In this document: positions 1 to 64,000 of the stretch, piece by piece
Position numbering within the stretch: the stretch's first letter is position 1
Layout of the letters: the number at the start of each line of letters is the position of its first letter
The notes under the pieces: model-generated
Seen by the model: the letters and a program-made list of their open reading frames with translations, nothing else
Databases searched by the model: none
Told to the model about the DNA's origin: nothing
Made by a program: the position numbers and the translations under genes
Source of the DNA: Sinomonas gamaensis
GTDB lineage: Bacteria; Actinomycetota; Actinomycetes; Actinomycetales; Micrococcaceae
NCBI RefSeq assembly: GCF_005876955.1
Contig: NZ_SSCL01000006.1
Coordinates: 124,001-188,000, forward strand
Reading direction: 5' to 3'
Length of the DNA: 64,000 nt

Positions 1-950
1 CGGCGCACGCCGAAGTCGTCCTGCTGACGGGGCCGCGCGGCGCCGGGGTCGCCGGGATGCTCCCGGGCGTCACCGACCGGATGGTGTGGGACGCGCCGTG
101 GATCGCGAACCCCGCCCCCGAGGCCACCCCGCGCCACGTCCGACGCCTCGAGCGGCTCCTGGACCATGCCGCCGTGGACGAGGCGGTCATCCTGACGTCC
201 TTCCATCAGTCGTCGCTTCCGCTCGCCGTCGAGCTCCGCCTGTGCGGGGTCTCCCGCATTACCGCGCTCTCCGAGGACTACCCTGGGAGCCTCCTCGACG
301 TCCGGCTCACGAGCCGCGACCTCCCGTGGGAGCTGCACGAGGTCGAGCGGGCGCTCGGCATCGTGGCCGCCGCCGGCTTCGCGCTTCCTGCGGACGACGA
401 CGGACTGCCGGCCCTCCTGCCGCAGGCGCGGTCGTCGCTGCGCCCGGCTGGCGAGTACGTGGTGGTCCACCCGGGTGCCGACGCTCCGGCCCGCATGTGG
501 CCGGCCGAGCATTCGGCGCGGCTCGTGACCATGCTCGCCTCGGCGGGCTTCGGTGTGCTCGTGACGGGCACCGCCGCCGAGCGGGAGCTCACCGCGGCCG
601 TCGCGGGGGACCGCGGGATCGACCTCGGCGGAGCGACCGACCTGCGCGGACTGGTGGACCTGCTCTCGGGGGCGAGCGCCGTCGTCGCCGGCAACACAGG
701 ACCCGCGCACATAACCGCTGCGGTCCGGACCCCGGTGGTGAGCCTTTTCTCGCCCGTCGTCTCGCCCGGGACCTGGGCGCCGCGGGGTGCACCCGTCGTC
801 GTCCTCGGGGACCAGGCCGCAGCGTGCGCCGGCAGCCGCGCCCGGACGTGTCCGGTGCCGGGGCACCCATGCCTCGCGCAGGTCACGCCCGAGGCGGCGT
901 TCCACGCCGTGGAACAGCTGCTCGGCGTCCACCCGAAGGCGGTGGCCTGA
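1..950 (+). CDS. Glycosyltransferase family 9 (heptosyltransferase-like), 5' end outside window
   Basis: The reading frame is already open at base 3 and runs to TGA at 948-950, so the start codon lies upstream of the window; the first ATG (57) is internal. The visible part reads as a Rossmann-type GT9 protein: an early AEVVLLTGP strand, then VVVHPGADAPARMWPAEHSARL (the GT9 'hPGa...k.Wp...fa.l' motif, about residues 155-175), VLVTGTAAERELT, and VVAGNTGPAHITAAVRTPVVSLFSP, the donor-binding segment of ADP-heptose:LPS heptosyltransferases. It ends in a Cys-containing tail (ACAGSRARTCPVPGHPC) common in this family. The next gene starts inside the stop codon (TGATG), so the two are translationally coupled. 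GT9 is secure; heptose as donor is inferred from gmhA and hldE downstream. Confidence 0.85.
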   Translation, partial: AHAEVVLLTGPRGAGVAGMLPGVTDRMVWDAPWIANPAPEATPRHVRRLERLLDHAAVDEAVILTSFHQSSLPLAVELRLCGVSRITALSEDYPGSLLDVRLTSRDLPWELHEVERALGIVAAAGFALPADDDGLPALLPQARSSLRPAGEYVVVHPGADAPARMWPAEHSARLVTMLASAGFGVLVTGTAAERELTAAVAGDRGIDLGGATDLRGLVDLLSGASAVVAGNTGPAHITAAVRTPVVSLFSPVVSPGTWAPRGAPVVVLGDQAAACAGSRARTCPVPGHPCLAQVTPEAAFHAVEQLLGVHPKAVA

Positions 951-1948
951 TGCGCGTCCTCCTCTGGCACGTCCACGGCGGCTGGACCGATGCGTTCGTC
1001 CGCGGCAATCACGAATACCTCCTGCCCGTGGACGAGGGCCGCACCGGATGGGGCCTCGGCACGGGCGGGCGCGACTGGCCGTCCGCCGTCGAAGTCCCCG
1101 TCGAGGAGCTCGCGGGGCTAGCGGGGACCATCGACGCCGTCGTGCTCCAGCGCACCGACGAGGTGGACCGGGTCGCCGAGCTCACCGGGCTGAGGCCCGG
1201 ACAGGACGTTCCCGCAGTATTCGTGGAGCACAACACGCCCAAGGGCAGCGTCCCCGACACGCGGCACCCGCTCGCGGACCAGACCCAGATCCCGATCGTC
1301 CATGTGACGCACTTCAACGCCCTCATGTGGGACAGCGGCCAGGCCCCCGTTCACATCGTGGAGCACGGGGTCCGGGACCCGGGGCTCTGCTACACGGGCG
1401 AGCTCGAGCGGTTCGCCGTGGTGGTCAACGAGCCGGTGCGCCGGGGGAGGACTGCGGGGACGGATCTCCTCCCGCGGTTCGCCGACGTGGCGCCGCTCGA
1501 CGTGTTCGGCATGGGCGGCAGCGGTCTGCACGAGGCCACCGGAATCGGGCCGGACCGGCTCGAGTGGGTGGGCGACATCCCCACCGCCCGGCTCCACGCC
1601 GAGCTCGCCCGCCGTCGCGCCTATCTGCACCCCTTCCGGTGGACCTCGCTGGGTCTTGCGCTCATCGAGGCAATGCACGCGGGGCTCCCGGTGCTGGCGC
1701 TCGGCTCAACCGAGGCCTGGCGAGCGGTCCCGCAGGACGCCGGATGCGTGAGCACGAACCTCGACGATCTCATCGCGGCCGCCCGGCGGTTCGCCCGGAG
1801 CCCCGAGGCGGCCCGCGAGGCCGGGCTTGCCGCCCGCGAGGCGGCCTTGGCCCGCTACAGCCTGGGGCGCTTCCTCAGGGATTGGGACGACGTCCTGTCC
1901 GACGTCCGCGGGGGAGTGGTCTCCGCGGAGGTCTCCGGACACACATGA
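950..1948 (+). CDS. Glycosyltransferase, GT4-like
   Basis: A 332-residue protein whose ATG overlaps the stop of the preceding GT9 gene by one base. The C-terminal half has the GT-B acceptor/donor pattern: RRAYLHPFRWTSLGLALIEAMHAGLPVLAL, with the E-x7-E-like stretch of GT4 enzymes, followed by a helical tail (ARYSLGRFLRDWDDVL). The N-terminal half (MRVLLWHVHGGWTDAFVRGNHEYLLPV) looks like the Rossmann domain of actinobacterial glycosyltransferases. No signal peptide or membrane segment is seen, so it is probably cytosolic at the membrane face. It sits second in a run of sugar-transfer genes. Donor and acceptor are unknown. Many alternative frames are open here because of the GC content, but this frame has the family motifs. 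Confidence 0.8.
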   Translation: MRVLLWHVHGGWTDAFVRGNHEYLLPVDEGRTGWGLGTGGRDWPSAVEVPVEELAGLAGTIDAVVLQRTDEVDRVAELTGLRPGQDVPAVFVEHNTPKGSVPDTRHPLADQTQIPIVHVTHFNALMWDSGQAPVHIVEHGVRDPGLCYTGELERFAVVVNEPVRRGRTAGTDLLPRFADVAPLDVFGMGGSGLHEATGIGPDRLEWVGDIPTARLHAELARRRAYLHPFRWTSLGLALIEAMHAGLPVLALGSTEAWRAVPQDAGCVSTNLDDLIAAARRFARSPEAAREAGLAAREAALARYSLGRFLRDWDDVLSDVRGGVVSAEVSGHT

Positions 1949-2013
1949 CACCCAGCCGCTAGCCCGCCCGACTCGACCTGAGGCTCCGACCTTCCGTGAG
2001 GAGAAAGAACGCA

Positions 2014-3303
2014 ATGAAGATCTCGATGGTGTCCGAACACGCGAGTCCGCTCGCCGCGGTCGGCGGAGTGGACGCAGGCGGGCAGAACGTCCACGTTGCC
2101 GAGCTCTCCGCCGCGCTCGTGCGCCGCGGCCACGACGTCACGGTGTTCACGCGGCGCGACAGCGAGCGCCTCCATTGGGAGCAAGAGCTCCCCACCGGTG
2201 TCCGGCTCGTCAACGTCGACGCAGGCCCCGCCCATGCCGTGCCCAAGGACAAGCTCCTGCCCTACATGCCAGCCTTCGCCGAGCAGCTCGCAGGCTACTG
2301 GCGGGAGGAGCCGCCGCAGGTGGTGCACGGGCACTTCTGGATGTCCGGCATCGCCTGCATCGAGGCCGTCGGGAAGCTCCAGAAGGAGCTCCTGCCGCCT
2401 CCCGTCGTCGCCCAGACGTTCCACGCCCTCGGCGTCGTGAAGCGGCGCCACCAGGGGACCGACGATACGAGCCCGTCGGAGCGCGAGTTCCTCGAGCCGT
2501 GGGTGGCCCGCAGCGTGGACCGCGTGATCGCGACGTGCCCGGACGAGGCCTTCGAGCTCCGCCAGCTGGGCGTGAACCGCCGCCGCATCTCGATCGCTCC
2601 GTGCGGCGTGGACGTCGAAAAGTTCACCCCTGACGGCCCCGCTCGCCCACGCGGGCAGCGCCTGCGGCTCGCGGTGATCGGGCGGCTTGTTCCGCGCAAG
2701 GGAGTGGACGTCGTCGTCTCCGCGCTCGCGCTCCTCGCCGCCGCCGGCCACCGCGACATCGAACTGCTCGTCGCGGGCGGCACCACGGGCAAGGACCGCA
2801 TTGCCGCCGACCCCGAGGTCCGCCGCCTCCGCGACCTCGCCGACTCCCTCGGCGTGGGCGGGCAGGTGATCTTCACCGGCCAGGTGCCGCGTGCCGAGAT
2901 GCCGGAGCTGTTCCGGAGCGTCGACGTGGTGGTCTGCACTCCCTGGTACGAGCCGTTCGGGATCGTTCCGCTCGAGGCCATGGCATGCGGGGTGCCCGTG
3001 ATCGTTTCGGCCGTGGGCGGCCTCCAGGAGTCGGTCGTCGACGGCGTCACGGGGCTCCACGTTCCGCCCAAGCATCCCGCCGCGCTCGCCGACGCGATTG
3101 CGGCGTTGGCCGACGACCCTGCGCTGCGGGAGAAGTTCGGCGCCGCAGGCGTCGAACGGACCCGCACCCGCTACACCTGGGACCGGGTGGCGGCCGAGAC
3201 CGAACGCATCTACCGGGCCATGAGGGACCACTGGGAACAGCCCGAGGCGGACGTGGCGGCATCCCGGAGCCGTCTTCGCCGCGTCGGAGAGGGGGCACGA
3301 TGA
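2014..3303 (+). CDS. Glycosyltransferase family 4
   Basis: The ATG at 2014 is preceded by GTGAGGAGA (1996-2004), a good ribosome binding site; a longer in-frame start at 1996 would lie on that site and is rejected. The protein has about 429 residues. It begins MKISMVSEHASPLAAVGG followed by DAGGQNVHVAEL, the signature of SqdX/sucrose-phosphate-synthase-like GT4 enzymes. It continues with RRGHDVTVFTRRD, a central IAPCGVDVEKFTPDG, LAVIGRLVPRKGVDVVVSAL, and the donor-site segment PWYEPFGIVPLEAMACGVPV (E-x7-E). The gap of 65 bases from the previous gene holds no other gene. It is followed by gmhA with an ATGA overlap, so it probably shares its operon. The family is certain, the sugar is not. Confidence 0.88.
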   Translation: MKISMVSEHASPLAAVGGVDAGGQNVHVAELSAALVRRGHDVTVFTRRDSERLHWEQELPTGVRLVNVDAGPAHAVPKDKLLPYMPAFAEQLAGYWREEPPQVVHGHFWMSGIACIEAVGKLQKELLPPPVVAQTFHALGVVKRRHQGTDDTSPSEREFLEPWVARSVDRVIATCPDEAFELRQLGVNRRRISIAPCGVDVEKFTPDGPARPRGQRLRLAVIGRLVPRKGVDVVVSALALLAAAGHRDIELLVAGGTTGKDRIAADPEVRRLRDLADSLGVGGQVIFTGQVPRAEMPELFRSVDVVVCTPWYEPFGIVPLEAMACGVPVIVSAVGGLQESVVDGVTGLHVPPKHPAALADAIAALADDPALREKFGAAGVERTRTRYTWDRVAAETERIYRAMRDHWEQPEADVAASRSRLRRVGEGAR

Positions 3304-4031
3304 ATGCTCTGAACACCACGAAGACTTCCCGCCCTTTCCGGGAAACGGCAGCCCAGGCTGCCGTACCCGACGGAGGACTCGCCACTATCCGCTCCGGAGG
3401 ACCCCTCGCCCCAAGCGGGGTCCGCATGCTCCCGGACGATCTGCTCTCGCACGAGATATCCGCCCACATTGACGCGGCAGCGCAAGCCCTCGACTCGCTG
3501 CGCCGGCAGGCGGTCGTCCTCGCCCGCTGGGGGCGTGACCTGGCCCAGCACCTCGCCGCAGGCGGTCGCCTCCTGGCGGCGGGCAACGGCGGCTCCGCGG
3601 CCGAGGCGCAGCACCTCACCGCCGAGCTCGTGGGCCGGTACGACGGCGAACGCCGCCCGTTCTCGGCCATCGCCCTGCATGGCGATACCTCCGCGCTGAC
3701 CGCGATCGGCAACGACTACGGCTACGACGAGGTGTACGCGCGGCAGGTCCGCGCCCACGCCAGGCACGGCGACATCGTGCTGCTCCTCTCGACGAGCGGC
3801 AAGAGCCCCAATCTGGTGGCCGCGGCCCAGGCCGCCCACGAGGTGGGCGCGATCAGCTGGGCTCTGACCGGCCCCGGCCCGAATCCGCTCGCCGCCGCCG
3901 TCGATGACGCCGTGACGCTCGACGCGCGCAGCTGCCACGTCCAAGAGGCGCAGCTGATCGCCATCCACGCCCTGTGCGAGTGCTTCGACGCGTGCGTGAA
4001 GAACGACGAATCCATGCAGGGGGAGGACTGA
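3300..4031 (+). CDS. gmhA: D-sedoheptulose-7-phosphate isomerase (SIS domain)
   Basis: The ATG overlaps the preceding stop (ATGA at 3300-3303), giving 243 residues; the open frame upstream to 2985 is antisense-free shadow. After a poorly conserved N-terminal tail of about 40 residues comes a SIS domain: LLAAGNGGSAAEAQHLTAELVGRY, LHGDTSALTAIGNDYGYDEVYARQV, VLLLSTSGKSPNLVAAAQAA, and a C-terminal HVQEAQLIAIHALCE that carries the catalytic/metal His of GmhA. GmhA turns sedoheptulose 7-phosphate into D-glycero-D-manno-heptose 7-phosphate, the first step of ADP- or GDP-heptose synthesis. The direct neighbour downstream is an hldE-like gene, which supports the assignment. The N-terminal extension is longer than in E. 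coli GmhA. Confidence 0.88.
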   Translation: MNALNTTKTSRPFRETAAQAAVPDGGLATIRSGGPLAPSGVRMLPDDLLSHEISAHIDAAAQALDSLRRQAVVLARWGRDLAQHLAAGGRLLAAGNGGSAAEAQHLTAELVGRYDGERRPFSAIALHGDTSALTAIGNDYGYDEVYARQVRAHARHGDIVLLLSTSGKSPNLVAAAQAAHEVGAISWALTGPGPNPLAAAVDDAVTLDARSCHVQEAQLIAIHALCECFDACVKNDESMQGED

Positions 4032-4032
4032 G

Positions 4033-5412
4033 TTGAAGATTGCCGTGGTCGGGGACACCCTCCTCGACATCGACCTCACGGGCCACGCCGACAGGCTGTG
4101 CCCGGACGCCCCCGCGCCGGTCCTCGAGGTGGACCGCCGGCTTGAGCGGGCCGGGGGGGCCGGCCTCGTCGCGACGCTCCTCGCCGACGACGGGCATGAG
4201 GTGGAGCTCATCACCGCCCTCTCGGACGACGACGCCTCCGCCCGCCTCCGCGCGCTCCTCGGGCCGGTCCGCGTGCACGCCGCAGAGCTCGGCGGCCCCA
4301 CGCCGGTCAAGATGCGCCTCACCGCGAGCGGCCAGCGGATCGCGCGCGTAGACGAGGGCTGCGCCATGCCGCCCTTCCCCGTAGTCGAGCCAGGGCTCCT
4401 GGCCGCGCTCGAATCGGCGGACGCCATCGTTGTCGCTGATTACGGCCGGCGCTTCACGAGCGTCGCGACCGTCCGCGCGGCCCTCGAGAGGGCTGCCAAG
4501 CGGGTGCCGGTCGTGTGGGACCCCCACCCCCGCGGCACCCGGCCGACCGCGGGGGCGGCCGCAGTGACCCCGAATCTTTCCGAGCTGCTCACGTTCTCCG
4601 GCCGCGAGGTCGACGAGCCCGGAGCCGTGGCCGTCGCGGGAGATCGGCTCCGCCAGCGCTGGGGTGCCCAGGCCGTCGTCGTCACCCTCGGCGAACGCGG
4701 CGCTCTCGTGTGCGGCCCCGACGGGGACACCCATGTTGCCGTGCCGTCCGCTGGGCTCCGGATCGAGGACCCCTGCGGCGCCGGCGATCGCTTTGCGTCC
4801 TCGCTCGCCGTCGCGCTCGCGCAGGGCGAACCGCTGCGCTCGGCGACCGAGGCCGCCGTCGCGACCTCTGCGGCGTTCCTGGCAGCGGGCGGGGTCTCGG
4901 CGCTGCGTGTGGGCGGCGGGGCTGGCTTCGGGACTGCCGCCGACGCGGCCAGCTCCGACTCGCCGGCTGTCGCACTCGCCCGTCGGATCCGCGCGACGGG
5001 CGGGACAGTGGTCGCAGCCGGGGGATGCTTCGACCTGCTCCACGCCGGTCACCTGCACCTCCTCGAGGCGGCGCGGGCCCTCGGCGATTGCCTCATTGTG
5101 TGCCTCAACTCCGATGACTCCATCCGACGCCTCAAAGGGCCGCAGCGTCCCGTCATGAACGAGCACGACCGCGCTGAGCTGCTCATGGGCCTCAGCTGCG
5201 TGGACGCCGTGGAGATCTTCACCGAGGACACACCGGAGGAAGTGCTCAAGGCGCTGCGGCCCCACGTGTGGGTCAAGGGCGCAGACTACCGGCCCGACGA
5301 GCTCCCCGAGACCAAGCACTTGCGGTCCTGGGGCGGCGAAGTGGTCACCGTGCCGCTGCAGCCCGGGCGCTCGACGACGGGACTCGCCGCGGCGATAGCA
5401 AGCCTGGGCTGA
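4033..5412 (+). CDS. hldE: HldE-type bifunctional heptose-7-phosphate kinase / heptose-1-phosphate nucleotidyltransferase, copy 1
   Basis: TTG start at 4033, two bases after the gmhA stop, with GGGGGAGGA just upstream; 459 residues, close to E. coli HldE. Residues 1 to about 310 are a PfkB/ribokinase-type domain (VVGDTLLDIDL at the start, GAGDRF at 249-254 with the catalytic Asp). Residues about 325-459 are a nucleotidyltransferase with HAGH at 337-340, VCLNSDDSIRRLKGPQRPV and the ending STTGL. The usual GG-A-x-N motif of the kinase substrate site reads GGAGLVA at 41-47, with the Asn missing, unlike copy 2 at 7622. Kinase activity of this copy is therefore less certain. Known role of the family: phosphorylation at C1 and nucleotidyl transfer to heptose. 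Confidence 0.85.
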   Translation: MKIAVVGDTLLDIDLTGHADRLCPDAPAPVLEVDRRLERAGGAGLVATLLADDGHEVELITALSDDDASARLRALLGPVRVHAAELGGPTPVKMRLTASGQRIARVDEGCAMPPFPVVEPGLLAALESADAIVVADYGRRFTSVATVRAALERAAKRVPVVWDPHPRGTRPTAGAAAVTPNLSELLTFSGREVDEPGAVAVAGDRLRQRWGAQAVVVTLGERGALVCGPDGDTHVAVPSAGLRIEDPCGAGDRFASSLAVALAQGEPLRSATEAAVATSAAFLAAGGVSALRVGGGAGFGTAADAASSDSPAVALARRIRATGGTVVAAGGCFDLLHAGHLHLLEAARALGDCLIVCLNSDDSIRRLKGPQRPVMNEHDRAELLMGLSCVDAVEIFTEDTPEEVLKALRPHVWVKGADYRPDELPETKHLRSWGGEVVTVPLQPGRSTTGLAAAIASLG

Positions 5413-5481
5413 CAGAACCACGCTTGGGCAGAGAGAACCAGACAGCCCACAAACCACCAGAAACAACGGGAGGACTACCGA

Positions 5482-6231
5482 ATGACGCAGAGCATCGACA
5501 CGCGAGAGAACGTCGAGCAGAGGCTCGGACAGGACGCGAGCCACCCCCTCAAAGGGGCCCGAGTCCTGGTGACCGGAGGGGCTTCCGGTCTCGGCGCTGC
5601 CGTCGTCGAGGCCCTGACCGCTGAGGGCGCGCTGCCGATCGTCCTGGACCGCCAGTCCGTCGAGGCCCCGGCTCGGGGCTGGGTCGTGGACCTCTCGGAG
5701 CGCGAGGCGGCGGAGGCCGCCATCGCCCAGGCCGCAGAGGAGGCGGGCGGGATCGACGCGATCGTGTGCGCGGCGGGCATCGACCGCTGCGGCGAGCTCG
5801 ACGAGGTCCCCGCCGAGGAATGGGAGAAGGTCATCGCGGTGAACCTCATCGGCACCGCGGCCGTGGTGCGCGCGGCGCTCCCGCACCTCCTGCGGAGCCA
5901 CGGCCGAGTGGTGACGGTCGCCTCGACGCTGGGCCTCCGCGGCGCTGGCGGGGCCACCGCCTACTGCGCCTCCAAGTTCGGCGTCATCGGCTTCAGCCGG
6001 GCGCTGGCCGCTGAGCTCAAGGGGCGCGTCGGCGTCACAACCCTCATCCCGGGCGGGATGGACACCGCCTTCTTCGACGACCGCCCCGAGCAGTACAAGC
6101 CGCACGACCGCACGAATCTCAACCGGCCCTCCGACACCGCGCGCTCCGTCATCTTCGCGCTCTCCCAGCCGCGCGGCTGCGAGGTCCGCGAGCTGCTCGT
6201 GATGGGCTCGATGGAGGACTCCTGGCCGTAA
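5482..6231 (+). CDS. Short-chain dehydrogenase/reductase
   Basis: ATG at 5482 follows GGGAGGACTACCGA, a strong ribosome binding site; 249 residues, typical of classical SDRs. The cofactor motif TGGASGLGAAVVEAL lies at about residues 31-45, the NAG-type motif reads VCAAGIDRCGEL, and the active site is YCASKFGVIGFSRALAAEL (YxxxK). It continues the heptose cluster direction with a 69-base gap. It is not an HldD-type (extended SDR) epimerase, so it does not fill that missing step; it could oxidise or reduce a sugar intermediate. Substrate unknown. A long perfect hairpin follows the stop. Confidence 0.82.
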   Translation: MTQSIDTRENVEQRLGQDASHPLKGARVLVTGGASGLGAAVVEALTAEGALPIVLDRQSVEAPARGWVVDLSEREAAEAAIAQAAEEAGGIDAIVCAAGIDRCGELDEVPAEEWEKVIAVNLIGTAAVVRAALPHLLRSHGRVVTVASTLGLRGAGGATAYCASKFGVIGFSRALAAELKGRVGVTTLIPGGMDTAFFDDRPEQYKPHDRTNLNRPSDTARSVIFALSQPRGCEVRELLVMGSMEDSWP

Positions 6232-6245
6232 CCAAGCCCATCCAC

Positions 6246-6293
6246 TGCTCCGTAACTGTCGTTTTGGGCCCCCAAAACGACAGTTACGGAGCA
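6246..6293. terminator. Perfect 23-bp inverted repeat between convergent genes
   Basis: Left arm 6246-6268 and right arm 6271-6293 are exact reverse complements with only two bases (CC) between them. The arms contain AACTGTCGTTTTGGG and its complement, so a T-run (GTTTTG) lies on each strand. It sits between the SDR gene ending at 6231 (+) and the GT9 gene ending at 6316 (-), a natural place for a bidirectional terminator. The length and perfection are unusual and could also mean a dispersed palindromic repeat. Confidence 0.7.
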
Positions 6294-6315
6294 ATCGATG
6301 CTTAAGGGAGGGGTG

Positions 6316-7437
6316 TCAGTGACCCGCCAGGAGGTCGCGCGCGTCCGCGAGGACTGCCTCCGCGGGCACGGAGTCGACCCACGAGACCGAGTGGTCGCAG
6401 TGGCGCCCGAAGGGATTCGTGCCGTCCGCGCCGCACACGGGGCAGTCGGGTCGCCACGCGATCTGCACGCGATGCAGACGGCGCCCTTGCGGGCCCGCGT
6501 TGATGAGGTTGCCCACCCAGTACACGGATGCCGTCGGGGTGCCGAGGGCCTGCGCGAGGTGACGCGGACCGCTGTCGTTGGCGACGACGAGGTTCGCGGC
6601 GGCGAGCAGCCCCACGAGCCCGTTCACGCTGGTCCGGCCCGCTGCCGAGCTGATGAGCGCCTCAGGGTTCCCGGGGAGATTTCCCGCGAGCTGCACCGCC
6701 TTCTCGGCGATACCGTCCCCGAGTTCGCGCTCGCTCGGGTCGCCGACCACGAGGACCTGCCAGCCGTCCGCCGCGAGCTCGGCGGCGACGGCGGCGAAAC
6801 GCTCGGCCGGCCAGCGGCGCCTGGGGTCCGTGGCACCGGCGTGGACGACGACGAGCCCGCGGGCCCCGTCCAGGATCCACGGCCGCGCCGCCTCGGCGTC
6901 CGCGGCGATGGTCTCGACGCGCGGTTCAGTGACGACCGCGGGCGCGCCCGCCAGCTCGACAACCTCGAGCCAGCGGCTCGCCTCGCGCTGATAGTAGAGG
7001 TGGGGGAGCATGCGCTCGAGCGGCTCGGCGTCCGGTGTCGCGCAGCCCACCGTATGCCTCGCCTCGAGGGCGTTGACGAAACGATTCGAGTTCCGGCCCC
7101 CGCCGTGGAGCTGGAGGCCGAGGTCCACGCCGTCGGCCCGGAGCTTCTCGATGACCTCCATCGTCTCCTCGTGCTCGCGCCAGCCGCGCCCGTCGGGAGC
7201 CTTCGCGTCCGGGAACACCGGGACCACCACGAGCCGGTCCACCGGGCCGGGACGGCCCTCGAGCAGCGAGGCGAGCAGCGGCGTCGTCATCAGGACCTGC
7301 TCGGCGTCCGGGTAGGCGGCATCGAGTGCCTCGAGGGCGGGAAGGATGGACAGCAGGTCGCCGATGCCTCCTCCCCGCAGCACGGCGATCCGCCGGATGT
7401 CCTCGAATCTGTGGTTCGGCCTGCCGGCATCGGTCAC
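6316..7437 (-). CDS. Glycosyltransferase family 9 (ADP-heptose:acceptor heptosyltransferase-like)
   Basis: GTG start at 7437 with GGAGGGGG eight bases upstream; 373 residues. It begins IRRIAVLRGGGIGDLLSILPAL, the classic GT9 N-terminus. It continues with DLGLQLHGGGRNSNRFVNAL, VVVHAGATDPRRRWPAERFAAVA (about 196-218), VLVVGDPSERELGDGI and VVANDSGPRHLAQALGTPTASVYW, the ADP-heptose binding region. The end carries PDCPVCGADG and RHCDHSVSWVDSV, the Cys-rich tail often seen in bacterial GT9 members. It is divergent from the second hldE gene at 7622, with 184 bases between them. It is the second GT9 in the cluster, so the glycan may receive more than one heptose. Confidence 0.87.
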   Translation of the reverse strand: MTDAGRPNHRFEDIRRIAVLRGGGIGDLLSILPALEALDAAYPDAEQVLMTTPLLASLLEGRPGPVDRLVVVPVFPDAKAPDGRGWREHEETMEVIEKLRADGVDLGLQLHGGGRNSNRFVNALEARHTVGCATPDAEPLERMLPHLYYQREASRWLEVVELAGAPAVVTEPRVETIAADAEAARPWILDGARGLVVVHAGATDPRRRWPAERFAAVAAELAADGWQVLVVGDPSERELGDGIAEKAVQLAGNLPGNPEALISSAAGRTSVNGLVGLLAAANLVVANDSGPRHLAQALGTPTASVYWVGNLINAGPQGRRLHRVQIAWRPDCPVCGADGTNPFGRHCDHSVSWVDSVPAEAVLADARDLLAGH

Positions 7438-7621
7438 CGTGAAACCCCCTCCGGGTCGAAGCGCTCGTCAGGGAAGCGCTACCCCTCGCGCGACGGCGCG
7501 AAACCCCGCGCGAGCCCATGGTTGGCGCGGGTGCGCGTGGGTAACCCCACCTCGAACCCCGGGTCCCAGCGAGAACTGCCGGAACGTCGTCCAGAACTTC
7601 TAAAGCAAGGAGACACTGAGT

Positions 7622-9097
7622 ATGGCAGCGGAGTCACGCCTGATCGATGCGCTGCGCCGTGAGCGCCCGACCGTCCTCGTGGTGGGAGACGTGCTGCTCG
7701 ACCGGCGCTGGGAGGGGCGTGCTGAGCGGCTGTGCCGCGAAGGCCCGGTCCCGGTCCTCGATGTCAACCGAACCCTCGACGCCCCCGGTGGCGGGGGCAA
7801 TACTGCCATGAACCTCGCGGCGCTCGGGGCGCGCGTGAGGCTCATCGGCGTTGCGGGCGATGACGAGCCGGGCGAAGCGCTCGCGCACCGCCTGACCGAG
7901 TACGGGATCGACACCCAAGGCCTCGTCCGCCTCCCGGATCGCACTACCCCGGTCAAGGCGCGCCTCGTCGCCGATGGGCAGCTCCTCCTCCGCTCGGACT
8001 TCTGCAGGGCCGCCGACGACGACGAAGCCCGCCTCGTCGCGGACCGCACCATGGCTGCGCTTGAGGAGGCGGACGCCGTCGTCCTCTGCGACTACGGCCT
8101 CGGCGCGCTCGCCGCCCTCGACCACCTCGCCGTTCGGGAAGGGGCCCGCGCCCTCGTCGTCGACGCCCGCCGACCGGGCGCGTGGGCGGACATTCACGCC
8201 GACGTCGTGACGCCCAATGCGAGCGAGGCCGCCGAGCTCCTCGGCTCCCCGGCGCCGCACGGGGACAGGTTCGAGTGGGCGGCCGAGCACGCCGAGGAGC
8301 TCACCCGCGCCACGGGCGCCCGCCACACCCTGGTGACCCTGGACAGGGACGGCACCATCCTTCTGGACCACGGCCGTGCGCGGCACATGACGCACGCGCG
8401 TCCTGCGCCCGAGCAGAATGCCGTCGGCGCCGGGGACACGTTCGTGGCGGGACTCACGCTCGGCCTCGCCGCCGGGCTGGCGATGGACGACGCGGCGGAC
8501 GTCGCGCAGGCGGCCGCGGACGTCGTCGTCGAATCGCCCGGCACTTCGGTCTGCACCGCCGAGCAGCTCGTGGGCGAGCTCCGCGGAGAGCGCTCGGGGG
8601 CGGGCAGCGCCGTGAGCTCGTGGGAGGCGGCGCGGCAGGCGGTCGCATCGGCGCGGCGCGCGGGCCGCGCGATCGTGCTCACGAACGGCGTCTTCGACGA
8701 GCTGCACCGCGGCCACACCGCGTTCCTGGAAGAGGCCGCGCGGCTCGGTGGCCTGCTCGTCGTCGGCGTCAATTCCGACGAATCGGTGCGGCGCCTGCGG
8801 GGGTCGTCGCCGGTGATCGCCGAGGAGGATCGCGCCGCCGTCGTCGCGGCGCTCGCGTCGGTGGACTGCGCCGTCGTCTTCGACTCCGAAACCGCCGTCC
8901 CGCTCATCCGGGAGCTCCGCCCGGACGTGTACGTCAAGGGCGGCGACTACCTGCCGGGGATGCTCGCCGAGCAGTCGGCGGTCCACGAGGTCGGGGGGCG
9001 CCTCGAGATGCTGGGCTACGTCCAGCGGCGCGGGGGCGTCCAGATTGGCGCGCGCACCGAGGAGCCCATCGCGGACGAGTCGGAGCGGCTCTCATGA
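7622..9097 (+). CDS. hldE: HldE-type bifunctional heptose kinase / nucleotidyltransferase, copy 2
   Basis: ATG at 7622 after AAGCAAGGAGA; 491 residues. The kinase domain has VVGDVLLDRRWEGRAERL, an intact substrate-site motif GGGGNTAMN with Asn at 60, TTPVKARLVADGQLLLRSD, TPNASEAAELLG and GAGDTF at 269-274. The nucleotidyltransferase domain starts near 350 with LTNGVFDELHRGH (HRGH 362-365), VVGVNSDESVRRLRG and VYVKGGDYLPGM. Both halves keep their signature residues, so this copy is the better candidate for a complete HldE. The end overlaps the start of the GT2 gene (ATGA). Two HldE-like proteins in one cluster are unusual; the domains may be divided between them or serve two heptose intermediates. 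Confidence 0.87.
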   Translation: MAAESRLIDALRRERPTVLVVGDVLLDRRWEGRAERLCREGPVPVLDVNRTLDAPGGGGNTAMNLAALGARVRLIGVAGDDEPGEALAHRLTEYGIDTQGLVRLPDRTTPVKARLVADGQLLLRSDFCRAADDDEARLVADRTMAALEEADAVVLCDYGLGALAALDHLAVREGARALVVDARRPGAWADIHADVVTPNASEAAELLGSPAPHGDRFEWAAEHAEELTRATGARHTLVTLDRDGTILLDHGRARHMTHARPAPEQNAVGAGDTFVAGLTLGLAAGLAMDDAADVAQAAADVVVESPGTSVCTAEQLVGELRGERSGAGSAVSSWEAARQAVASARRAGRAIVLTNGVFDELHRGHTAFLEEAARLGGLLVVGVNSDESVRRLRGSSPVIAEEDRAAVVAALASVDCAVVFDSETAVPLIRELRPDVYVKGGDYLPGMLAEQSAVHEVGGRLEMLGYVQRRGGVQIGARTEEPIADESERLS

Positions 9098-9993
9098 CCC
9101 TCCGCGGGCCCGAAGCCTGGGGTGCGCCTCCCAGCCTGCCCGGCTCGAAGCACGACGGCGGTGCACCGCCTCTCGACGTCCTCGTCCCCACGCGGAACAG
9201 GCCTGCCGAGCTCGCGGCGACACTCGCGGGGCTCGCGGCTCAGGACGCGGAGGACTTCGGTGTCATCGTGAGCGACCAGAGCGATGGCAGGCCGGGTTGG
9301 AAGGACCCCGCCGCGGCGGCGATGCTGCGGGTGCTCGAGGCGCAAGGTCGGCGCGTTGCGCTCCATCAGCACCTGCCGCGACGCGGGCTGGCCGAGCACC
9401 GGCAGTTCCTCCTCGAGCAGTCGTCGGCGGACCGCGTGCTCTACCTCGACGACGACGTGTGGCTCGCGCCGCAGGCGGTGCGGACTCTCCAGGAGGCCCT
9501 CGACGCGTTGGGCTGCGGCTTCGTGGGCATGGCCGTTCAGGGACTCTCCTTCCTCGATGACCGCCGGCCGCACGAGCTCGAGCCCTTCGAGGCCTGGGAC
9601 GGGCCGGTCGAACCCGAACGCCTCGACCGGGGCTCGCCGGGCTTCCGCCGCTGGATGCTGCACAACGCCGCCAATCCCACCCATCTGGCGGCCGACCTCG
9701 TCCGGGACGGCGGGCTCGCGCCGGGGGAGTGGCTCGCGTACCGCGTCGCGTGGGTGGGCGGGTGCGCCCTGTACCGTCGAGAGGCCCTCGTCGAGTGCGG
9801 CGGCTTCGAGTTCTGGCGGCATCTGCCGGCCGCCCACGCGGGCGAGGACGTGGTGGCCCAGTGGCGGGTCATGGAGCGTTACGGCGGGGCGGGCATCCTC
9901 CCTTCGCAGGCCGTCCATTTGGAGAGCCCGACGACGGTCGTCGACCGCGAAGCGGAGGCCGCCGAGGTGCTGCGGGGTGTAACTGCGGGGTAA
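9094..9993 (+). CDS. Glycosyltransferase family 2
   Basis: ATG at 9094 overlaps the hldE stop by four bases; 299 residues. The GT-A fold is seen in LDVLVPTRNRPAELAATLAGLAAQ (residues 28-51), the metal-binding YLDDDVWL, the acceptor-side WVGGCALYRREALVECGGF, and AGEDVVAQWRVMERYGGAGILP. No membrane helix is present. It is the last gene of the glycosylation cluster on this strand. Family certain, donor and acceptor unknown. Confidence 0.85.
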   Translation: MTLRGPEAWGAPPSLPGSKHDGGAPPLDVLVPTRNRPAELAATLAGLAAQDAEDFGVIVSDQSDGRPGWKDPAAAAMLRVLEAQGRRVALHQHLPRRGLAEHRQFLLEQSSADRVLYLDDDVWLAPQAVRTLQEALDALGCGFVGMAVQGLSFLDDRRPHELEPFEAWDGPVEPERLDRGSPGFRRWMLHNAANPTHLAADLVRDGGLAPGEWLAYRVAWVGGCALYRREALVECGGFEFWRHLPAAHAGEDVVAQWRVMERYGGAGILPSQAVHLESPTTVVDREAEAAEVLRGVTAG

Positions 9994-10044
9994 GCGGGCA
10001 ACAAGAGTGCATCCAGTTCTGCCCGGCGTTCGTAAGGAGGACCG

Positions 10045-10251
10045 ATGTCTGAGCGACTGAATGCTGAAACCGAGACGACGCTGCCTCCCGAGGAGCGGCC
10101 AGAGCCGTCGCCCGATCCTGTCCCCGGTCTGCCCCCGGAGCAGCCGGACCCCGGCCGCGGTCCCGACACCCCGCCCCGGGACCCGGATCCGGACAAGCAG
10201 TATCCGGACCCGACCAGTCCTCCGGAACCGTGGGGGATCGATGTCGCATGA
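10045..10251 (+). CDS. Small Pro/Asp/Glu-rich protein of unknown function
   Basis: ATG at 10045 with AAGGAGGA at 10035-10042; 68 residues. About a third of the residues are proline, with repeated P-(D/E)-P units (EERPEPSPDPVPGLPPEQPDP). It is acidic, probably disordered, and has no signal peptide or helix. It overlaps the start of the next gene by 11 bases, which suggests coupled expression. I do not recognise the family. The strong ribosome binding site and the linked downstream gene are the reasons to call it real. Confidence 0.6.
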   Translation: MSERLNAETETTLPPEERPEPSPDPVPGLPPEQPDPGRGPDTPPRDPDPDKQYPDPTSPPEPWGIDVA

Positions 10252-10891
10252 GATCAACGGGGAGCGTGCCTACGCTGAGCCGAGCGACGACGAACGCCAG
10301 AACGGCCATCGTGGGGAGGCGCCCCGCGCCGTGCTCTACCACCGCCGCGAAACGTACGCGGAGAAGCTCGACCGGAACTGGGCCGAGATCCTGCAGGAGC
10401 TCCGCATCCTGCAGACCGGTCTTCAGCTGATCGCGGGCTTCCTGCTGACACTTCCGTTCCAGAACCGCTTCTCGTCGCTCGACGAATACCAGAGGGTGCT
10501 CTACCTGGTCATGGTGATCACGGCCTCGACCGCGCTTTCGGTGGTGCTCATGCCGCTGAGCGTGCATCGGCGGCTGTTCCGCCGGCAGGTCAAGAACAGG
10601 CTCGTCGCGAGCGGCGCATGGGCTGCCAAGGCAGGGTTGGGTCTGGCTGCCCTGCTCATCGTGGGCACCGCGTCCCTCATCTTCGACGTGGTCCTCGGCC
10701 GTTGGGAGGGCTGGGTGGTCGGCGGATGCCTTGCCGTCCTGTGCTCCGTGATGTTCCTTGTGGTCCCCGCGATCGTGGTGCGGACCCCGGAACCCGCGCT
10801 CCTTCCCGAGCCGGAATCCGTGCGGCGCGGACCGGACCAGCCGGAGGACGGCGTCGTCATCGAGGCGGGCACGAGCCCGCAGGACGACTGA
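10241..10891 (+). CDS. DUF6328-like integral membrane protein
   Basis: ATG at 10241, inside the end of the preceding gene; 216 residues. After a hydrophilic N-terminus comes YHRRETYAEKLDRNWAEILQELRILQTGLQLIAGFLLTLPFQNRF, the hallmark block of the family I know as DUF6328. Four hydrophobic segments follow: about 67-80, 88-108, 127-150 and 155-180. The C-terminal 35 residues are again acidic and Pro-rich. Function unknown; probably in the cell membrane. It is likely co-translated with the small Pro-rich protein before it. Confidence 0.75.
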   Translation: MSHEINGERAYAEPSDDERQNGHRGEAPRAVLYHRRETYAEKLDRNWAEILQELRILQTGLQLIAGFLLTLPFQNRFSSLDEYQRVLYLVMVITASTALSVVLMPLSVHRRLFRRQVKNRLVASGAWAAKAGLGLAALLIVGTASLIFDVVLGRWEGWVVGGCLAVLCSVMFLVVPAIVVRTPEPALLPEPESVRRGPDQPEDGVVIEAGTSPQDD

Positions 10892-10909
10892 CCGGGCCGG
10901 GAGAACGGG

Positions 10910-12409
10910 ATGGACCAGCGCGAGGCGCCGCTTCTCTCGGCCCTCGACGAGGACAAGGCGGGGGGCCGCTACGGCTTCACTCAGCCGGGCCACCGCTCGG
11001 GCCGCGGCATTGACGCCGAGACCCTCCGGATTGTCGGGGCCGAGGCGTTCCGCTCTGACGTGCTGGTGACCGGTGGCCTGGACGATCGCAAGTCCTCGCG
11101 TGGGCTCCTGTCGCGGGCGGAAGCGCTCATGGCCGAGGCAGTCGGCGCGGAGCAGGCCTTCTTTTCAACGGGTGGGAGCTCTCTCTCGGTCAAGGCCGCC
11201 ATGCTGGCCGTCGCGGGAGGCAAGGGGCAGCTCCTGGTGAGCCGCGACGTCCACAAGTCGGTCGTTGCTGGGCTTGTCTTCGCCGGGCTCATGCCGAGGT
11301 GGGTGACGCCAATCTGGGACCCGAAGCGCCATCTGGCCCACCCGCCGTCGTCCGACGCCGTCGACGAGGCCTTCGCGCACTATCCTCGCGCGGCGGGCTG
11401 CCTCATCACGAGCCCGACTCCCTACGGGACGTGCGCGGACGTGGCCGCCATCGCGGAGGTGTGCCACCGCCACGGGAAGCCGTTGATCGTCGACGAGGCG
11501 TGGGGTGCCCACCTGCCGTTCCACGATGCCTTGCCCGGGAGTGCAATGCAGGCCGGGGCGGACGTCGCTGTGGTCAGCATCCACAAGATGGGCGCCGGCT
11601 TCGAGCAGGGCTCGGTGCTCCACCTGCAGGGTCAGCTCGTGGACAGACACCGGCTCGCAGCGTGCGCCGGCCTCCTGGGAACCACGAGCGTCAACGCGCT
11701 CATCCTCACGGCCATCGACGGGTGGCGGCGCACCATGGCCCTCGAGGGCAGACGCATCCTCGGAGGGGCCATTGATCTGGCCCGGAGGGTGCGCGAATCC
11801 ATCGATGCGCTGGATGGCTTCGACGTCGTGGAGGACGAACTGCTGACGGTCGAGTCGTCCTCTGGGCTGGACCCACTGCAAGTCCTCGTGGACATCAGCG
11901 AGCTCGGCGTGAGCGGCTACGACGCGGGGGCTTGGCTGCGGGCCCATGAGGGCGTCGACCTGAACCTCTATGATCACCGCCACCTTCAGGCGAGCCTGTC
12001 CCCCGCGGACGACGACTCGACCACCGAGCGGCTCATCCGCTCGCTTGAGCGGCTCCGCGCGGCAGCCCCTCAGCTCCCTCGGCCCACGCCGATTCTGTTC
12101 CCCACCCCCGAGGAGCTCGAGCCGGAGCCGGCCATGCCGCCGCGGGAGGCATTCTTCTCCGAGGCGGAGGTCGTGGAGGCGAAGAATGCGGTGGGCCGAA
12201 TCGCGGCCGAGCCCCTCACGCCCTGGCCGCCCGGGATGCCGATCGTGGTCCCCGGCGAGAACATCAATGAGGCAGTCGTGGACTACCTGCGCAGCGGCGT
12301 CGCCGCCGGGATGGTGGTCCCCGGCGCTGCCGACCACACCCTTGAACACATCCGTGTTGTTGCTCACACTCGCCTGCCGTGGGCCGATCAGAGGGCTCCG
12401 AGGATCTAA
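10910..12409 (+). CDS. PLP-dependent Orn/Lys/Arg decarboxylase-family protein
   Basis: ATG at 10910 after CCGGGAGAA; 499 residues. It has the fold-type I major domain: KAGGRYGFTQPGHRSGRGID, FFSTGGSSLSVKAAMLAVAG, HKSVVAGLVFAGLMPRWV, SPTPYGTCADVAAIAEVCHRHGKPLIVDEAWGAHLPFH and VVSIHKMGAGFEQGSVLHL, where the Lys of SIHK is the PLP lysine. The C-terminal part ends PWPPGMPIVVPGENI, the substrate-site region of these decarboxylases. At about 500 residues it matches the shorter Bacillus SpeA/YaaO type, not the long E. coli inducible enzymes. Lysine, arginine or ornithine cannot be told apart by reading. Confidence 0.82.
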   Translation: MDQREAPLLSALDEDKAGGRYGFTQPGHRSGRGIDAETLRIVGAEAFRSDVLVTGGLDDRKSSRGLLSRAEALMAEAVGAEQAFFSTGGSSLSVKAAMLAVAGGKGQLLVSRDVHKSVVAGLVFAGLMPRWVTPIWDPKRHLAHPPSSDAVDEAFAHYPRAAGCLITSPTPYGTCADVAAIAEVCHRHGKPLIVDEAWGAHLPFHDALPGSAMQAGADVAVVSIHKMGAGFEQGSVLHLQGQLVDRHRLAACAGLLGTTSVNALILTAIDGWRRTMALEGRRILGGAIDLARRVRESIDALDGFDVVEDELLTVESSSGLDPLQVLVDISELGVSGYDAGAWLRAHEGVDLNLYDHRHLQASLSPADDDSTTERLIRSLERLRAAAPQLPRPTPILFPTPEELEPEPAMPPREAFFSEAEVVEAKNAVGRIAAEPLTPWPPGMPIVVPGENINEAVVDYLRSGVAAGMVVPGAADHTLEHIRVVAHTRLPWADQRAPRI

Positions 12410-12450
12410 ACCCGTGCTTCATAAGCGGCTTTTCCGGGTACCTCATAGAT

Positions 12451-13233
12451 ATGCAGGAGATCACGAGCCGCACCAGCCGCGGAGAGTCCGGGGCAGAGGC
12501 TCGGAGCGAGGCAGTGCCGAAGCTCGCCGAACTGTATCGCCTGCTCCTCGACCACCGATCGCTCGACGACGTGGCCCACGGCCTCGTCCGCTGGGCCTCG
12601 GACTTCCTCGCCGAGCATGAGCTCTCCTGCGGGATCGCGGTCCAGCGGCCGCGCCGGCCGATCCTGACGGCGGCCAGCGACGGCGCGACCGAGCAGCTCA
12701 TGTCCGCTTGGCTTTCGCGCGAGGGGAGCCCCCTCCGGTCCGTCCTGTCCGAGTCCGTCTCGGTGATCGGGCCCGACGGCGATGGGCATCACTCGGGCGA
12801 TGGGCACCACTCGGGCGATGGGCACCGCGAGACAGGGAGTCCCGGCGAACTTCTGATGGCTTTGCCGATTCGACTGGAGGACGAGGGCTCGGCGGCCCTC
12901 GTCCTTCTCGGCCAGGCCCCAGGCCCGGACACGCATTCCATCCTCGGCGCGGTGGGGGAGTGCCGGCGGGGCGTGGCATGGACGCTCCGCCTTGCCGCTC
13001 GCTACGCGCATCAGGCTGAGCTCGCCGAACACCGGGCGGCGGCGATGGAGAACCGGACCATCATCGACCTCGCCATCGGCGTGGTCATGGGACAGAACCG
13101 CTGCTCGCCCGAAGAGGCCTTCGAGATCCTCAAGCGCGCCTCCAACGCGCGGAACCGCAAACTCTCGGAAGTGGCCAAAGGCGTCGTCTCCAGCGTGACC
13201 TCCTCTGAGGTCGAGACCAAGTTCGACGTCTAA
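12451..13233 (+). CDS. GAF/ANTAR-domain RNA-binding antiterminator regulator
   Basis: About 260 residues from ATG 12451. The start is uncertain: no clear ribosome binding site precedes it, and GTG 12514 is an alternative. Residues about 20-190 look like a GAF sensor (LAELYRLLLDHRSLDDVAHGLVRWASDFL, then GELLMALPIRLEDEGSAALVLLG). The C-terminus (about 205-255) is ANTAR: AAMENRTIIDLAIGVVMGQNRCSPEEAFEILKRASNARNRKLSEVAKGVV. ANTAR domains bind paired hairpins in mRNA leaders to prevent termination. An internal GDGHHS repeat interrupts the GAF domain. Targets are unknown. Confidence 0.8.
   Translation: MQEITSRTSRGESGAEARSEAVPKLAELYRLLLDHRSLDDVAHGLVRWASDFLAEHELSCGIAVQRPRRPILTAASDGATEQLMSAWLSREGSPLRSVLSESVSVIGPDGDGHHSGDGHHSGDGHRETGSPGELLMALPIRLEDEGSAALVLLGQAPGPDTHSILGAVGECRRGVAWTLRLAARYAHQAELAEHRAAAMENRTIIDLAIGVVMGQNRCSPEEAFEILKRASNARNRKLSEVAKGVVSSVTSSEVETKFDV
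12781..12834 (+). repeat. 18-bp coding minisatellite, three units
   Basis: Three head-to-tail copies of GATGGGCAYCACTCGGGC at 12781, 12799 and 12817, the last one diverged at its end. They encode GDGHHS-GDGHHS-GDGHRE inside the GAF part of the ANTAR protein. The 18-bp period keeps the frame, so copy-number change would alter linker length only. Confidence 0.85.
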
Positions 13234-13241
13234 CCCCTCCT

Positions 13242-13453
13242 CCGTTTCGGGTACACCAACTGACCTTCACCACCGTTTCGGGTGCACCAACTGACCCCCC
13301 CACCACCGTTTCGGGTACACCAACTGACCCCCACCCCCGTTTCGGGTACACCAACTGACACGCGCAGTGCAGGGAAGGGCGCCACGAGGCGTTAGGGTGC
13401 GCCGTTCGCGTACCCGAGACGGCCGGGGACGGCGGTTGGCGTACCCGAGACGG
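13242..13453. repeat. Intergenic array: four direct 23-bp repeats and two degenerate inverted copies
   Basis: This is the 405-base gap between the ANTAR gene and the SPW gene. Direct units with core CGTTTCGGGTACACCAACTG lie at 13242-13264, 13273-13295 (one change), 13306-13328 and 13337-13359, a period of 31-33 bases with C/A-rich spacers of 8 to 10. Inverted relatives with core CGTACCCGAGACGG lie at 13404-13422 and 13435-13453 and can pair with the direct units. No open frame with family features crosses it. A CRISPR array is excluded by the short spacers. The rest of the gap (13454-13620) shows nothing recognisable. Confidence 0.85.
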
Positions 13454-13638
13454 AGGGGGAAGCAGGGGGAATTCTGTGCCGATTCCGTGACTTTATGTGC
13501 CCTTTACAGCATGCGTTCTGCGGCGTCTACTGGAAGAGGCCAGCGGCTTCGGGCGCTCGGCGCGGAAGCACCGACCACCACCACTGACCGGCTCCCCCGG
13601 GAGTCCGGGGGCGGATAGATGGGAGGGAGTAACCCAAT

Positions 13639-13995
13639 ATGAAGAAGTGGATGCGCTGGGAAGACTACGTCGCAGGCATCTGCGGTCTCTACGCCGCACT
13701 GTCGGTCTTCTGGACCCGTCAGTCGTCTGCGTCGATGACTCTCATGCTCGTCTTCGGCATCCTGTTGATCGTCAGTGGCGTGCTGAATCTCGCGATGCCC
13801 GGTACTCCGTGGCTCGAGTATGTGCAGTGCGCACTGGGTGTCCTGCTGTTCATCTCGCCGTGGATCGGTGCCTACACCGACCATACGGGCGCAGCCTGGA
13901 CCTCCTGGATCACAGGAATCATCGCCGCGGGTGTTACTGCTGCGGCCATCAAGCCGGCTATGGATGCGCATCACAGGATGATGCCTTCGCACTGA
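13639..13995 (+). CDS. SPW-repeat membrane protein
   Basis: ATG at 13639 after GGGAGGGAGTAACCCAAT; 118 residues. Four hydrophobic segments form two repeat units: WEDYVAGICGLYAALSVFW with the following helix, and WLEYVQCALGVLLFISPWIGAYTDH with TSWITGIIAAGVTAAAIK. The SPW in the second unit (here SPWI) gives the family its name. These small membrane proteins occur in many actinobacteria; the function is unknown. It is followed by a hairpin with a short T-run. Confidence 0.8.
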   Translation: MKKWMRWEDYVAGICGLYAALSVFWTRQSSASMTLMLVFGILLIVSGVLNLAMPGTPWLEYVQCALGVLLFISPWIGAYTDHTGAAWTSWITGIIAAGVTAAAIKPAMDAHHRMMPSH

Positions 13996-14015
13996 CCGGT
14001 AGCGAATCCTCTCAT

Positions 14016-14047
14016 CGGCCGCGGCGCCTCGGGTGCCGCGGCCGTTT
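14016..14047 (+). terminator. Rho-independent terminator after the SPW gene
   Basis: Arms CGGCCGCGGC (14016-14025) and GCCGCGGCCG (14035-14044) with a nine-base loop, followed by TTT. It lies 21 bases after the SPW stop and before the convergent pseudogene. Confidence 0.75.
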
Positions 14048-14085
14048 CATGTCCAAGGCCCCAATTGTGACCGCGGTTTAAAGGC

Positions 14086-14975
14086 TCAATGGAGGGAAAC
14101 GAGCTCAGCCCTTCCGTCGGTGAAGAACTCGTCTCCGCTGCCGTTGTGGCCCATCTGCGGTCCGGTGAGGGCAACGAAGTCATCGGGGTACCCAAGCGAG
14201 TTGATGATGAAAGCGCGTTCGGCATCGATATTGGGATCGATGTGATGGGTGGGCAGTTTCGCGGTTCCGGCGAGTTCGATGCCGTCATCGAAGCTGGCAG
14301 TGGCTTCCCAGATGGGTCGCCCGTCAAGGGCGGAATAGTCTGAGCGCCAAATCCGGATGTGTGCACTACGGCGGCGACAGCCACCACGAGAATCAGGATC
14401 TGGGCGTTCGCGAGCACGGTCACAGACGAGAAGAAGGAGGTTTCGCCGGCCGTGCGGACCGTTGGCATGAGGTTCGCGATGCGCCGGTCTACCTCGGTCA
14501 GCGGTCCGTGGGCGGCCACATTGATGGCGAGGCTGATGAAGTTCACGAGGGGAATGGCCGCAACAACCACCGTCCCGGTCAACCAGAGCCCGTCCGGGAT
14601 GTCGGTTCGCAGGCGGTTCCTGAGCCATCGCACCCAGGGCGAGTCGCTGGTCCTGAATCGGACGACATACTCGTTCGACTCGAGGCCTGTCCACGCCGAG
14701 ACGCCCAACGAGCGGAGCATCACCGACGGCTTCGACAGAGCGCGCGCGACGGCGTAGACGAACACCGCGAGGAACACGACTTCGAGGAAGATCGCGGCGA
14801 GGAACAGCATGGGTGAAACGAACAGCGAGAGCGTCTTGACCGCGTAGAAGCAGGCCACGATGAGCACGAGGGCCACCACCGCGAGCAGCAGATGCGCGCC
14901 CGCCCCCCGCCCTCGGGGGCGCGAGTTCTGGGGGTGCTGGCTGCCTCTCAGCCGCGGTACTTCGTCCGCAGCCAC
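14086..14975 (-). pseudogene. Decayed PAP2-phosphatase / LssY C-terminal domain gene
   Basis: Two frames must be joined. From 14975 down to about 14360 one frame encodes an N-terminal membrane protein (helices near 27-50, 52-78, 136-155) and the beginning of a PAP2-like segment (TAGETSFFSSVTVLANAQILILVVAVAAVV). From about 14360 to 14086 a different frame continues HIRIWRSDYSALDGRPIWEATASFDDGIEL then LPTHHIDPNIDAERAFIINSLG, the LssY C-terminal domain. The bulk of the PAP2 domain and its catalytic His/Arg motifs are missing at the join. I infer an internal deletion with frameshift. The first frame overlaps the upstream amylosucrase end by 28 bases. Confidence 0.7.
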
Positions 14976-16873
14976 ACGAACTCCTGCGGACCCAGCGTGA
15001 GCCCGTCGGCGAGTTCCACCGGGCGCTCGCTGAGGAGGTCGACGGCGTCACCTGCCAACCCGCTCAACGTCGCCGAGGCGACGTGCTGGGGAGCGTCGGA
15101 GAAGTTCGCGAGAACGAGGACGAGGCCGCCGTCGTCGTCCGGGTCACCCAGTCGCTGGTAGCCGAGCACGTGCGCGTTGTTCGTGTGGAAGCCGACGAGC
15201 CGGTTGCCCTCGAATTCGGGCGTCTGGGCGCGCGCGGAGAGCAGTCGCCGCAGGCCCTCGTAGATCTGCCCCTCCGGCGTTTCGGGGTCGTGCCGCCTCG
15301 CGTAGCGTTCCGCGGGGTAGTGCGGGCGGTGCACCCATCGGCTGTCAGCCTCGTGGCCGGGCTCGTCTGCGTAGCCGTAGTCGTTGAGCTGCCCGACTTC
15401 GTCCCCGAGATAGATGAGCGGAATGCCTCCCGTGCTGATGGCTATCGAGTGCACCAGCAGGATGCGCCGAATCGCCTCGGGGGAGCCATCCTCGAGGCCG
15501 CACAGGGACGCCGTCGTGCCGGAGATCCGGCAGTCGCCGGTGCGGGGGTTGTCCTGGAAGGCGACTCCGCGCGCGAAGCTCCCTGGGAAGCGGTTCACGT
15601 AGAACGAGTTGAGGAATCGGCGGTGGTCAAAGCCGTTGATGCCGAATTCGGCGGCGTCCTCGTCGGCGAACGTCCACCCGATGTCGTCGTGGCTGCGGAC
15701 GTAATTGACCCATGCGGTCCCCGGCGGGAGGTTGTGGCGACGCTCGAGGGCCTGCGAGAGCAGGCGTGCGTCGCGCGTAGCGAGCGCCTCCCATGTGAGC
15801 GCCATCTCGAGCGGGTTGTAGGAGAGCTGGCATTCGGCCGGATTGATGTACTGCACCACCTCGTCGGGGTGCACGATCGCCTCGGACTTGAACAGGAGCG
15901 ACGGCGCCGCGATGCGGCAGACCGCATTGAAGGCGCGCAGGAGCTCGTGGGCTTGGGGGAGGCTCTCACAGGACGTGCCCAATTGCTTCCAAATGAAGGC
16001 GACGGCGTCCATGCGGAGGATCTCGACGCCTTGGTTCGCGAGGAACAGCATTTCGCGGGCCATCGCCCGGAAGACCGCGGGGTTCGAATAGTTGAGGTCC
16101 CATTGGAAGGTATGGAACGTGGCCCATACCCAGCGCCCGTCGGGGATTTGCACAAATGAGCCCGGGTGGTCCTCAGGGAAGATCTCGCGGACCGTCTTCT
16201 CGTAGGCATCCGGCATGGTCCGGTCGGGGAAGATCCAGTAGTAGTCCGAGAATTCGGGGTCACCGGCGGCGGCCTTCTGGGCCCATTCGTGTTCGTTCGA
16301 CGTGTGATTGAAGATGAAGTCGACCACAAGGCTGATTCCGCGCTCGCGGAGCTCTGACGCGACCTCCCGCAGCTGCTCCATGGTGCCGAGCCGCGGATTG
16401 ACTTCCCGATAGCTTGACACCGCATAGCCCCCGTCCGAATTGGGCTCGGGCGCGAGGAAAAGCGGCATGAGGTGCAGGTAGGTCAGGCCGAGTTCCTCGA
16501 AGGAGGGGAATCGCTCGCGCAGGCCTTCGAGATCGCCGGCGTACCGATCCACGTAGCAGACTCCGCCCAGCATGGTGCCGGCTTGGAACCAGTCGGGGTC
16601 GGCAAGCCGTCGCGCATCCAGGGCCTTGAGTTCCGCTGGCCGATCCTGCCACGAGCGCGCGCATTCCACGACGAGCGCGCCGAGCTGGTCGAGCCAATCC
16701 TCGCGGTCGCGGTAGAGCGAGTGGAAGAGCCGCGCAAGATCGGGGAAATGCAGGTCGAAACGCAGCCCGAAGTCTTCCCACGCTGTTCCCTCGCGATCAA
16801 GCCCCGCCTCGGCATCAAGCGCCGCGAGGACGTGTCGCCGAGCTGCTTCCTCGGGGCTGGCCTTATCCTGCAC
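14948..16873 (-). CDS. Amylosucrase-like GH13 enzyme
   Basis: ATG at 16873; 641 residues, the usual size for amylosucrase. It has the GH13 barrel with the subfamily marker [19 protein letters not shown], the region-[12 protein letters not shown], the nucleophile in RMDAVAF (D289), the acid/base in KSEAIV (E331) and the third acid in [12 protein letters not shown] (D396). A long N-terminal helical region (1-95) and a C-terminal beta domain complete the fold. Known enzymes transfer glucose from sucrose to an alpha-1,4-glucan or hydrolyse sucrose. No signal peptide is seen, so it should be cytosolic. It stands alone, with the decayed PAP2 gene behind it. Sucrose phosphorylase-like or hydrolase activity cannot be excluded. 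Confidence 0.88.
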
Positions 16874-17046
16874 GTGACTCCCCTCATCTGGACTGTCGCC
16901 CCCACGGTAGTGGGCTTCCGACGCGGAAGGGAGATGTTAACTCAGAACGTCGTGTTCAATAACGATTTCCCTTCAGGTCTTTCTTCTGGTTGTCAAGAAG
17001 CCGGTAACATTGACGGAGACTGTGTCAACTTCGAGAGGACCTGGAT

Positions 17047-19329
17047 ATGCGGAAGTCGTCATCTGGGAGTGCCGTGCGACGAGCGCGCGGGGGTGTCATT
17101 TCCGTGCTCGCCGCCGCGGTAGTCGCCGCCGCTCCGACGACGACGGCGATCGCCGCTCCCGCAAGCGTCACCGCTCCCGCCGTGGTCCAGCCGGCGATGG
17201 GGCTGGGCCAGCGGACCGCGCAGATCGGGGTCACCCTGGTGACCGTCAAGACGACCGATCAGCCGAACGCGACGTACGATGTGACGGGCCTTCAGAACAA
17301 CCTCCAGTCGGCGAACAGCTATTGGCAGACTGTCTCCGCCAATCACATTTCGCTCGCCTTGGACCGCACGGTGGACGGGATGTCGATCAACCTGTCCTCG
17401 ACTGCAGATTTCTCGTCGATCGTGAATGCGGTCGCGACGAACCTGAAGTGGGTCGACCAGGCCAACAAGGTGCTGATGGTCGTCATCCCGAATGCGAACG
17501 TCTCGGTGAGCGGCTTTTCTGGGGCGCTGGGGGTTACTTGGATGCTGGGCAGCGAGAACGGGCGGATCGTTCTGGCTCAGCCGTCCAATTTCACCGGTCC
17601 CGTGATGACGCACGAACTCGGCCACGTCCAAGGCCTCGGCCACGCCAACACCCTCCAATGCACGGACGGGGCGATGGATTCCCAAATCGTGGGGAGCGGA
17701 TTCGCCGACGGCGCGTGCTCGTCCCGCGAATACGGCGACAACAACAGCATCATGGGCATTTCCCAGTGGAATCAGCCCTATCTCGACGCGTATCAGTTCG
17801 ACTACGGCGGATACGGCAACCTGAACGAGATCCGCAATGTGGGCGCCGCGGGAGGGGCCGCGACGTACACGCTCTCTCCCTGGGCGGGCAGCGGAGCCAG
17901 CCGCGCGGTGAAATTCACCGATCCCTCGACTGGCGAGGTCTATTACCTCCAGCTCAAGTCCCCGGTCGGCTATGACGCCCCGACAGCCGTCAACGGCAAT
18001 CTGGGAGTCCAGATCATCAAGAGCGACATCAATGTGTCGGAGTCGCTTCTGATCCCGCCGAGCACTGTCCCCTATTCGGGCTATTACTCATCGAATCTCT
18101 CCTGGCAGGCAGGCCAGACGTTTACGACCGATGGCGGCACCCAGATCAAGGTCAATTCCGTCTCGTCGTCCTCTGCGAGTGTGACGGTGACCGCTATTTC
18201 AGCGGTGATCGGCCCGCAGATGGACTCGAAGGCCCAGCAGTGGGGTCTGGGCTCGGCAACGAGCGCGATTACCGCGATCCGCAACGGCGGCTACTACCGG
18301 AATTACCAGGGCGGCGCGGTGATCTGGACCCCGGCGAACGGCGCCATGGTCTCGCGCGGTGCGATCCGCTCCCGCTGGGCGACGCTCGGATTCGAGAACG
18401 GCGTGCTCGGTTATCCGACGACCGACGAGGTCGGAGGCCTTCGCAACGGCGGCGTCTACCAGAACTACGAGGGCGGGGCCATCATCTGGTCGCCGGACAC
18501 GGGGGCGCATTCCTCCACCGGAGCGATCAGGCAGCGCTGGCAGCAGCTCGGCTTCGAGGCCGGCGTCCTCGGCTACCCGACGACCGAGACCATCGGCGGC
18601 CTCCGCAACGGGGGCTCGTACCAGAACTACGAGAACGGGGCGATCATCTCCTCGCCCACAGCCGGGACGCACGAGTCCTACGGGGCGATGCGCGCGCGTT
18701 GGCAGCAGCTCGGCTTTGAGACGGGTGTCCTCGGCTACCCGACCACCAACGTGGTGAGTGGCATCAAGAACGGCGGTTCGTACCAGAACTACGAGGGCGG
18801 GGCGATCGTTTCGTCGCCGACGGCGGGCACGTTCGAATCGTACGGCGCGATCCGGCAGGAGTGGCAGCTGCTCGGCTTCGAAGCAGGGGTGCTGGGCTAC
18901 CCGACGTCGCCCATCGTGGGCGGCATCAAGAACGGCGGCTCGTACCAGAACTACGAGAACGGTGCGATCGTCTCCTCGCCCACCGCAGGCACCCACGAAT
19001 CCTTCGGTCCGATGCGGCAGGTCTGGAAGTCGATGGGCTTCGAGACCGGGGTTCTTGGCTACCCGACCACGGACATCGTCACCGGCATCAAGAACGGCGG
19101 CAGCTACCAGAATTACGAGGGCGGAGCCATCATCTGGTCCTCGGCGACTGGCGCGCATTCCTCCTACGGTCCGATCCGTCAGGCGTGGCAGTCCACGGGT
19201 TTCGAGTCCGGCAGGCTCGGCTACCCGACGAGCGAGGTGTACACGGTCCCGAATGGCACCGCGCAGGATTTCCAGGGCGGCAAGATCGTCTACAGCAATG
19301 GCACGGCCACGATCACTTACTCCTCCTGA
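17047..19329 (+). CDS. Secreted metzincin-like protease with C-terminal LGFP repeats
   Basis: ATG at 17047 after GAGAGGACCTGG; 760 residues. Residues 1-37 are a signal peptide (RR then GVISVLAAAVVAAAPTTTAIAAPA). The middle domain carries HELGHVQGLGH at 189-199 and SIMG (Met at 236), the zinc site and Met-turn of metzincins. The fold between (about 55-390) resembles gametolysin/reprolysin-like enzymes. From about 391 to the end are seven LGFP units of 54 residues, each with NGG-x-YQNYEGGAI and FE-x-GVLGYPT. LGFP repeats are thought to anchor proteins at the actinobacterial envelope. So this looks like an envelope-attached secreted protease. Substrate unknown. Confidence 0.85.
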   Translation: MRKSSSGSAVRRARGGVISVLAAAVVAAAPTTTAIAAPASVTAPAVVQPAMGLGQRTAQIGVTLVTVKTTDQPNATYDVTGLQNNLQSANSYWQTVSANHISLALDRTVDGMSINLSSTADFSSIVNAVATNLKWVDQANKVLMVVIPNANVSVSGFSGALGVTWMLGSENGRIVLAQPSNFTGPVMTHELGHVQGLGHANTLQCTDGAMDSQIVGSGFADGACSSREYGDNNSIMGISQWNQPYLDAYQFDYGGYGNLNEIRNVGAAGGAATYTLSPWAGSGASRAVKFTDPSTGEVYYLQLKSPVGYDAPTAVNGNLGVQIIKSDINVSESLLIPPSTVPYSGYYSSNLSWQAGQTFTTDGGTQIKVNSVSSSSASVTVTAISAVIGPQMDSKAQQWGLGSATSAITAIRNGGYYRNYQGGAVIWTPANGAMVSRGAIRSRWATLGFENGVLGYPTTDEVGGLRNGGVYQNYEGGAIIWSPDTGAHSSTGAIRQRWQQLGFEAGVLGYPTTETIGGLRNGGSYQNYENGAIISSPTAGTHESYGAMRARWQQLGFETGVLGYPTTNVVSGIKNGGSYQNYEGGAIVSSPTAGTFESYGAIRQEWQLLGFEAGVLGYPTSPIVGGIKNGGSYQNYENGAIVSSPTAGTHESFGPMRQVWKSMGFETGVLGYPTTDIVTGIKNGGSYQNYEGGAIIWSSATGAHSSYGPIRQAWQSTGFESGRLGYPTSEVYTVPNGTAQDFQGGKIVYSNGTATITYSS
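18220..19326 (+). repeat. LGFP repeat block, 162-bp period
   Basis: The codons for LGYPT recur at exactly 162-base spacing from about 18406 through 18568, 18730, 18892, 19054 and 19216. Units three to six are nearly identical at the DNA level, which points to recent duplication or gene conversion. Confidence 0.85.
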
Positions 19330-19342
19330 TTCCTCCCTTTCC

Positions 19343-19379
19343 AAACGGGGTCCCGGCCAGAAGGCCGGGGCCCCGTTTT
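19343..19379 (+). terminator. Rho-independent terminator after the LGFP protease
   Basis: Stem built from AAACGGGG-T-CCCGGCC and GGCCGGG-G-CCCCGTTT around an AGAA loop, ending in TTTT. It starts 14 bases after the stop codon. The stretch to 19503 beyond it also holds an inverted repeat TGTTTC-N6-GAAACA (19441-19458), possibly a regulator site for the next gene. Confidence 0.85.
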
Positions 19380-19503
19380 CTTGCTGGCATGACGCTTTCT
19401 TGTTGACTTGACAAATTCCTTCCTCATAGGATCGGCATAATGTTTCTGGTCGGAAACAGCATGGGGGACGGCGCGCGGAGGCTCGCGTCAGGAAGGCTTC
19501 GAC

Positions 19504-20118
19504 TTGACACATAATGTGAAGCGGCGTGCTCGAATGGCCGCACTATGGGGGGTATTTGCTTCGCTGGTCCTGGCCGGGTCCATGAGTCCCGCCGTGGCCG
19601 CATTTACGGCGTCGATTACGAACTCGGCGAACACCGCCGGATCGGGCACCATCTCATTGCGGGAGTCCTCGGGGAGTTCGGTCTGCAGTTCCACGGATGG
19701 CGGCGGCATTTCGACAAACAGCGCCACGTGTTCCACGATCAACAAATACGGCGGCGACCTTGCAATGCTGCCGGGAGACTCCACCTCCACTACGGTGACG
19801 CTCACGAACACGGGATCCGCATTGATCTCAGCGTTCACGCTGACTCCCGGAACCTGCACTCAATCCGCGAATGGCTCAGTGAGCGGGTCGGCGACCGATT
19901 TCTGCTCGAAACTTCAACTGCAGATTGTCTCGGGCGCCACGACGGTCTTTTCGGGAACCGCTGATTCCTTCTCGTCGGCATCAGCGATTTCGCTCGTGCC
20001 GCTGAACGCGGGCGATTCCCAGAGCTACACCTTCACGGTGACCCTGAATTCCACCGCGGACAACACCTATCAGGGCCTTAAAGCGTCACAGCCCATCACT
20101 TGGTCGGCCTCAAGCTGA
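19504..20118 (+). CDS. Secreted TasA/camelysin-like protein with SipW-dependent signal
   Basis: TTG start at 19504 with AGGAAGG seven bases upstream (GTG 19516 is an alternative); 204 residues. The signal region is RRARMAALWGVFASLVLAGSMSPAVA, followed by AAFTASITNSANTAG, the form seen at cleavage sites of SipW-type signal peptidases. The mature part is Ser/Thr/Gly-rich with a beta pattern (STTVTLTNTGSALISAFTL, AGDSQSYTFTVTLNSTADNTYQGL) and three cysteines or more, as in TasA/camelysin-type proteins. The next gene encodes a SipW-type peptidase and overlaps it by 19 bases, so enzyme and substrate are coupled. Fibre formation, as for Bacillus TasA, is only a suggestion. Confidence 0.75.
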   Translation: MTHNVKRRARMAALWGVFASLVLAGSMSPAVAAFTASITNSANTAGSGTISLRESSGSSVCSSTDGGGISTNSATCSTINKYGGDLAMLPGDSTSTTVTLTNTGSALISAFTLTPGTCTQSANGSVSGSATDFCSKLQLQIVSGATTVFSGTADSFSSASAISLVPLNAGDSQSYTFTVTLNSTADNTYQGLKASQPITWSASS

Positions 20119-21779
20119 TTCGTCTGCTGAGCGCCGCCGCGGCCTTTCTTCTCCTGAGCGGCGCTGTCCTGTTCTCCTTTTCGGGCGGCCGGTGGTTCGA
20201 TATCCGCACGCCCTCCATGGGGGAGGCGGCACCCGTCGGATCGCTGGTCCTGACGAGCCGCGTCCAGAGTCTCGACGACGTCCGCGCGGGAGACATCATC
20301 GCGTACGACGACGGCGGCACCGGACGGGTCGTGACCCACCGGGTCGTCGCCGTCGGCTCAGGCTCCGTCACCACGCGGGGCGACATCAACGGAGCAGACG
20401 ACCCGCACCCGGTGGCGCCTGAGCAGATCCTCGGGAAGGCGACCGCCGTCGTCGTCGGCGCCGGGTGGCTCCTGCGCGCCGCTCCGCTCCTCGCCTGCGC
20501 CAGCATTGGGCTCGCGCTCTTGGCCGCCCGCGTGAAGGACTGGCTCCACCGGCGCGCGGTGTGGGTCGTCGGCGAGAGCCTCGCGGCGGCCGTCGTCATC
20601 CTCGTGCTGCGGCCGCTTGTGGGTGTCCAGGAGGTGACCCGGAGCCCGGGTGCGGGCGGCGTCACCATGACCTTCGTGTCCACCGGGTTGCTGCCCGTCC
20701 GCATCTCGGCGGACTCGGGGGCCCACGCCGACCTCGTCGCGGGGCAGCTCGGCACCGTGGAGTCGACGGCGGCGCGTTCCGACGGGCGTTTCTGGTTTGT
20801 GCCTGCGCTCCACCTGGACTGGGGCGGGTGGACCCTGATACTGCTCGCGGCCTCGATGCCCACGCTCCTCCTGCTGTGGTGGGGCCGGGCCTACGCGGCG
20901 AGGGCTGCGGACGCGGGTCCGCGGAGCAACTCCCGCACGCTGCTCGGCGCGCTGGTCGTCGTGCTCGTGGCGGTCGGCACGGGGATGGGGCTCGGTTCCG
21001 GGGCTTCCTTCGCCGCGCAGGTGACGACGACGGCGAACACCGCCGGGGCGCGCACCTTCTTCAGCTGCCGGGCGGCAGAAAGCGGTACGGCCGGGGTGTT
21101 CGTTGCCTACGCGATGGGCACCTCGAGTTCCAGCGAAGCCGACCTCTCCGGCCATGGGTTCACGGGCTCCTACTCCCTCGCTCCCACGACGTCGGCGAGC
21201 AAGGGCTGCCTGCGGGACCAGCCACCGGCGTCGGTTCGCTTCGACGGGCTCACCACCTGCCTCAACACCCCGGACGCCGCCCTCCAGACCAGCCCCAACG
21301 TGTTCACCCTCGAAGCCTGGTTCGCCACCACCTCCGCAGGGAACGGGAAGATCATCGGCTTCTCGAACGCCCACGGCGTGCTCGGCCTGTCCTACGATCG
21401 CCACCTCTACCTCGATCCAGCGGGTCGGATAGTCTTCGGCGTCAATGCCGGCGGCCCGAAGATCGCGGCGTCACCCGCCGGCACGTCGTTCGCCGACGGC
21501 GCCTGGCACCACGCCGTCGCGACGCTCTCGCCCAACGGAATGCGGCTCTATGCCGACGGCGTGCTCGTCGCCTCGAACCCGGCCGTCACTGCGGGGCAGA
21601 GCTACTCCGGCTACTGGCAGATGGGGTGCGGCGCCCTCGGAGGTTGGGTGACGGGATCGGGCTCGCCCTACCTGTTGCCGCCGAGCTTCTTCAACGGCCT
21701 GATCCAGTACGCCGCGGTCTACTCCACGGCACTCACACCGGCGCAGGTGGCTGAGCACTATCTGGCCGGAGCCCCCTGA
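20100..21779 (+). CDS. SipW-type signal peptidase I fused to a C-terminal LamG domain
   Basis: TTG at 20100 inside the end of the preceding gene; 559 residues. Residues 7-28 form a membrane helix. Then come the S26B boxes: TPSMGEAAPVGSLVLT with Ser39, DVRAGDIIAY, VVTHRVVAV with His80 (the ER/SipW type has His instead of Lys) and RGDIN with Asp95. More membrane segments lie near 117-140, 154-170, 232-252 and 276-298. At 299-316 the sequence GSGASFAAQVTTTANTAG mimics the processing site of the neighbouring substrate. Residues about 350-555 are a LamG/concanavalin-like domain (VFTLEAWFATTSAGNGKIIGF, DGAWHHAVATLSPNGMRLYADG). It therefore appears to be a peptidase carrying its own exported substrate domain. 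Confidence 0.8.
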   Translation: MVGLKLIRLLSAAAAFLLLSGAVLFSFSGGRWFDIRTPSMGEAAPVGSLVLTSRVQSLDDVRAGDIIAYDDGGTGRVVTHRVVAVGSGSVTTRGDINGADDPHPVAPEQILGKATAVVVGAGWLLRAAPLLACASIGLALLAARVKDWLHRRAVWVVGESLAAAVVILVLRPLVGVQEVTRSPGAGGVTMTFVSTGLLPVRISADSGAHADLVAGQLGTVESTAARSDGRFWFVPALHLDWGGWTLILLAASMPTLLLLWWGRAYAARAADAGPRSNSRTLLGALVVVLVAVGTGMGLGSGASFAAQVTTTANTAGARTFFSCRAAESGTAGVFVAYAMGTSSSSEADLSGHGFTGSYSLAPTTSASKGCLRDQPPASVRFDGLTTCLNTPDAALQTSPNVFTLEAWFATTSAGNGKIIGFSNAHGVLGLSYDRHLYLDPAGRIVFGVNAGGPKIAASPAGTSFADGAWHHAVATLSPNGMRLYADGVLVASNPAVTAGQSYSGYWQMGCGALGGWVTGSGSPYLLPPSFFNGLIQYAAVYSTALTPAQVAEHYLAGAP

Positions 21780-21789
21780 GTGGGGCGGG

Positions 21790-22077
21790 CTAGTGCGGGA
21801 GCGGGCGCGGCGGCCTACGGCGCCGGGCGGGCGGGCGGACCGCGGGCTCCTCGGTGGCCGTCGCCACCGGCTCCCGTTCGCGCCGTTCCTTTTCGCGCTG
21901 GCGTGCCTGCCGGGCGCGCCGAACAGCAGCGGCAAGGAGAGCGACGAGTGCGTAGGGAATCGACAGCACACCGCCGGTGAGGAAGACGGCCGCGATGACG
22001 ACAAGGCCGACCGCCAGCAACCCAAGAATCAAGGTCCCGAACAGGACCCCCGCGTCGATGATCTCCGACGCTGACAT
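21790..22077 (-). CDS. Small membrane protein of unknown function
   Basis: ATG at 22077 with GGAGG nearby on the minus strand; 95 residues. Residues about 8-30 and 33-52 are hydrophobic, followed by a strongly basic tail (RRARQARQREKERREREP and an Arg/Pro-rich end). It converges with the SipW-LamG gene, 10 bases apart. No family recognised. Confidence 0.6.
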   Translation of the reverse strand: MSASEIIDAGVLFGTLILGLLAVGLVVIAAVFLTGGVLSIPYALVALLAAAVRRARQARQREKERREREPVATATEEPAVRPPARRRRPPRPLPH

Positions 22078-22309
22078 GGCTGCCTCCGTGCTCCCCGCAC
22101 ACGCTCAAATTGTCCGACGACCACCGCGAACGGGGCCGTCGCCTCCATGATGCCCCGGCAGAGGGGCGTTGGGGAGAGGTGACGCGCCGATCGATGTCGC
22201 CTTGTTATCGAGCGCGTGCTCGTTGCGCCGTCACCTTTGCAAGGTGCGGGCGACGGCGGGCGGCTGGAACCCGGCGGACGTGACGGCGCAAACGGGGGGG
22301 GCCGACCGC
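22078..22309. other. Intergenic region with nested inverted repeats
   Basis: No gene is seen. TTGCGCCGTCAC at 22223-22234 pairs with GTGACGGCGCAA at 22280-22291, and CACCTTTGCAAGGTG at 22232-22246 is a short palindrome inside the loop. It lies after the IclR gene and before the small membrane gene, so it may act as a terminator or a small-protein promoter. Confidence 0.4.
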
Positions 22310-23071
22310 TCAGCCGGACGAGGACGCCGTCCCCCCGAGCCTTTGCGTCACCTCGGCCGCGGCCTCCGCACAGGATTTGCCGAGGAACGCGACGTCCTCC
22401 GTGGAGACGCGGAAGCGGGGCGCCGAGATGAGCACGGCGGCGACGACGTCGCCCCTGTGGTCGTGCACGGGCGCCGCCACCCCGACTTCCTCGGGCGACG
22501 TCTCGCCGTAGTTCACGGCGTATCCGCGTTCGCGCGCCTCGGCGAGTCGGCCCGCGTAAGCCGCGGTTCCGCCGTCGACCTTTGAACCGTCCGGAGCGGC
22601 TGCGAGCACTTCGCGCAGGCGCTCGGATTCCTCGGACGCGAGGAAAACCTGCACGGACGCGGACAGCGCCGTCCCGTATCGGGTCCCGAGCGTCGAGGTG
22701 TGCTTGACCTGGTGGCGGCTCGGGATCTGTTCGACGGAAACGGCCTCGCTCCCGTTCCACACGAGGAGCGCGCTGGTTTCCCCGGTGCGCTCGGCGAGGT
22801 CGCGCAGCACGGGGTAGGCGACGCGTCGAACGTCGAGTTCCGCGAGCAGCGGGCCGGCGATCCCGATGATGCCGAGACCGAGCCGGAACCGCCGCGTCGG
22901 CTCGTCCCGCTCCACCAAGCCCTCGGTCTCGAGGATCGCGAGGATCCTCGAGACCGAGCTCTTGTGCAGGCCCACGCGGGCGGCGATGTCCGTGACGCCG
23001 AGCAGCGGCTCGTCCACGCTGAAGCAGCGCAGGACTGCTACGGCGTTCGAGATCGGAGAAGGGGCGCTCAT
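22310..23071 (-). CDS. IclR-family transcriptional regulator of the creatinine cluster
   Basis: ATG at 23071 is chosen because GGGTGGAG lies just before it; an in-frame GTG at 23080 falls inside that site. 253 residues. The N-terminal winged helix reads ISNAVAVLRCFSVDEPLLGVTDIAARVGLHKSSVSRILAILETEGLVERD. The C-terminal effector domain follows (YGTALSASVQVFLA, ERGYAVNYGETSPEEVGVAAPVHDHRGDVVAAVLISAP). It follows creatinase by 40 bases in the same direction, so it probably senses creatine, creatinine or sarcosine. The ligand is inferred from position only. Confidence 0.85.
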   Translation of the reverse strand: MSAPSPISNAVAVLRCFSVDEPLLGVTDIAARVGLHKSSVSRILAILETEGLVERDEPTRRFRLGLGIIGIAGPLLAELDVRRVAYPVLRDLAERTGETSALLVWNGSEAVSVEQIPSRHQVKHTSTLGTRYGTALSASVQVFLASEESERLREVLAAAPDGSKVDGGTAAYAGRLAEARERGYAVNYGETSPEEVGVAAPVHDHRGDVVAAVLISAPRFRVSTEDVAFLGKSCAEAAAEVTQRLGGTASSSG

Positions 23072-23111
23072 GGACTCCACCCTAGAGGGCTAGCGGTATG
23101 ACCCGGGGCGA

Positions 23112-24368
23112 TCAGGCCTCGATGATGTTGTGCTCCGGGCCGAAGCCGAACTTCGTGATGTTCTCGGCACCGTCCTCGCCGACCACGAGGATGTCGTGCT
23201 CGCGGTAGCCGCCCGCGCCCGGCTGACCCTCGGCCACCGTGATCATCGGCTCCATGGAGACGACCATGCCCGGCTCGAGCACCGTCTCGATGTCCTCGCG
23301 CAGCTCGAGGCCGGCTTCGCGCCCGTAGTAGTGCGAGAGGACGCCGAACGAGTGGCCGTAACCGAAGGTGCGGTTCGGAAGCAGGCCGTAGCCGACGTAG
23401 ATCTCGTTGAGCTCGGCCGCGATGTCCTTGCAGACCGCACCGGGCTTGATGAGCTCGAGCCCGCGGCGGTGCACCTCCACGTTGATCTCCCAGAGCTCGA
23501 GCGAGCGGGCGTCGGGCTGGCCCAGGAACATCGTGCGCTCGAGGGCGGTGTAGTAGCCCGAGGTCATGGGGAAGCAGTTGAGCGAGAGGATGTCGCCCTT
23601 CTGCAGTTTCCGGGTCGTGGCCCAGTTGTGCGCGCCGTCGGTGTTGATGCCGGACTGGAACCAGACCCACGTGTCGCGGATCTCGGAGTCGGGGAACGTG
23701 CGGGCGATCTCGTGGACCATCGCCTCAGTGCCGATGAGCGCGACCTCGTACTCGGAGATGCCCTCGCGGATCGCCGCCTTGATGGCCTCGCCGCCGAGGT
23801 CGCCGATGCGCGCACCGTGCTTGATGACCTCGATTTCCTCCGCCGACTTGATCATGCGCTGGCGCATGGCCGCCTGCGAGACGTCGATGAGGGCGGCACC
23901 CGGGAACGCCGCGGCGATCCGCTCGCGCTGGAGCTGTGGGACGGTGTCGTCCTCGATGCCGAGGCGCTTAGCGGTGATGCCACGCTGGCGCAGCGCTTCC
24001 TGCAGCCCGAAGAAGAAGTTGTCCCGCCGCCAGTCCGTGTAGACGATGTTCTCGCCGTAGCTGCGGCGCCAGGGCATGCCGGCGTCGATGTTCGCCGTGA
24101 TCGTGACCTGGTCGTCGGGAGTGACGACGAGGGCGTACGAGCGGCCGAAGTACGTGAAGAGGAAGTCGGAGTAGTACTTGATGCTCTGGTATGAGGTGAG
24201 GACGACGGCGTCCAGTTCCTTCTCCACCATGATCTGGCGGAGCCCCGCGAGGCGTCGCTCGAACTCGGCGTCCGAGAATGTGAGCGGCTGCTTCTCGCCG
24301 TTGTGCAGGACCTTGAGGCGCTCGAGCTCGGCGACGGATGTCACGGCGGGGGTGATGTCGATGGACAT
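23112..24368 (-). CDS. Creatinase (creatine amidinohydrolase)
   Basis: ATG at 24368 after AAGGAGAACC; 418 residues, close to the known creatinases of about 403-411. An N-terminal creatinase domain (LTSYQSIKYYSDFLFTYFGRSYALVV, NIDAGMPWRRSYGENIVYTDWRRDN) leads into a pita-bread M24 domain with TWVWFQSGINTDGAHN, GDILSLNCFPMTSGYYTALERTMF, FGYGHSFGVLSHYYGREAG, EPGMVVSMEPMI and GGYREHDIL. From memory these blocks match Pseudomonas putida creatinase nearly word for word, so the enzyme is creatinase and not an aminopeptidase of the same fold. It splits creatine to sarcosine and urea. Sarcosine then feeds the sox genes at 32559-37672. Confidence 0.92.
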   Translation of the reverse strand: MSIDITPAVTSVAELERLKVLHNGEKQPLTFSDAEFERRLAGLRQIMVEKELDAVVLTSYQSIKYYSDFLFTYFGRSYALVVTPDDQVTITANIDAGMPWRRSYGENIVYTDWRRDNFFFGLQEALRQRGITAKRLGIEDDTVPQLQRERIAAAFPGAALIDVSQAAMRQRMIKSAEEIEVIKHGARIGDLGGEAIKAAIREGISEYEVALIGTEAMVHEIARTFPDSEIRDTWVWFQSGINTDGAHNWATTRKLQKGDILSLNCFPMTSGYYTALERTMFLGQPDARSLELWEINVEVHRRGLELIKPGAVCKDIAAELNEIYVGYGLLPNRTFGYGHSFGVLSHYYGREAGLELREDIETVLEPGMVVSMEPMITVAEGQPGAGGYREHDILVVGEDGAENITKFGFGPEHNIIEA

Positions 24369-24415
24369 GGTTCTCCTTAATAAGGGGGTTGTGATTGCGT
24401 GAGGGAAAGCTAGAT

Positions 24416-24455
24416 GGCCAGGGGCTTTATTTGGCCAGGGGCTCTATTTGGCCAG
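24416..24455. repeat. 17-bp tandem repeat across the permease stop codon
   Basis: Units GGCCAGGGGCTYTATTT at 24416-24432 and 24433-24449 with a partial third (GGCCAG) at 24450-24455. They duplicate the DNA of the last codons of the permease, so the terminal Leu-Ala-Lys-stop sequence is echoed downstream. Confidence 0.75.
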
Positions 24456-25781
24456 AGGTGTCCGATACGTCTCCTTCGCGCACAGCACCGCGATGAGGGA
24501 GACGATCGACGCGGCCACGAGGTACCAAGCAGGAGCGAGCTTCGTGTGCAGGACCCCGATGAGCAGCGTGGCCACGAACGGGGCGGTGCCGCCGAAGATC
24601 GCGTTCGCGAGGTTGAAGCTCACCGCGAACCCCGAGTAGCGGATCCGCGTGGGGAAGAGCTCGGCCAGGAAGCTCGGCAGCGTCCCGTCGTTGAGGGTCA
24701 GCATTCCGCCGAGGAAGATCTCGACGAGCAGGATCACGGCGAAGTTGCCGGTGTCGAGGAGCATGAACGCCGGGACGGTGAGCGCGATGAACAGCACCGA
24801 GGCGGTGATGAGCACGCGCTTGCGGCCGAAGCGGTCTGAGGCAAGGCCCGTGAGGAAGATGAACCCGATGTACGTCACGAGCGCGATCGTCGTGGCGATG
24901 AACGATTCGGTGGCGCCGAACCCGAGCTCGGTGGAGAGGTACGTGGGCATGTACGAGAGGATCACGTAGAACCCGACGGCGTTCAGCAGCACCGCGCCGA
25001 CGGCAAGCACGAGCGAGCGCCAGTGCCGCGCGAACATGTCCTTGACCGGTGCGTGGTCCACCTTGTCTTCCTTGGCGAGTTCCCGGAACGCGGGCGTGTC
25101 CTCGAGCCTGGTCCGGATGTACCGGCCGATGAGTCCCATCGGTGCCGCGAGCAGGAACGGGAGGCGCCAGCCCCAGTCGGCCATCTGCTGGTCGTTGAGG
25201 ACCAGCGACAGCACCGCCGCGAGCAGCGACCCGAGGAGGAGCCCCGCCGCCGTCGACGCGGGGACGACGGCGGCATACATGCCGCGGCGATTCGCCGGCG
25301 CGTATTCGACGAGGAACGCCGAGGCGCCGGCGTATTCGCCTGCGGCCGAGAAGCCCTGGATGACGCGGATGACGAGCAGGATGATCGGAGCCCCGACGCC
25401 GATGAGGCTGTACGACGGGATGAGCGCGATGCAGAACGTCGCGCCGCTCATGATCAGGATCGACAGGGAGAGGGCCGTTCGCCGCCCCAGCCGATCGCCG
25501 ATGTGCCCCCAGACGAAGCCGCCGAGCGGGCGGACGAAGAACGAGATCGCGAAGACCGCGAACGTCGCGAGCAGCGCCGTCTGCTTGTCGGACTCGGGGA
25601 AGAAGGCCGCCGCGATCGTCGAGGCGAGGTACCCGTAGACGGCGTAGTCGAACCACTCGACGAAGTTTCCGATGAAGCTGCCCCACAGCACGCGGCGGCG
25701 GGCGTCCTTGCCGAGGCCGCTGGGGGTGCTGGAGGAGGAGTCGGGTGTCACGGGGGCCAGAGAAGAGTTGTCAGTGCTCAT
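24444..25781 (-). CDS. MFS transporter, metabolite:H+ symporter type
   Basis: ATG at 25781 (MSTDNSS), with a GTG three codons earlier as alternative; about 445 residues with twelve predicted helices. It has the motifs of the MHS branch: GNFVEWFDYAVYGYLAS in helix 1, RPLGGFVWGHIGDRLGRR in loop 2-3, QGFSAAGEYAGASAFLVEYAP in helix 4 and ASDRFGRKRVLI in loop 8-9. Relatives carry betaine, proline, ketoglutarate or shikimate. Between creatininase and creatinase it most likely imports creatine or creatinine. A TTGC-N7-GCAA inverted repeat lies just upstream. Confidence 0.85.
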   Translation of the reverse strand: MSTDNSSLAPVTPDSSSSTPSGLGKDARRRVLWGSFIGNFVEWFDYAVYGYLASTIAAAFFPESDKQTALLATFAVFAISFFVRPLGGFVWGHIGDRLGRRTALSLSILIMSGATFCIALIPSYSLIGVGAPIILLVIRVIQGFSAAGEYAGASAFLVEYAPANRRGMYAAVVPASTAAGLLLGSLLAAVLSLVLNDQQMADWGWRLPFLLAAPMGLIGRYIRTRLEDTPAFRELAKEDKVDHAPVKDMFARHWRSLVLAVGAVLLNAVGFYVILSYMPTYLSTELGFGATESFIATTIALVTYIGFIFLTGLASDRFGRKRVLITASVLFIALTVPAFMLLDTGNFAVILLVEIFLGGMLTLNDGTLPSFLAELFPTRIRYSGFAVSFNLANAIFGGTAPFVATLLIGVLHTKLAPAWYLVAASIVSLIAVLCAKETYRTPLAK

Positions 25782-25805
25782 GGGAACCACCAGGGGAATT
25801 TGGGG

Positions 25806-25820
25806 TTGCAGTTACCGCAA
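25806..25820. promoter_or_regulatory. Operator-like inverted repeat TTGCAGTTACCGCAA
   Basis: TTGC-N7-GCAA, 25 bases upstream of the permease start. The same spacing and half-sites occur before the ferredoxin reductase gene (43206) and before betA (48906). Regulator unknown; IclR proteins are candidates. Confidence 0.5.
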
Positions 25821-25857
25821 CGCTGTTGCACCAGAATAGGAGTGGGCTGGGTCACGG

Positions 25858-26676
25858 TCAAGAACTTGTCGCGATCAATGCAACATTGTTGCGTTCAAGT
25901 GCAAAGGCCTCCTCCACCGCTTGGGCAAGGGCCGCCGTCGTCCGCTCCATCAGGAGCTGCCCAGCGCCCTCGGAAGCTCGCGCTGCCGAGGAGAGGCAGC
26001 CCGAAGCGGGAGTGAGCTCGGACCGGACGGGCAGGAGGTCGTAACGCGGCAGGTCGGCCGGCGGGAGGTCCATGACGCGGGAGAGATCCACGAGTTCCGG
26101 GTGGAGGTGGAGCATGAGCGACGTCTCGAGGACCCCGCCGTGCTCCACGTCCCAGCCCGGGAACGAGCCCTCGTAGATCTCGTCGATCGTCCCCTGATCC
26201 ACGAAGTCCCAATACGAGAGCAGCATCGCTTCGAGCCTCTGGCTCGTGGAGGATCTGCCGCGGAAGGAGAGCTCCGCCGTCGCCAGCTCTACCCCCTCGT
26301 AGAGGAACTGGTAGTTCTCGAAGTGGCCGTTCACGAACACGAGGCGCTCGGCGCCGTGCCGTGCGAACTCGTGGGTGAGGGTGCGGGCGATCGAGATCAT
26401 CGTCGTCGCATCCAGACTCGTCGTCCCGCCGAGATGGTTGCCGCCGCCGGAGCGCTGCTGGGACTTGTAGCCGTAGAGGATCGGGGCCGCCACGAGGCCG
26501 CCGACCGCCTCGGCCAGCCGGGCGCTCATCGCCCGGGCGAGCATGACGTCTGTAGTGAGCGGGAGGTGTGGGCCGTGCTGCTCGACCGAGCCGACGGGCA
26601 CGATGACCAGCCGGTTCCCGGAGGCCAGACGCTCGCGATAGGTGAAGGCGTCGAGGTCTTCCATGAACACGCTCAT
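25858..26676 (-). CDS. Creatininase (creatinine amidohydrolase)
   Basis: ATG at 26676 overlaps the stop of the upstream permease (ATGA); 272 residues, near the 250-260 of known creatininases. The metal-binding block VEQHGPHLPLTTDVMLA lies at 31-47. It continues with GYKSQQRSGGGNHLGGTTSL, a zone like the creatininase substrate loop, HGAERLVFVNGHFENYQFL, and DVEHGGVLETSLMLHLHPELVD. Creatininase interconverts creatinine and creatine with Zn or Mn. Creatinase sits two genes downstream, so the pair makes sarcosine from creatinine. Confidence 0.9.
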   Translation of the reverse strand: MSVFMEDLDAFTYRERLASGNRLVIVPVGSVEQHGPHLPLTTDVMLARAMSARLAEAVGGLVAAPILYGYKSQQRSGGGNHLGGTTSLDATTMISIARTLTHEFARHGAERLVFVNGHFENYQFLYEGVELATAELSFRGRSSTSQRLEAMLLSYWDFVDQGTIDEIYEGSFPGWDVEHGGVLETSLMLHLHPELVDLSRVMDLPPADLPRYDLLPVRSELTPASGCLSSAARASEGAGQLLMERTTAALAQAVEEAFALERNNVALIATSS

Positions 26677-28181
26677 GACGCGCTCTGTGCCGAAGAGGCT
26701 GCGGGGGCTGCAGTGGCCGAGGGTGCCGAGGACACCATGAGCGGGGTGTCGTGTTCCGTCCGGGAACGGAACCGGCGGTAGCCGAGGCCGAAGTAGACCG
26801 CGGCCGAGGTGAGGGTCCCCGCGAGCCACGAGAGGTCCACGCCGCCCATCGCCGTGGCGACCGGGCCCTGGAAGACCGGCAGTGTGCCGTACATGAACAT
26901 CCAGGTCATGACCAGGCCGGCGCCGAAAGCGATGAGGGCCGAGGAGTTGATCGCCTTGAGCCGCGTATCGCGGGGACTGAGGAAGAGGTAGGCGTAGTCG
27001 CTGTGCTTGCGCTCGAAGACGAAGTAGTGGACCGCCATGATGCCGCCCCAGGTGGCGACCCAGGCCACGATGGTGCCGAGCCAGTTGTCGAGGAGCGTCG
27101 CGAAGTCCTCGGCGAAGAGGAAGAGGACGACGGCGGCCATCGAGAGGCAGCCGACCAGCACCGAGAGCTTCTTCCGGGAGATCCGGATGTCCAGCGCCTG
27201 GGTGGCCACGCCGAAGGTGTACAGGTTGATGATGTTGGTTGCGATGGGGCCGTGGATGACGAGCAGGATGACCGGGACCGCGAGGACGCCGAAGCTCTTG
27301 ACCACGAGCTCGCCCGGGTCCGCTGTGCCGTTCATCGTGGCGAGGCTTGCGCCGAGGAGGCCGAGCCACACCACGGGAAGGAACTGGCCGAGCACGGAGG
27401 CGAGGTAGAGCTTCGCCTTCGGGATGCTCTTCGAGACGAAGCGGGAGTAGTCGGGGGCGTAGGTGAACCAGCCGATGCCCCAGCCGATGCCGATCACGGT
27501 CATGATGCCGGACATCGCGGCGATGCGGTCTTCGCCCGTGAGGATGTGGCCCGGCGCGCCCTGATAGCCCCAGTCGATGGGGAGCTGCGTCCATGCGATG
27601 ACAGACATCGCCACGAGGACGAGGAGGGTGGGCGGCATGGTGATCCGCTCGAACTTCGCGATCGCGCCGTAGCCCCGATAGCAGATGGCCACCTGGATGC
27701 TCATGATGACGGCGGCCACGATGACACGCCAGACGAGGTTCTGCTGGGTGGGGTCCACCCAGCCGAGCTGGCCGAACAGCGCCATGACGAGGTCGAGAAT
27801 GACCCACGTGTTGACGGCCGACCAGCCGACGGCGACGATCGCCTGGATCGCGGCGGGGAGGTACGCGCCGCGACGGCCGAAGGCGCCGCGGGCGAGGAGC
27901 ATGCCGGTCGCGCCGGTCTTCTGTCCGAGGAGGACGAAGAAGCCGAAGCCGAGCATGCCGATCACGTTGCCGATGACGAGCACGGTCATGGTGTCGCCGA
28001 GGCCGAGGCCGAGTTGGATGCCGAGGGCCCCGAGGATCCAGTTGATCGGGGCGACGTTCGCGCCGGCCCAGATCCAGAACTGCCCCGACACCTTCGTCGT
28101 GCGGGCGGATTCCGGGATGGGCTGCAGGACATCTTCGACGCTGTGCGTTGCGCTCTCGGAGCGCTGCGGGTCGAGGCTCAT
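26673..28181 (-). CDS. NCS1-family permease, probable creatinine importer
   Basis: ATG at 28181 (MSLDPQRSES) gives 502 residues; a longer frame to 28268 lacks a ribosome binding site. Twelve hydrophobic segments are present. The NCS1 pattern is seen in FWIWAGANVAPINWILGAL (helix 1), GLGDTMTVLVIGNVIGMLGFGFFVLLGQKTGATGMLLARGAFG (helices 2-3) and GWFTYAPDYSRFV (helix 6). NCS1 carriers move nucleobases, allantoin or hydantoins with Na+ or H+. Coupling to creatininase by ATGA overlap makes creatinine the likely substrate; cytosine or another cyclic amide remains possible. Confidence 0.82.
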   Translation of the reverse strand: MSLDPQRSESATHSVEDVLQPIPESARTTKVSGQFWIWAGANVAPINWILGALGIQLGLGLGDTMTVLVIGNVIGMLGFGFFVLLGQKTGATGMLLARGAFGRRGAYLPAAIQAIVAVGWSAVNTWVILDLVMALFGQLGWVDPTQQNLVWRVIVAAVIMSIQVAICYRGYGAIAKFERITMPPTLLVLVAMSVIAWTQLPIDWGYQGAPGHILTGEDRIAAMSGIMTVIGIGWGIGWFTYAPDYSRFVSKSIPKAKLYLASVLGQFLPVVWLGLLGASLATMNGTADPGELVVKSFGVLAVPVILLVIHGPIATNIINLYTFGVATQALDIRISRKKLSVLVGCLSMAAVVLFLFAEDFATLLDNWLGTIVAWVATWGGIMAVHYFVFERKHSDYAYLFLSPRDTRLKAINSSALIAFGAGLVMTWMFMYGTLPVFQGPVATAMGGVDLSWLAGTLTSAAVYFGLGYRRFRSRTEHDTPLMVSSAPSATAAPAASSAQSAS

Positions 28182-28340
28182 GATTGCTGCTTTCTCGAGG
28201 GCGGGAGGGTGGGACATGGTGGGGAGGTCAGCCGGCTCATTCCAGAGTAGATGTGGTGCCGGGCACACCCTAGACTCGATCCGTCACCCCTCGGCCAACT
28301 GTGGGGCGACAGTCTGTCACTCGAATCAACGGAGGCTCCC

Positions 28341-29876
28341 ATGTCCCTCCCCCTCGACGAAGTCCTCGCGAGTGAGCCGCTGAGCTTCGGCGACCCGGTC
28401 GTCGTCGCGGGTTCCGCCTCCGTGCCGGGCCGCGCCGTGCGCTGGGTCCATTCGAGCGAGGTCGTGCAGATCGCGCCGCTGCTGCGAGGCGGCGAGCTCC
28501 TGCTCTCGGGCGGCCAGGCTTTCCTCGGGCTCCGCCCGGGAGCCCAGCTCGAGTACGTGCGAAGCCTGGCGGAACGGGCGGTCGCAGGAGTGGCGATCGA
28601 GACGGCGGGGGGCCGCCTGCTCTCGGCCGAGGTCGTGGCCGCCGCGGACGAGATCGGGCTCCCGCTCGTCGAGCTGCGCAGGGTCGTGCCGTTCGTGGAG
28701 GTCGCGGAGGCCGTGAACCGCCGCATCGTGTCCCGCCAAGTCGAGGCGCTGCAGGCCGCCGACGCGCTGTCCCAACGGCTTGCCGAGCGGATGGCCATCT
28801 CGGGCTCCGCGCTGCGGCCCATCCTCGAGCTCACCGCGGAATCCTTCGGGGACGCCGTGGTCGCCGTCGCCGTCGTCGACCCAGAGCTGGGCGTCGTGGA
28901 GGCGGTGGGCGAGCCGTTGGCCGTCGACGGCGGTGCGGCCAGCGCTGCAGTGGCGAGCGTGGGCCTGAGCGTGGGCGGCATCGACGTCGCCCGCCTCGAG
29001 CTGCACGGAGCGCCCGACGCCGACGTGTCGCTGCTCGAGACGGTCGCCCAGCGAATCCGGGGCATCGTGGCGCTTGCCCTCGCGCAACGCCACAGGCCAA
29101 GCCTGACGCGGATGGCGGACGAGGCCCTCATGCGCATGGTGGTTGCCGGGGGCGGGGGCGACCAGCTGCTCGAGCTCGCGGAAGCGTCGGGCCTCACGCC
29201 CGACTCCCCGGTCGCCGTCGCCCTCTTTCGCGCCTCGGGCGCCCAGCCTCAGGCGGGCATCGAGCGCGCGCTGCGAGCTCGCGCCAGTGCCGCCGCGCCG
29301 AGGGTGCGCCTCCACACAGAGGGGGATTCCGTCGTCGCGCTCGTCGAGTTCGCCGCCGGGCGCTGCGCCGCCCAGCGGGCCGAACTTGTCGCGGCTCTCC
29401 GCGGCGACTTCGCGCGGACTGGGACGGTCGGAGCGATCGGCCCGACGGCGACGTCCATCCGCGGCGCGTCGCGCTCGCTCGCCGAGGCGCGGACCACCCT
29501 GCGCCTGGGGCGCGCCTCGAAATGGGACTACTCGGTCTACGACAGCGCCGATTTCGTGGTGGAACGGTTCGCCGAACGGGAGCTGAGCCGCGACGCGTCG
29601 GAGGCGTTCGTGCAGGAGGCGCTCGGGCCGCTCCTCGACCTCGAACAGCGTCGCGGCGGGGAACTCGTCCGAACGCTCGACGTCTGGATCACCGCCGGCT
29701 GCAACACCGCCGAGGCAGCGCGAGTGCTCTTCCTCGAGCGGCAAAGCCTCCACAAGCGGCTCGCCCGCATCTTCGACGCCCTCGGCGGCGACCCGCGCGG
29801 GACGGGGCAACTCGGCGCACTTGCCTTCGCGGTCAAACTCGCGCGGGGCAACGCGCAGCTGCAGGAAAGGACCTGA
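28341..29876 (+). CDS. PucR-family transcriptional regulator
   Basis: ATG at 28341 with GGAGG ten bases upstream; 511 residues. The N-terminal PucR domain (residues 1-130) shows FGDPVVVAGSASVPGRAVRWVHSSEVVQIAPLLRGGELLLSGG. The middle is the CdaR/GGDEF-like part. The C-terminus is the HTH_30 helix-turn-helix: VRTLDVWITAGCNTAEAARVLFLERQSLHKRLARIFDALG. PucR proteins often control purine, amino-acid or polyamine breakdown. It is divergent from the NCS1 permease with 159 bases between, so it may control the creatinine operon. Confidence 0.88.
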   Translation: MSLPLDEVLASEPLSFGDPVVVAGSASVPGRAVRWVHSSEVVQIAPLLRGGELLLSGGQAFLGLRPGAQLEYVRSLAERAVAGVAIETAGGRLLSAEVVAAADEIGLPLVELRRVVPFVEVAEAVNRRIVSRQVEALQAADALSQRLAERMAISGSALRPILELTAESFGDAVVAVAVVDPELGVVEAVGEPLAVDGGAASAAVASVGLSVGGIDVARLELHGAPDADVSLLETVAQRIRGIVALALAQRHRPSLTRMADEALMRMVVAGGGGDQLLELAEASGLTPDSPVAVALFRASGAQPQAGIERALRARASAAAPRVRLHTEGDSVVALVEFAAGRCAAQRAELVAALRGDFARTGTVGAIGPTATSIRGASRSLAEARTTLRLGRASKWDYSVYDSADFVVERFAERELSRDASEAFVQEALGPLLDLEQRRGGELVRTLDVWITAGCNTAEAARVLFLERQSLHKRLARIFDALGGDPRGTGQLGALAFAVKLARGNAQLQERT

Positions 29877-29878
29877 CC

Positions 29879-30334
29879 ATGGAGCCTCAGCTCATCCAGT
29901 TGCTGGCCGCCTTGGCGAACGGGCGCTCGCGGGCCCGCTTCGCCCAGATTTCACTGGGAGGGCACGACGGCGTTCCCTCCGATGAGCGGCTGGATCGCCT
30001 CCTGCTCACGGCCGGCGTGCTCAGGCAGCCCTCCGAGGGGCGCGTAGCGGTCGACGACGGCGCCATCCGCTCGCTGCTCGACGCGGTCCGCGCCGCCCGG
30101 CCGCCGAAGCCGGAGGGCAAGCTCGATCTGCTGCCCCGTCAGCGGCGGCCGCTCCTCGACGTGCTGCGGTCCCTCGGGACCGAGCTGCTCGAGCCCGGCG
30201 AGGAGGTCGCCGAGAAGGAGGTCAACGCGCGGTTGGCCGATCGGGTCGAGGATGTCCCGCGCGTCCGGCGCGCGCTGGTCGACGAGGGGATTCTCGGCCG
30301 GGAGCGGGACGGCAGCCGCTACTGGCTCGCGTGA
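29879..30334 (+). CDS. DUF2087 domain protein
   Basis: ATG at 29879, two bases after the pucR stop, preceded by GGAAAGGACCTGACC; 151 residues. The C-terminal half (LLPRQRRPLLDVLRSLGTELLEPGEEVAEKEVNARLADRVEDVPRVRRALVDEGILGRERDGSRYWLA) fits DUF2087, a small winged-helix-like domain often attached to ArsR- or GntR-type regulators. The N-terminal half is helical (QLLAALANGRSRARFAQISL). It is probably co-transcribed with pucR and may bind nucleic acid. Function unknown. Confidence 0.75.
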   Translation: MEPQLIQLLAALANGRSRARFAQISLGGHDGVPSDERLDRLLLTAGVLRQPSEGRVAVDDGAIRSLLDAVRAARPPKPEGKLDLLPRQRRPLLDVLRSLGTELLEPGEEVAEKEVNARLADRVEDVPRVRRALVDEGILGRERDGSRYWLA

Positions 30335-30370
30335 GCTCGCGTTCCTTCCGGACCCGGGCCCGGGCCCCGG

Positions 30371-30425
30371 AATTGTCGGTTTTTTGCGGGTCGGTGACGC
30401 CTTCACCCGCAGAAGACCAACAATT
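30371..30425. terminator. Imperfect hairpin between convergent genes
   Basis: Arms 30371-30391 and 30405-30425 (AATTGT-GGT-TGCGGGT and complement) pair over 21 positions with a few mismatches; the left arm includes TTTTTT. It separates the DUF2087 gene (+) from the GntR gene (-). Confidence 0.6.
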
Positions 30426-30445
30426 GCGCGACGGGAGGGGCCCGG

Positions 30446-31120
30446 CTACAGGACCGAGCGGACCGCCTTCTCGAAGCCGGACACGTGCTCAAGGGCCAGC
30501 TGCGCGGCCTTCTCGGCATCGCCATCGGCAATCGCCTCGAGCAGCGAAGTGTGCTCGGAGATGTGGCTGACCACGGGAGGAAGCCGGTCCAGAACGAGGC
30601 ACCAGATGCGGGTGGCGAGGTTGTCGTAGCGGATCAGGACGTCCTCGAGGTGGGCGTTCCCACAGGCACGGTAGATGAGCTTGTGCACGGAGAGGTCGAG
30701 GCGCATGAGCTCGGTCTGGTCGCTGGTGTCGGCGTCGAGGACGCTGATCTCCTTGGCCTTCTGGCGAATCTCGGCGCGCAGCTGAGCGCTCGCGTTCTCC
30801 GCGGCGCGGCGCGCGGCCAGCGGTTCGAGGAGCTCGCGGATCTCGGAGATCGCGGCGAGTTCGGTGATGTCGACGACGGTCGCAAACGTCCCGCGGCGCG
30901 GGTAGGAGACCACGAGATGGTCCGTCTCGAGGCGCTTGAGGGCCTCGCGGACCGGGGTGCGTCCCACGCCGAGGTCTTGGGCGAGCTGGCCGTCGTTGAT
31001 GGGCTCGCCCGGTCGGATCTCGAGCATGATGAGCCGATCCTTGAGCAGCTGATAGGCCTGCTCGGCCAGCGAGACGGCTCCGCCCGGCTCCGCCGTAGCG
31101 AGTGTTCCGTTCACTGTCAT
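30446..31120 (-). CDS. GntR/FCD-family regulator, paralogue 1
   Basis: ATG at 31120 (MTVNGTLATAE) after GGGAGAAGGG; 224 residues. The winged helix is AYQLLKDRLIMLEIRPGEPINDGQLAQDLGVGRTPVREALKRLETDHLVVSYPRRGTFA. The FCD effector domain follows, with Asp/His ligands (LDLSVHKLIYRACGNAHLEDVLIRYDNLATRIWCLVLDRL and HTSLLEAIADGDAEKAAQLALEHV). It is very similar to the GntR at 60856, also 224 residues. It faces away from glyA-soxBDAG-sdaA, and TGATATATCA lies in between at 31192. It probably senses a C1 or amino-acid metabolite of this pathway. Confidence 0.9.
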   Translation of the reverse strand: MTVNGTLATAEPGGAVSLAEQAYQLLKDRLIMLEIRPGEPINDGQLAQDLGVGRTPVREALKRLETDHLVVSYPRRGTFATVVDITELAAISEIRELLEPLAARRAAENASAQLRAEIRQKAKEISVLDADTSDQTELMRLDLSVHKLIYRACGNAHLEDVLIRYDNLATRIWCLVLDRLPPVVSHISEHTSLLEAIADGDAEKAAQLALEHVSGFEKAVRSVL

Positions 31121-31191
31121 CTGCCGAATCCCTTCTCCCGCCAGCACGGTTGACTTGCACTGTGGCTTCAATCATACTCGTGATCAGGCTT

Positions 31192-31201
31192 TGATATATC
31201 A
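31192..31201. promoter_or_regulatory. GntR operator-like palindrome TGATATATCA
   Basis: Perfect 10-bp palindrome in the divergent gntR/glyA promoter. A partial copy, TGATCA at 31181, lies 11 bases (one helical turn) upstream, as TGATAC does at 43075 and 60776. Likely target of one or both GntR paralogues. Confidence 0.6.
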
Positions 31202-31251
31202 GTCTCATACTAGTTCCCTCATCCAAACCCCTGAACGTAGAGGAGGACGGC

Positions 31252-32559
31252 GTGATTGACGTCCTGACCCGCTCGCTCGCCGAGACAGATCCGGCCGTGA
31301 AGGCCGCCATCGACGAGGAGCTCAAGCGCCAGCAGAGCACGCTCGAGATGATCGCGTCCGAGAACTTCGCCCCGACCGCCGTCATGGAGGCGCAGGGCTC
31401 GGTTCTCACGAACAAGTACGCGGAGGGCTACCCCGGCAAGCGCTACTACGGGGGCTGCGAGAACGTCGACGTCATCGAGCAGCTCGCGATCGATCGTGTG
31501 AAGTCGCTGTTCGGTGCCGAGTTCGCGAACGTCCAGCCCCACTCGGGCGCGCAGGCGAACGCCGCGGCGATGTTCGCGCTGCTCCAGCCTGGCGACACCA
31601 TCCTCGGCCTCTCGCTCGCCCACGGCGGCCACCTGACCCACGGCATGAAGATCAACTTCTCGGGCCGGCTGTACAAGGTCGTGCCCTACGAGGTGAGCCG
31701 GGAGAGCCTGCTCATCGACATGGCCGAGGTGGAGCGCCTCGCGCTCGAGCACCAGCCGAAGCTCATCGTGGCCGGCTGGTCCGCCTACTCCCGTCAGCTC
31801 GACTTCGCCGAATTCCGCCGGATCGCGGACCTCGTGGGCGCGTACCTCATGGTGGACATGGCCCACTTCGCCGGCCTGGTCGCCGCCGGCCTCCACCCGA
31901 ACCCGGTGCCGCATGCGGACATCGTGACGACGACGACGCACAAGACCCTGGGCGGTCCGCGCGGCGGGGTGATCCTCACCAACAGCCCCGAGATCGCCAA
32001 GAAGGTCAACTCCTCGGTCTTCCCTGGCCAGCAGGGCGGCCCGCTCGAGCACGTGATCGCGGGCAAGGCCGTCGCGTTCAAGCTGGCGGGCGAGCCGGCG
32101 TTCCGCGAGCGGCAGGAGCGCACGCTCCAGGGCGCGCGCATCATCGCCGAGCGGCTGCTCCAGGACGACGTCGCGGCCGGCGGCGTCTCCGTGGTCAACG
32201 GCGGGACGGACGTGCACCTCGTGCTCGTGGACCTGCGCAATTCCAATCTCGACGGCCAGCAGGGTGAGGACCGCCTCCACCGGATGGGGATCACCGTGAA
32301 CCGGAACGCGGTGCCGTTCGACCCGCGCCCGCCGATGGTCTCCTCGGGCCTGCGAATCGGAACGCCGGCCCTCGCGACCCGCGGCTTCGGCGAGACCGAG
32401 TTCCGTGAGGTCGCGGACATCATCGCCACCGCGCTGAAGCCCGGCTTCGACGACGAGGTCGCCAACTCGCTCCGCGCACGGGTCCAGCTCCTGGCGGACA
32501 AGCACCCCCTGTACCCCAACCTGACACCGTCTCTTACCGACTCGAACGGAGCCCAGTGA
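31252..32559 (+). CDS. glyA: Serine hydroxymethyltransferase
   Basis: GTG start at 31252 after GAGGAGGA; 435 residues, standard for SHMT. Motifs: [97 protein letters not shown] with the PLP lysine at 231, and [20 protein letters not shown]. It joins glycine and 5,10-methylene-THF into serine. As first gene of the glyA-soxBDAG-sdaA operon it probably works in the catabolic direction, consuming glycine and C1 units from sarcosine. A housekeeping copy may exist elsewhere. Confidence 0.95.
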
Positions 32560-33776
32560 TGGCGGACCTTCTCCCCGAACACCCGGACTTCCTCTGGCGC
32601 AACCCGGACCCGAAGCCCTCCTATGACGCCGTGATCGTCGGCGGCGGCGGCCACGGCCTCGCTACTGCGTACTACCTCGCCAAGAACCACGGCATGACCA
32701 ACATCGCGGTGCTCGAGCGCGGCTGGCTCGCGGGCGGCAACATGGCCCGCAACACCACCATCATTCGCTCCAATTACCTGTGGGACGAGTCGGCTGCGAT
32801 CTACGAGCACTCCCTCAAGCTCTGGGAGGAGCTCCCCGAGGAGCTCGAGTACGACTTCCTGTTCAGCCAGCGCGGCGTGCTCAACCTCGCGCACACGCTC
32901 CAGGACGTGCGCGAATCTGTTCGCCGTGTGAGCGCGAACAAGCTCAACGGCGTCGACGCGGAATGGCTCGACGTGGACCAGGTCAAGGAAGTCTGCCCGA
33001 TCCTGAACACGAGCGACAAGATCCGCTACCCCGTTCTCGGCGGCACGTTCCAACCGCGCGCGGGCATCGCGAAGCACGATCACGTCGCGTGGGCCTTCGC
33101 CCGCAAGGCTGACGAGCTCGGCGTGGACCTCATCCAGAACTGCGAGGTCACCGGCTTCGTCAAGGACGGCAACCGCGTGGTCGGAGTCCAGACGAACCGC
33201 GGCACCATCAATGCCGGGAAGGTCGCGCTCTGCGCGGCCGGCCACTCGAGCGTCCTTGCGAAGATGGCCGGCTTCGACCTGCCGATCCAGTCGCACCCGC
33301 TCCAGGCGCTCGTCTCCGAGCTCCACGAAATCGTCCACCCGACGGTCGTGATGTCCAATCACGTGCACGTGTACGTCTCCCAGGCGCACAAGGGCGAGCT
33401 CGTGATGGGCGCAGGCATCGACTCGTACAACGGCTATGGCCAGCGCGGCGCGTTCCACGTGATCGAGGAGCAGATGGCCGCGGCCGTGGAGCTCTTCCCG
33501 ATCTTCGCCCGGGCGCACCTGCTGCGCACCTGGGGCGGCATCGTCGACGTCACCATGGACGCCTCTCCCGTGGTGGGCAAGGCGCCGGTCGAGAACATGT
33601 ACGTCAACTGCGGTTGGGGCACAGGCGGGTTCAAGGGAACCCCGGGCGCCGGCTGGACGATGGCGCACACGATCGCCAACGACGAGCCGCATCCGCTCAA
33701 CGCCCCCTTCGCCCTCGAGCGCTTCGTCACGGGAGCCCTCATCGACGAGCACGGCGCTGCCGCCGTCGCCCACTGA
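32559..33776 (+). CDS. soxB: Sarcosine oxidase beta subunit
   Basis: ATG at 32559 overlaps the glyA stop by one base (GTG 32556 is possible); 405 residues. The FAD-binding motif [21 protein letters not shown] lies at about 23-43, followed by [36 protein letters not shown], the block around the covalent flavin His region of heterotetrameric enzymes. The C-terminal part reads [20 protein letters not shown] and [25 protein letters not shown]. It oxidises sarcosine in the heterotetramer with SoxA, SoxD and SoxG. Confidence 0.95.
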
Positions 33777-33802
33777 GCCTAGAGATACAGAAGGAGCCAG
33801 CG

Positions 33803-34126
33803 ATGCTTCTCATCAGCTGCCCGAACTGCGGGCCCCGCGACGAGACCGAGTTCCACTACGGCGGGCAGGCCCACGTGGCGTACCCGGAGGACCCCAACGC
33901 CCTCACCGACGAGGAGTGGGGCCGGTACCTCTTCTACCGCGAGAACCCCAAGGGCCTCTTCGCCGAGCGGTGGGTCCACTCCGGCGGATGCCGGAAGTGG
34001 TTCAACGCCGTCCGTGACACCGCGACCTACCGCATCGCCGCCGTCTACCGGATGGGCGAGACCCAGCCATCCCTCGCCACCGGCGAGAGGGCGGCAGGCG
34101 ACAAGATTTCAGGAGGAGTCAAATGA
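33803..34126 (+). CDS. soxD: Sarcosine oxidase delta subunit
   Basis: ATG at 33803 after AAGGAGCC; 107 residues. It opens [28 protein letters not shown] with the CPxCGxR zinc site, and [28 protein letters not shown] gives the rest of the SoxD fold. It overlaps soxA by four bases. The subunit binds zinc and stabilises the complex. Confidence 0.95.
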
Positions 34127-37047
34127 GCCGCCAACCGTTCCGGCTGCGTGAGGGCGGACGCATCGACCGCTCGAAGGAGCTCTCGTTCACCGTCGATGGA
34201 CGCGCCTACACGGGTCACCCGGGCGACACGATCGCGTCAGCCCTCCTGGCCGCGGGCGTCGTCGAGACGGCCCCTTCGATCTACCTCAAGCGCCCGCGCG
34301 GCATCCTTGCCGCTGGCCTTGAGGAGCCCAACGCGCTCGTCAAGGTCCGCCGCCCCGGCCAGTCGGTGACGGAGTCCATGCTGCCGGCCACCGCCGTCGA
34401 ACTCGTCGAGGGGATCGAGGCGCAGTACCTGTCCGGCCTCGGCCAACTCGACCCGGCCGAGGACACCTCGGTCTACGACAAGAAGCACGTCCACGCCGAT
34501 GTCCTCGTTGTCGGCGCCGGCCCGGCCGGCCTCGCCGCGGCCCGCGAGGCGGCCTCGACCGGCGCCCGCGTGATCCTCGTCGACGACCAGCCCGAGCTCG
34601 GCGGCTCGCTGCTCTCGAACCCGCACGCGAGCATCGCCGGCGTCCCGGCCCTCGAGTGGGTGGCGGGGGTTCGCGCCGAGCTCGAAGCGGCCGACGAAGT
34701 GACCGTGCTGACCCGCGCCAACGCCTTCGGCAGCTACGACGCGAACTACATCATCGCCGTCGAGAACCGCACCGATCACCTCGGCGCGTTCGCCTCGGAG
34801 CTCCCGGGCGTCTCGCGGCAGCGCCTGTGGCACATCCGTGCGCAGCAGGTGATCCTCGCGACCGGCGCGCACGAGCGCCCGATCGTCTTCCGCAACAACG
34901 ACCGCCCCGGCGTCATGCTCGCCTCCGCAATGCGGACGTACCTCAACCGGTACGGCGTCACGGCGGGTTCCCGCGTGGTCGTCTCGACCACCAACGACAG
35001 CGTCTACGACCTCGTCGCCGAACTCATCGAAGCTGGGCTTCAGGTCGCCGCCGTCGCGGACGCCCGCCCGGAGCTCTCCCCCGCCGCCAAGGCGGCGGTG
35101 GCTGCCGGCGTCGTCGTCCTTCCTGCGGCGACGGTTGTAGACACAGCCGCAGGCACCGTGGGGAGCCCTCGCGTCACCAGTGCAACGATCCGGGAGATCG
35201 ACGCTGACGGCACGCCGACGGGCAGCCGCCAGGACATCGCCTGCGACCTCGTCGCCGTCTCGGGCGGCTGGAGCCCGCTGGTTCACCTGCACAGCCAGCG
35301 CCAGGGCAAGATCCGCTGGGACGACGACCTCGCGGCGTTCGTGCCATCGGGTGCGGTCGAGGGCCAGCAGGTCGTCGGGGCGGCGCGTGGCAGCTTCGTC
35401 CTCGAGGACGGCATCGCCGAGGGCACCAACGCTGGCGCGGTCGCCGCGTTCAACGCAGGCTTCGTCAACGAGGGCGGCGCCCACGCGATCGCCGTCTCCT
35501 ACAACGCCCTCCATGTAGCCGGCACCACGCGCCCGCTCTGGGTGGTCCGGGGCGAGGACGGCACCCTCGACGGGCTCGACGAGCACTTCGTGGACTTCCA
35601 GCGCGACCAGACCGTCAACGATGTCCTCCGCGCCACCGGGGCGGGCATGCGCAGCGTCGAGCACGTCAAGCGCTACACCTCCATCAGCACGGCCAACGAC
35701 CAGGGCAAGACCTCCGGCGTGAACGCGATCGGTGTCATCGCCGCCGCGCTCAACAACGGCCTGACGCCCGGCGAGATCGGCACGACGACGTACCGGGCCC
35801 CCTACGCGCCGGTCGCCTTCGCGGCGCTCGCCGGCCGGGAGCGCGGGGAGCTGTTCGACCCCGAGCGCCTCACCTCGATCCATCCGTGGCACGTGGCGCA
35901 CGGCGCGGAGTTCGAGCTCGTGGGCCAGTGGCTGCGGCCCTGGTACTACCCGCAGCCGGGCGAGTCCATGGACGACGCGGTGTACCGCGAGTGCGCCGCC
36001 GTCCGGAACTCGGTGGGCATGATGGACGCGACGACGCTCGGCAAGATCGAGATCTGGGGCAAGGATGCGGGCGAGTTCCTCAACCGCATCTACACCAACG
36101 CCTTCAAGAAGCTCGCCCCCGGCTCGGCCCGCTATGGCGTCATGTGCACCCCGGACGGCATGATCTTCGACGACGGCGTCACCCTGCGAGTCGACGAGAA
36201 CCGCTACTTCATGACGACGACGACGGGCGGCGCCGCGCGCGTCCTGGACTGGCTCGAGGAGTGGCACCAGACCGAGTGGCCCACGCTCGACGTGAACTTC
36301 ACGTCGGTGACGGAGCAGTGGACGACGGTCGCAGTTGTCGGCCCCAAGTCTCGCGCGGTGATCTCCAAGGTCGCGCCGGAGCTCGATGTCAGCAACGAGG
36401 CGTTCCCGTTCATGACGTTCCGCGAGACCACGCTCGCCTCGGGCATCCCCGCCCGCGTGTGCCGGATCTCGTTCTCCGGCGAGCTCGCGTTCGAGGTCAA
36501 CGTCTCAGGCTGGTACGGGCAGCAGGTCTGGGAGGACATCTTCGAGGCCGGCGCCGAGTTCGACATCACGCCGTACGGCACGGAGACCATGCACGTGCTC
36601 CGCGCCGAGAAGGGCTACCCGATCGTCGGCCAGGACACCGACGGCACGGTGACGCCGCAGGATGCTGGCATGGAGTGGATCGTCTCGAAGGCGAAGGACT
36701 TCATCGGCAAGCGCTCGTACTCGCGCGAGGACTCGGCCCGCACGGACCGCAAGCACCTCGTCTCGCTCCTGCCGGTGGACCCGACGTTCCGCCTCCCGGA
36801 GGGCGCACAGCTCGTCGAGTCCGGCATCTCGGTCAACCCGGCCTACGGCCCCGTGCCGATGCTCGGCCACGTGACTTCGAGCTACCACTCCGCCGCGCTC
36901 GGGCGCTCGTTCGCCCTGGCGCTCATCAAGAACGGCCGGAACCGCATCGGCCAGACCCTGGTGGCCCCGGTGGGCAACCAGCTCGTCGACGTCATCGTCG
37001 GCGACACCGTCCTCTACGATCCGGAAGGGAAGCGCCGCGATGGCTGA
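34123..37047 (+). CDS. soxA: Sarcosine oxidase alpha subunit
   Basis: ATG at 34123 overlaps soxD (ATGA); 974 residues, the usual length. The N-terminal 2Fe-2S-like ferredoxin fold domain has lost its cysteines, as in the family ([25 protein letters not shown]). It is followed by an NAD-binding FAD/NAD domain ([19 protein letters not shown] at about 126-144, [23 protein letters not shown]), then a C-terminal GcvT-like THF domain ([46 protein letters not shown]-type motif [21 protein letters not shown]). It transfers the formaldehyde unit to THF, giving 5,10-methylene-THF. Confidence 0.95.
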
Positions 37048-37672
37048 GACTCTCACCCCCACCCCGAAGCACCTCAGCACGGCCGACCTGCGCCGCAGCC
37101 CGGCGGGCCACCTCGCCGCCAGATTCAAGGCAGCCGAGGTGGCGGGCCCCTACAGCGTCGCGCTGCGCGAGGTGCTGTTCCTGACCCAGGTCGGCCTCCG
37201 CATCGTCCCGGGCACGGACGCGGCCCGCCGGGTCGAGGCCCGGCTCGGGACGCAGCTGCCGACGCGCGTCGGCGAGGTCGCCATCGGCACCGGCCTCTCG
37301 GTCCTGTGGCTGAGTCCCGACGAGTTCCTGGTCGTCTCGGCCGCGGACCCCGCCGAGCTCACCGCTCGCCTCGCCGGGGCCATCGGAACCGAGCCGGGCT
37401 CCGCCGTCGACCTCTCCGCGAACCGCACGACCTTCGAGCTCAGCGGGAAGGCCGCGCGCGAGGTCCTCGAGAAGGGGTGCCCGCTCGACCTGCACCCTCG
37501 GGTGTTCGCCGTCGGCTCGGCGTACGTGACCTCGCTCGGGCCGGTCCCCATCCTCCTCTGGAAGACGGGCAGCGAGACCTACGAGATCTACCCGCGGGCG
37601 TCATTCGCTGATTACCTCGGCCGCTGGCTGCTCGACGCCATGGCGGAGTTCAAGGCGCTGGAGCTGCTCTGA
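37040..37672 (+). CDS. soxG: Sarcosine oxidase gamma subunit
   Basis: ATG at 37040 overlaps soxA by eight bases; 210 residues. The GcvT-like fold of SoxG is seen in [81 protein letters not shown] and [28 protein letters not shown]. The sdaA gene starts inside its stop codon. The position completes the soxBDAG order known in Corynebacterium and Arthrobacter. Confidence 0.95.
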
Positions 37673-39048
37673 TGGCGCTCAGCGCGCTGGACATGTTCTC
37701 GGTGGGCATTGGCCCTTCGTCGTCGCACACTGTCGGGCCGATGCGCGCGGCCGTCCTGTTCACGGACGGCCTGCGAGCGGCCGGGCTGCTGGGCGCCGTC
37801 GAACGGGTCCAGGCCGAGCTGTTCGGCTCGCTCGGGGCGACCGGGCACGGGCACGGCTCGGACAAGGCCGTGATCCTGGGGCTGCAGGGAGAGCGGCCCG
37901 AGACCGTGGACACGGACACGGCCGACGCTCGGGTCGCCGCGGCCGGGGCTGAGGGCAAGCTGCTGCTCGCGGGGGAGCGCTACATCGCGTTCTCCCGTGA
38001 GCGGGACGTCGTGATGCACCGCCGCCGATCGCTGCCGGCCCACCCCAACGGGATGGTCTTCAGGGCGTACGACGGCGGAGGCTCGCTTGTCCGCGAGGGC
38101 ACCTTCTACTCGGTGGGGGGCGGGTTCGTCGTGGACGAGGACGCGGTCGGCGCGGACCGCATCGTGGAGGACTCCACGGAGCTGCCGTACCCGTTCACCA
38201 CGGGCGCCCAGCTTCTGGAGCACTGCCGCCGCGAGGGCAAGCGGGTGAGCGACATCATGCTCGCCAACGAGCTCGCGTGGCGGAGCGAGGAGGATCTGCG
38301 GGCGGAGCTGCTTCACATCTGGGAGGTCATGAAGGAGTGCGTGCGCAACGGGTGCACGCGCACGGAGAAGCTCCTCCCGGGTGGGCTGAAGGTTCCGCGG
38401 CGGGCGCCGAAGCTGCTCGCGGACCTCGAGGCCGCCAACGACCAGACGGACCCGATCCGAGCCATGGACTGGGTGAACCTGTTCGCGCTGGCGGTGAACG
38501 AGGAGAACGCCTCGGGCGGTCGGATCGTCACGGCGCCCACGAATGGGGCGGCGGGGATTGTGCCGGCCGTGCTGCACTACTACACGACGTTCGTTCCCCG
38601 GGCCGACGACGACGGGGTCGTGCGCTTCCTCCTCACCGCCGCGGCGGTGGGGATCCTGTTCAAGGAGAACGCCTCGATCTCCGGTGCCGAGGTCGGGTGC
38701 CAGGGCGAGGTCGGCTCGGCGTGCGCGATGGCGGCCGGTGGGCTGTGCGAGGTCCTGGGCGGAACGCCGGAGCAGGTGGAGAACGCGGCCGAGATCGGCA
38801 TCGAGCACAATCTGGGTCTCACGTGCGACCCGGTGGGCGGGCTCGTGCAGATCCCGTGCATCGAGCGGAACGCGGTGGCGAGCAACAAGGCCATCAACGC
38901 CGCGCGCATCGCGCTGCGCGGGGACGGCAGCCACAAGGTCTCTCTCGACAAGGCCATCAAGACCATGCGCGAGACGGGGGCCGACATGAAGGTCAAGTAC
39001 AAGGAGACCTCCCGCGGCGGACTCGCCGTGAACGTCATCGAGTGCTGA
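37672..39048 (+). CDS. sdaA: L-serine ammonia-lyase, iron-sulfur type
   Basis: ATG at 37672 overlaps the soxG stop (TGATG); 458 residues, single-chain bacterial SdaA. The beta domain begins [26 protein letters not shown]. The alpha domain has [33 protein letters not shown] and [26 protein letters not shown], which hold the cysteines that bind the 4Fe-4S cluster. It deaminates serine to pyruvate and ammonia, completing sarcosine to pyruvate in this operon. Confidence 0.95.
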
Positions 39049-39072
39049 TACGTGGAGAACGGGTGATTGTGC

Positions 39073-39300
39073 ATGTTGTTGCAGGCAAGCGCCATCAAGA
39101 GCCCAACGGGCCGGGGGCGTCGTGAGGACTGGTCGCAGCTCGTGGGGCGCACCGTGGAGGTGTGGCTCGGGGCCAACCTCGTGAGTACAGGCATCGTGGA
39201 CCAGGCGACGTCCGACGACATGGTCGTGTGGATCGCTGCGCAGGGCATCCAGCGTCGGAAGCTCTACGACAAGCTCACCGGCTACGAAGTCTGGGCCTGA
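39073..39300 (+). CDS. Small conserved-looking protein of unknown function
   Basis: ATG at 39073 (GTG 39067 possible), no strong ribosome binding site; 75 residues. The sequence REDWSQLVGRTVEVWLGANLVSTGIVDQATSDDMVVWIAAQGIQRRKLYDKLTGYEVW reads as a small beta-barrel with good codon bias. It follows sdaA by 24 bases and ends just before a terminator, so it is probably the last gene of the sox operon. Family not recognised. Confidence 0.65.
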   Translation: MLLQASAIKSPTGRGRREDWSQLVGRTVEVWLGANLVSTGIVDQATSDDMVVWIAAQGIQRRKLYDKLTGYEVWA

Positions 39301-39318
39301 ACCCCACCGCACACACAG

Positions 39319-39350
39319 GGGCGGCCTCCGCGAGGAGGCCGCCCTTGTTC
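39319..39350 (+). terminator. Rho-independent terminator of the glyA-sox-sdaA operon
   Basis: Arms GGGCGGCCTCC (39319-39329) and GGAGGCCGCCC (39334-39344) around GCGA, followed by TTGTTCTTT. It lies 18 bases after the last stop codon. Confidence 0.9.
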
Positions 39351-39361
39351 TTTCAGTCGAC

Positions 39362-39565
39362 TCAGTCGATCAGGGTCGCGCTGAAGCGCGATTGGGCTAC
39401 ATCGAACTCGACGACACGGACCCGTACCGTGGCGCCGACCGCGGCACTGCCTCCGCGGACGAGCCCGTGCACGCCGGATTCGGACTCGACGAAGAATCCG
39501 AACGGCTTGGCGGACGTGACGACGACGTCGATCTCATCACCAGGCTTCAGGAGGATTCCGGCCAT
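39362..39565 (-). CDS. Small S1-type RNA-binding domain protein
   Basis: ATG at 39565 with GGAAGGGG upstream; 67 residues (an open frame continues to 39640 without a better start). The whole protein is one OB fold: MAGILLKPGDEIDVVVTSAKPFGFFVESESGVHGLVRGGSAAVGATVRVRVVEFDVAQSRFSATLID, the pattern of S1 domains. It may bind RNA or act in stress. It converges with the sox operon and is divergent from the DUF222 gene. Confidence 0.7.
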   Translation of the reverse strand: MAGILLKPGDEIDVVVTSAKPFGFFVESESGVHGLVRGGSAAVGATVRVRVVEFDVAQSRFSATLID

Positions 39566-39720
39566 ATGGCTCACCCCCTTCCCATCTCGGGCGCGCCCGG
39601 GCTCTGCCGGGACCGCACGCATCACCGATTCTATGCCCACCAGATAGTACCTATGTTCGTCAAGATGTCTATTCTATGATAAATTGAGAACATACTTTCT
39701 ATCTGATGTTGGGGGCATCG

Positions 39721-41148
39721 ATGGTGGGGGCTGGGTTTTCGGAAGGGCCGGAGGGTTCGGGCGCTGTGCTGCTCGAGCCGGCGCCGGGGTCATTGCTCGT
39801 CGGCGAGCTGTGGCATCCCGACCCGTCCACGCTCACGGGGGAGCAGGCCCGGCAGGTGCTCACTGACATCGTGGCGATGCGCTCGTTCCTGGCCGCGGTC
39901 GAGGCGCTCGCGGTGGAGCGCGTGCGTCTGGCGTGTGTGGAGGAGGCCCGGCGCGCCGCCGAGCCTGGCGCCGGATCGCGGGCGCAACGGTTCGGCGGAG
40001 ATGTGGGGCGGGCACTGGCGGTGTCCGAGGTCGCGGTTGCGGAAGGCATCGGAGAGCGCGCTGCGGCCAAGCTGCTCGACGCGGCAGAATCGTTGTGCGG
40101 AGTTCAGCTCATGGTCCTGGACCGGCTCGAGGCCGGGATGCTCACCGAAGCGCATGCCCGCGTGATCACCGAGGAGACCGCGACCCTGCCCGAGTCGACG
40201 GCGGGGGAGTTCGGCATCGAGTGCCTGCGCCGGCTTCACACCCGCACCGGGAGGCGACGTACCCCGGCGGAGTTCCGTGCTGCGGTGCGGTCCCTGCGCG
40301 AGCGAATGCACCCTGATTCGATCCGTGCGCGTCGTTCTCGGGCGGAGAAGGACCGGGGCGTGTGGGTGAAGCCTGAGCCGGATGGGATGTGTACCCTGAC
40401 GGCGTACCTGCCGGCCGAGGTCGGGCTCGCGGCGTTCAACCGTGTCGACGCCCTCGCGAGATCCCAGCGGGAGGCCGACCCCGACGAGGCCAGGACCCTG
40501 CCGCAGTTGCGCGCCGACGCCCTCGCCGCAACCCTGCTCGGGAGCGCGCAGGACGGCTCAGAGAGAAGCTTCGAGGAGGTTCCGGCGCCGGCCGCGGAGG
40601 TCGTGGTGCACATTCCGGTGGGGACGCTGCTGGGGGCCGAGGAGGAGCCGGGCGTCCTGGAGGGTTACGGTCCGATCGAGGCGGCAACGGCCCGCGCGCT
40701 GGCGGTCGCGGCCCCTACGTGGCAGCGGCTCTTCGACTCGGATGACGGGGTGCCGCTGTCGCTGGGGCGGGTTGCATATCGACCGTCGAAGGGGCTGCGA
40801 CGCTTTATCGAGTACCGCGACGGGATCTGCCAGTTCCCCTCCTGCACCCGCCCCGTGCGCCGAGCTGAGGCCGACCACATCGTGGAGTGGCAGCACGGGG
40901 GCACCACGGACGCAGCGAATCTGCAGCTTCTGTGCCGCAAGCACCACGCGCTCAAGAGTCTCGGCCTCTGGCAGGCCGAGCGCCTCGAGGCCAACCCAGA
41001 CGGCAGTGCCGGGGACCTTCGCTGGACCTCGCCCCTCGGTGGCCGCGCCGTCGCCGGCCCCGCCGGCCGCGGCCCCGCCGGCCGCGGACTCGACCCCACC
41101 GCGGAATCGCCGCCATCGCAGAGCGACCCGGACCCGCCGCCCTTCTAG
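39721..41148 (+). CDS. DUF222 / HNH endonuclease domain protein
   Basis: ATG at 39721 is preceded by GGGGGC; ATG 39706 in the same frame has no ribosome binding site. About 475 residues. The N-terminal DUF222 region is helical (REQ-like LEAVEALAVERVRLACVEEARRAAEPG, RLEAGMLTEAHARVITEET). The C-terminal HNH motif is CQFPSCTRPVRRAEADHIVEWQHGGTTDAANLQLLCRKHHALKSLG. Such 13E12-type proteins occur in many copies in actinobacteria, sometimes linked to mobile DNA; their role is unknown. The AT-rich stretch 39655-39705 upstream stands out from the surroundings and probably holds the promoter. Confidence 0.82.
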   Translation: MVGAGFSEGPEGSGAVLLEPAPGSLLVGELWHPDPSTLTGEQARQVLTDIVAMRSFLAAVEALAVERVRLACVEEARRAAEPGAGSRAQRFGGDVGRALAVSEVAVAEGIGERAAAKLLDAAESLCGVQLMVLDRLEAGMLTEAHARVITEETATLPESTAGEFGIECLRRLHTRTGRRRTPAEFRAAVRSLRERMHPDSIRARRSRAEKDRGVWVKPEPDGMCTLTAYLPAEVGLAAFNRVDALARSQREADPDEARTLPQLRADALAATLLGSAQDGSERSFEEVPAPAAEVVVHIPVGTLLGAEEEPGVLEGYGPIEAATARALAVAAPTWQRLFDSDDGVPLSLGRVAYRPSKGLRRFIEYRDGICQFPSCTRPVRRAEADHIVEWQHGGTTDAANLQLLCRKHHALKSLGLWQAERLEANPDGSAGDLRWTSPLGGRAVAGPAGRGPAGRGLDPTAESPPSQSDPDPPPF

Positions 41149-41171
41149 GCGTTGCCACGTACGCTGGGTGA

Positions 41172-41639
41172 ATGGCCGAAGAGATCTCCAATTGGCATCA
41201 GCAGCACAAGGAGTAGCTCAGTTCTGGCCAGCGCGCCGCTGACATCATGCGAAACGGCATGGGCAGTTGGTGGTTTGTCGCCGGCTTTGTCGTCTTCATG
41301 ATGCTCTGGGCTGCGCTGAATTCGGTGCTCCTCGTCAACGCTGGCTGGGATCCCTACCCGTACATTCTGCTGAACCTCTTCCTGTCGATGCTCGCTGGCC
41401 TTCAGGGCGCCATCCTGCTGATTGCCGCAAAACGGCAGGACGCGATCGCTGCTGCCATGGCGCAACACGACTATGAGACCAACGTCCGTGCCAAGGCGGA
41501 GATCGAACAGCTGATGGCGGTCAACCGCGAGCAGCTGGAGATGCTTCAGGAGCTTCGCGTCCTTCTGCATCGCGGGGACGCTCGACCCGATTCCCCCTCC
41601 AAGCCTCGACCGTATGGAGCAGCAGGAGAGCGGTCGTAA
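41172..41639 (+). pseudogene. DUF1003 membrane protein gene with an in-frame TAG after codon 14
   Basis: ATG at 41172 opens MAEEISNWHQQHKE, then TAG at 41214-41216, then the same frame runs on as LSSGQRAADIMRNGMGSWWFVAGFVVFMMLWAALNSVLLVN to 41639. The two membrane helices and the AAKRQDAIAAAMAQHDYETNVRAKAEIEQL block of DUF1003 are intact. Restart at ATG 41247 would give 130 residues lacking the conserved start, and I see no ribosome binding site there. It may be a fresh nonsense mutant or still expressed in short form. Its end overlaps folD antiparallel by 119 bases. Confidence 0.65.
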
Positions 41640-42426
41640 CTGACCCGACGCCGCCTGGGACTGGAGAGAACGCGGAGGCGACTTCTGAGATTGAAGCCTC
41701 GTCGGCGTCCCCCGCGAGCCTGCCGTCGGGGAGGACGTGGGTGCCGACGTCGACCACAACTGCGCCGGGCGAGATGTGCTCCGAGCTCAGCAGCCGCGCT
41801 TTGCCGGCGGCCACCACCACGATGTCGGCTGGCTGAGTGAACCGTGCCAACGGAACCGACCGGGAATGGCACACGGTCACGGTTGCGTCGCGCTGCAGGA
41901 GCAGGTGGGCGAGCGGTTTGCCGACGACGGTCGAGCGCCCGACGACTGCGACGTGACGACCGCTCACGGGGATACCGTGGTGATCGAGCAGTTCGATGAC
42001 TGAGCGGGCGGTTGCGGGGGCAAAGGCGCACTCGCCCACGGCAAGGCGGCCGAGGCTCACGGGATTGGCGCCGTCGACATCCTTCTCCGGCGGAATGAGC
42101 CCCACGAGCTGTGCGGGCGATACACCAGGCGGAAGCGGGGTCTGCAGGATGAGGCCATGCACGCCGGGGTCTTCGGCGAGGGACACGATTTCTGCCTCCA
42201 GCTTCGCCTGAGACGCCCCCGCCCCGAGGTCGATGACGCGGCAGTCGACCCCTGCCTTCCCGGCGGCGCTGGCGATGGAGCGGACGTACCAGTGGGTGGC
42301 GTCGTCCTCAGTCGCGACGACAACCGCGAGAGTGGGGCGGCCGCCGTCGAGACTCTGGATGTCCGCCGTGACCTGGGCCTTGATCTTCCGGGCGAGTTCC
42401 TTGCCGCCGAGCAGTTGCGCGGTCAC
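41521..42426 (-). CDS. folD: Methylene-THF dehydrogenase / methenyl-THF cyclohydrolase
   Basis: GTG start at 42426 overlapping the stop of the upstream gene (GTGA); 301 residues. FolD motifs: ATHWYVRSIASAAGKAGVDC (catalytic region, with YVRS where the usual Lys-containing YVxxK is changed), GLILQTPLPPGVSPAQLVGLIPPEKDVDGANPVSLGRL, VAVVGRSTVVGKPLAHLLLQRDATVTVCHS and FSPVPGGVGSVTTALLL. The Lys of the cyclohydrolase site (YxxxK) reads S-I-A-S here, so cyclohydrolase activity may be lost and supplied by the cyclodeaminase-like partner upstream. The C-terminal 30 residues are an extra tail overlapping the DUF1003 gene. Confidence 0.88.
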   Translation of the reverse strand: MTAQLLGGKELARKIKAQVTADIQSLDGGRPTLAVVVATEDDATHWYVRSIASAAGKAGVDCRVIDLGAGASQAKLEAEIVSLAEDPGVHGLILQTPLPPGVSPAQLVGLIPPEKDVDGANPVSLGRLAVGECAFAPATARSVIELLDHHGIPVSGRHVAVVGRSTVVGKPLAHLLLQRDATVTVCHSRSVPLARFTQPADIVVVAAGKARLLSSEHISPGAVVVDVGTHVLPDGRLAGDADEASISEVASAFSPVPGGVGSVTTALLLLHTVEAWRGNRVERPRDAEGREAPEASPAARG

Positions 42427-43046
42427 CGGAGGATCTGCTTCCTGACCCGCTGTGAGAGCGAGTCGGCCTCCTCGATGACCACATCTGCCGTCTCGATGGC
42501 AGCGACGAGCGCGGAAAGGACGTCGCTGTCCTTGATCCCGGAGAGATTGATCTCGAGGTTCACTCGCGCGGTGGCGGCGGCGGCGCGGGCGGCCTCGGCG
42601 GCGGCCGCGACGTCACTGATGACATTCGGATTGCTGAAGTCCACGAGCCGCTGGCCGAGCTGCACGAGAGCGTCCGCAACAGTGACGAGCTCACGCGGCG
42701 GAACCGCGGCGGCGACCAGAGACGACTGGATGGCGTGGGTTCGCGCTGCCTTCTCGTCGTCGGTGCTGCGCGGCAGCCCGTAGGCGGCGATGACGGATCC
42801 GAAGGCCTCCTCGTCCGCGTCGGCAAGGGCAATGGCGATGTGCCGGAGCTCCTCGGCGCGCTCGAGGACGTCCTGCACCTCAGCCGCGTGCTCGGCAAAC
42901 TTCGGACCTGTGCTGAACCTGGCCACCATGCTCAGGAGGGCCGCGGCCTGAGCCGCGTGCAGTGCGCCGGCTGCCCCGCCCCCTGGGGTCGGCTCGCCGG
43001 ATGCAAGCCGGCAGAGGTAGTCCTCGATCGTCTCGGAACTGCTCAC
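42423..43046 (-). CDS. Formimidoyl-THF cyclodeaminase / methenyl-THF cyclohydrolase-like protein
   Basis: GTG start at 43046 is preferred because TTGGAGATCCC precedes it; an ATG further up lacks such a site. 207 residues. The cyclodeaminase fold is clear: SETIEDYLCRLASGEPTPGGGAAGALHAAQAAALLSMVARFSTG, then helices with LADADEEAFGSVIAAYGLPR and NVISDVAAAAEAARAAAATARVNLEINL. Proteins of this type (FchA) hydrolyse methenyl-THF to 10-formyl-THF or cyclise formimino-THF. Coupling to folD suggests the former. A GntR-type operator and a promoter lie in the region shared with the divergent gene at 43241. Confidence 0.85.
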   Translation of the reverse strand: MSSSETIEDYLCRLASGEPTPGGGAAGALHAAQAAALLSMVARFSTGPKFAEHAAEVQDVLERAEELRHIAIALADADEEAFGSVIAAYGLPRSTDDEKAARTHAIQSSLVAAAVPPRELVTVADALVQLGQRLVDFSNPNVISDVAAAAEAARAAAATARVNLEINLSGIKDSDVLSALVAAIETADVVIEEADSLSQRVRKQILR

Positions 43047-43066
43047 GGGATCTCCAATTGCTCTCA

Positions 43067-43095
43067 TATGCATCTGATACGCCATTGATATATCA
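43067..43095. promoter_or_regulatory. Composite GntR operator-like element with TGATATATCA
   Basis: TATGCATCTGATAC-N5-TGATATATCA, with the palindrome at 43086-43095. The same 29-base arrangement recurs at 60768-60796 before purU/gntR. It lies 21-49 bases upstream of the cyclodeaminase-folD start. Confidence 0.6.
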
Positions 43096-43157
43096 ACGCA
43101 CCTTAGGGCAGCTGTAAAGCCTCGGTCAACGCACCTTCTTCTCTTCCGCGCAATCTC

Positions 43158-43220
43158 TTGACATGCGCCTGTGACGTGGCCCACTGTTGTGCATAGCGAA
43201 TCAAGTTGCAATTGCTGCAA
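43158..43220 (+). promoter_or_regulatory. Promoter/operator block of the Rieske operon, shared with betA
   Basis: It starts TTGACA (43158-43163), continues CTGTGAC, CACTGTTGTG, and ends in the 15-bp inverted repeat TTGCAATTGCTGCAA (43206-43220), 21 bases before the start codon. A block with the same order and spacing lies at 48859-48920 before betA. Confidence 0.55.
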
Positions 43221-43240
43221 TTGGTGTAAGGGGAGCGTTC

Positions 43241-44425
43241 ATGAAGACTCTTGCCATCGTGGGATCGTCCCTCGCGGGGCTTTCCGCGGCCCGGGCGGCC
43301 CGCGCCGAAGGCTTCGATGGCCGGCTGCTGATGATCGGCGACGAGGTGCATCGCCCCTATGACCGACCACCGCTCAGCAAGGATTTCCTCGCGGGAAAAG
43401 TGGGCCAGGAGACACTGAGCCTTGAAGACCCTACCGAAGATCTGTCAGCCGAGTGGATGCTCGGGGAGCGGGCCGTCGCGCTCGACGCCGGGGAGCGCGC
43501 CGTCGTCCTTGCCAACGGCCAGCGGGTGGCGGCCGACGGCGTGGTGATCGCCACCGGGTCGACCGCTCGGACGCTTCCACAGTTCGAAGGCCTTGAGAAC
43601 GTCTACACCCTCCGTACGCTGGACGACGCTGTTGCACTCCGCGAGGAACTCCGGCCCGGGGCGCGGCTGCTCGTCCTCGGGGCTGGCCTCATTGGTGCCG
43701 AGGTGGCGTCGACGGCGCTGGCCGCGGGAGTCGAGGTCACGTTGCTGGGCGGTCCGAGAGTGCCGCTCACCAGGAGCGTCGGCGCCCACATGGGTGCAGT
43801 GCTCGCAGGTCTCCACGCCGCCCATGGCGTCACGTTCATCCAGAACGCAGTCCTCGAATCCGTGCGCTCAGAGGGAGCGCGCCTGCTGTCTGTGGGGCTG
43901 AGCGATGGCCGGGTCGTCGAGGCCGACGCCGTCCTGGTCGCCGTGGGCGGCGAAGCCGCCACGGCGTGGCTCGAAGGATCCGGGGTGGCGACGGCCGACG
44001 GCGTGATCTGCGACGACCATGGTCGGACGCGCGTCCCCGGCGTGGTCGCCGTGGGCGACTGCGCGGCATGGGAGGACCAGCACCTCGGGCGGCACCACCG
44101 CCACGGACATTGGAACTCCGCGTTGACGCAGCCTGCCCGTGCGATCAAGGCGCTCCTTGGAACCCCGGACCCTCAGCCTGTCGCTACCCTTCCCTACTTC
44201 TGGTCCGACCAGTACGGCATCCGGATCCAGTTCAGTGGCCATGCCGAACTCGCCGACCGGGTGGAAATCGAGGAGGGCGACCTCTCGACCCACACCTTCC
44301 TCGCGGCGTACTACCGGGGCGAGCAGCCGATTGGCCTGCTCAGCAGCGGCCAACCGCGGCTCTTCGGCAAGCGCCGCCGCCAGCTCGAGCGCTCGCTCGC
44401 CGCCCAGACCTTCACTTTTTCCTGA
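43241..44425 (+). CDS. FAD-dependent ferredoxin reductase of the betaine demethylase
   Basis: ATG at 43241 with AAGGGGAGC upstream; 394 residues, the size of Rieske oxygenase reductases (BphA4 type). FAD motif TLAIVGSSLAGLSAARAARAEGF at 3-25, then RPYDRPPLSKDFLAGK, a second NAD motif LLVLGAGLIGAEVASTALAAGVEVTLL, and VPGVVAVGDCAAWEDQHLGRHHRHGHWNSALTQPARAIKALLG. The C-terminal domain reads PYFWSDQYGIRIQFSGHAELAD. It should pass electrons from NAD(P)H to the Rieske ferredoxin at 45682. It opens the operon. Confidence 0.88.
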   Translation: MKTLAIVGSSLAGLSAARAARAEGFDGRLLMIGDEVHRPYDRPPLSKDFLAGKVGQETLSLEDPTEDLSAEWMLGERAVALDAGERAVVLANGQRVAADGVVIATGSTARTLPQFEGLENVYTLRTLDDAVALREELRPGARLLVLGAGLIGAEVASTALAAGVEVTLLGGPRVPLTRSVGAHMGAVLAGLHAAHGVTFIQNAVLESVRSEGARLLSVGLSDGRVVEADAVLVAVGGEAATAWLEGSGVATADGVICDDHGRTRVPGVVAVGDCAAWEDQHLGRHHRHGHWNSALTQPARAIKALLGTPDPQPVATLPYFWSDQYGIRIQFSGHAELADRVEIEEGDLSTHTFLAAYYRGEQPIGLLSSGQPRLFGKRRRQLERSLAAQTFTFS

Positions 44426-44430
44426 TTTAT

Positions 44431-44478
44431 CGCTGTTCAGAAGACTTTTCGCTACTCAGCACATTTTTGCTATTCAGA
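44431..44478 (+). repeat. Three 10-bp direct repeats at 19-bp period before the Rieske gene
   Basis: CGCTGTTCAG (44431), CGCTACTCAG (44450) and TGCTATTCAG (44469) occur exactly 19 bases apart, each preceded by a T-run. They fill the whole 63-base gap up to the ribosome binding site AGAAGGAG. Possible site for a regulator or an mRNA feature. Confidence 0.6.
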
Positions 44479-44488
44479 AGGAGACGAG

Positions 44489-45685
44489 ATGACCACTGCA
44501 CCGGAGAAGCTTGCCGCCCAGGGCACGCACGAGAAGATCTCGGAGAGCCTGATCTCCACGCTTCCTGGCTACACCTATGTGGACGAGGGCGTCTTCGAGG
44601 CTGAGCAGGAGCGCATCTTCGAGCAGATGTGGTTCTGCGCCGTGCGCTCGGCCGATCTTGAGAAGCCGGGCTCGTTCAAGACGGTCCAGATCGGCCGCGA
44701 GAGCGTTATCGTCAGCTGCAACCGCAAGGGCGAGATCCGCGCGTTCTTCAACATCTGCCGCCACCGTGGCGTCAAGCTGTGCATGGAGGAGTCGGGTCAG
44801 GCCGAGCGCTCCTTCCAGTGCCCGTACCACGCATGGACCTATGACCTCGACGGCAAGCTCATCGCTGCACCGAACCTGACCAAGATGCCGGACATCGACC
44901 GGCACGAGCACGGCCTCGTGAAGGTCCACATCCGCGAGTACCTCGGCTACGTCTGGCTCTGCCTCGCAGAGGAGCCGCCCTCCTTCGAAGAGGACGTCAT
45001 GGGCGCCATCGAGGAGCGCCTCGGCGACGTGCATAAGATCGACGGCTACGACGTCGCGAACCTGAGCCTCGGCCGCCGGATCACGTACGACGTCAAGGCC
45101 AACTGGAAGCTCATCATCGAGAACTTCATGGAGTGCTACCACTGCGCCACGATCCACCCGGAACTCACGGAGGTCCTCCCCGAATTCGCCGACGGTCTGG
45201 CCGCGCAGTACTTCGTGGGCCACGGCGCCGAGTTCGGCGAGAACATCAAGGGCTTCACGGTCGACGGTTCCGAGGGCCTCGACGTGATCCCCGGTGTCGC
45301 CGAGGATCAGGACCGCCGGTACTACGCCATCACCATCAAGCCGACCGTGTTCGTGAACCTCGTCCCCGACCACGTGATCATCCACCGTATGTTCCCGATG
45401 GCGGCGGACCGGACCATCGTCGAGTGCGACTGGCTCTACCTTCCGTCGGTGGTCGAGAGCGGCAAGGACGTCTCGGCCTCTGTCGAGCTCTTCCACCGCG
45501 TGAACCAGCAGGACTTCGACGCGTGCGAGCGCTGCCAGCCGGCGATGTCTTCGCGGATCTACGCCAAGGGCGGTGTGCTCGTGCCGAGCGAGCACCACAT
45601 CGGGGCGTTCCACGACTGGGTCATGGACCAGGTCGGAGACGTCGTGCCGGAGAGCAGCCACGGGGTGCGGAAGGAAGTTCGATGA
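44489..45685 (+). CDS. gbcA: Rieske oxygenase, glycine betaine demethylase-like
   Basis: ATG at 44489 after AAGGAGA; 398 residues. The Rieske 2Fe-2S ligands are C90/H92 (CRHRGVKLC) and C111/H114 (CPYHAWTYDLDG). The catalytic domain holds the bridging Asp/mononuclear iron segment NWKLIIENFMECYHCATIHPEL. The alpha-subunit size and the wording match GbcA-type enzymes that remove one methyl from glycine betaine as formaldehyde, giving dimethylglycine. The betA-proVWX-betB and dimethylglycine oxidase genes nearby support betaine. Stachydrine or carnitine relatives are alternatives. Confidence 0.88.
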   Translation: MTTAPEKLAAQGTHEKISESLISTLPGYTYVDEGVFEAEQERIFEQMWFCAVRSADLEKPGSFKTVQIGRESVIVSCNRKGEIRAFFNICRHRGVKLCMEESGQAERSFQCPYHAWTYDLDGKLIAAPNLTKMPDIDRHEHGLVKVHIREYLGYVWLCLAEEPPSFEEDVMGAIEERLGDVHKIDGYDVANLSLGRRITYDVKANWKLIIENFMECYHCATIHPELTEVLPEFADGLAAQYFVGHGAEFGENIKGFTVDGSEGLDVIPGVAEDQDRRYYAITIKPTVFVNLVPDHVIIHRMFPMAADRTIVECDWLYLPSVVESGKDVSASVELFHRVNQQDFDACERCQPAMSSRIYAKGGVLVPSEHHIGAFHDWVMDQVGDVVPESSHGVRKEVR

Positions 45686-46053
45686 GCAGCGAGACCGACC
45701 AGATGATGCGCGTCTGCCCCCTGTCGCAGCTCGCGCGCGGGGACGCGATGCGACTCGAGACGCGGCCCCCGATCGCCCTCTTTCATACGGAGGAAGGCGA
45801 ACTGTTCGCCATCGACGACACCTGTACCCATCAGGATGCGTCCCTAGCCGATGGCTACGTCGAGGGCTGCGAGGTGGAGTGCCCGCTCCACGCCTCCAAG
45901 TTCGATCTGCGCACGGGGAAGGTCGACGCCCCGCCGGCCAAGCTGCCCGTCCGCGTTCACACCGTCGAGGTCCTCGACGGCGACATCTACCTCAAGGAGT
46001 CCGAGGAGGAGCCCAATCTGCCGCCGGGCATCACCGTCGACGGCCACGTCTGA
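45682..46053 (+). CDS. Rieske-type [2Fe-2S] ferredoxin
   Basis: ATG at 45682 overlaps the oxygenase stop by four bases, with GGAAGG upstream; 123 residues. Ligands C48/H50 (CTHQDASLADG) and C67/H70 (CPLHASKFDLRTG) fit a small Rieske ferredoxin. The C-terminal tail (EEEPNLPPGITVDGHV) is acidic. It should connect the reductase at 43241 to the oxygenase, so the demethylase here is three-component. Pseudomonas uses a fused GbcB reductase instead. Confidence 0.88.
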   Translation: MSSETDQMMRVCPLSQLARGDAMRLETRPPIALFHTEEGELFAIDDTCTHQDASLADGYVEGCEVECPLHASKFDLRTGKVDAPPAKLPVRVHTVEVLDGDIYLKESEEEPNLPPGITVDGHV

Positions 46054-46086
46054 GCCGTCGACCATGTTCAGCGAAAGGAGCTCTTC

Positions 46087-47595
46087 ATGACAGCAAAAGG
46101 TGATGTCACCATCGGTGAGGTGGAGAGTGTTCAGCCCAACCGACGTCGGCGTCTTGCGGTCTCCGACATCAACGTCGTAGACCATCCCACGCTCAAGAAG
46201 GCCATCGGCGGCATGATCGTCGGGAACACCATGGAGTGGTACGACGTCGGCGTTTTCGGCTACCTCATCACCACGATGGGTCCGGTGTTCCTTCCGGAGG
46301 CGGACAAGACGGTCCAGACGCTCTTCCTGCTCGGGACGTTCGCGGCCACGTTCATTGCGCGCCCGCTCGGCGGCGTAGTGTTCGGCTGGCTGGGGGACAG
46401 GGTGGGTCGCCAGAAGGTCCTCGCGGCCACCTTGATCCTCATGTCGGCCAGCACGCTGGCCGTTGGCCTCCTGCCGGGCTACGCACAGATCGGCGTGTGG
46501 GCCGCCGTGCTTCTGGTGATCCTGAAGCTGGTCCAGGGCTTCTCCACGGGCGGCGAGTACGCGGGGGCAACGACGTTCGTGTGCGAGTACGCACCGGACA
46601 AGCGCCGCGGCTTTTTCGCGAGCTTCTTGGACATGGGCTCGTACCTCGGCTTCGCCCTCGGGGCCGCGCTCGTCTCTGTGCTGCAGTTGGCCCTCGGGCA
46701 GAGCGCGATGGAACAGTGGGGCTGGAGGCTTCCGTTCCTCCTAGCCGGCCCGTTGGGGATCGTGGCCATCTTCTTCCGGAACAGGATCGAGGAATCGCCC
46801 CAGTTCCAGGCAACGCTGGACGCGCAGGAGGCGGCGGCCTCTCACGCGGTTGCCGCCGACAGCGCCTTCGCCAAGGGGCCGCTCGGTGTGGTGAGGGCCT
46901 ACTGGCGGCAGATCCTGCTGGCCATGATCCTCGCGGCCGCCGCGAACACCGTTGGCTACGCCCTGACGTCGTACATGCCGACTTACCTGACGGAGTCGAA
47001 GGGCTACGATCCGGTGCACGGCACGCTGCTGACGATCCCCGTGCTGGTGGTGATGTCCCTCTGCATTCCCCTCACGGGCCGGCTGTCGGATCGGATTGGC
47101 CGTCGCCCCGTGCTCTGGATCGGCGCCGGAAGCACCGTGGTGCTCGCGGTTCCCGCGTTCCTGCTCATCTCGGTCGGCGCCATCTGGTCCACGCTGATGG
47201 GGCTTGCCCTGATCGCCTTCCCCGTCACGTTCTACGTGGCCAATCTGGCCTCGGCCCTTCCGGCGCAGTTCCCCACGTCGAGCCGCTACAGCGGCATGGG
47301 GATCGCGTACAACTTCGCCGTGGCCATCTTCGGCGGGACAACGCCGTTCATTGTCCAGGGGCTGATTCAGATCACCCGCAACGACATGGCCCCGGCGTAC
47401 TACCTCATGGCGACGTCGGCGATCGGCGCCATTGCCGTCTATTTCCTGCGCGAGGCTGCGCAGCGCCCGCTGCCCGGCTCAATGCCGAGCGTGGACACGC
47501 GGGCCGAGGCGGACGAGCTGGTTGCCACGCAGGACTGGAACCCCCTCATCGATCTCGATGACATGCCGTTCGACCTCATGCGGTCTCGGCACTGA
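46087..47595 (+). CDS. MFS transporter, betaine/proline:H+ symporter type
   Basis: ATG at 46087 after AAAGGAGCTCTTC; 502 residues and twelve helices. MHS motifs are GNTMEWYDVGVFGYL, RPLGGVVFGWLGDRVGRQ, QGFSTGGEYAGATTFVCEYAP, and LSDRIGRRPVLWIG. It is close in type to ProP-like osmoprotectant carriers and to the creatine-cluster permease at 24444. The operon position after the betaine demethylase points to uptake of glycine betaine or a related methylated amine. Confidence 0.87.
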   Translation: MTAKGDVTIGEVESVQPNRRRRLAVSDINVVDHPTLKKAIGGMIVGNTMEWYDVGVFGYLITTMGPVFLPEADKTVQTLFLLGTFAATFIARPLGGVVFGWLGDRVGRQKVLAATLILMSASTLAVGLLPGYAQIGVWAAVLLVILKLVQGFSTGGEYAGATTFVCEYAPDKRRGFFASFLDMGSYLGFALGAALVSVLQLALGQSAMEQWGWRLPFLLAGPLGIVAIFFRNRIEESPQFQATLDAQEAAASHAVAADSAFAKGPLGVVRAYWRQILLAMILAAAANTVGYALTSYMPTYLTESKGYDPVHGTLLTIPVLVVMSLCIPLTGRLSDRIGRRPVLWIGAGSTVVLAVPAFLLISVGAIWSTLMGLALIAFPVTFYVANLASALPAQFPTSSRYSGMGIAYNFAVAIFGGTTPFIVQGLIQITRNDMAPAYYLMATSAIGAIAVYFLREAAQRPLPGSMPSVDTRAEADELVATQDWNPLIDLDDMPFDLMRSRH

Positions 47596-47602
47596 GTTCG
47601 GC

Positions 47603-47627
47603 GCCGGGAGGCCCACAGCCTCCCGGC
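47603..47627 (+). terminator. Terminator-like hairpin after the betaine permease
   Basis: GCCGGGAGGC (47603-47612) and GCCTCCCGGC (47618-47627) pair perfectly around CCACA, eight bases after the stop. No T-run follows, so termination may be weak or Rho-assisted. Confidence 0.6.
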
Positions 47628-47712
47628 CCCGGCTCGCATTCTGTGAACGGTGCTTCGGCGACTGATGCCTGGGGAGGTAGGAGTCGAAGCATCGCTCTCG
47701 GGAAACGAGCGC

Positions 47713-48039
47713 TCAGTCCTTCTCGCTGACACCCGCGAGTTCCACCAGGGTCTCCGGGGGCCCTGGCGGAGTCACGAGCATTTCACCCTGGAGCGGTTCG
47801 GGATGATGTCGCGGCATGCGGACGAGGGCGATCACAGAGATCAAGCCCCACGCGATATTCGTCACGACCGAGGGCCACGCACCGTGGAATGCTCCATTGA
47901 CGATGAATGCGCAGGAGCCGATCAAATTCGCGATCTGAAAGCGGCGAGTTGGGCGCAACCAGCCCATCGAGACCGAGAGGTACGCAACGAGGACCGCAAC
48001 GGCCCCGAACCACCCGACGATTTCGAACACTACATCCAC
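47713..48039 (-). CDS. Small membrane protein, CBU_0592-like
   Basis: GTG start at 48039 with GAGGGGGAAACC upstream; 108 residues. Three hydrophobic segments (about 4-25, 33-55, 58-78) in DVVFEIVGWFGAVAVLVAYLSVSMGWLRPTRRFQIANLIGSCAFIVNGAFHGAWPSVVTNIAWGLISVIALVR. The W-G, Q-x-x-N-L-x-G and N-x-x-W pattern resembles the CBU_0592 family. Function unknown. The C-terminal 30 residues are soluble. Confidence 0.65.
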   Translation of the reverse strand: MDVVFEIVGWFGAVAVLVAYLSVSMGWLRPTRRFQIANLIGSCAFIVNGAFHGAWPSVVTNIAWGLISVIALVRMPRHHPEPLQGEMLVTPPGPPETLVELAGVSEKD

Positions 48040-48049
48040 GGTTTCCCCC

Positions 48050-48720
48050 TCATGCCGATGCCGTTTTCCGGCCAATGTGCAAGCGCCACGGGACGGCCAG
48101 CAGCGCAATTCCTTCGTCCTCTTGGCCCTCGGGCGAGAAGATTCCCCCGATCAGGCTTCCGGAATTCGTCGCAATGACGACGTTGTTCTGATCCACCACG
48201 CATGAGCCCGTGGGCAGGGGTTCCAGGAGCGGCGCGAATTGCGCCCGGAGTGGCCCGATCAGGACGTCGGCTGCGGCAGCCCCGATCATTCTGCCATCCT
48301 TCAGGGCAGCCTCGCCGAAGAACGACGATTCGCCGAGGGATCCCACCCCGTAGAGCACAGGCGCCCCTGTGCGCAGTGTGCGCTGGGCGTCCTCGTAGAC
48401 GTCGGCGAGCTCGCCCGGGGTGCGATCCTCGGCAAGGGCGGCCTGGACTGCCTCGTCGGCGCGGGCCGCGGCGGCCGTGGTCTCCTCGATCTGCATCACG
48501 AGGGCTTTGAGGTCGCGGACGATGGCGCCGTCGTCGACTGTTCGCTGGGAGGCTGGGAGGCGAGCCTCCATCGCCGTCCGCGCATGAGGGGGCGGACGAG
48601 GATCGCTGACTGAGGCCCAGGCGAATCACAAGGCCCAAGCGAATCGTGTCGCCGAACTGCTTCTCCGCAGCCTCGACGTCGCCGTGATCCTCGTGGACGT
48701 CGAGGAACGGGCCCGCTCTT
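48050..48720 (-). pseudogene. Disrupted gene with a Cache-like sensor C-terminus
   Basis: The strand from 48571 to 48050 keeps one frame (MEARLPASQRTVDDGAIVRDLKALV ... LPTGSCVVDQNNVVIATNSGSLIGGIFSPEGQEDEGIALLAVPWRLHIG), a form like a Cache/PDC sensor domain. Upstream, from about 48720 to 48650, a different frame has equally strong third-base G/C bias (FLDVHEDHGDVEAAEKQFGDTIRLGL). An 18-bp tandem duplication lies at 48613-48648 near the join. I infer a frameshift and a lost start. If only the 173-residue part from 48571 is used, it could still be a CDS. Family assignment is weak. Confidence 0.5.
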
Positions 48721-48744
48721 CTGATATGTGGGTTTGGGAGAGTC

Positions 48745-48754
48745 TGATATATCA
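48745..48754. promoter_or_regulatory. GntR operator-like palindrome TGATATATCA
   Basis: Identical to the sites at 31192 and 43086. A related TGATATGT lies at 48722. It stands between the disrupted gene and betA, 209 bases before the betA start. The gap 48755-48858 shows nothing else recognisable. Confidence 0.55.
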
Positions 48755-48858
48755 ATCAGGCTAGCCATCTCTGCGCCCCCGCGTCAACGGCCAATTTCCC
48801 CGCATTTCCCGCACCTGTTTCAGGTGCGTGACATTTTTCCCTCATGGCCCCAAAGTGC

Positions 48859-48920
48859 TTGACACTGCCTGTGACCTGACTCACTGTTGTGTATGCCGAA
48901 CCCAGTTGCATGTGACGCAA
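48859..48920 (+). promoter_or_regulatory. Promoter/operator block of the betA operon
   Basis: TTGACA (48859-48864), CTGTGAC, CACTGTTGTG and the inverted repeat TTGCATGTGACGCAA (48906-48920) occur in the same order and nearly the same spacing as in the block at 43158-43220. The start codon is 42 bases further on. Confidence 0.55.
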
Positions 48921-48962
48921 TTCGCTGGTCAACACCCCCAGAAGGGCCAAGGAGCAAGCAGC

Positions 48963-50642
48963 ATGACAGCCAAACACTATGACTACATCATCGTCGGCGG
49001 GGGCAGCGCCGGCGCCGTGCTGGCCGATCGCCTCAGCGTCGAGGGGAATCAGTCAGTTCTCGTTCTCGAGGCCGGTCGAAGCGACTACCCGTGGGACCTG
49101 TTCATCCAGATGCCCGCAGCGCTGACGTTCCCCAGCGGCAATCGCTTCTATGACTGGCGGTACGAGTCGGATCCCGAGCCCTTCATGGGCGGACGGCGCG
49201 TAGCCCACGCCCGCGGCAAGGTGCTCGGCGGGTCGAGCTCGATCAACGGCATGATCTTCCAGCGCGGCAACCCCCTCGACTATGAACGCTGGGGAGCGGA
49301 CGCAGGCATGGAGTCCTGGGACTTCGCTCACTGCCTCCCATACTTCAAGCGCATGGAGAACGCCCTGGCAGCCGCGCCCGATGACCCCTACCGCGGCCAC
49401 GACGGTCCCCTGATCCTTGAGCGCGGCCCGGCGACGAACCCGCTGTTCCAGGCCTTCTTCGATGCCGCCGTCGAGGCTGGCTACCCCCGGACGGACGACG
49501 TCAACGGCTACCGGCAGGAGGGCTTCGGGCCGTTCGACCGGAACGTGCACAAGGGCGAGCGCTACTCGGCGTCGCGCGGCTACCTGCGCCCCGCCCGCAA
49601 GCGGCCCAACGTCACCGTCCAGACCCTCGCGTACGTCACGGGGATCGAGTTCCAAGGCAATCGCGCGACTGGCGTGACCTATCGCCACGCGGGCCAGACC
49701 CACACGGTGGGCGGTGGAGAGGTCATCCTCTGTGGCGGTGCATTCAACACGCCCCAGCTGCTCCAGCTCGCGGGTATCGGCGACCCGAAGCACCTCCGCT
49801 CCGTGGGTGTCACCCCGCGCGTCGAGCTTCCGGGCGTGGGAGAGAACCTCCAAGACCACCTCGAGGTCTACATCCAGCACGCGTGCCTTCAGCCGGTCTC
49901 GCAGCAGCCTTCGCTCGAGCTGTGGCGCATGCCGTTCATCGGCCTCGAGTGGCTCCTTGGCCGGAAGGGCCCGGCGGCCACGAACCACTTCGAGGGCGGC
50001 GGCTTTGTCCGCTCCAACGACGACGTCGAATACCCGAACCTCATGTACCACTTCCTCCCGGTCGCCGTCCGCTACGACGGCAAGAAGGCCGACGTCGAAC
50101 ACGGCTACCAGGTGCACGTGGGCCCCATGTACTCCGATGCCCGCGGCCAGCTCAAGATCCGCTCGACGGATCCCACGGCCCGTCCGTCGATCCTGTTCAA
50201 CTACCTCTCCACCGAGCAGGACCGCCGCGAGTGGATCGAGGCGATCCGCGTGTCCCGCGAGATCCTCCGCCAGCCGGCCATGGCACCCTTCAACGGCGGT
50301 GAGATCTCGCCTGGCGCGGCGGTTCAGACGGATCAGGAGATCCTGGACTGGGTCGCCCGGGACGCCGAGACCGCCCTCCACCCGTCCTGCACGGCCAAGA
50401 TGGGGCCCGCCTCGGACCCCCTGGCGGTCGTTGACCCGCTCACCATGCAGGTCCATGGCACGGAGGGCCTGCGCGTCGCGGACGCTTCCGCGATGCCGTA
50501 CGTGACCAACGGCAACATCTTCGCCCCCGTCATGATGCTCGCGGAGAAGGCCGCGGACCTCATCCTCGGCCGCCAGCTCCCCGCGGAGCCCGAGCCGTTC
50601 TACCGCCATTCCACGGTCAGCGAGCTTGAGGAGGCATCATGA
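48963..50642 (+). CDS. betA: Choline dehydrogenase-like GMC oxidoreductase
   Basis: ATG at 48963 with AAGGAGC upstream (a longer frame to 48828 crosses the promoter block and is rejected); 559 residues. FAD motif [18 protein letters not shown] at 8-25, GMC signatures [21 protein letters not shown] and [17 protein letters not shown], and the C-terminal catalytic HPSCTAKMG plus [21 protein letters not shown]. It oxidises choline to betaine aldehyde and possibly to betaine. The ABC importer follows with an ATGA overlap and betB lies further down. Confidence 0.9.
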
Positions 50643-51724
50643 CCGCACCGACACTGGACCCCGAAACTAGCCGCCGCGCGGCACGCCGCGCGGACTCCAT
50701 CGAACCGGCCCTGAAGGTCGAAGGGCTGTGGAAGATCTTCGGCGCCAAGGCTGACCGGATCATCGGCACTCCGGACGAGCACCTCTCCAGGAAGGAGCTC
50801 CAGAGCAGGACCGGCTGCCTCGCTGCCGTGAAGGACGTCTCGTTCGAGGTGGCCCAGGGCGAGGTGTTCGTGGTGATGGGCCTGTCCGGCTCGGGCAAGT
50901 CCACGCTCGTGCGGCTGCTGACCCGGCTGATCGAGCCGACGGCGGGAACCGTGAGGATCGACGGGGAGGACGTGACCCAGGCGGGCAAGGCCCAGCTGCG
51001 GGCCCTGCGCAGGAACCACATGGCCATGGTCTTCCAGCAGTTCGGCCTCCTGCCGCACCGGAAGGTGATCGACAACGTTGCCTACGGCCTGGAGGTCCGC
51101 GGCGAGCCGAAGGCCAAGCGGCTGGCGCGCGCCCAGGAGATGGTGGACCTGGTGGGTTTGTCGGGGTACGAGGGGTCCTTCCCCGATCAGCTCTCGGGCG
51201 GCATGCAGCAGCGCGTGGGCCTGGCCCGCGCGCTGGCGGTGGACCCGCAGGTGCTGCTGTTCGACGAGCCGTTCTCCGCGCTGGACCCGCTGATTCGCCG
51301 CGACATGCAGAACGAGGTGTGCCGGCTCCACGAGGAGGTCGGCAAGACGATGGTCTTCATCACCCATGACCTGCAGGAGGCCCTGCGGCTGGGGGACCGG
51401 ATCCTGATCATGCGCGACGGCGAGATCGTCCAGATCGGCACCCCCGCCGAGGTCGTGGCGAACCCCGCCGACGACTACGTGCGGGACTTCGTCTCCGATG
51501 TGCCGCGCTCGCACGTGCTCACCCTGCGCTACGTGGTCCGCCCCGCCCACGACGGCGAGTCCCTGGACGGGCCCGTGATGCAGGCGAACCAGATCGTCCG
51601 CGACGCGGCCCGCCAGGTCCTCGCGTCCTCCCTCCCGGTCCGGGTGTACGACGACGACCGCTTCCTCGGCGTGGTCGACGACGAGGACATCCTGCGCGTC
51701 GTCGTCGCCGAGGAGGGCGCATGA
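50639..51724 (+). CDS. proV: Glycine betaine/choline ABC transporter, ATP-binding subunit
   Basis: ATG at 50639 overlaps betA (ATGA); 361 residues. Walker [11 protein letters not shown]-loop [10 protein letters not shown], signature [16 protein letters not shown], Walker [14 protein letters not shown], and H-loop ITHD. The N-terminal stretch [13 protein letters not shown] and the C-terminal CBS-like region (about 275-361) are typical of the ProV/OpuAA group. It energises import through the permease at 51721. Confidence 0.92.
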
Positions 51725-53766
51725 GCGCGACGGCGGTGCGCGAGCGCCCCACCGGGCCTGCCGCGCGCCCGCCGGCCACTACCCGAGCCAGCAGGCCGCG
51801 CATCTCGGTCCGGCGCCACTGGCGGCCGTTCCTGCTGGGCGCCGTCGTCGTCCTCTGGCTTGTCCTGTGGGCCGTCCTGAAGGGGACCCAGACGCTCGAG
51901 CTGGGCGGGGCCGAGAAGACGGACTTCCACCTCTGGCTCAACAGTGTCCGTGACAGCTTCGATGCCGCCCGCAGCAACTCGGCGGTCTTCGAGTACGTCG
52001 TCCAGCCGCTCACCGACGGGCTCAACGGGCTCGTGGCGTTCCTGCAGAGCCTCTTCAGCCAGCCCTCGGCCCTGCGGCCGGTGCCCCAGGTCGGCTGGCT
52101 CGGCGTCGTGGTGCTGCTGGCATGGCTGGCCTTCGCGCTCGCCGGGGTCCGCTCGATGCTCCTGGTCGGGGCGTGCGTGCTGCTGTTCGGCTTCTTCGGC
52201 TACTGGCAGCAGAGCATCGACACCCTCGTCGTCACGTTCGTTGCCGTGGGCCTGTGCGCAATCCTGGGGCCCCCGCTGGGGATCTGGATGGCCCGCAGCC
52301 GCCGCGTCTCGGCGATCATCTCGCCGGTGCTGGATCTGATGCAGACCCTGCCGTCGTTCGCGTACCTGGCCCCGCTCGCTCTTGTGTTCGGCATCGGCCC
52401 GGCCGCGGCGATCGTCACCACGATCATCTACTCGCTGCCGCCGCTGGTGCGCATCACCGAGCATGGCATCCGGAACGTCTCGCCCACCACGCTCGAGGCG
52501 GTGACCTCGATGGGCGGCACCGCCTGGCAGACCCTGACCAAGGTCCAGCTGCCCATGGCCCGCCGCACGATCGTCGTCGGGATCAACCAGTGCACGATGG
52601 CGGCCCTGTCGATGGCCACCATCGCCGCCCTCATCAACGGCCCGGGCCTGGGCCAGCCCGTCCTTCAGTCGCTGCAGTCCCTGGACGTCGGCTCGGCCTT
52701 CGTCTCGGGCCTGGCCATCGTCCTCATGGCGATCATGCTCGACCGCACGACGACGGCCGCCTCCGAGCGCTCCGGGATCGAAGCGCGCGTGGCGCGCGGG
52801 ACAAGCGCGGGCGGCTTCCGCGGGCCGCGCGCCCGGCGTGTCGGCGTCATCGCCGGGGCGGTGATCGCCGCCGTCGCCATCTACCTCTCGCACAACTACC
52901 TCGCCCTGGCGAAGTTCCCGGCCTCCCCGGATCTGGGCGGGCCGCTGGGCAAGGCCGTCTCGGCCGCGACCAACTGGACCGTGGGCACGTTCTCCGGCTT
53001 CACCGGCTGGCTCAAGGACACCATCACCACCCTGCTGGTGAACCCGCTCGAGTCGCTGCTGGCACAGTCCCCGTGGTGGGTCATGGCGCTCGTGCTGCTC
53101 GGGATCGCCCTGGCCCTGGGCGGGCGGCGGGCCGCCGTCGCCGCGGCTGCCTGCGAGGCGGTAATCCTGGGAACGGGGCTGTGGAACGAGAGCATGAAGA
53201 CCCTCGCCACAACCCTGGTGGCGACCCTCCTGGTCGTCGTGGCGGCCGTCGTCGTCGGCGTCTGGATGGGGCGCAGCAGGCTTGCCGATGCGATCATCCG
53301 GCCGGTGCTGGACGCGTTCCAGACCATCCCGTCTTTCGTCTACCTCGTCCCGGCACTGGCACTGTTCGGGCCCACCCGCTTCACCGCCATCGTCGCAGCC
53401 CTCGCCTACGGCGTGCCGATCGCGACCAAGCTCGTCGCGGACGGCATCCGCGGAGTCTCCCCGACCACGGTCGAGGCCGCGGAGTCGATGGGCACCACCG
53501 GCTGGCAGATGGTGTCCAAGGTCCAGGTGCCCATGTCCCGCGCCGCCGTCGTGCTGGCTGCGAACCAGGGCCTGCTGTACGTGCTCTCCATGGTCGTCGT
53601 CGGCGGGCTCGTCGGCGGCGGGGGGCTCGGCTACCTCGTGGTCTCCGGCTTCTCGCAGGGCCAGCTCTTCGGCAAGGGCCTGGCCGCCGGCATCGCCATC
53701 ACCGCGCTCGGCATCATGCTCGACCGCATCACCCAGCACGCCGCTGCCCGCCTGGGCAGGGCTTAG
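51721..53766 (+). CDS. proW: Fused double permease of the betaine ABC transporter
   Basis: ATG at 51721 overlaps proV; 681 residues, about twice a normal ProW. Two full transporter domains occur in one chain: the first with [23 protein letters not shown] and [32 protein letters not shown] (EAA loop), the second with [21 protein letters not shown] and [32 protein letters not shown]. Extra helices lie between them. So one polypeptide can supply both halves of the pore. The N-terminal 40 residues are basic and cytosolic. Confidence 0.9.
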
Positions 53767-53815
53767 AACCTCCAGCTGAACTTCCACCGACTGAACCTCA
53801 CAGAAGGAAACAGCC

Positions 53816-54781
53816 ATGAAGAAATGGATCAAACCCGCGGCCGTCGCGGCCTCCGTCCTCTCTGCGGCCCTGGGTCTGACGGCCTGCGGCGGCGGGGACA
53901 TCTCCGCCACGTCCAACGCCGCCGGCGGCGCGTCCAAGTGCGGGGCGTTCAACGTCGCCGTCAACCCGTGGGTGGGCTACGAGGCGGACGCCTACGTGGT
54001 CGGCACGGTGGCAAAGGAAAAGCTCGGCTGCACCGTGAACTACAAGACCCTCAAGGAAGAGGTCGCGTGGCAGGGCTTCGGCAGCGGCGAGGTGGACACC
54101 GTCCTGGAGAACTGGGGCCATCCCGATCTCACCGACAAGTACATCAAGCAGCAGAAGACCGCCCAGGACGCCGGGCCCACCGGCAACACCGGAGTGATCG
54201 GGTGGTACGTTCCGCCGTGGATGGCCAAGCAGTACCCGGACATCACCGACTCGAAGAACCTGAACAAGTACGCGGACATGTTCAAGACCTCCGAGTCCGG
54301 CGGCCAAGGCCAGCTTCTCGACGGCGACCCGTCCTACGTCACCAATGACGAGGCGCTCGTGAAGAACCTCGGGCTGAACTTCAAGGTGGTCTACGCAGGC
54401 TCCGAGCCAGCGCTGATCCAGGCCTTCCGGCAGGCCGAGCAGAACCACACCCCCCTCATCGGCTACTTCTACGAGCCCCAGTGGTTCCTGAACGAGGTGC
54501 CGCTGGTCAAGGTGAACCTGCCGGCCTACACCGACGGGTGCGACGCCGACCCCGCCAAGGTCGCCTGCGACTACCCCAAGTACGACCTGAACAAGATCGT
54601 CTCCACCAAGTTCGCCAACTCCGGCAGCCCGGCCTACAACCTGGTCAAGAACTTCAAGTGGACCAACCAGGACCAGAACATGGTCGCCGGCTACATCGCG
54701 AAGGACGGCATGAGCCCCGACGCGGCGGCCCAGAAGTGGATCGACGCCAACCCGGACAAGGTGGCGGCATGGCTGAAGTAG
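53816..54781 (+). CDS. proX: Glycine betaine/choline-binding lipoprotein
   Basis: ATG at 53816 after AGAAGGAAA; 321 residues. Signal peptide with lipobox LTAC (Cys23), then the OpuAC domain: FNVAVNPWVGYEADAYVVGTVAKEKLGC, WQGFGSGEVDTVLENWGHPD, VIGWYVPPWMAK, and APLIGYFYEPQWF-like PLIGYFYEPQWFL, with aromatic residues that cage the trimethylammonium group. It is anchored to the outer face of the membrane and feeds the permease. Confidence 0.92.
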   Translation: MKKWIKPAAVAASVLSAALGLTACGGGDISATSNAAGGASKCGAFNVAVNPWVGYEADAYVVGTVAKEKLGCTVNYKTLKEEVAWQGFGSGEVDTVLENWGHPDLTDKYIKQQKTAQDAGPTGNTGVIGWYVPPWMAKQYPDITDSKNLNKYADMFKTSESGGQGQLLDGDPSYVTNDEALVKNLGLNFKVVYAGSEPALIQAFRQAEQNHTPLIGYFYEPQWFLNEVPLVKVNLPAYTDGCDADPAKVACDYPKYDLNKIVSTKFANSGSPAYNLVKNFKWTNQDQNMVAGYIAKDGMSPDAAAQKWIDANPDKVAAWLK

Positions 54782-56280
54782 CAACGCTCAGCCCCGAGCT
54801 AGCGGCCCGGACGATCAAGGGCCTCTATGTCGGAGGTTCTTGGGAGCGGGCGGCCGACGGCGGGACCTCCACCGTGCGCTGCCCGGCGGATGGGCGGGAG
54901 GTCGCCGTCGTCGTCTCCTCGACGGCGGAGGACGCCGAGCGCGCGATCGCGAGCGCGCGTGCCGCGTTCGACGGCGGCCCTTGGCGACGGATGACAGACC
55001 TCGAGCGGGGCGCGGTCATGCTCCGGGTTGCCGAGCTCCTCGAGCGCGACAAGGCCGTGTACGCGCGGGCCGAAGCGCTCGACACGGGCAAGCGGCTCGT
55101 CGAGGCCGAGTACGACATGGACGACATCGCCGCCTGCTTCCGCTACTACGGCAAGGTTGCCGGCCTCGACGCCGGCCGGGTGATCGACACGGGACGGCCG
55201 AACGCCATCAGCCGCGTGGTCTACGAGCCGCTCGGCGTCTGCGCCCTCATCGCCCCGTGGAACTACCCGCTCCTGCAGGCGGCGTGGAAGGTCGCCCCAG
55301 CCCTCGTCGCGGGGAACTCGTTCGTGCTCAAGCCCAGCGAGCTGACGCCGTCGACCTCCATCCTGCTCATGGACACGCTCGCCGAAGCCGGCGTCCCGGC
55401 CGGCGTGGCGAACCTCGTGACGGGGACTGGGTCGAAGGTGGGCGGCCCGCTGAGCGCGGACCCGCGCGTCGACCTTGTCTCGCTCACGGGAGGCCTCTCC
55501 ACGGGGCAGACCATCATGGCCGCGGCCGCCCAGACGGTGAAGCGCGTGGCGTTCGAGCTCGGCGGGAAGAACCCGAACGTGGTCTTCGCGGACGCGGACT
55601 GGGACGCGGCCGTGGACAACGCGCTCACGGCGGTATTCCTGCACTCTGGTCAGGTGTGCTCGGCGGGCGCGCGGCTCGTGGTCGAGGAGTCGATTGCGGG
55701 GCAGTTCGTGGCCGAGGTGGTCGAACGGGCCCAGAAGATCCGGATGGGCGGCCCGTTCGACCCCGACGCCCAGACTGGGCCACTCATCTCCGCCAAACAC
55801 CGCGACCAGGTGCACGCGTACGTCCAGGCCGGGATCGCCGAGGGTGCCGAGCTCCTGTGCGGCGGCTACATCCCTCAGGACGGGCCACTCGCCGACGGGT
55901 TCTTCTACCCGCCCACCGTGCTGGGGAACTGCCGGTCGGGGATGAGCGTGGTGCGGGAGGAGTCCTTCGGCCCGGTCCTCACCGTCGAGACGTTCCGGGA
56001 CGAGGCCGAGGCGATCTCGATCGCGAACGACACCGAGTACGGTCTGGCCGGGGCGGTATGGACCTCGGACGCGTCCAAGGCCCAACGCGTGGCCGGCGCC
56101 CTGCGGCACGGGACGGTGTGGATCAACGACTACCACCCGTACGTCCCCCAGGCGGAGTGGGGCGGGTTCGGGAAGTCCGGGATCGGCCGCGAGCTCGGGC
56201 ACGCGGGGCTCGACGAATATCGCGAGGCCAAGCACATCTGGCAGAACATCGCCCCCGCGCCGAGCGGCTGGTTCGACTAG
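54769..56280 (+). CDS. betB: Betaine aldehyde dehydrogenase
   Basis: ATG at 54769 overlaps the end of proX by 13 bases; 503 residues. ALDH motifs: ALIAPWNYPLLQAAWKVAPALVAGNSFVLKPSELTP, SLTGGLSTGQTI, FELGGKNPNVVF with the general base Glu263, SGQVCSAGARLVVEE with the nucleophile Cys297, and EESFGPVLTVETF. Only FELGGKNPN and the context with betA separate it from other ALDHs. It oxidises betaine aldehyde to glycine betaine with NAD+. A strong hairpin follows. Confidence 0.9.
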   Translation: MAEVATLSPELAARTIKGLYVGGSWERAADGGTSTVRCPADGREVAVVVSSTAEDAERAIASARAAFDGGPWRRMTDLERGAVMLRVAELLERDKAVYARAEALDTGKRLVEAEYDMDDIAACFRYYGKVAGLDAGRVIDTGRPNAISRVVYEPLGVCALIAPWNYPLLQAAWKVAPALVAGNSFVLKPSELTPSTSILLMDTLAEAGVPAGVANLVTGTGSKVGGPLSADPRVDLVSLTGGLSTGQTIMAAAAQTVKRVAFELGGKNPNVVFADADWDAAVDNALTAVFLHSGQVCSAGARLVVEESIAGQFVAEVVERAQKIRMGGPFDPDAQTGPLISAKHRDQVHAYVQAGIAEGAELLCGGYIPQDGPLADGFFYPPTVLGNCRSGMSVVREESFGPVLTVETFRDEAEAISIANDTEYGLAGAVWTSDASKAQRVAGALRHGTVWINDYHPYVPQAEWGGFGKSGIGRELGHAGLDEYREAKHIWQNIAPAPSGWFD

Positions 56281-56342
56281 CCCCCACCCCCCGCGCCACC
56301 ACGCCGACTTCGGCGGCTAGGCGTCGAGCAACCGAAAATTTA

Positions 56343-56386
56343 GGCGGCCCGGCCTCTCACGAGCGATCGTGAGAGGCCGGGCCGCC
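56343..56386. terminator. 18-bp hairpin between betB and the convergent IclR gene
   Basis: Perfect arms at 56343-56360 and 56369-56386 (GGCGGCCCGGCC with CTCTCAC and complement) around GAGCGATC. The right arm lies inside the last codons of the IclR gene on the opposite strand, so the hairpin could terminate betB transcripts. Confidence 0.75.
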
Positions 56387-57175
56387 CATGCGTTCGGTGA
56401 TCTCCTCGCCGGCCGAGACGACTGCCTTGACGACGACGTCGTCCTCGGGCTCGAAGCGGAAGGCGGGCCCGGAGAGGCTCACCGCGCCGATCACGTCGCC
56501 CATGTGCCCGAAGACCGGGGCCGCGATCGCGTTGAGCCCGTCCTCGAGCTCGCCGTGAGTCGTGGCGAAGCCCTTCTGGACGATGTCGGGCAACTCCTTC
56601 TCGAGCTGCTGCCGACTGTGCGTGTGCGGAGTCAGGGACTTGAGCTCGATCTGGTGGAACAGCTCCTCGCGGTCCGACGAATGCAGATACGCGAGGAAGA
56701 CTTTGCCGCTCGAGGTGGCATACAGCGGTGTGAGGTTGCCGATCCAGTCATATGTCGCGAGGTTCGCGGAGCCCATAGCCTGGTCCACATTGACGGCGTA
56801 GACGTCCCGCCGCACGGCGAGGTTGACGGTCTCCCCGAACTGCTGCGCCAGATCCTCAAGGACGGGCCGCGCGGTGTGGACGAGGCTGAGCCTGCGGGGA
56901 ATGGAGCTCGCGACGCGGAGGAGGCCGACGCCGAGCTGGTACTTGCCTCGGCGGCTGCTCTGCTGGACGAAGCCGTGGGTCTCGAGCGCGCCCAGGATGC
57001 GTGACGCCGTCGACTTGTGAACGCCCATCCATTCGGCCATATCGCCGACGGCCGCGCTGCCTTCCTTGGCGAGGATTTCGAGGGCGCGTACCACCCGCTC
57101 GACTGCTTGGACGCCGTTCCCGGAACGCGTCTCGTCGGGTTCGTTCGGGTCCTCGGACACAAAAGTGTTCCCCAT
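56357..57175 (-). CDS. IclR-family regulator of betaine/dimethylglycine genes
   Basis: ATG at 57175 gives 272 residues; GTG 57160 has the better ribosome binding site (GGGGAA) and may be the real start. The HTH is VQAVERVVRALEILAKEGSAAVGDMAEWMGVHKSTASRILGALETHGFVQ. The effector domain follows (TSSGKVFLAYLHSSDREELFHQIELKSLTPHTHSRQQLEKELPDIVQKGFATTHGELEDGLNAIAAPVFG). It is flanked by betB and dimethylglycine oxidase. Ligand unknown. Confidence 0.85.
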   Translation of the reverse strand: MGNTFVSEDPNEPDETRSGNGVQAVERVVRALEILAKEGSAAVGDMAEWMGVHKSTASRILGALETHGFVQQSSRRGKYQLGVGLLRVASSIPRRLSLVHTARPVLEDLAQQFGETVNLAVRRDVYAVNVDQAMGSANLATYDWIGNLTPLYATSSGKVFLAYLHSSDREELFHQIELKSLTPHTHSRQQLEKELPDIVQKGFATTHGELEDGLNAIAAPVFGHMGDVIGAVSLSGPAFRFEPEDDVVVKAVVSAGEEITERMGGPASHDRS

Positions 57176-57239
57176 GTGGTGATTCTGCCAGAGCGATGGT
57201 GTAAATGAGGGCAGGATCACACTCAGTTCGCCACAAGGG

Positions 57240-57275
57240 GAACGGCCCGGTCCCCTGATCGGGACCGGGCCGTTC
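57240..57275. terminator. Perfect 15-bp hairpin after dimethylglycine oxidase
   Basis: GAACGGCCCGGTCCC (57240-57254) and GGGACCGGGCCGTTC (57261-57275) pair around CTGATC, 25 bases beyond the stop codon of the minus-strand gene at 57300. Confidence 0.75.
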
Positions 57276-57299
57276 ACATTCCGGGGAAGGATCCGGAGA

Positions 57300-59813
<2,514 letters not shown>

Positions 59814-59820
59814 TCAGTGG

Positions 59821-60744
59821 TCAGCGGAAGACGACGGTGCTCGCGCCGTCGAGGAGGATGCGGTGCTCGCAGTGCCAGCGGACTGCGCGGGAGAGGGCGA
59901 GGCATTCGGCGTCCTGCCCCACGGTGGCGAGATCGTGGGGGTGGTACGTGTGGTCCACCCGGATGACCTCCTGCTCGATGATCGGTCCTTCGTCGAGGTC
60001 CGCCGTGACATAGTGCGCCGTTGCGCCGACGAGCTTGACGCCGCGCTCGTACGCCTGGTGGTACGGCTTCGCGCCCTTGAAGCCCGGGAGGAACGAGTGG
60101 TGGATGTTGATCGCGCGGCCCTCGAGGGACCGGCACAGGTCGTCGGAGAGGATCTGCATGTAGCGGGCCAGGACGACGAGGTCGATGCCGTGCTCGTCGA
60201 CGAGCGCGAGCAGCCGGGACTCGGCTTCCTCCTTCGTGGCGGCCGTGACCGGGACGTGCACGAACGGAAGGCCTGCCGCCTCCGCCATGGGCCGGAGGTC
60301 CTCGTGGTTCGAGACGACGAGTGCGATCTCGCCGCCGAGCGTGCCGGCACGCCAGCGGAAGATGAGATCGTTGAGGCAGTGCCCGAACTTCGAGACCATG
60401 ACGAGGAGCCGGAGCTTCGAGTCGTCCTGGAACGAGAAGCTCATCCCGAACTCGTCCGCGGTCGCCTGGAACTCGTCGGTGAGTTCCTGGGCGTCCACGG
60501 GAGATTCGGTCGAGAAGGCCGTCCGGAGGAAGAGGGTTCCGCGCTCGCGGTCATCGAACTGCTGGTGCTCGACGATGTCGAAGCCGTGCTGGTACAGGAA
60601 GCTCGTGACAGCCTGCACGATTCCCGGCCGTTCGGGGCACGAGAGGGTCAGCACGGAGGTGCGCCCGGGTCCCCGGCCCTTCCCTTGGAGGGTCGACGAG
60701 GCAGCGGGCTCAGCCAGCGGGGTGGCGGTCTCACTAGTGGTCAT
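59821..60744 (-). CDS. purU: Formyltetrahydrofolate deformylase
   Basis: ATG at 60744 after CAGGAGATCC; 307 residues. An ACT domain (VLTLSCPERPGIVQAVTSFLYQHGFDIVEHQQFDD, about 43-77) precedes the formyltransferase-fold domain with LARYMQILSDDLC, NIHHSFLPGFKGAKPYHQAYERGVKLVGATAHYVTADLDEGPIIEQ. It hydrolyses 10-formyl-THF to formate and THF. With dimethylglycine oxidase downstream, it frees THF when methyl groups come in faster than they can be used. A GntR-type operator lies in the region shared with the divergent gntR gene. Confidence 0.93.
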   Translation of the reverse strand: MTTSETATPLAEPAASSTLQGKGRGPGRTSVLTLSCPERPGIVQAVTSFLYQHGFDIVEHQQFDDRERGTLFLRTAFSTESPVDAQELTDEFQATADEFGMSFSFQDDSKLRLLVMVSKFGHCLNDLIFRWRAGTLGGEIALVVSNHEDLRPMAEAAGLPFVHVPVTAATKEEAESRLLALVDEHGIDLVVLARYMQILSDDLCRSLEGRAINIHHSFLPGFKGAKPYHQAYERGVKLVGATAHYVTADLDEGPIIEQEVIRVDHTYHPHDLATVGQDAECLALSRAVRWHCEHRILLDGASTVVFR

Positions 60745-60767
60745 CGGATCTCCTGGTAGGAGAGTCG

Positions 60768-60796
60768 TATGCATCTGATACAACTCTGATATATTA
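60768..60796. promoter_or_regulatory. Composite GntR operator-like element with TGATATATTA
   Basis: TATGCATCTGATAC-N5-TGATATATTA, the same layout as at 43067-43095 with one base changed in the palindrome (60787-60796). It sits in the divergent purU/gntR promoter. Confidence 0.6.
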
Positions 60797-60855
60797 GCGA
60801 TGTGACTCAGGTTATACTGCTCAACGCGAGCGGGTCAATAACGAAGGAGCATGCC

Positions 60856-61530
60856 GTGGCTCAAGTGGTCGGCCTTGATCCCCAGGAGCGTCCATCTCTG
60901 GCGGAGGTGGCGTACCGTGTCGTGCGCGATCGCCTGCTCACCCTCGAGATTCGCCCGGGAGACCCCATCACCGACGACGCCCTCGCGAAGGAGCTCGGCT
61001 TCGGCCGCACCCCGGTCCGCGAGGCGCTCAAGCGGCTCGAGCTCGACCGCCTTGTGGTCACGTATCCGCGCCGCGGCACCTTTGCCATGCCCGTCGAAGT
61101 GACCGATCTCGCCTACATCTCCGAGATCAGGACCCAGCTTGAGCCGCTCGCCGCTGCAAGGGCGGCCCGGCTCGCCACGCCGGCCGCCCGCCGTCGTCTG
61201 CTGTCCCTGATCGAGAAAGTGAGGGCGTTCGACGTCCCGTCTGCCAGCGTCGGCGAGACCCTCGCGTGCGACGCCGAGATGCACCGCGCCATCTATGCCG
61301 CCGCCGGCAACCCCCACCTCGAGGACGCCCTGGTGCGGTACGACAACCTCGCGACCCGCATCTGGTGCCTCGTCATGGATCGCCTGCCCGGGCTCGGCGG
61401 TCACCTCCACGAGCACATCGCACTGCTGCAGGCAGTGGTCGACGGCGACGAGGAGCGCGCCGCTGAACTCTCCCGTCAGCATGTGGAAGGCTTTGAGGTC
61501 GCCGTGCGCGGCGCCCTGTTCGCCGCCTAG
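60856..61530 (+). CDS. GntR/FCD-family regulator, paralogue 2
   Basis: GTG at 60856 is chosen for AAGGAG seven bases upstream and because it gives 224 residues, equal to the paralogue at 30446. HTH AYRVVRDRLLTLEIRPGDPITDDALAKELGFGRTPVREALKRLELDRLVVTYPRRGTFA. FCD domain with CDAEMHRAIYAAAGNPHLEDALVRYDNLATRIWCLVMDRL. HTH recognition helices (GRTPVREALKRLE) are the same in both paralogues, so they should bind the same sites. Divergent from purU and followed by the molybdoenzyme gene after 35 bases. Confidence 0.9.
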   Translation: MAQVVGLDPQERPSLAEVAYRVVRDRLLTLEIRPGDPITDDALAKELGFGRTPVREALKRLELDRLVVTYPRRGTFAMPVEVTDLAYISEIRTQLEPLAAARAARLATPAARRRLLSLIEKVRAFDVPSASVGETLACDAEMHRAIYAAAGNPHLEDALVRYDNLATRIWCLVMDRLPGLGGHLHEHIALLQAVVDGDEERAAELSRQHVEGFEVAVRGALFAA

Positions 61531-61565
61531 ATTGAACTATCCCTGCTCTATGAAAGGAGTCGCCT

Positions 61566-63932
<2,367 letters not shown>

Positions 63933-63941
63933 TAGGCCGGG

Positions 63942-64000
63942 GTGACCCTTCACCTCGGCTGCCTGGGCGGCAGGTACCGGCTTCTGGAGAAGATCGGCCT
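63942..64000 (+). CDS. Possible start of a gene cut by the window end
   Basis: A frame opens with GTG at 63942 and reads MTLHLGCLGGRYRLLEKIGL up to the end. GGRYRLLEKIG resembles the first strand of Ser/Thr protein kinases, but 19 residues are too few for a call, and the upstream sequence shows no good ribosome binding site. It may equally be non-coding. Confidence 0.2.
   Translation, partial: MTLHLGCLGGRYRLLEKIG

Follow-up and report, generated by a model that had tools for sequence, protein, structure and literature searches.

A predicted SipW-type signal peptidase fused to a LamG domain across a candidate processing site in Sinomonas gamaensis

The gene at positions 20100–21779 of the window, by which we mean the whole stretch of 64,000 nucleotides analysed here from the soil actinobacterium Sinomonas gamaensis (Micrococcaceae), raises the question of why a signal peptidase should share its chain with a LamG domain, and whether it cuts the site that lies between the two. 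The initial annotation had read the gene as a peptidase that cleaves itself or a sister molecule and frees LamG outside the cell. The features of the locus, with the upstream neighbour termed SUB, are as follows.

19403–19432, + strand: promoter-like hexamers TTGACT-18-TAGGAT upstream of SUB (consensus match only)
19504–20118, + strand: SUB, 204 aa, an exported protein with a predicted TasA-like beta-sandwich, candidate fibre subunit (AF2 model, fold match)
19591–19641, + strand: SipW-type cleavage site and N-terminal motif of SUB, AVAAFTASITNSANTAG, residues 30–46 (predicted cut between A32 and A33, Phe34 at P2')
20100–21779, + strand: fused S26B signal peptidase–LamG protein, 559 aa, with an uncertain TTG start
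20184–20471, + strand: S26B catalytic region, residues 29–124 (catalytic boxes invariant in fused proteins)
20214–20216, 20337–20339, 20382–20384, and 20400–20402, + strand: catalytic codons of Ser39, His80, Asp95, and Asp101, respectively
20625–20819, + strand: beta-rich outside stretch between helices 3 and 4, residues ~176–240 (AF2 strands, conservation)
20940–20996, + strand: helix 5, residues 281–299, putative former signal-peptide core (hydropathy; alignment with signal peptides at the N-termini of split LamG proteins)
20994–21047, + strand: candidate internal processing site, residues 299–316 (predicted cut between A302 and S303, 21005/21006; P3 Ser300, P1 Ala302, P2' Phe304)
21066–21776, + strand: LamG (Laminin_G_3) region, residues 323–559 (Pfam match, AF2 model)

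The fused protein and its exported neighbour

The open reading frame of the fused gene is free of internal stops over its full length. Provided that the TTG start is correct, it overlaps SUB by 19 bases; an alternative CTG at 20115 would give a CTGA overlap with the SUB stop. The S26B boxes named in the initial annotation (Ser39, His80, and Asp95) and Asp101 were invariant in all 14 fused proteins and in all 12 rows of the fused-plus-split alignment A4. The window protein was matched by the models TIGR02228 (sigpep_I_arch; E 2.5e-11, 43.7 bits) and NF046067 (SipW; E 3.7e-07, 29.9 bits) below their cut-offs of 51.85 (curated) and 190, respectively, and no Pfam S24/S26 model matched it at E 1. 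Human SEC11A and SEC11C aligned with the profile of the 14 fused proteins (E 7.9e-06 and 2e-05, respectively) over profile positions 15–121, where the Ser, His, and GDxN...D boxes coincided. On these grounds, we assign the peptidase part to the ER/SipW type (S26B), with His in place of Lys, and the cutting of signal peptides is predicted for it.

The LamG domain annotated behind the membrane helices was recovered as PF13385 (Laminin_G_3) at residues 387–551 with E 1.8e-21 and 77.3 bits, above the gathering score of 27.6. Cys323 and Cys370 were invariant in the 14 fused proteins, and V193, T195, G196, P199, and G215 in the beta-rich outside stretch were invariant across the 12 A4 rows. A fold search with the model of the fused protein returned concanavalin-like lectin folds (sialidases, lectin domains of clostridial toxins, and arabinanase; TM by query length ~0.3), from which no function was drawn. 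Matches of the fimbrial model TafC to LamG were rejected as weak (E 0.0006–0.034; 13–18 bits where printed, against a cut-off of 410) and ascribed to the common lectin fold.

Hydropathy analysis of the window protein predicted five helices at residues 9–27, 124–142, 156–174, 242–260, and 281–299, with an inside N-terminus, inside loops rich in Lys/Arg, and both the peptidase part and LamG outside. The raw topology output merely alternates sides from helix to helix, and it placed the LamG tail inside in six of the 13 other fused proteins (L033, L067, L068, L082, L159_7754, and L164), where either the third helix fell below the threshold or an extra helix was called; in L034 the LamG tail was split. 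At the aligned third-helix position, all 14 fused proteins have a hydrophobic stretch (mean hydropathy 1.24–2.41) after a loop with three to five Lys/Arg, so the five-helix topology was retained for the relatives. The processing-site-like segment is thereby predicted to lie outside rather than in the cytosol, as the initial reading demanded.

SUB carries its cleavage site and N-terminal motif at residues 30–46, as had been claimed, and both are conserved among its relatives. Phe34, Ala36, and Ile38 are conserved and alternate, within the first 50 residues of the model, which have a block pLDDT of 46–69. The AF2 model as a whole, built from a 41-row alignment, is a beta-sandwich with a mean pLDDT of 82. 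Its top match in the PDB, and the sole one at E <= 0.001, was the TasA fibre 8aur_A (E 2.5e-06, TM 0.50/0.45), a distant relationship with 13% identity; ranks 2–4 (E 0.002–0.004) were archaeal bundling pili, a type 1 pilus, and a Sulfolobus thread, followed by glycoside hydrolases and other beta-sandwiches. The profile of the 41 SUBs compared with TasA structures 5of1 and 8aur gave E values below significance (0.24 and 0.29, respectively), and its four matches in 177,635 sequences were two TasA entries and two antibodies. No TasA or camelysin model of Pfam, searched to E 1, or of NCBIfam, searched to E 0.1, matched the window SUB, and the BsaA model TIGR04090 was touched by three of the 41 SUBs, with a best E of 0.017. 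Promoter-like hexamers occurred once in 19300–22200, against a mean of 0.2 in shuffled sequences.

Fused and split relatives

Whether the fusion occurs in other genomes had been set beforehand as a test, and 13 further fused proteins and six of a second type were found. Full-length fused matches came from genomes G008 (56% identity), G644 (48%), G124 (44%), G580 (38%), G032, and G081. G008 belongs to the same genus, and its fused gene is identical to that of Sinomonas sp. ASV322. The cassette is patchy within Sinomonas: among 14 further genomes from the genus, one has the fusion. In G296, G060, G063, G087, G256, and G041, a separate LamG gene comes after the S26B gene, and its first residues align with the window protein from helix 5 on. 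Three candidates per genome were scored in the two genome searches (395 and 396 genomes), and the fused and split counts are lower bounds.

A scan of named genomes with an S26B-only profile (12 rows) yielded 177 stretches and 125 relatives, and loci were taken from the best 80 of the 125. The loci examined held 94 S26B rows without the window: 14 fused, 73 split, 3 with LamG upstream or overlapping, and 4 without LamG by the rule used (L087, two rows of L144, and L152). Among the last, L087 does have LamG, in a gene that encodes additional domains ahead of it, the L144 locus is only 3.6 kb long, and no LamG was found in the 12.7 kb of L152. With four double-fetched rows dropped and the window added, 91 S26B rows remained, namely 14 fused (window included), 70 split, and 7 other. 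The share of LamG among these rows is biased rather than a true frequency, because the S26B profile was built from loci picked for their LamG neighbours, and the 70 split rows cannot be counted as independent, since 33 come from Curtobacterium and clustering at ~70% identity leaves 24 representatives. SUB lies directly upstream in 13/14 fused and 67/73 split rows; in the six split rows lacking it, the locus begins at most 270 bases from the S26B match.

In 69 of the 70 split rows (27 ATGA and 42 GTGA; the exception is L154) and in 23 of the 24 representatives (14 ATGA and 9 GTGA), a start codon of LamG forms an NTGA overlap with the stop of S26B. The overlapping start is a predicted one, as many split LamG genes have other in-frame starts nearby; if it is used, translation of LamG is coupled to that of S26B. 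A small indel at the NTGA overlap would fuse the two genes. The S26B tree requires four changes between fused and split states (three to four in bootstraps), at least one of them forced by starred branches. Long branches meet in this tree, and a single fused clade was not rejected by the AU test (p 0.13).

The second fusion type is more distant and has fewer helices. It comprises six proteins (L069–L073 and L077), and a SipW-type exported protein stands beside the fusion in L069, L073, and L077, while the ORF lists of L070 and L072 contain no such neighbour. The L077 fusion passes TIGR02228 with 54.1 bits, and its neighbour touches the TasA model (E 0.0012). LamG also occurs behind a SUB-like N-terminal domain in L160 (SUB E 7.7e-10) and, less clearly, after a SUB-like or SipW-type start in L156. 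A plasmid search gave five records that match in part, none covering 80%. In one annotated record, a Leifsonia plasmid, the S26B-like gene and the preceding gene are annotated as hypothetical proteins.

The S26B–LamG junction and its possible cleavage

The site proposed at the junction was evaluated with an ungapped matrix that was trained on unfused proteins only, with 46 non-redundant sites from the signal regions of SUB and of split LamG, and slid along whole proteins; it was made after an HMM version of the same test. The training sites had been anchored by regular expressions demanding an aromatic P2' and small neighbours, and the fused proteins were scanned without that demand. The top-scoring position was the junction in 14/14 fused proteins, with scores from 9.1 to 41.7, whereas none of 77 S26B-only controls reached such scores (best 5.5). 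In the window protein, the junction scored 13.9 against −7.4 for the next-best place and 8.9 for the best of 300 protein shuffles. The segment thus resembles SipW-type signal sequences, and the processing-site-like stretch of the initial annotation stands; its residue numbering does not, since the quoted GASFAAQVTTTANTAG corresponds to residues 301–316 rather than 299–316. The HMM version was weaker: the junction was the best match in 12/14 (all except L068 and L161) and scored above all 77 controls in 11/14. On the second fusion type, where junctions were placed by hand for comparison of site letters, the matrix was weak, with its best place at the junction in four of six (L069, L071, L073, and L077), off by one residue in L070, and elsewhere in L072; only L069 and L077 exceeded all controls.

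In the fused proteins, P1 (Ala, Gly, or Ser) and P3 (Ser, Thr, or Ala) are both small in 14/14, and P2' is Phe in 13/14 (Leu in L159_7754). P2 varies (G, H, R, Q, L, T, N), as does the helix. Two residues beyond the P2' Phe stands Ala, nearly always, and four residues beyond it I/V/L. The window site therefore has all features of a SipW-type substrate: small P3 and P1, aromatic P2', a preceding hydrophobic stretch, and a predicted outside location. Between the window and G008, dN/dS was 1.36 in the loop and helix 5 and 0.30 in the junction, with synonymous sites well diverged. In the G081/G124 pair, the junction was the region of highest dN/dS (0.51 on 23 codons) and the loop and helix 5 gave zero; the letters at P3, P1, P2', +2, and +4 were identical despite this value. 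The AF2 model has pLDDT <50 at residues 293–317 and gives no picture of how the junction would sit in the active site.

Fusion in several families, unfused counterparts, the domains, a kept site, and kept catalytic residues are read directly from these proteins. In the split relatives, the LamG protein carries the junction-like segment as its own N-terminal signal peptide. Because unfused LamG has this segment as a signal peptide and its start overlaps the peptidase stop, cleavage of the junction by the peptidase itself or a sister molecule is the best-supported explanation. We consider it probable, as one joint reading, that the cassette SUB–S26B–LamG is conserved in actinobacteria, that the window gene is a fusion of its last two genes, and that the peptidase cleaves its own or its sister's junction between A302 and S303, freeing LamG outside. 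In this mechanism, SUB and LamG would be two dedicated substrates of the ER/SipW-type peptidase S26B, and the fusion would have turned the LamG signal peptide into transmembrane helix 5. The active site would cut its own chain or that of a neighbour and release LamG; helix 5 would remain part of the enzyme, which would set it apart from ordinary signal peptides.

It is rather unlikely, although it is the main alternative, that no cut takes place and LamG remains tethered as a membrane-anchored lectin-like or fibre-base domain, with the motif serving as an anchored donor strand or persisting as a relic. Conservation is as strict for the donor-strand-like letters F-x-A-x-(I/V/L) as for the letters of the cleavage site, helix 5 can remain as an anchor, and the fusion makes a free substrate unnecessary. 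What tells against tethering is that positions −3 and −1, which are relevant to cleavage and not to a strand starting at P1', are small in 14/14 while −2 varies, that the catalytic residues are intact, and that the same segment is an N-terminal signal peptide in unfused relatives. The retained junction motif could also act as a donor strand alone, or be inherited.

It appears quite improbable that the junction is cut by a different signal peptidase of the cell, with S26B serving SUB alone. Small −3 and −1 residues fit any type I enzyme, and the genome has a second S26B gene with different neighbours (G000:C23), but a stop-start overlap or a fusion ties LamG to S26B in nearly all loci examined, and P-type LepB disfavours an aromatic P2' according to the excerpts of PMC10269814. 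There, none of 143 verified LepB substrates has an aromatic P2', and TasA, with Phe at P2', is processed by SipW and not by Escherichia coli LepB. As the same excerpts attribute part of the LepB block on TasA to Trp at P2, which is absent from the window junction, Phe at P2' is by itself no proof of a dedicated enzyme. That the gene is a pseudogene in decay, or that faulty assembly or a frameshift has joined two separate genes, was rejected as next to impossible: a small indel at the stop-start overlap would indeed join two genes, but the same fusion recurs in independent assemblies (G008, G032, G081, G124, G644, G580, and named genomes), the whole fused gene shows purifying selection in three close genomes (dN/dS 0.094–0.108), and internal stops are lacking.

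Cleavage by the peptidase itself leaves the question of what the freed LamG would do. The TasA-like fold of SUB, absent from the initial annotation, changes the probable answer. SUB and LamG have in common the segment F-x-A-x-(I/V)-x-N, with Thr instead of Asn in the window LamG, and the SUB profile matches the N-termini of split LamG genes (e.g., L104, 6e-08; L088, 6e-06). The likeness between SUB and LamG N-termini within a genome is slight and confounded by kinship (0.491 vs 0.457; 77 loci; 1/5000 permutations). In the accessible parts of PMC9674648 and PMC10151520, residues 28–38 of TasA, the first of the mature protein, are its donor strand, and TapA has a similar N-terminus and nucleates fibres. 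By analogy, and with less certainty than the cleavage, SUB may polymerise by donor-strand exchange like TasA, and the new LamG N-terminus (F-x-A-x-V/I...) may be a donor strand that primes or decorates the SUB fibre, as TapA does. Fusion would keep LamG and the peptidase at a ratio close to 1:1, as the overlap would, and would place the primer at the site of SUB processing. More tentatively still, and less likely to be right than wrong, a single chain could combine the signal peptidase with the initiator of a donor-strand fibre of the TasA kind. Such a protein would process SUB and present the LamG donor segment (tethered, then self-cut) next to its active site, where the fibre would be started or capped; helix 5 with its −3/−1 end would be retained as a built-in product.

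A natural signal peptidase whose own polypeptide includes a putative substrate makes cleavage in cis or trans, product retention, and the site specificity of ER-type enzymes testable in one protein, and the fused and split pairs are a natural experiment on coupling an initiator to its peptidase. In Micrococcales, Pseudonocardiaceae, and Propionibacteriaceae, the results further point to a fibre cassette of the SipW/TasA type in which the partner is a LamG protein.

Comparison with known systems

In the open-licence literature, no paper was found that treats SipW, signal peptidase, and LamG together, and among the matches listed no title describes an S26B–LamG fusion and none a secretion-linked fibre-assembly enzyme combining a peptidase with a fibre initiator. 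The parts are of known kinds; as far as these searches go, what is new is that the partner is a LamG protein, that the genes form such a cassette with a stop-start overlap, and that the peptidase is fused to its putative substrate.

Human SEC11A and SEC11C, which are part of an ER complex, resemble the window S26B in their aligned Ser, His, and Asp boxes and differ from it in having neither LamG nor an inner substrate. Archaeal bundling pili and Sulfolobus threads have fibre subunits that stood at ranks 2 and 4 of the SUB fold search, after TasA (E 0.0019 and 0.0036, respectively). The available portion of PMC9715654 describes Sulfolobus threads as assembled by donor-strand complementation, proposes processing by signal peptidase I, and, unlike the window, reports no peptidase fusion. 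The sipW-bsaABCRSD locus of Clostridium perfringens is similar in having a SipW-dependent fibre protein, whose BsaA model is weakly touched by SUBs; SipW is required there for export and polymerisation of the fibre protein. It differs in that the sections of PMC7395162 at hand report no LamG partner or fusion, and BsaA polymerises without BsaB and BsaC.

The closest known system is the SipW–TasA–TapA operon of biofilm-fibre genes. As far as the partial texts of PMC10151520, PMC9674648, and PMC10269814 show, Bacillus subtilis tapA-sipW-tasA likewise joins in one operon a dedicated ER-type signal peptidase, a minor partner, and a major fibre subunit with a beta-sandwich fold; SipW cuts both substrates, and an N-terminal segment is common to the minor and major partners. 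TasA is also the nearest fold to SUB, and the stop-start overlap has its counterpart between tapA and sipW (PMC10151520), here between S26B and LamG. The window cassette differs in that its minor partner is a LamG protein and not the Ig-like TapA, its gene order is SUB–S26B–LamG, SUB and S26B score below the TasA and SipW models, and the peptidase and the minor partner are one protein.

Other S26B-LamG fusions

The fusion of an ER-type (S26B) signal peptidase to LamG was also observed in a second family (loci L069-L073 and L077 of relatives), in which the junctions ahead of LamG read AHAAF/SANF. At least three members of this family adjoined another SipW-type exported protein. A single Propionibacteriaceae locus carried two fusions in tandem, together with three genes for SUB, the candidate TasA-like fibre subunit.

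L159 2293-9511: Propionibacteriaceae locus with the tandem S26B-LamG fusions and the SUB genes

Unusual cassettes in relatives

Loci of relatives with unusual forms of the SUB, S26B, LamG set are listed below.

L165, NZ_CP065038.1 21796-28311: S26B-like gene preceded by a small gene, on a Leifsonia plasmid
L087 6354-8753: split LamG gene, with additional sequence separating the signal region from LamG
L145 5785-9600: Clavibacter S26B ORF continuing beyond its usual end in an altered frame, adjoined by a separate LamG gene
L160 4550-5971: LamG protein with a SUB-like start, ahead of S26B
L156 878-2338: LamG protein with a SipW-type start, ahead of S26B

At L165, an IS3 transposase comes next, at the position expected for LamG. 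The extended ORF of L145 may be due to either a frameshift or a sequence error. The proteins of L160 and L156 look as if LamG had been grafted onto a fibre subunit.

Upstream neighbour and second S26B gene

Window 17047-19329: LGFP-repeat protein (seven repeats, E 5.4e-96), adjoining SUB on its upstream side
G000:C23:7780-8190 (L002): second S26B gene in the same genome as the window, encoding 518 aa that include a long additional C-terminal region

The LGFP-repeat protein was weakly matched by metallopeptidase models. Long proteins resembling the L002 S26B were present in three other genomes of the same genus (L078-L080).
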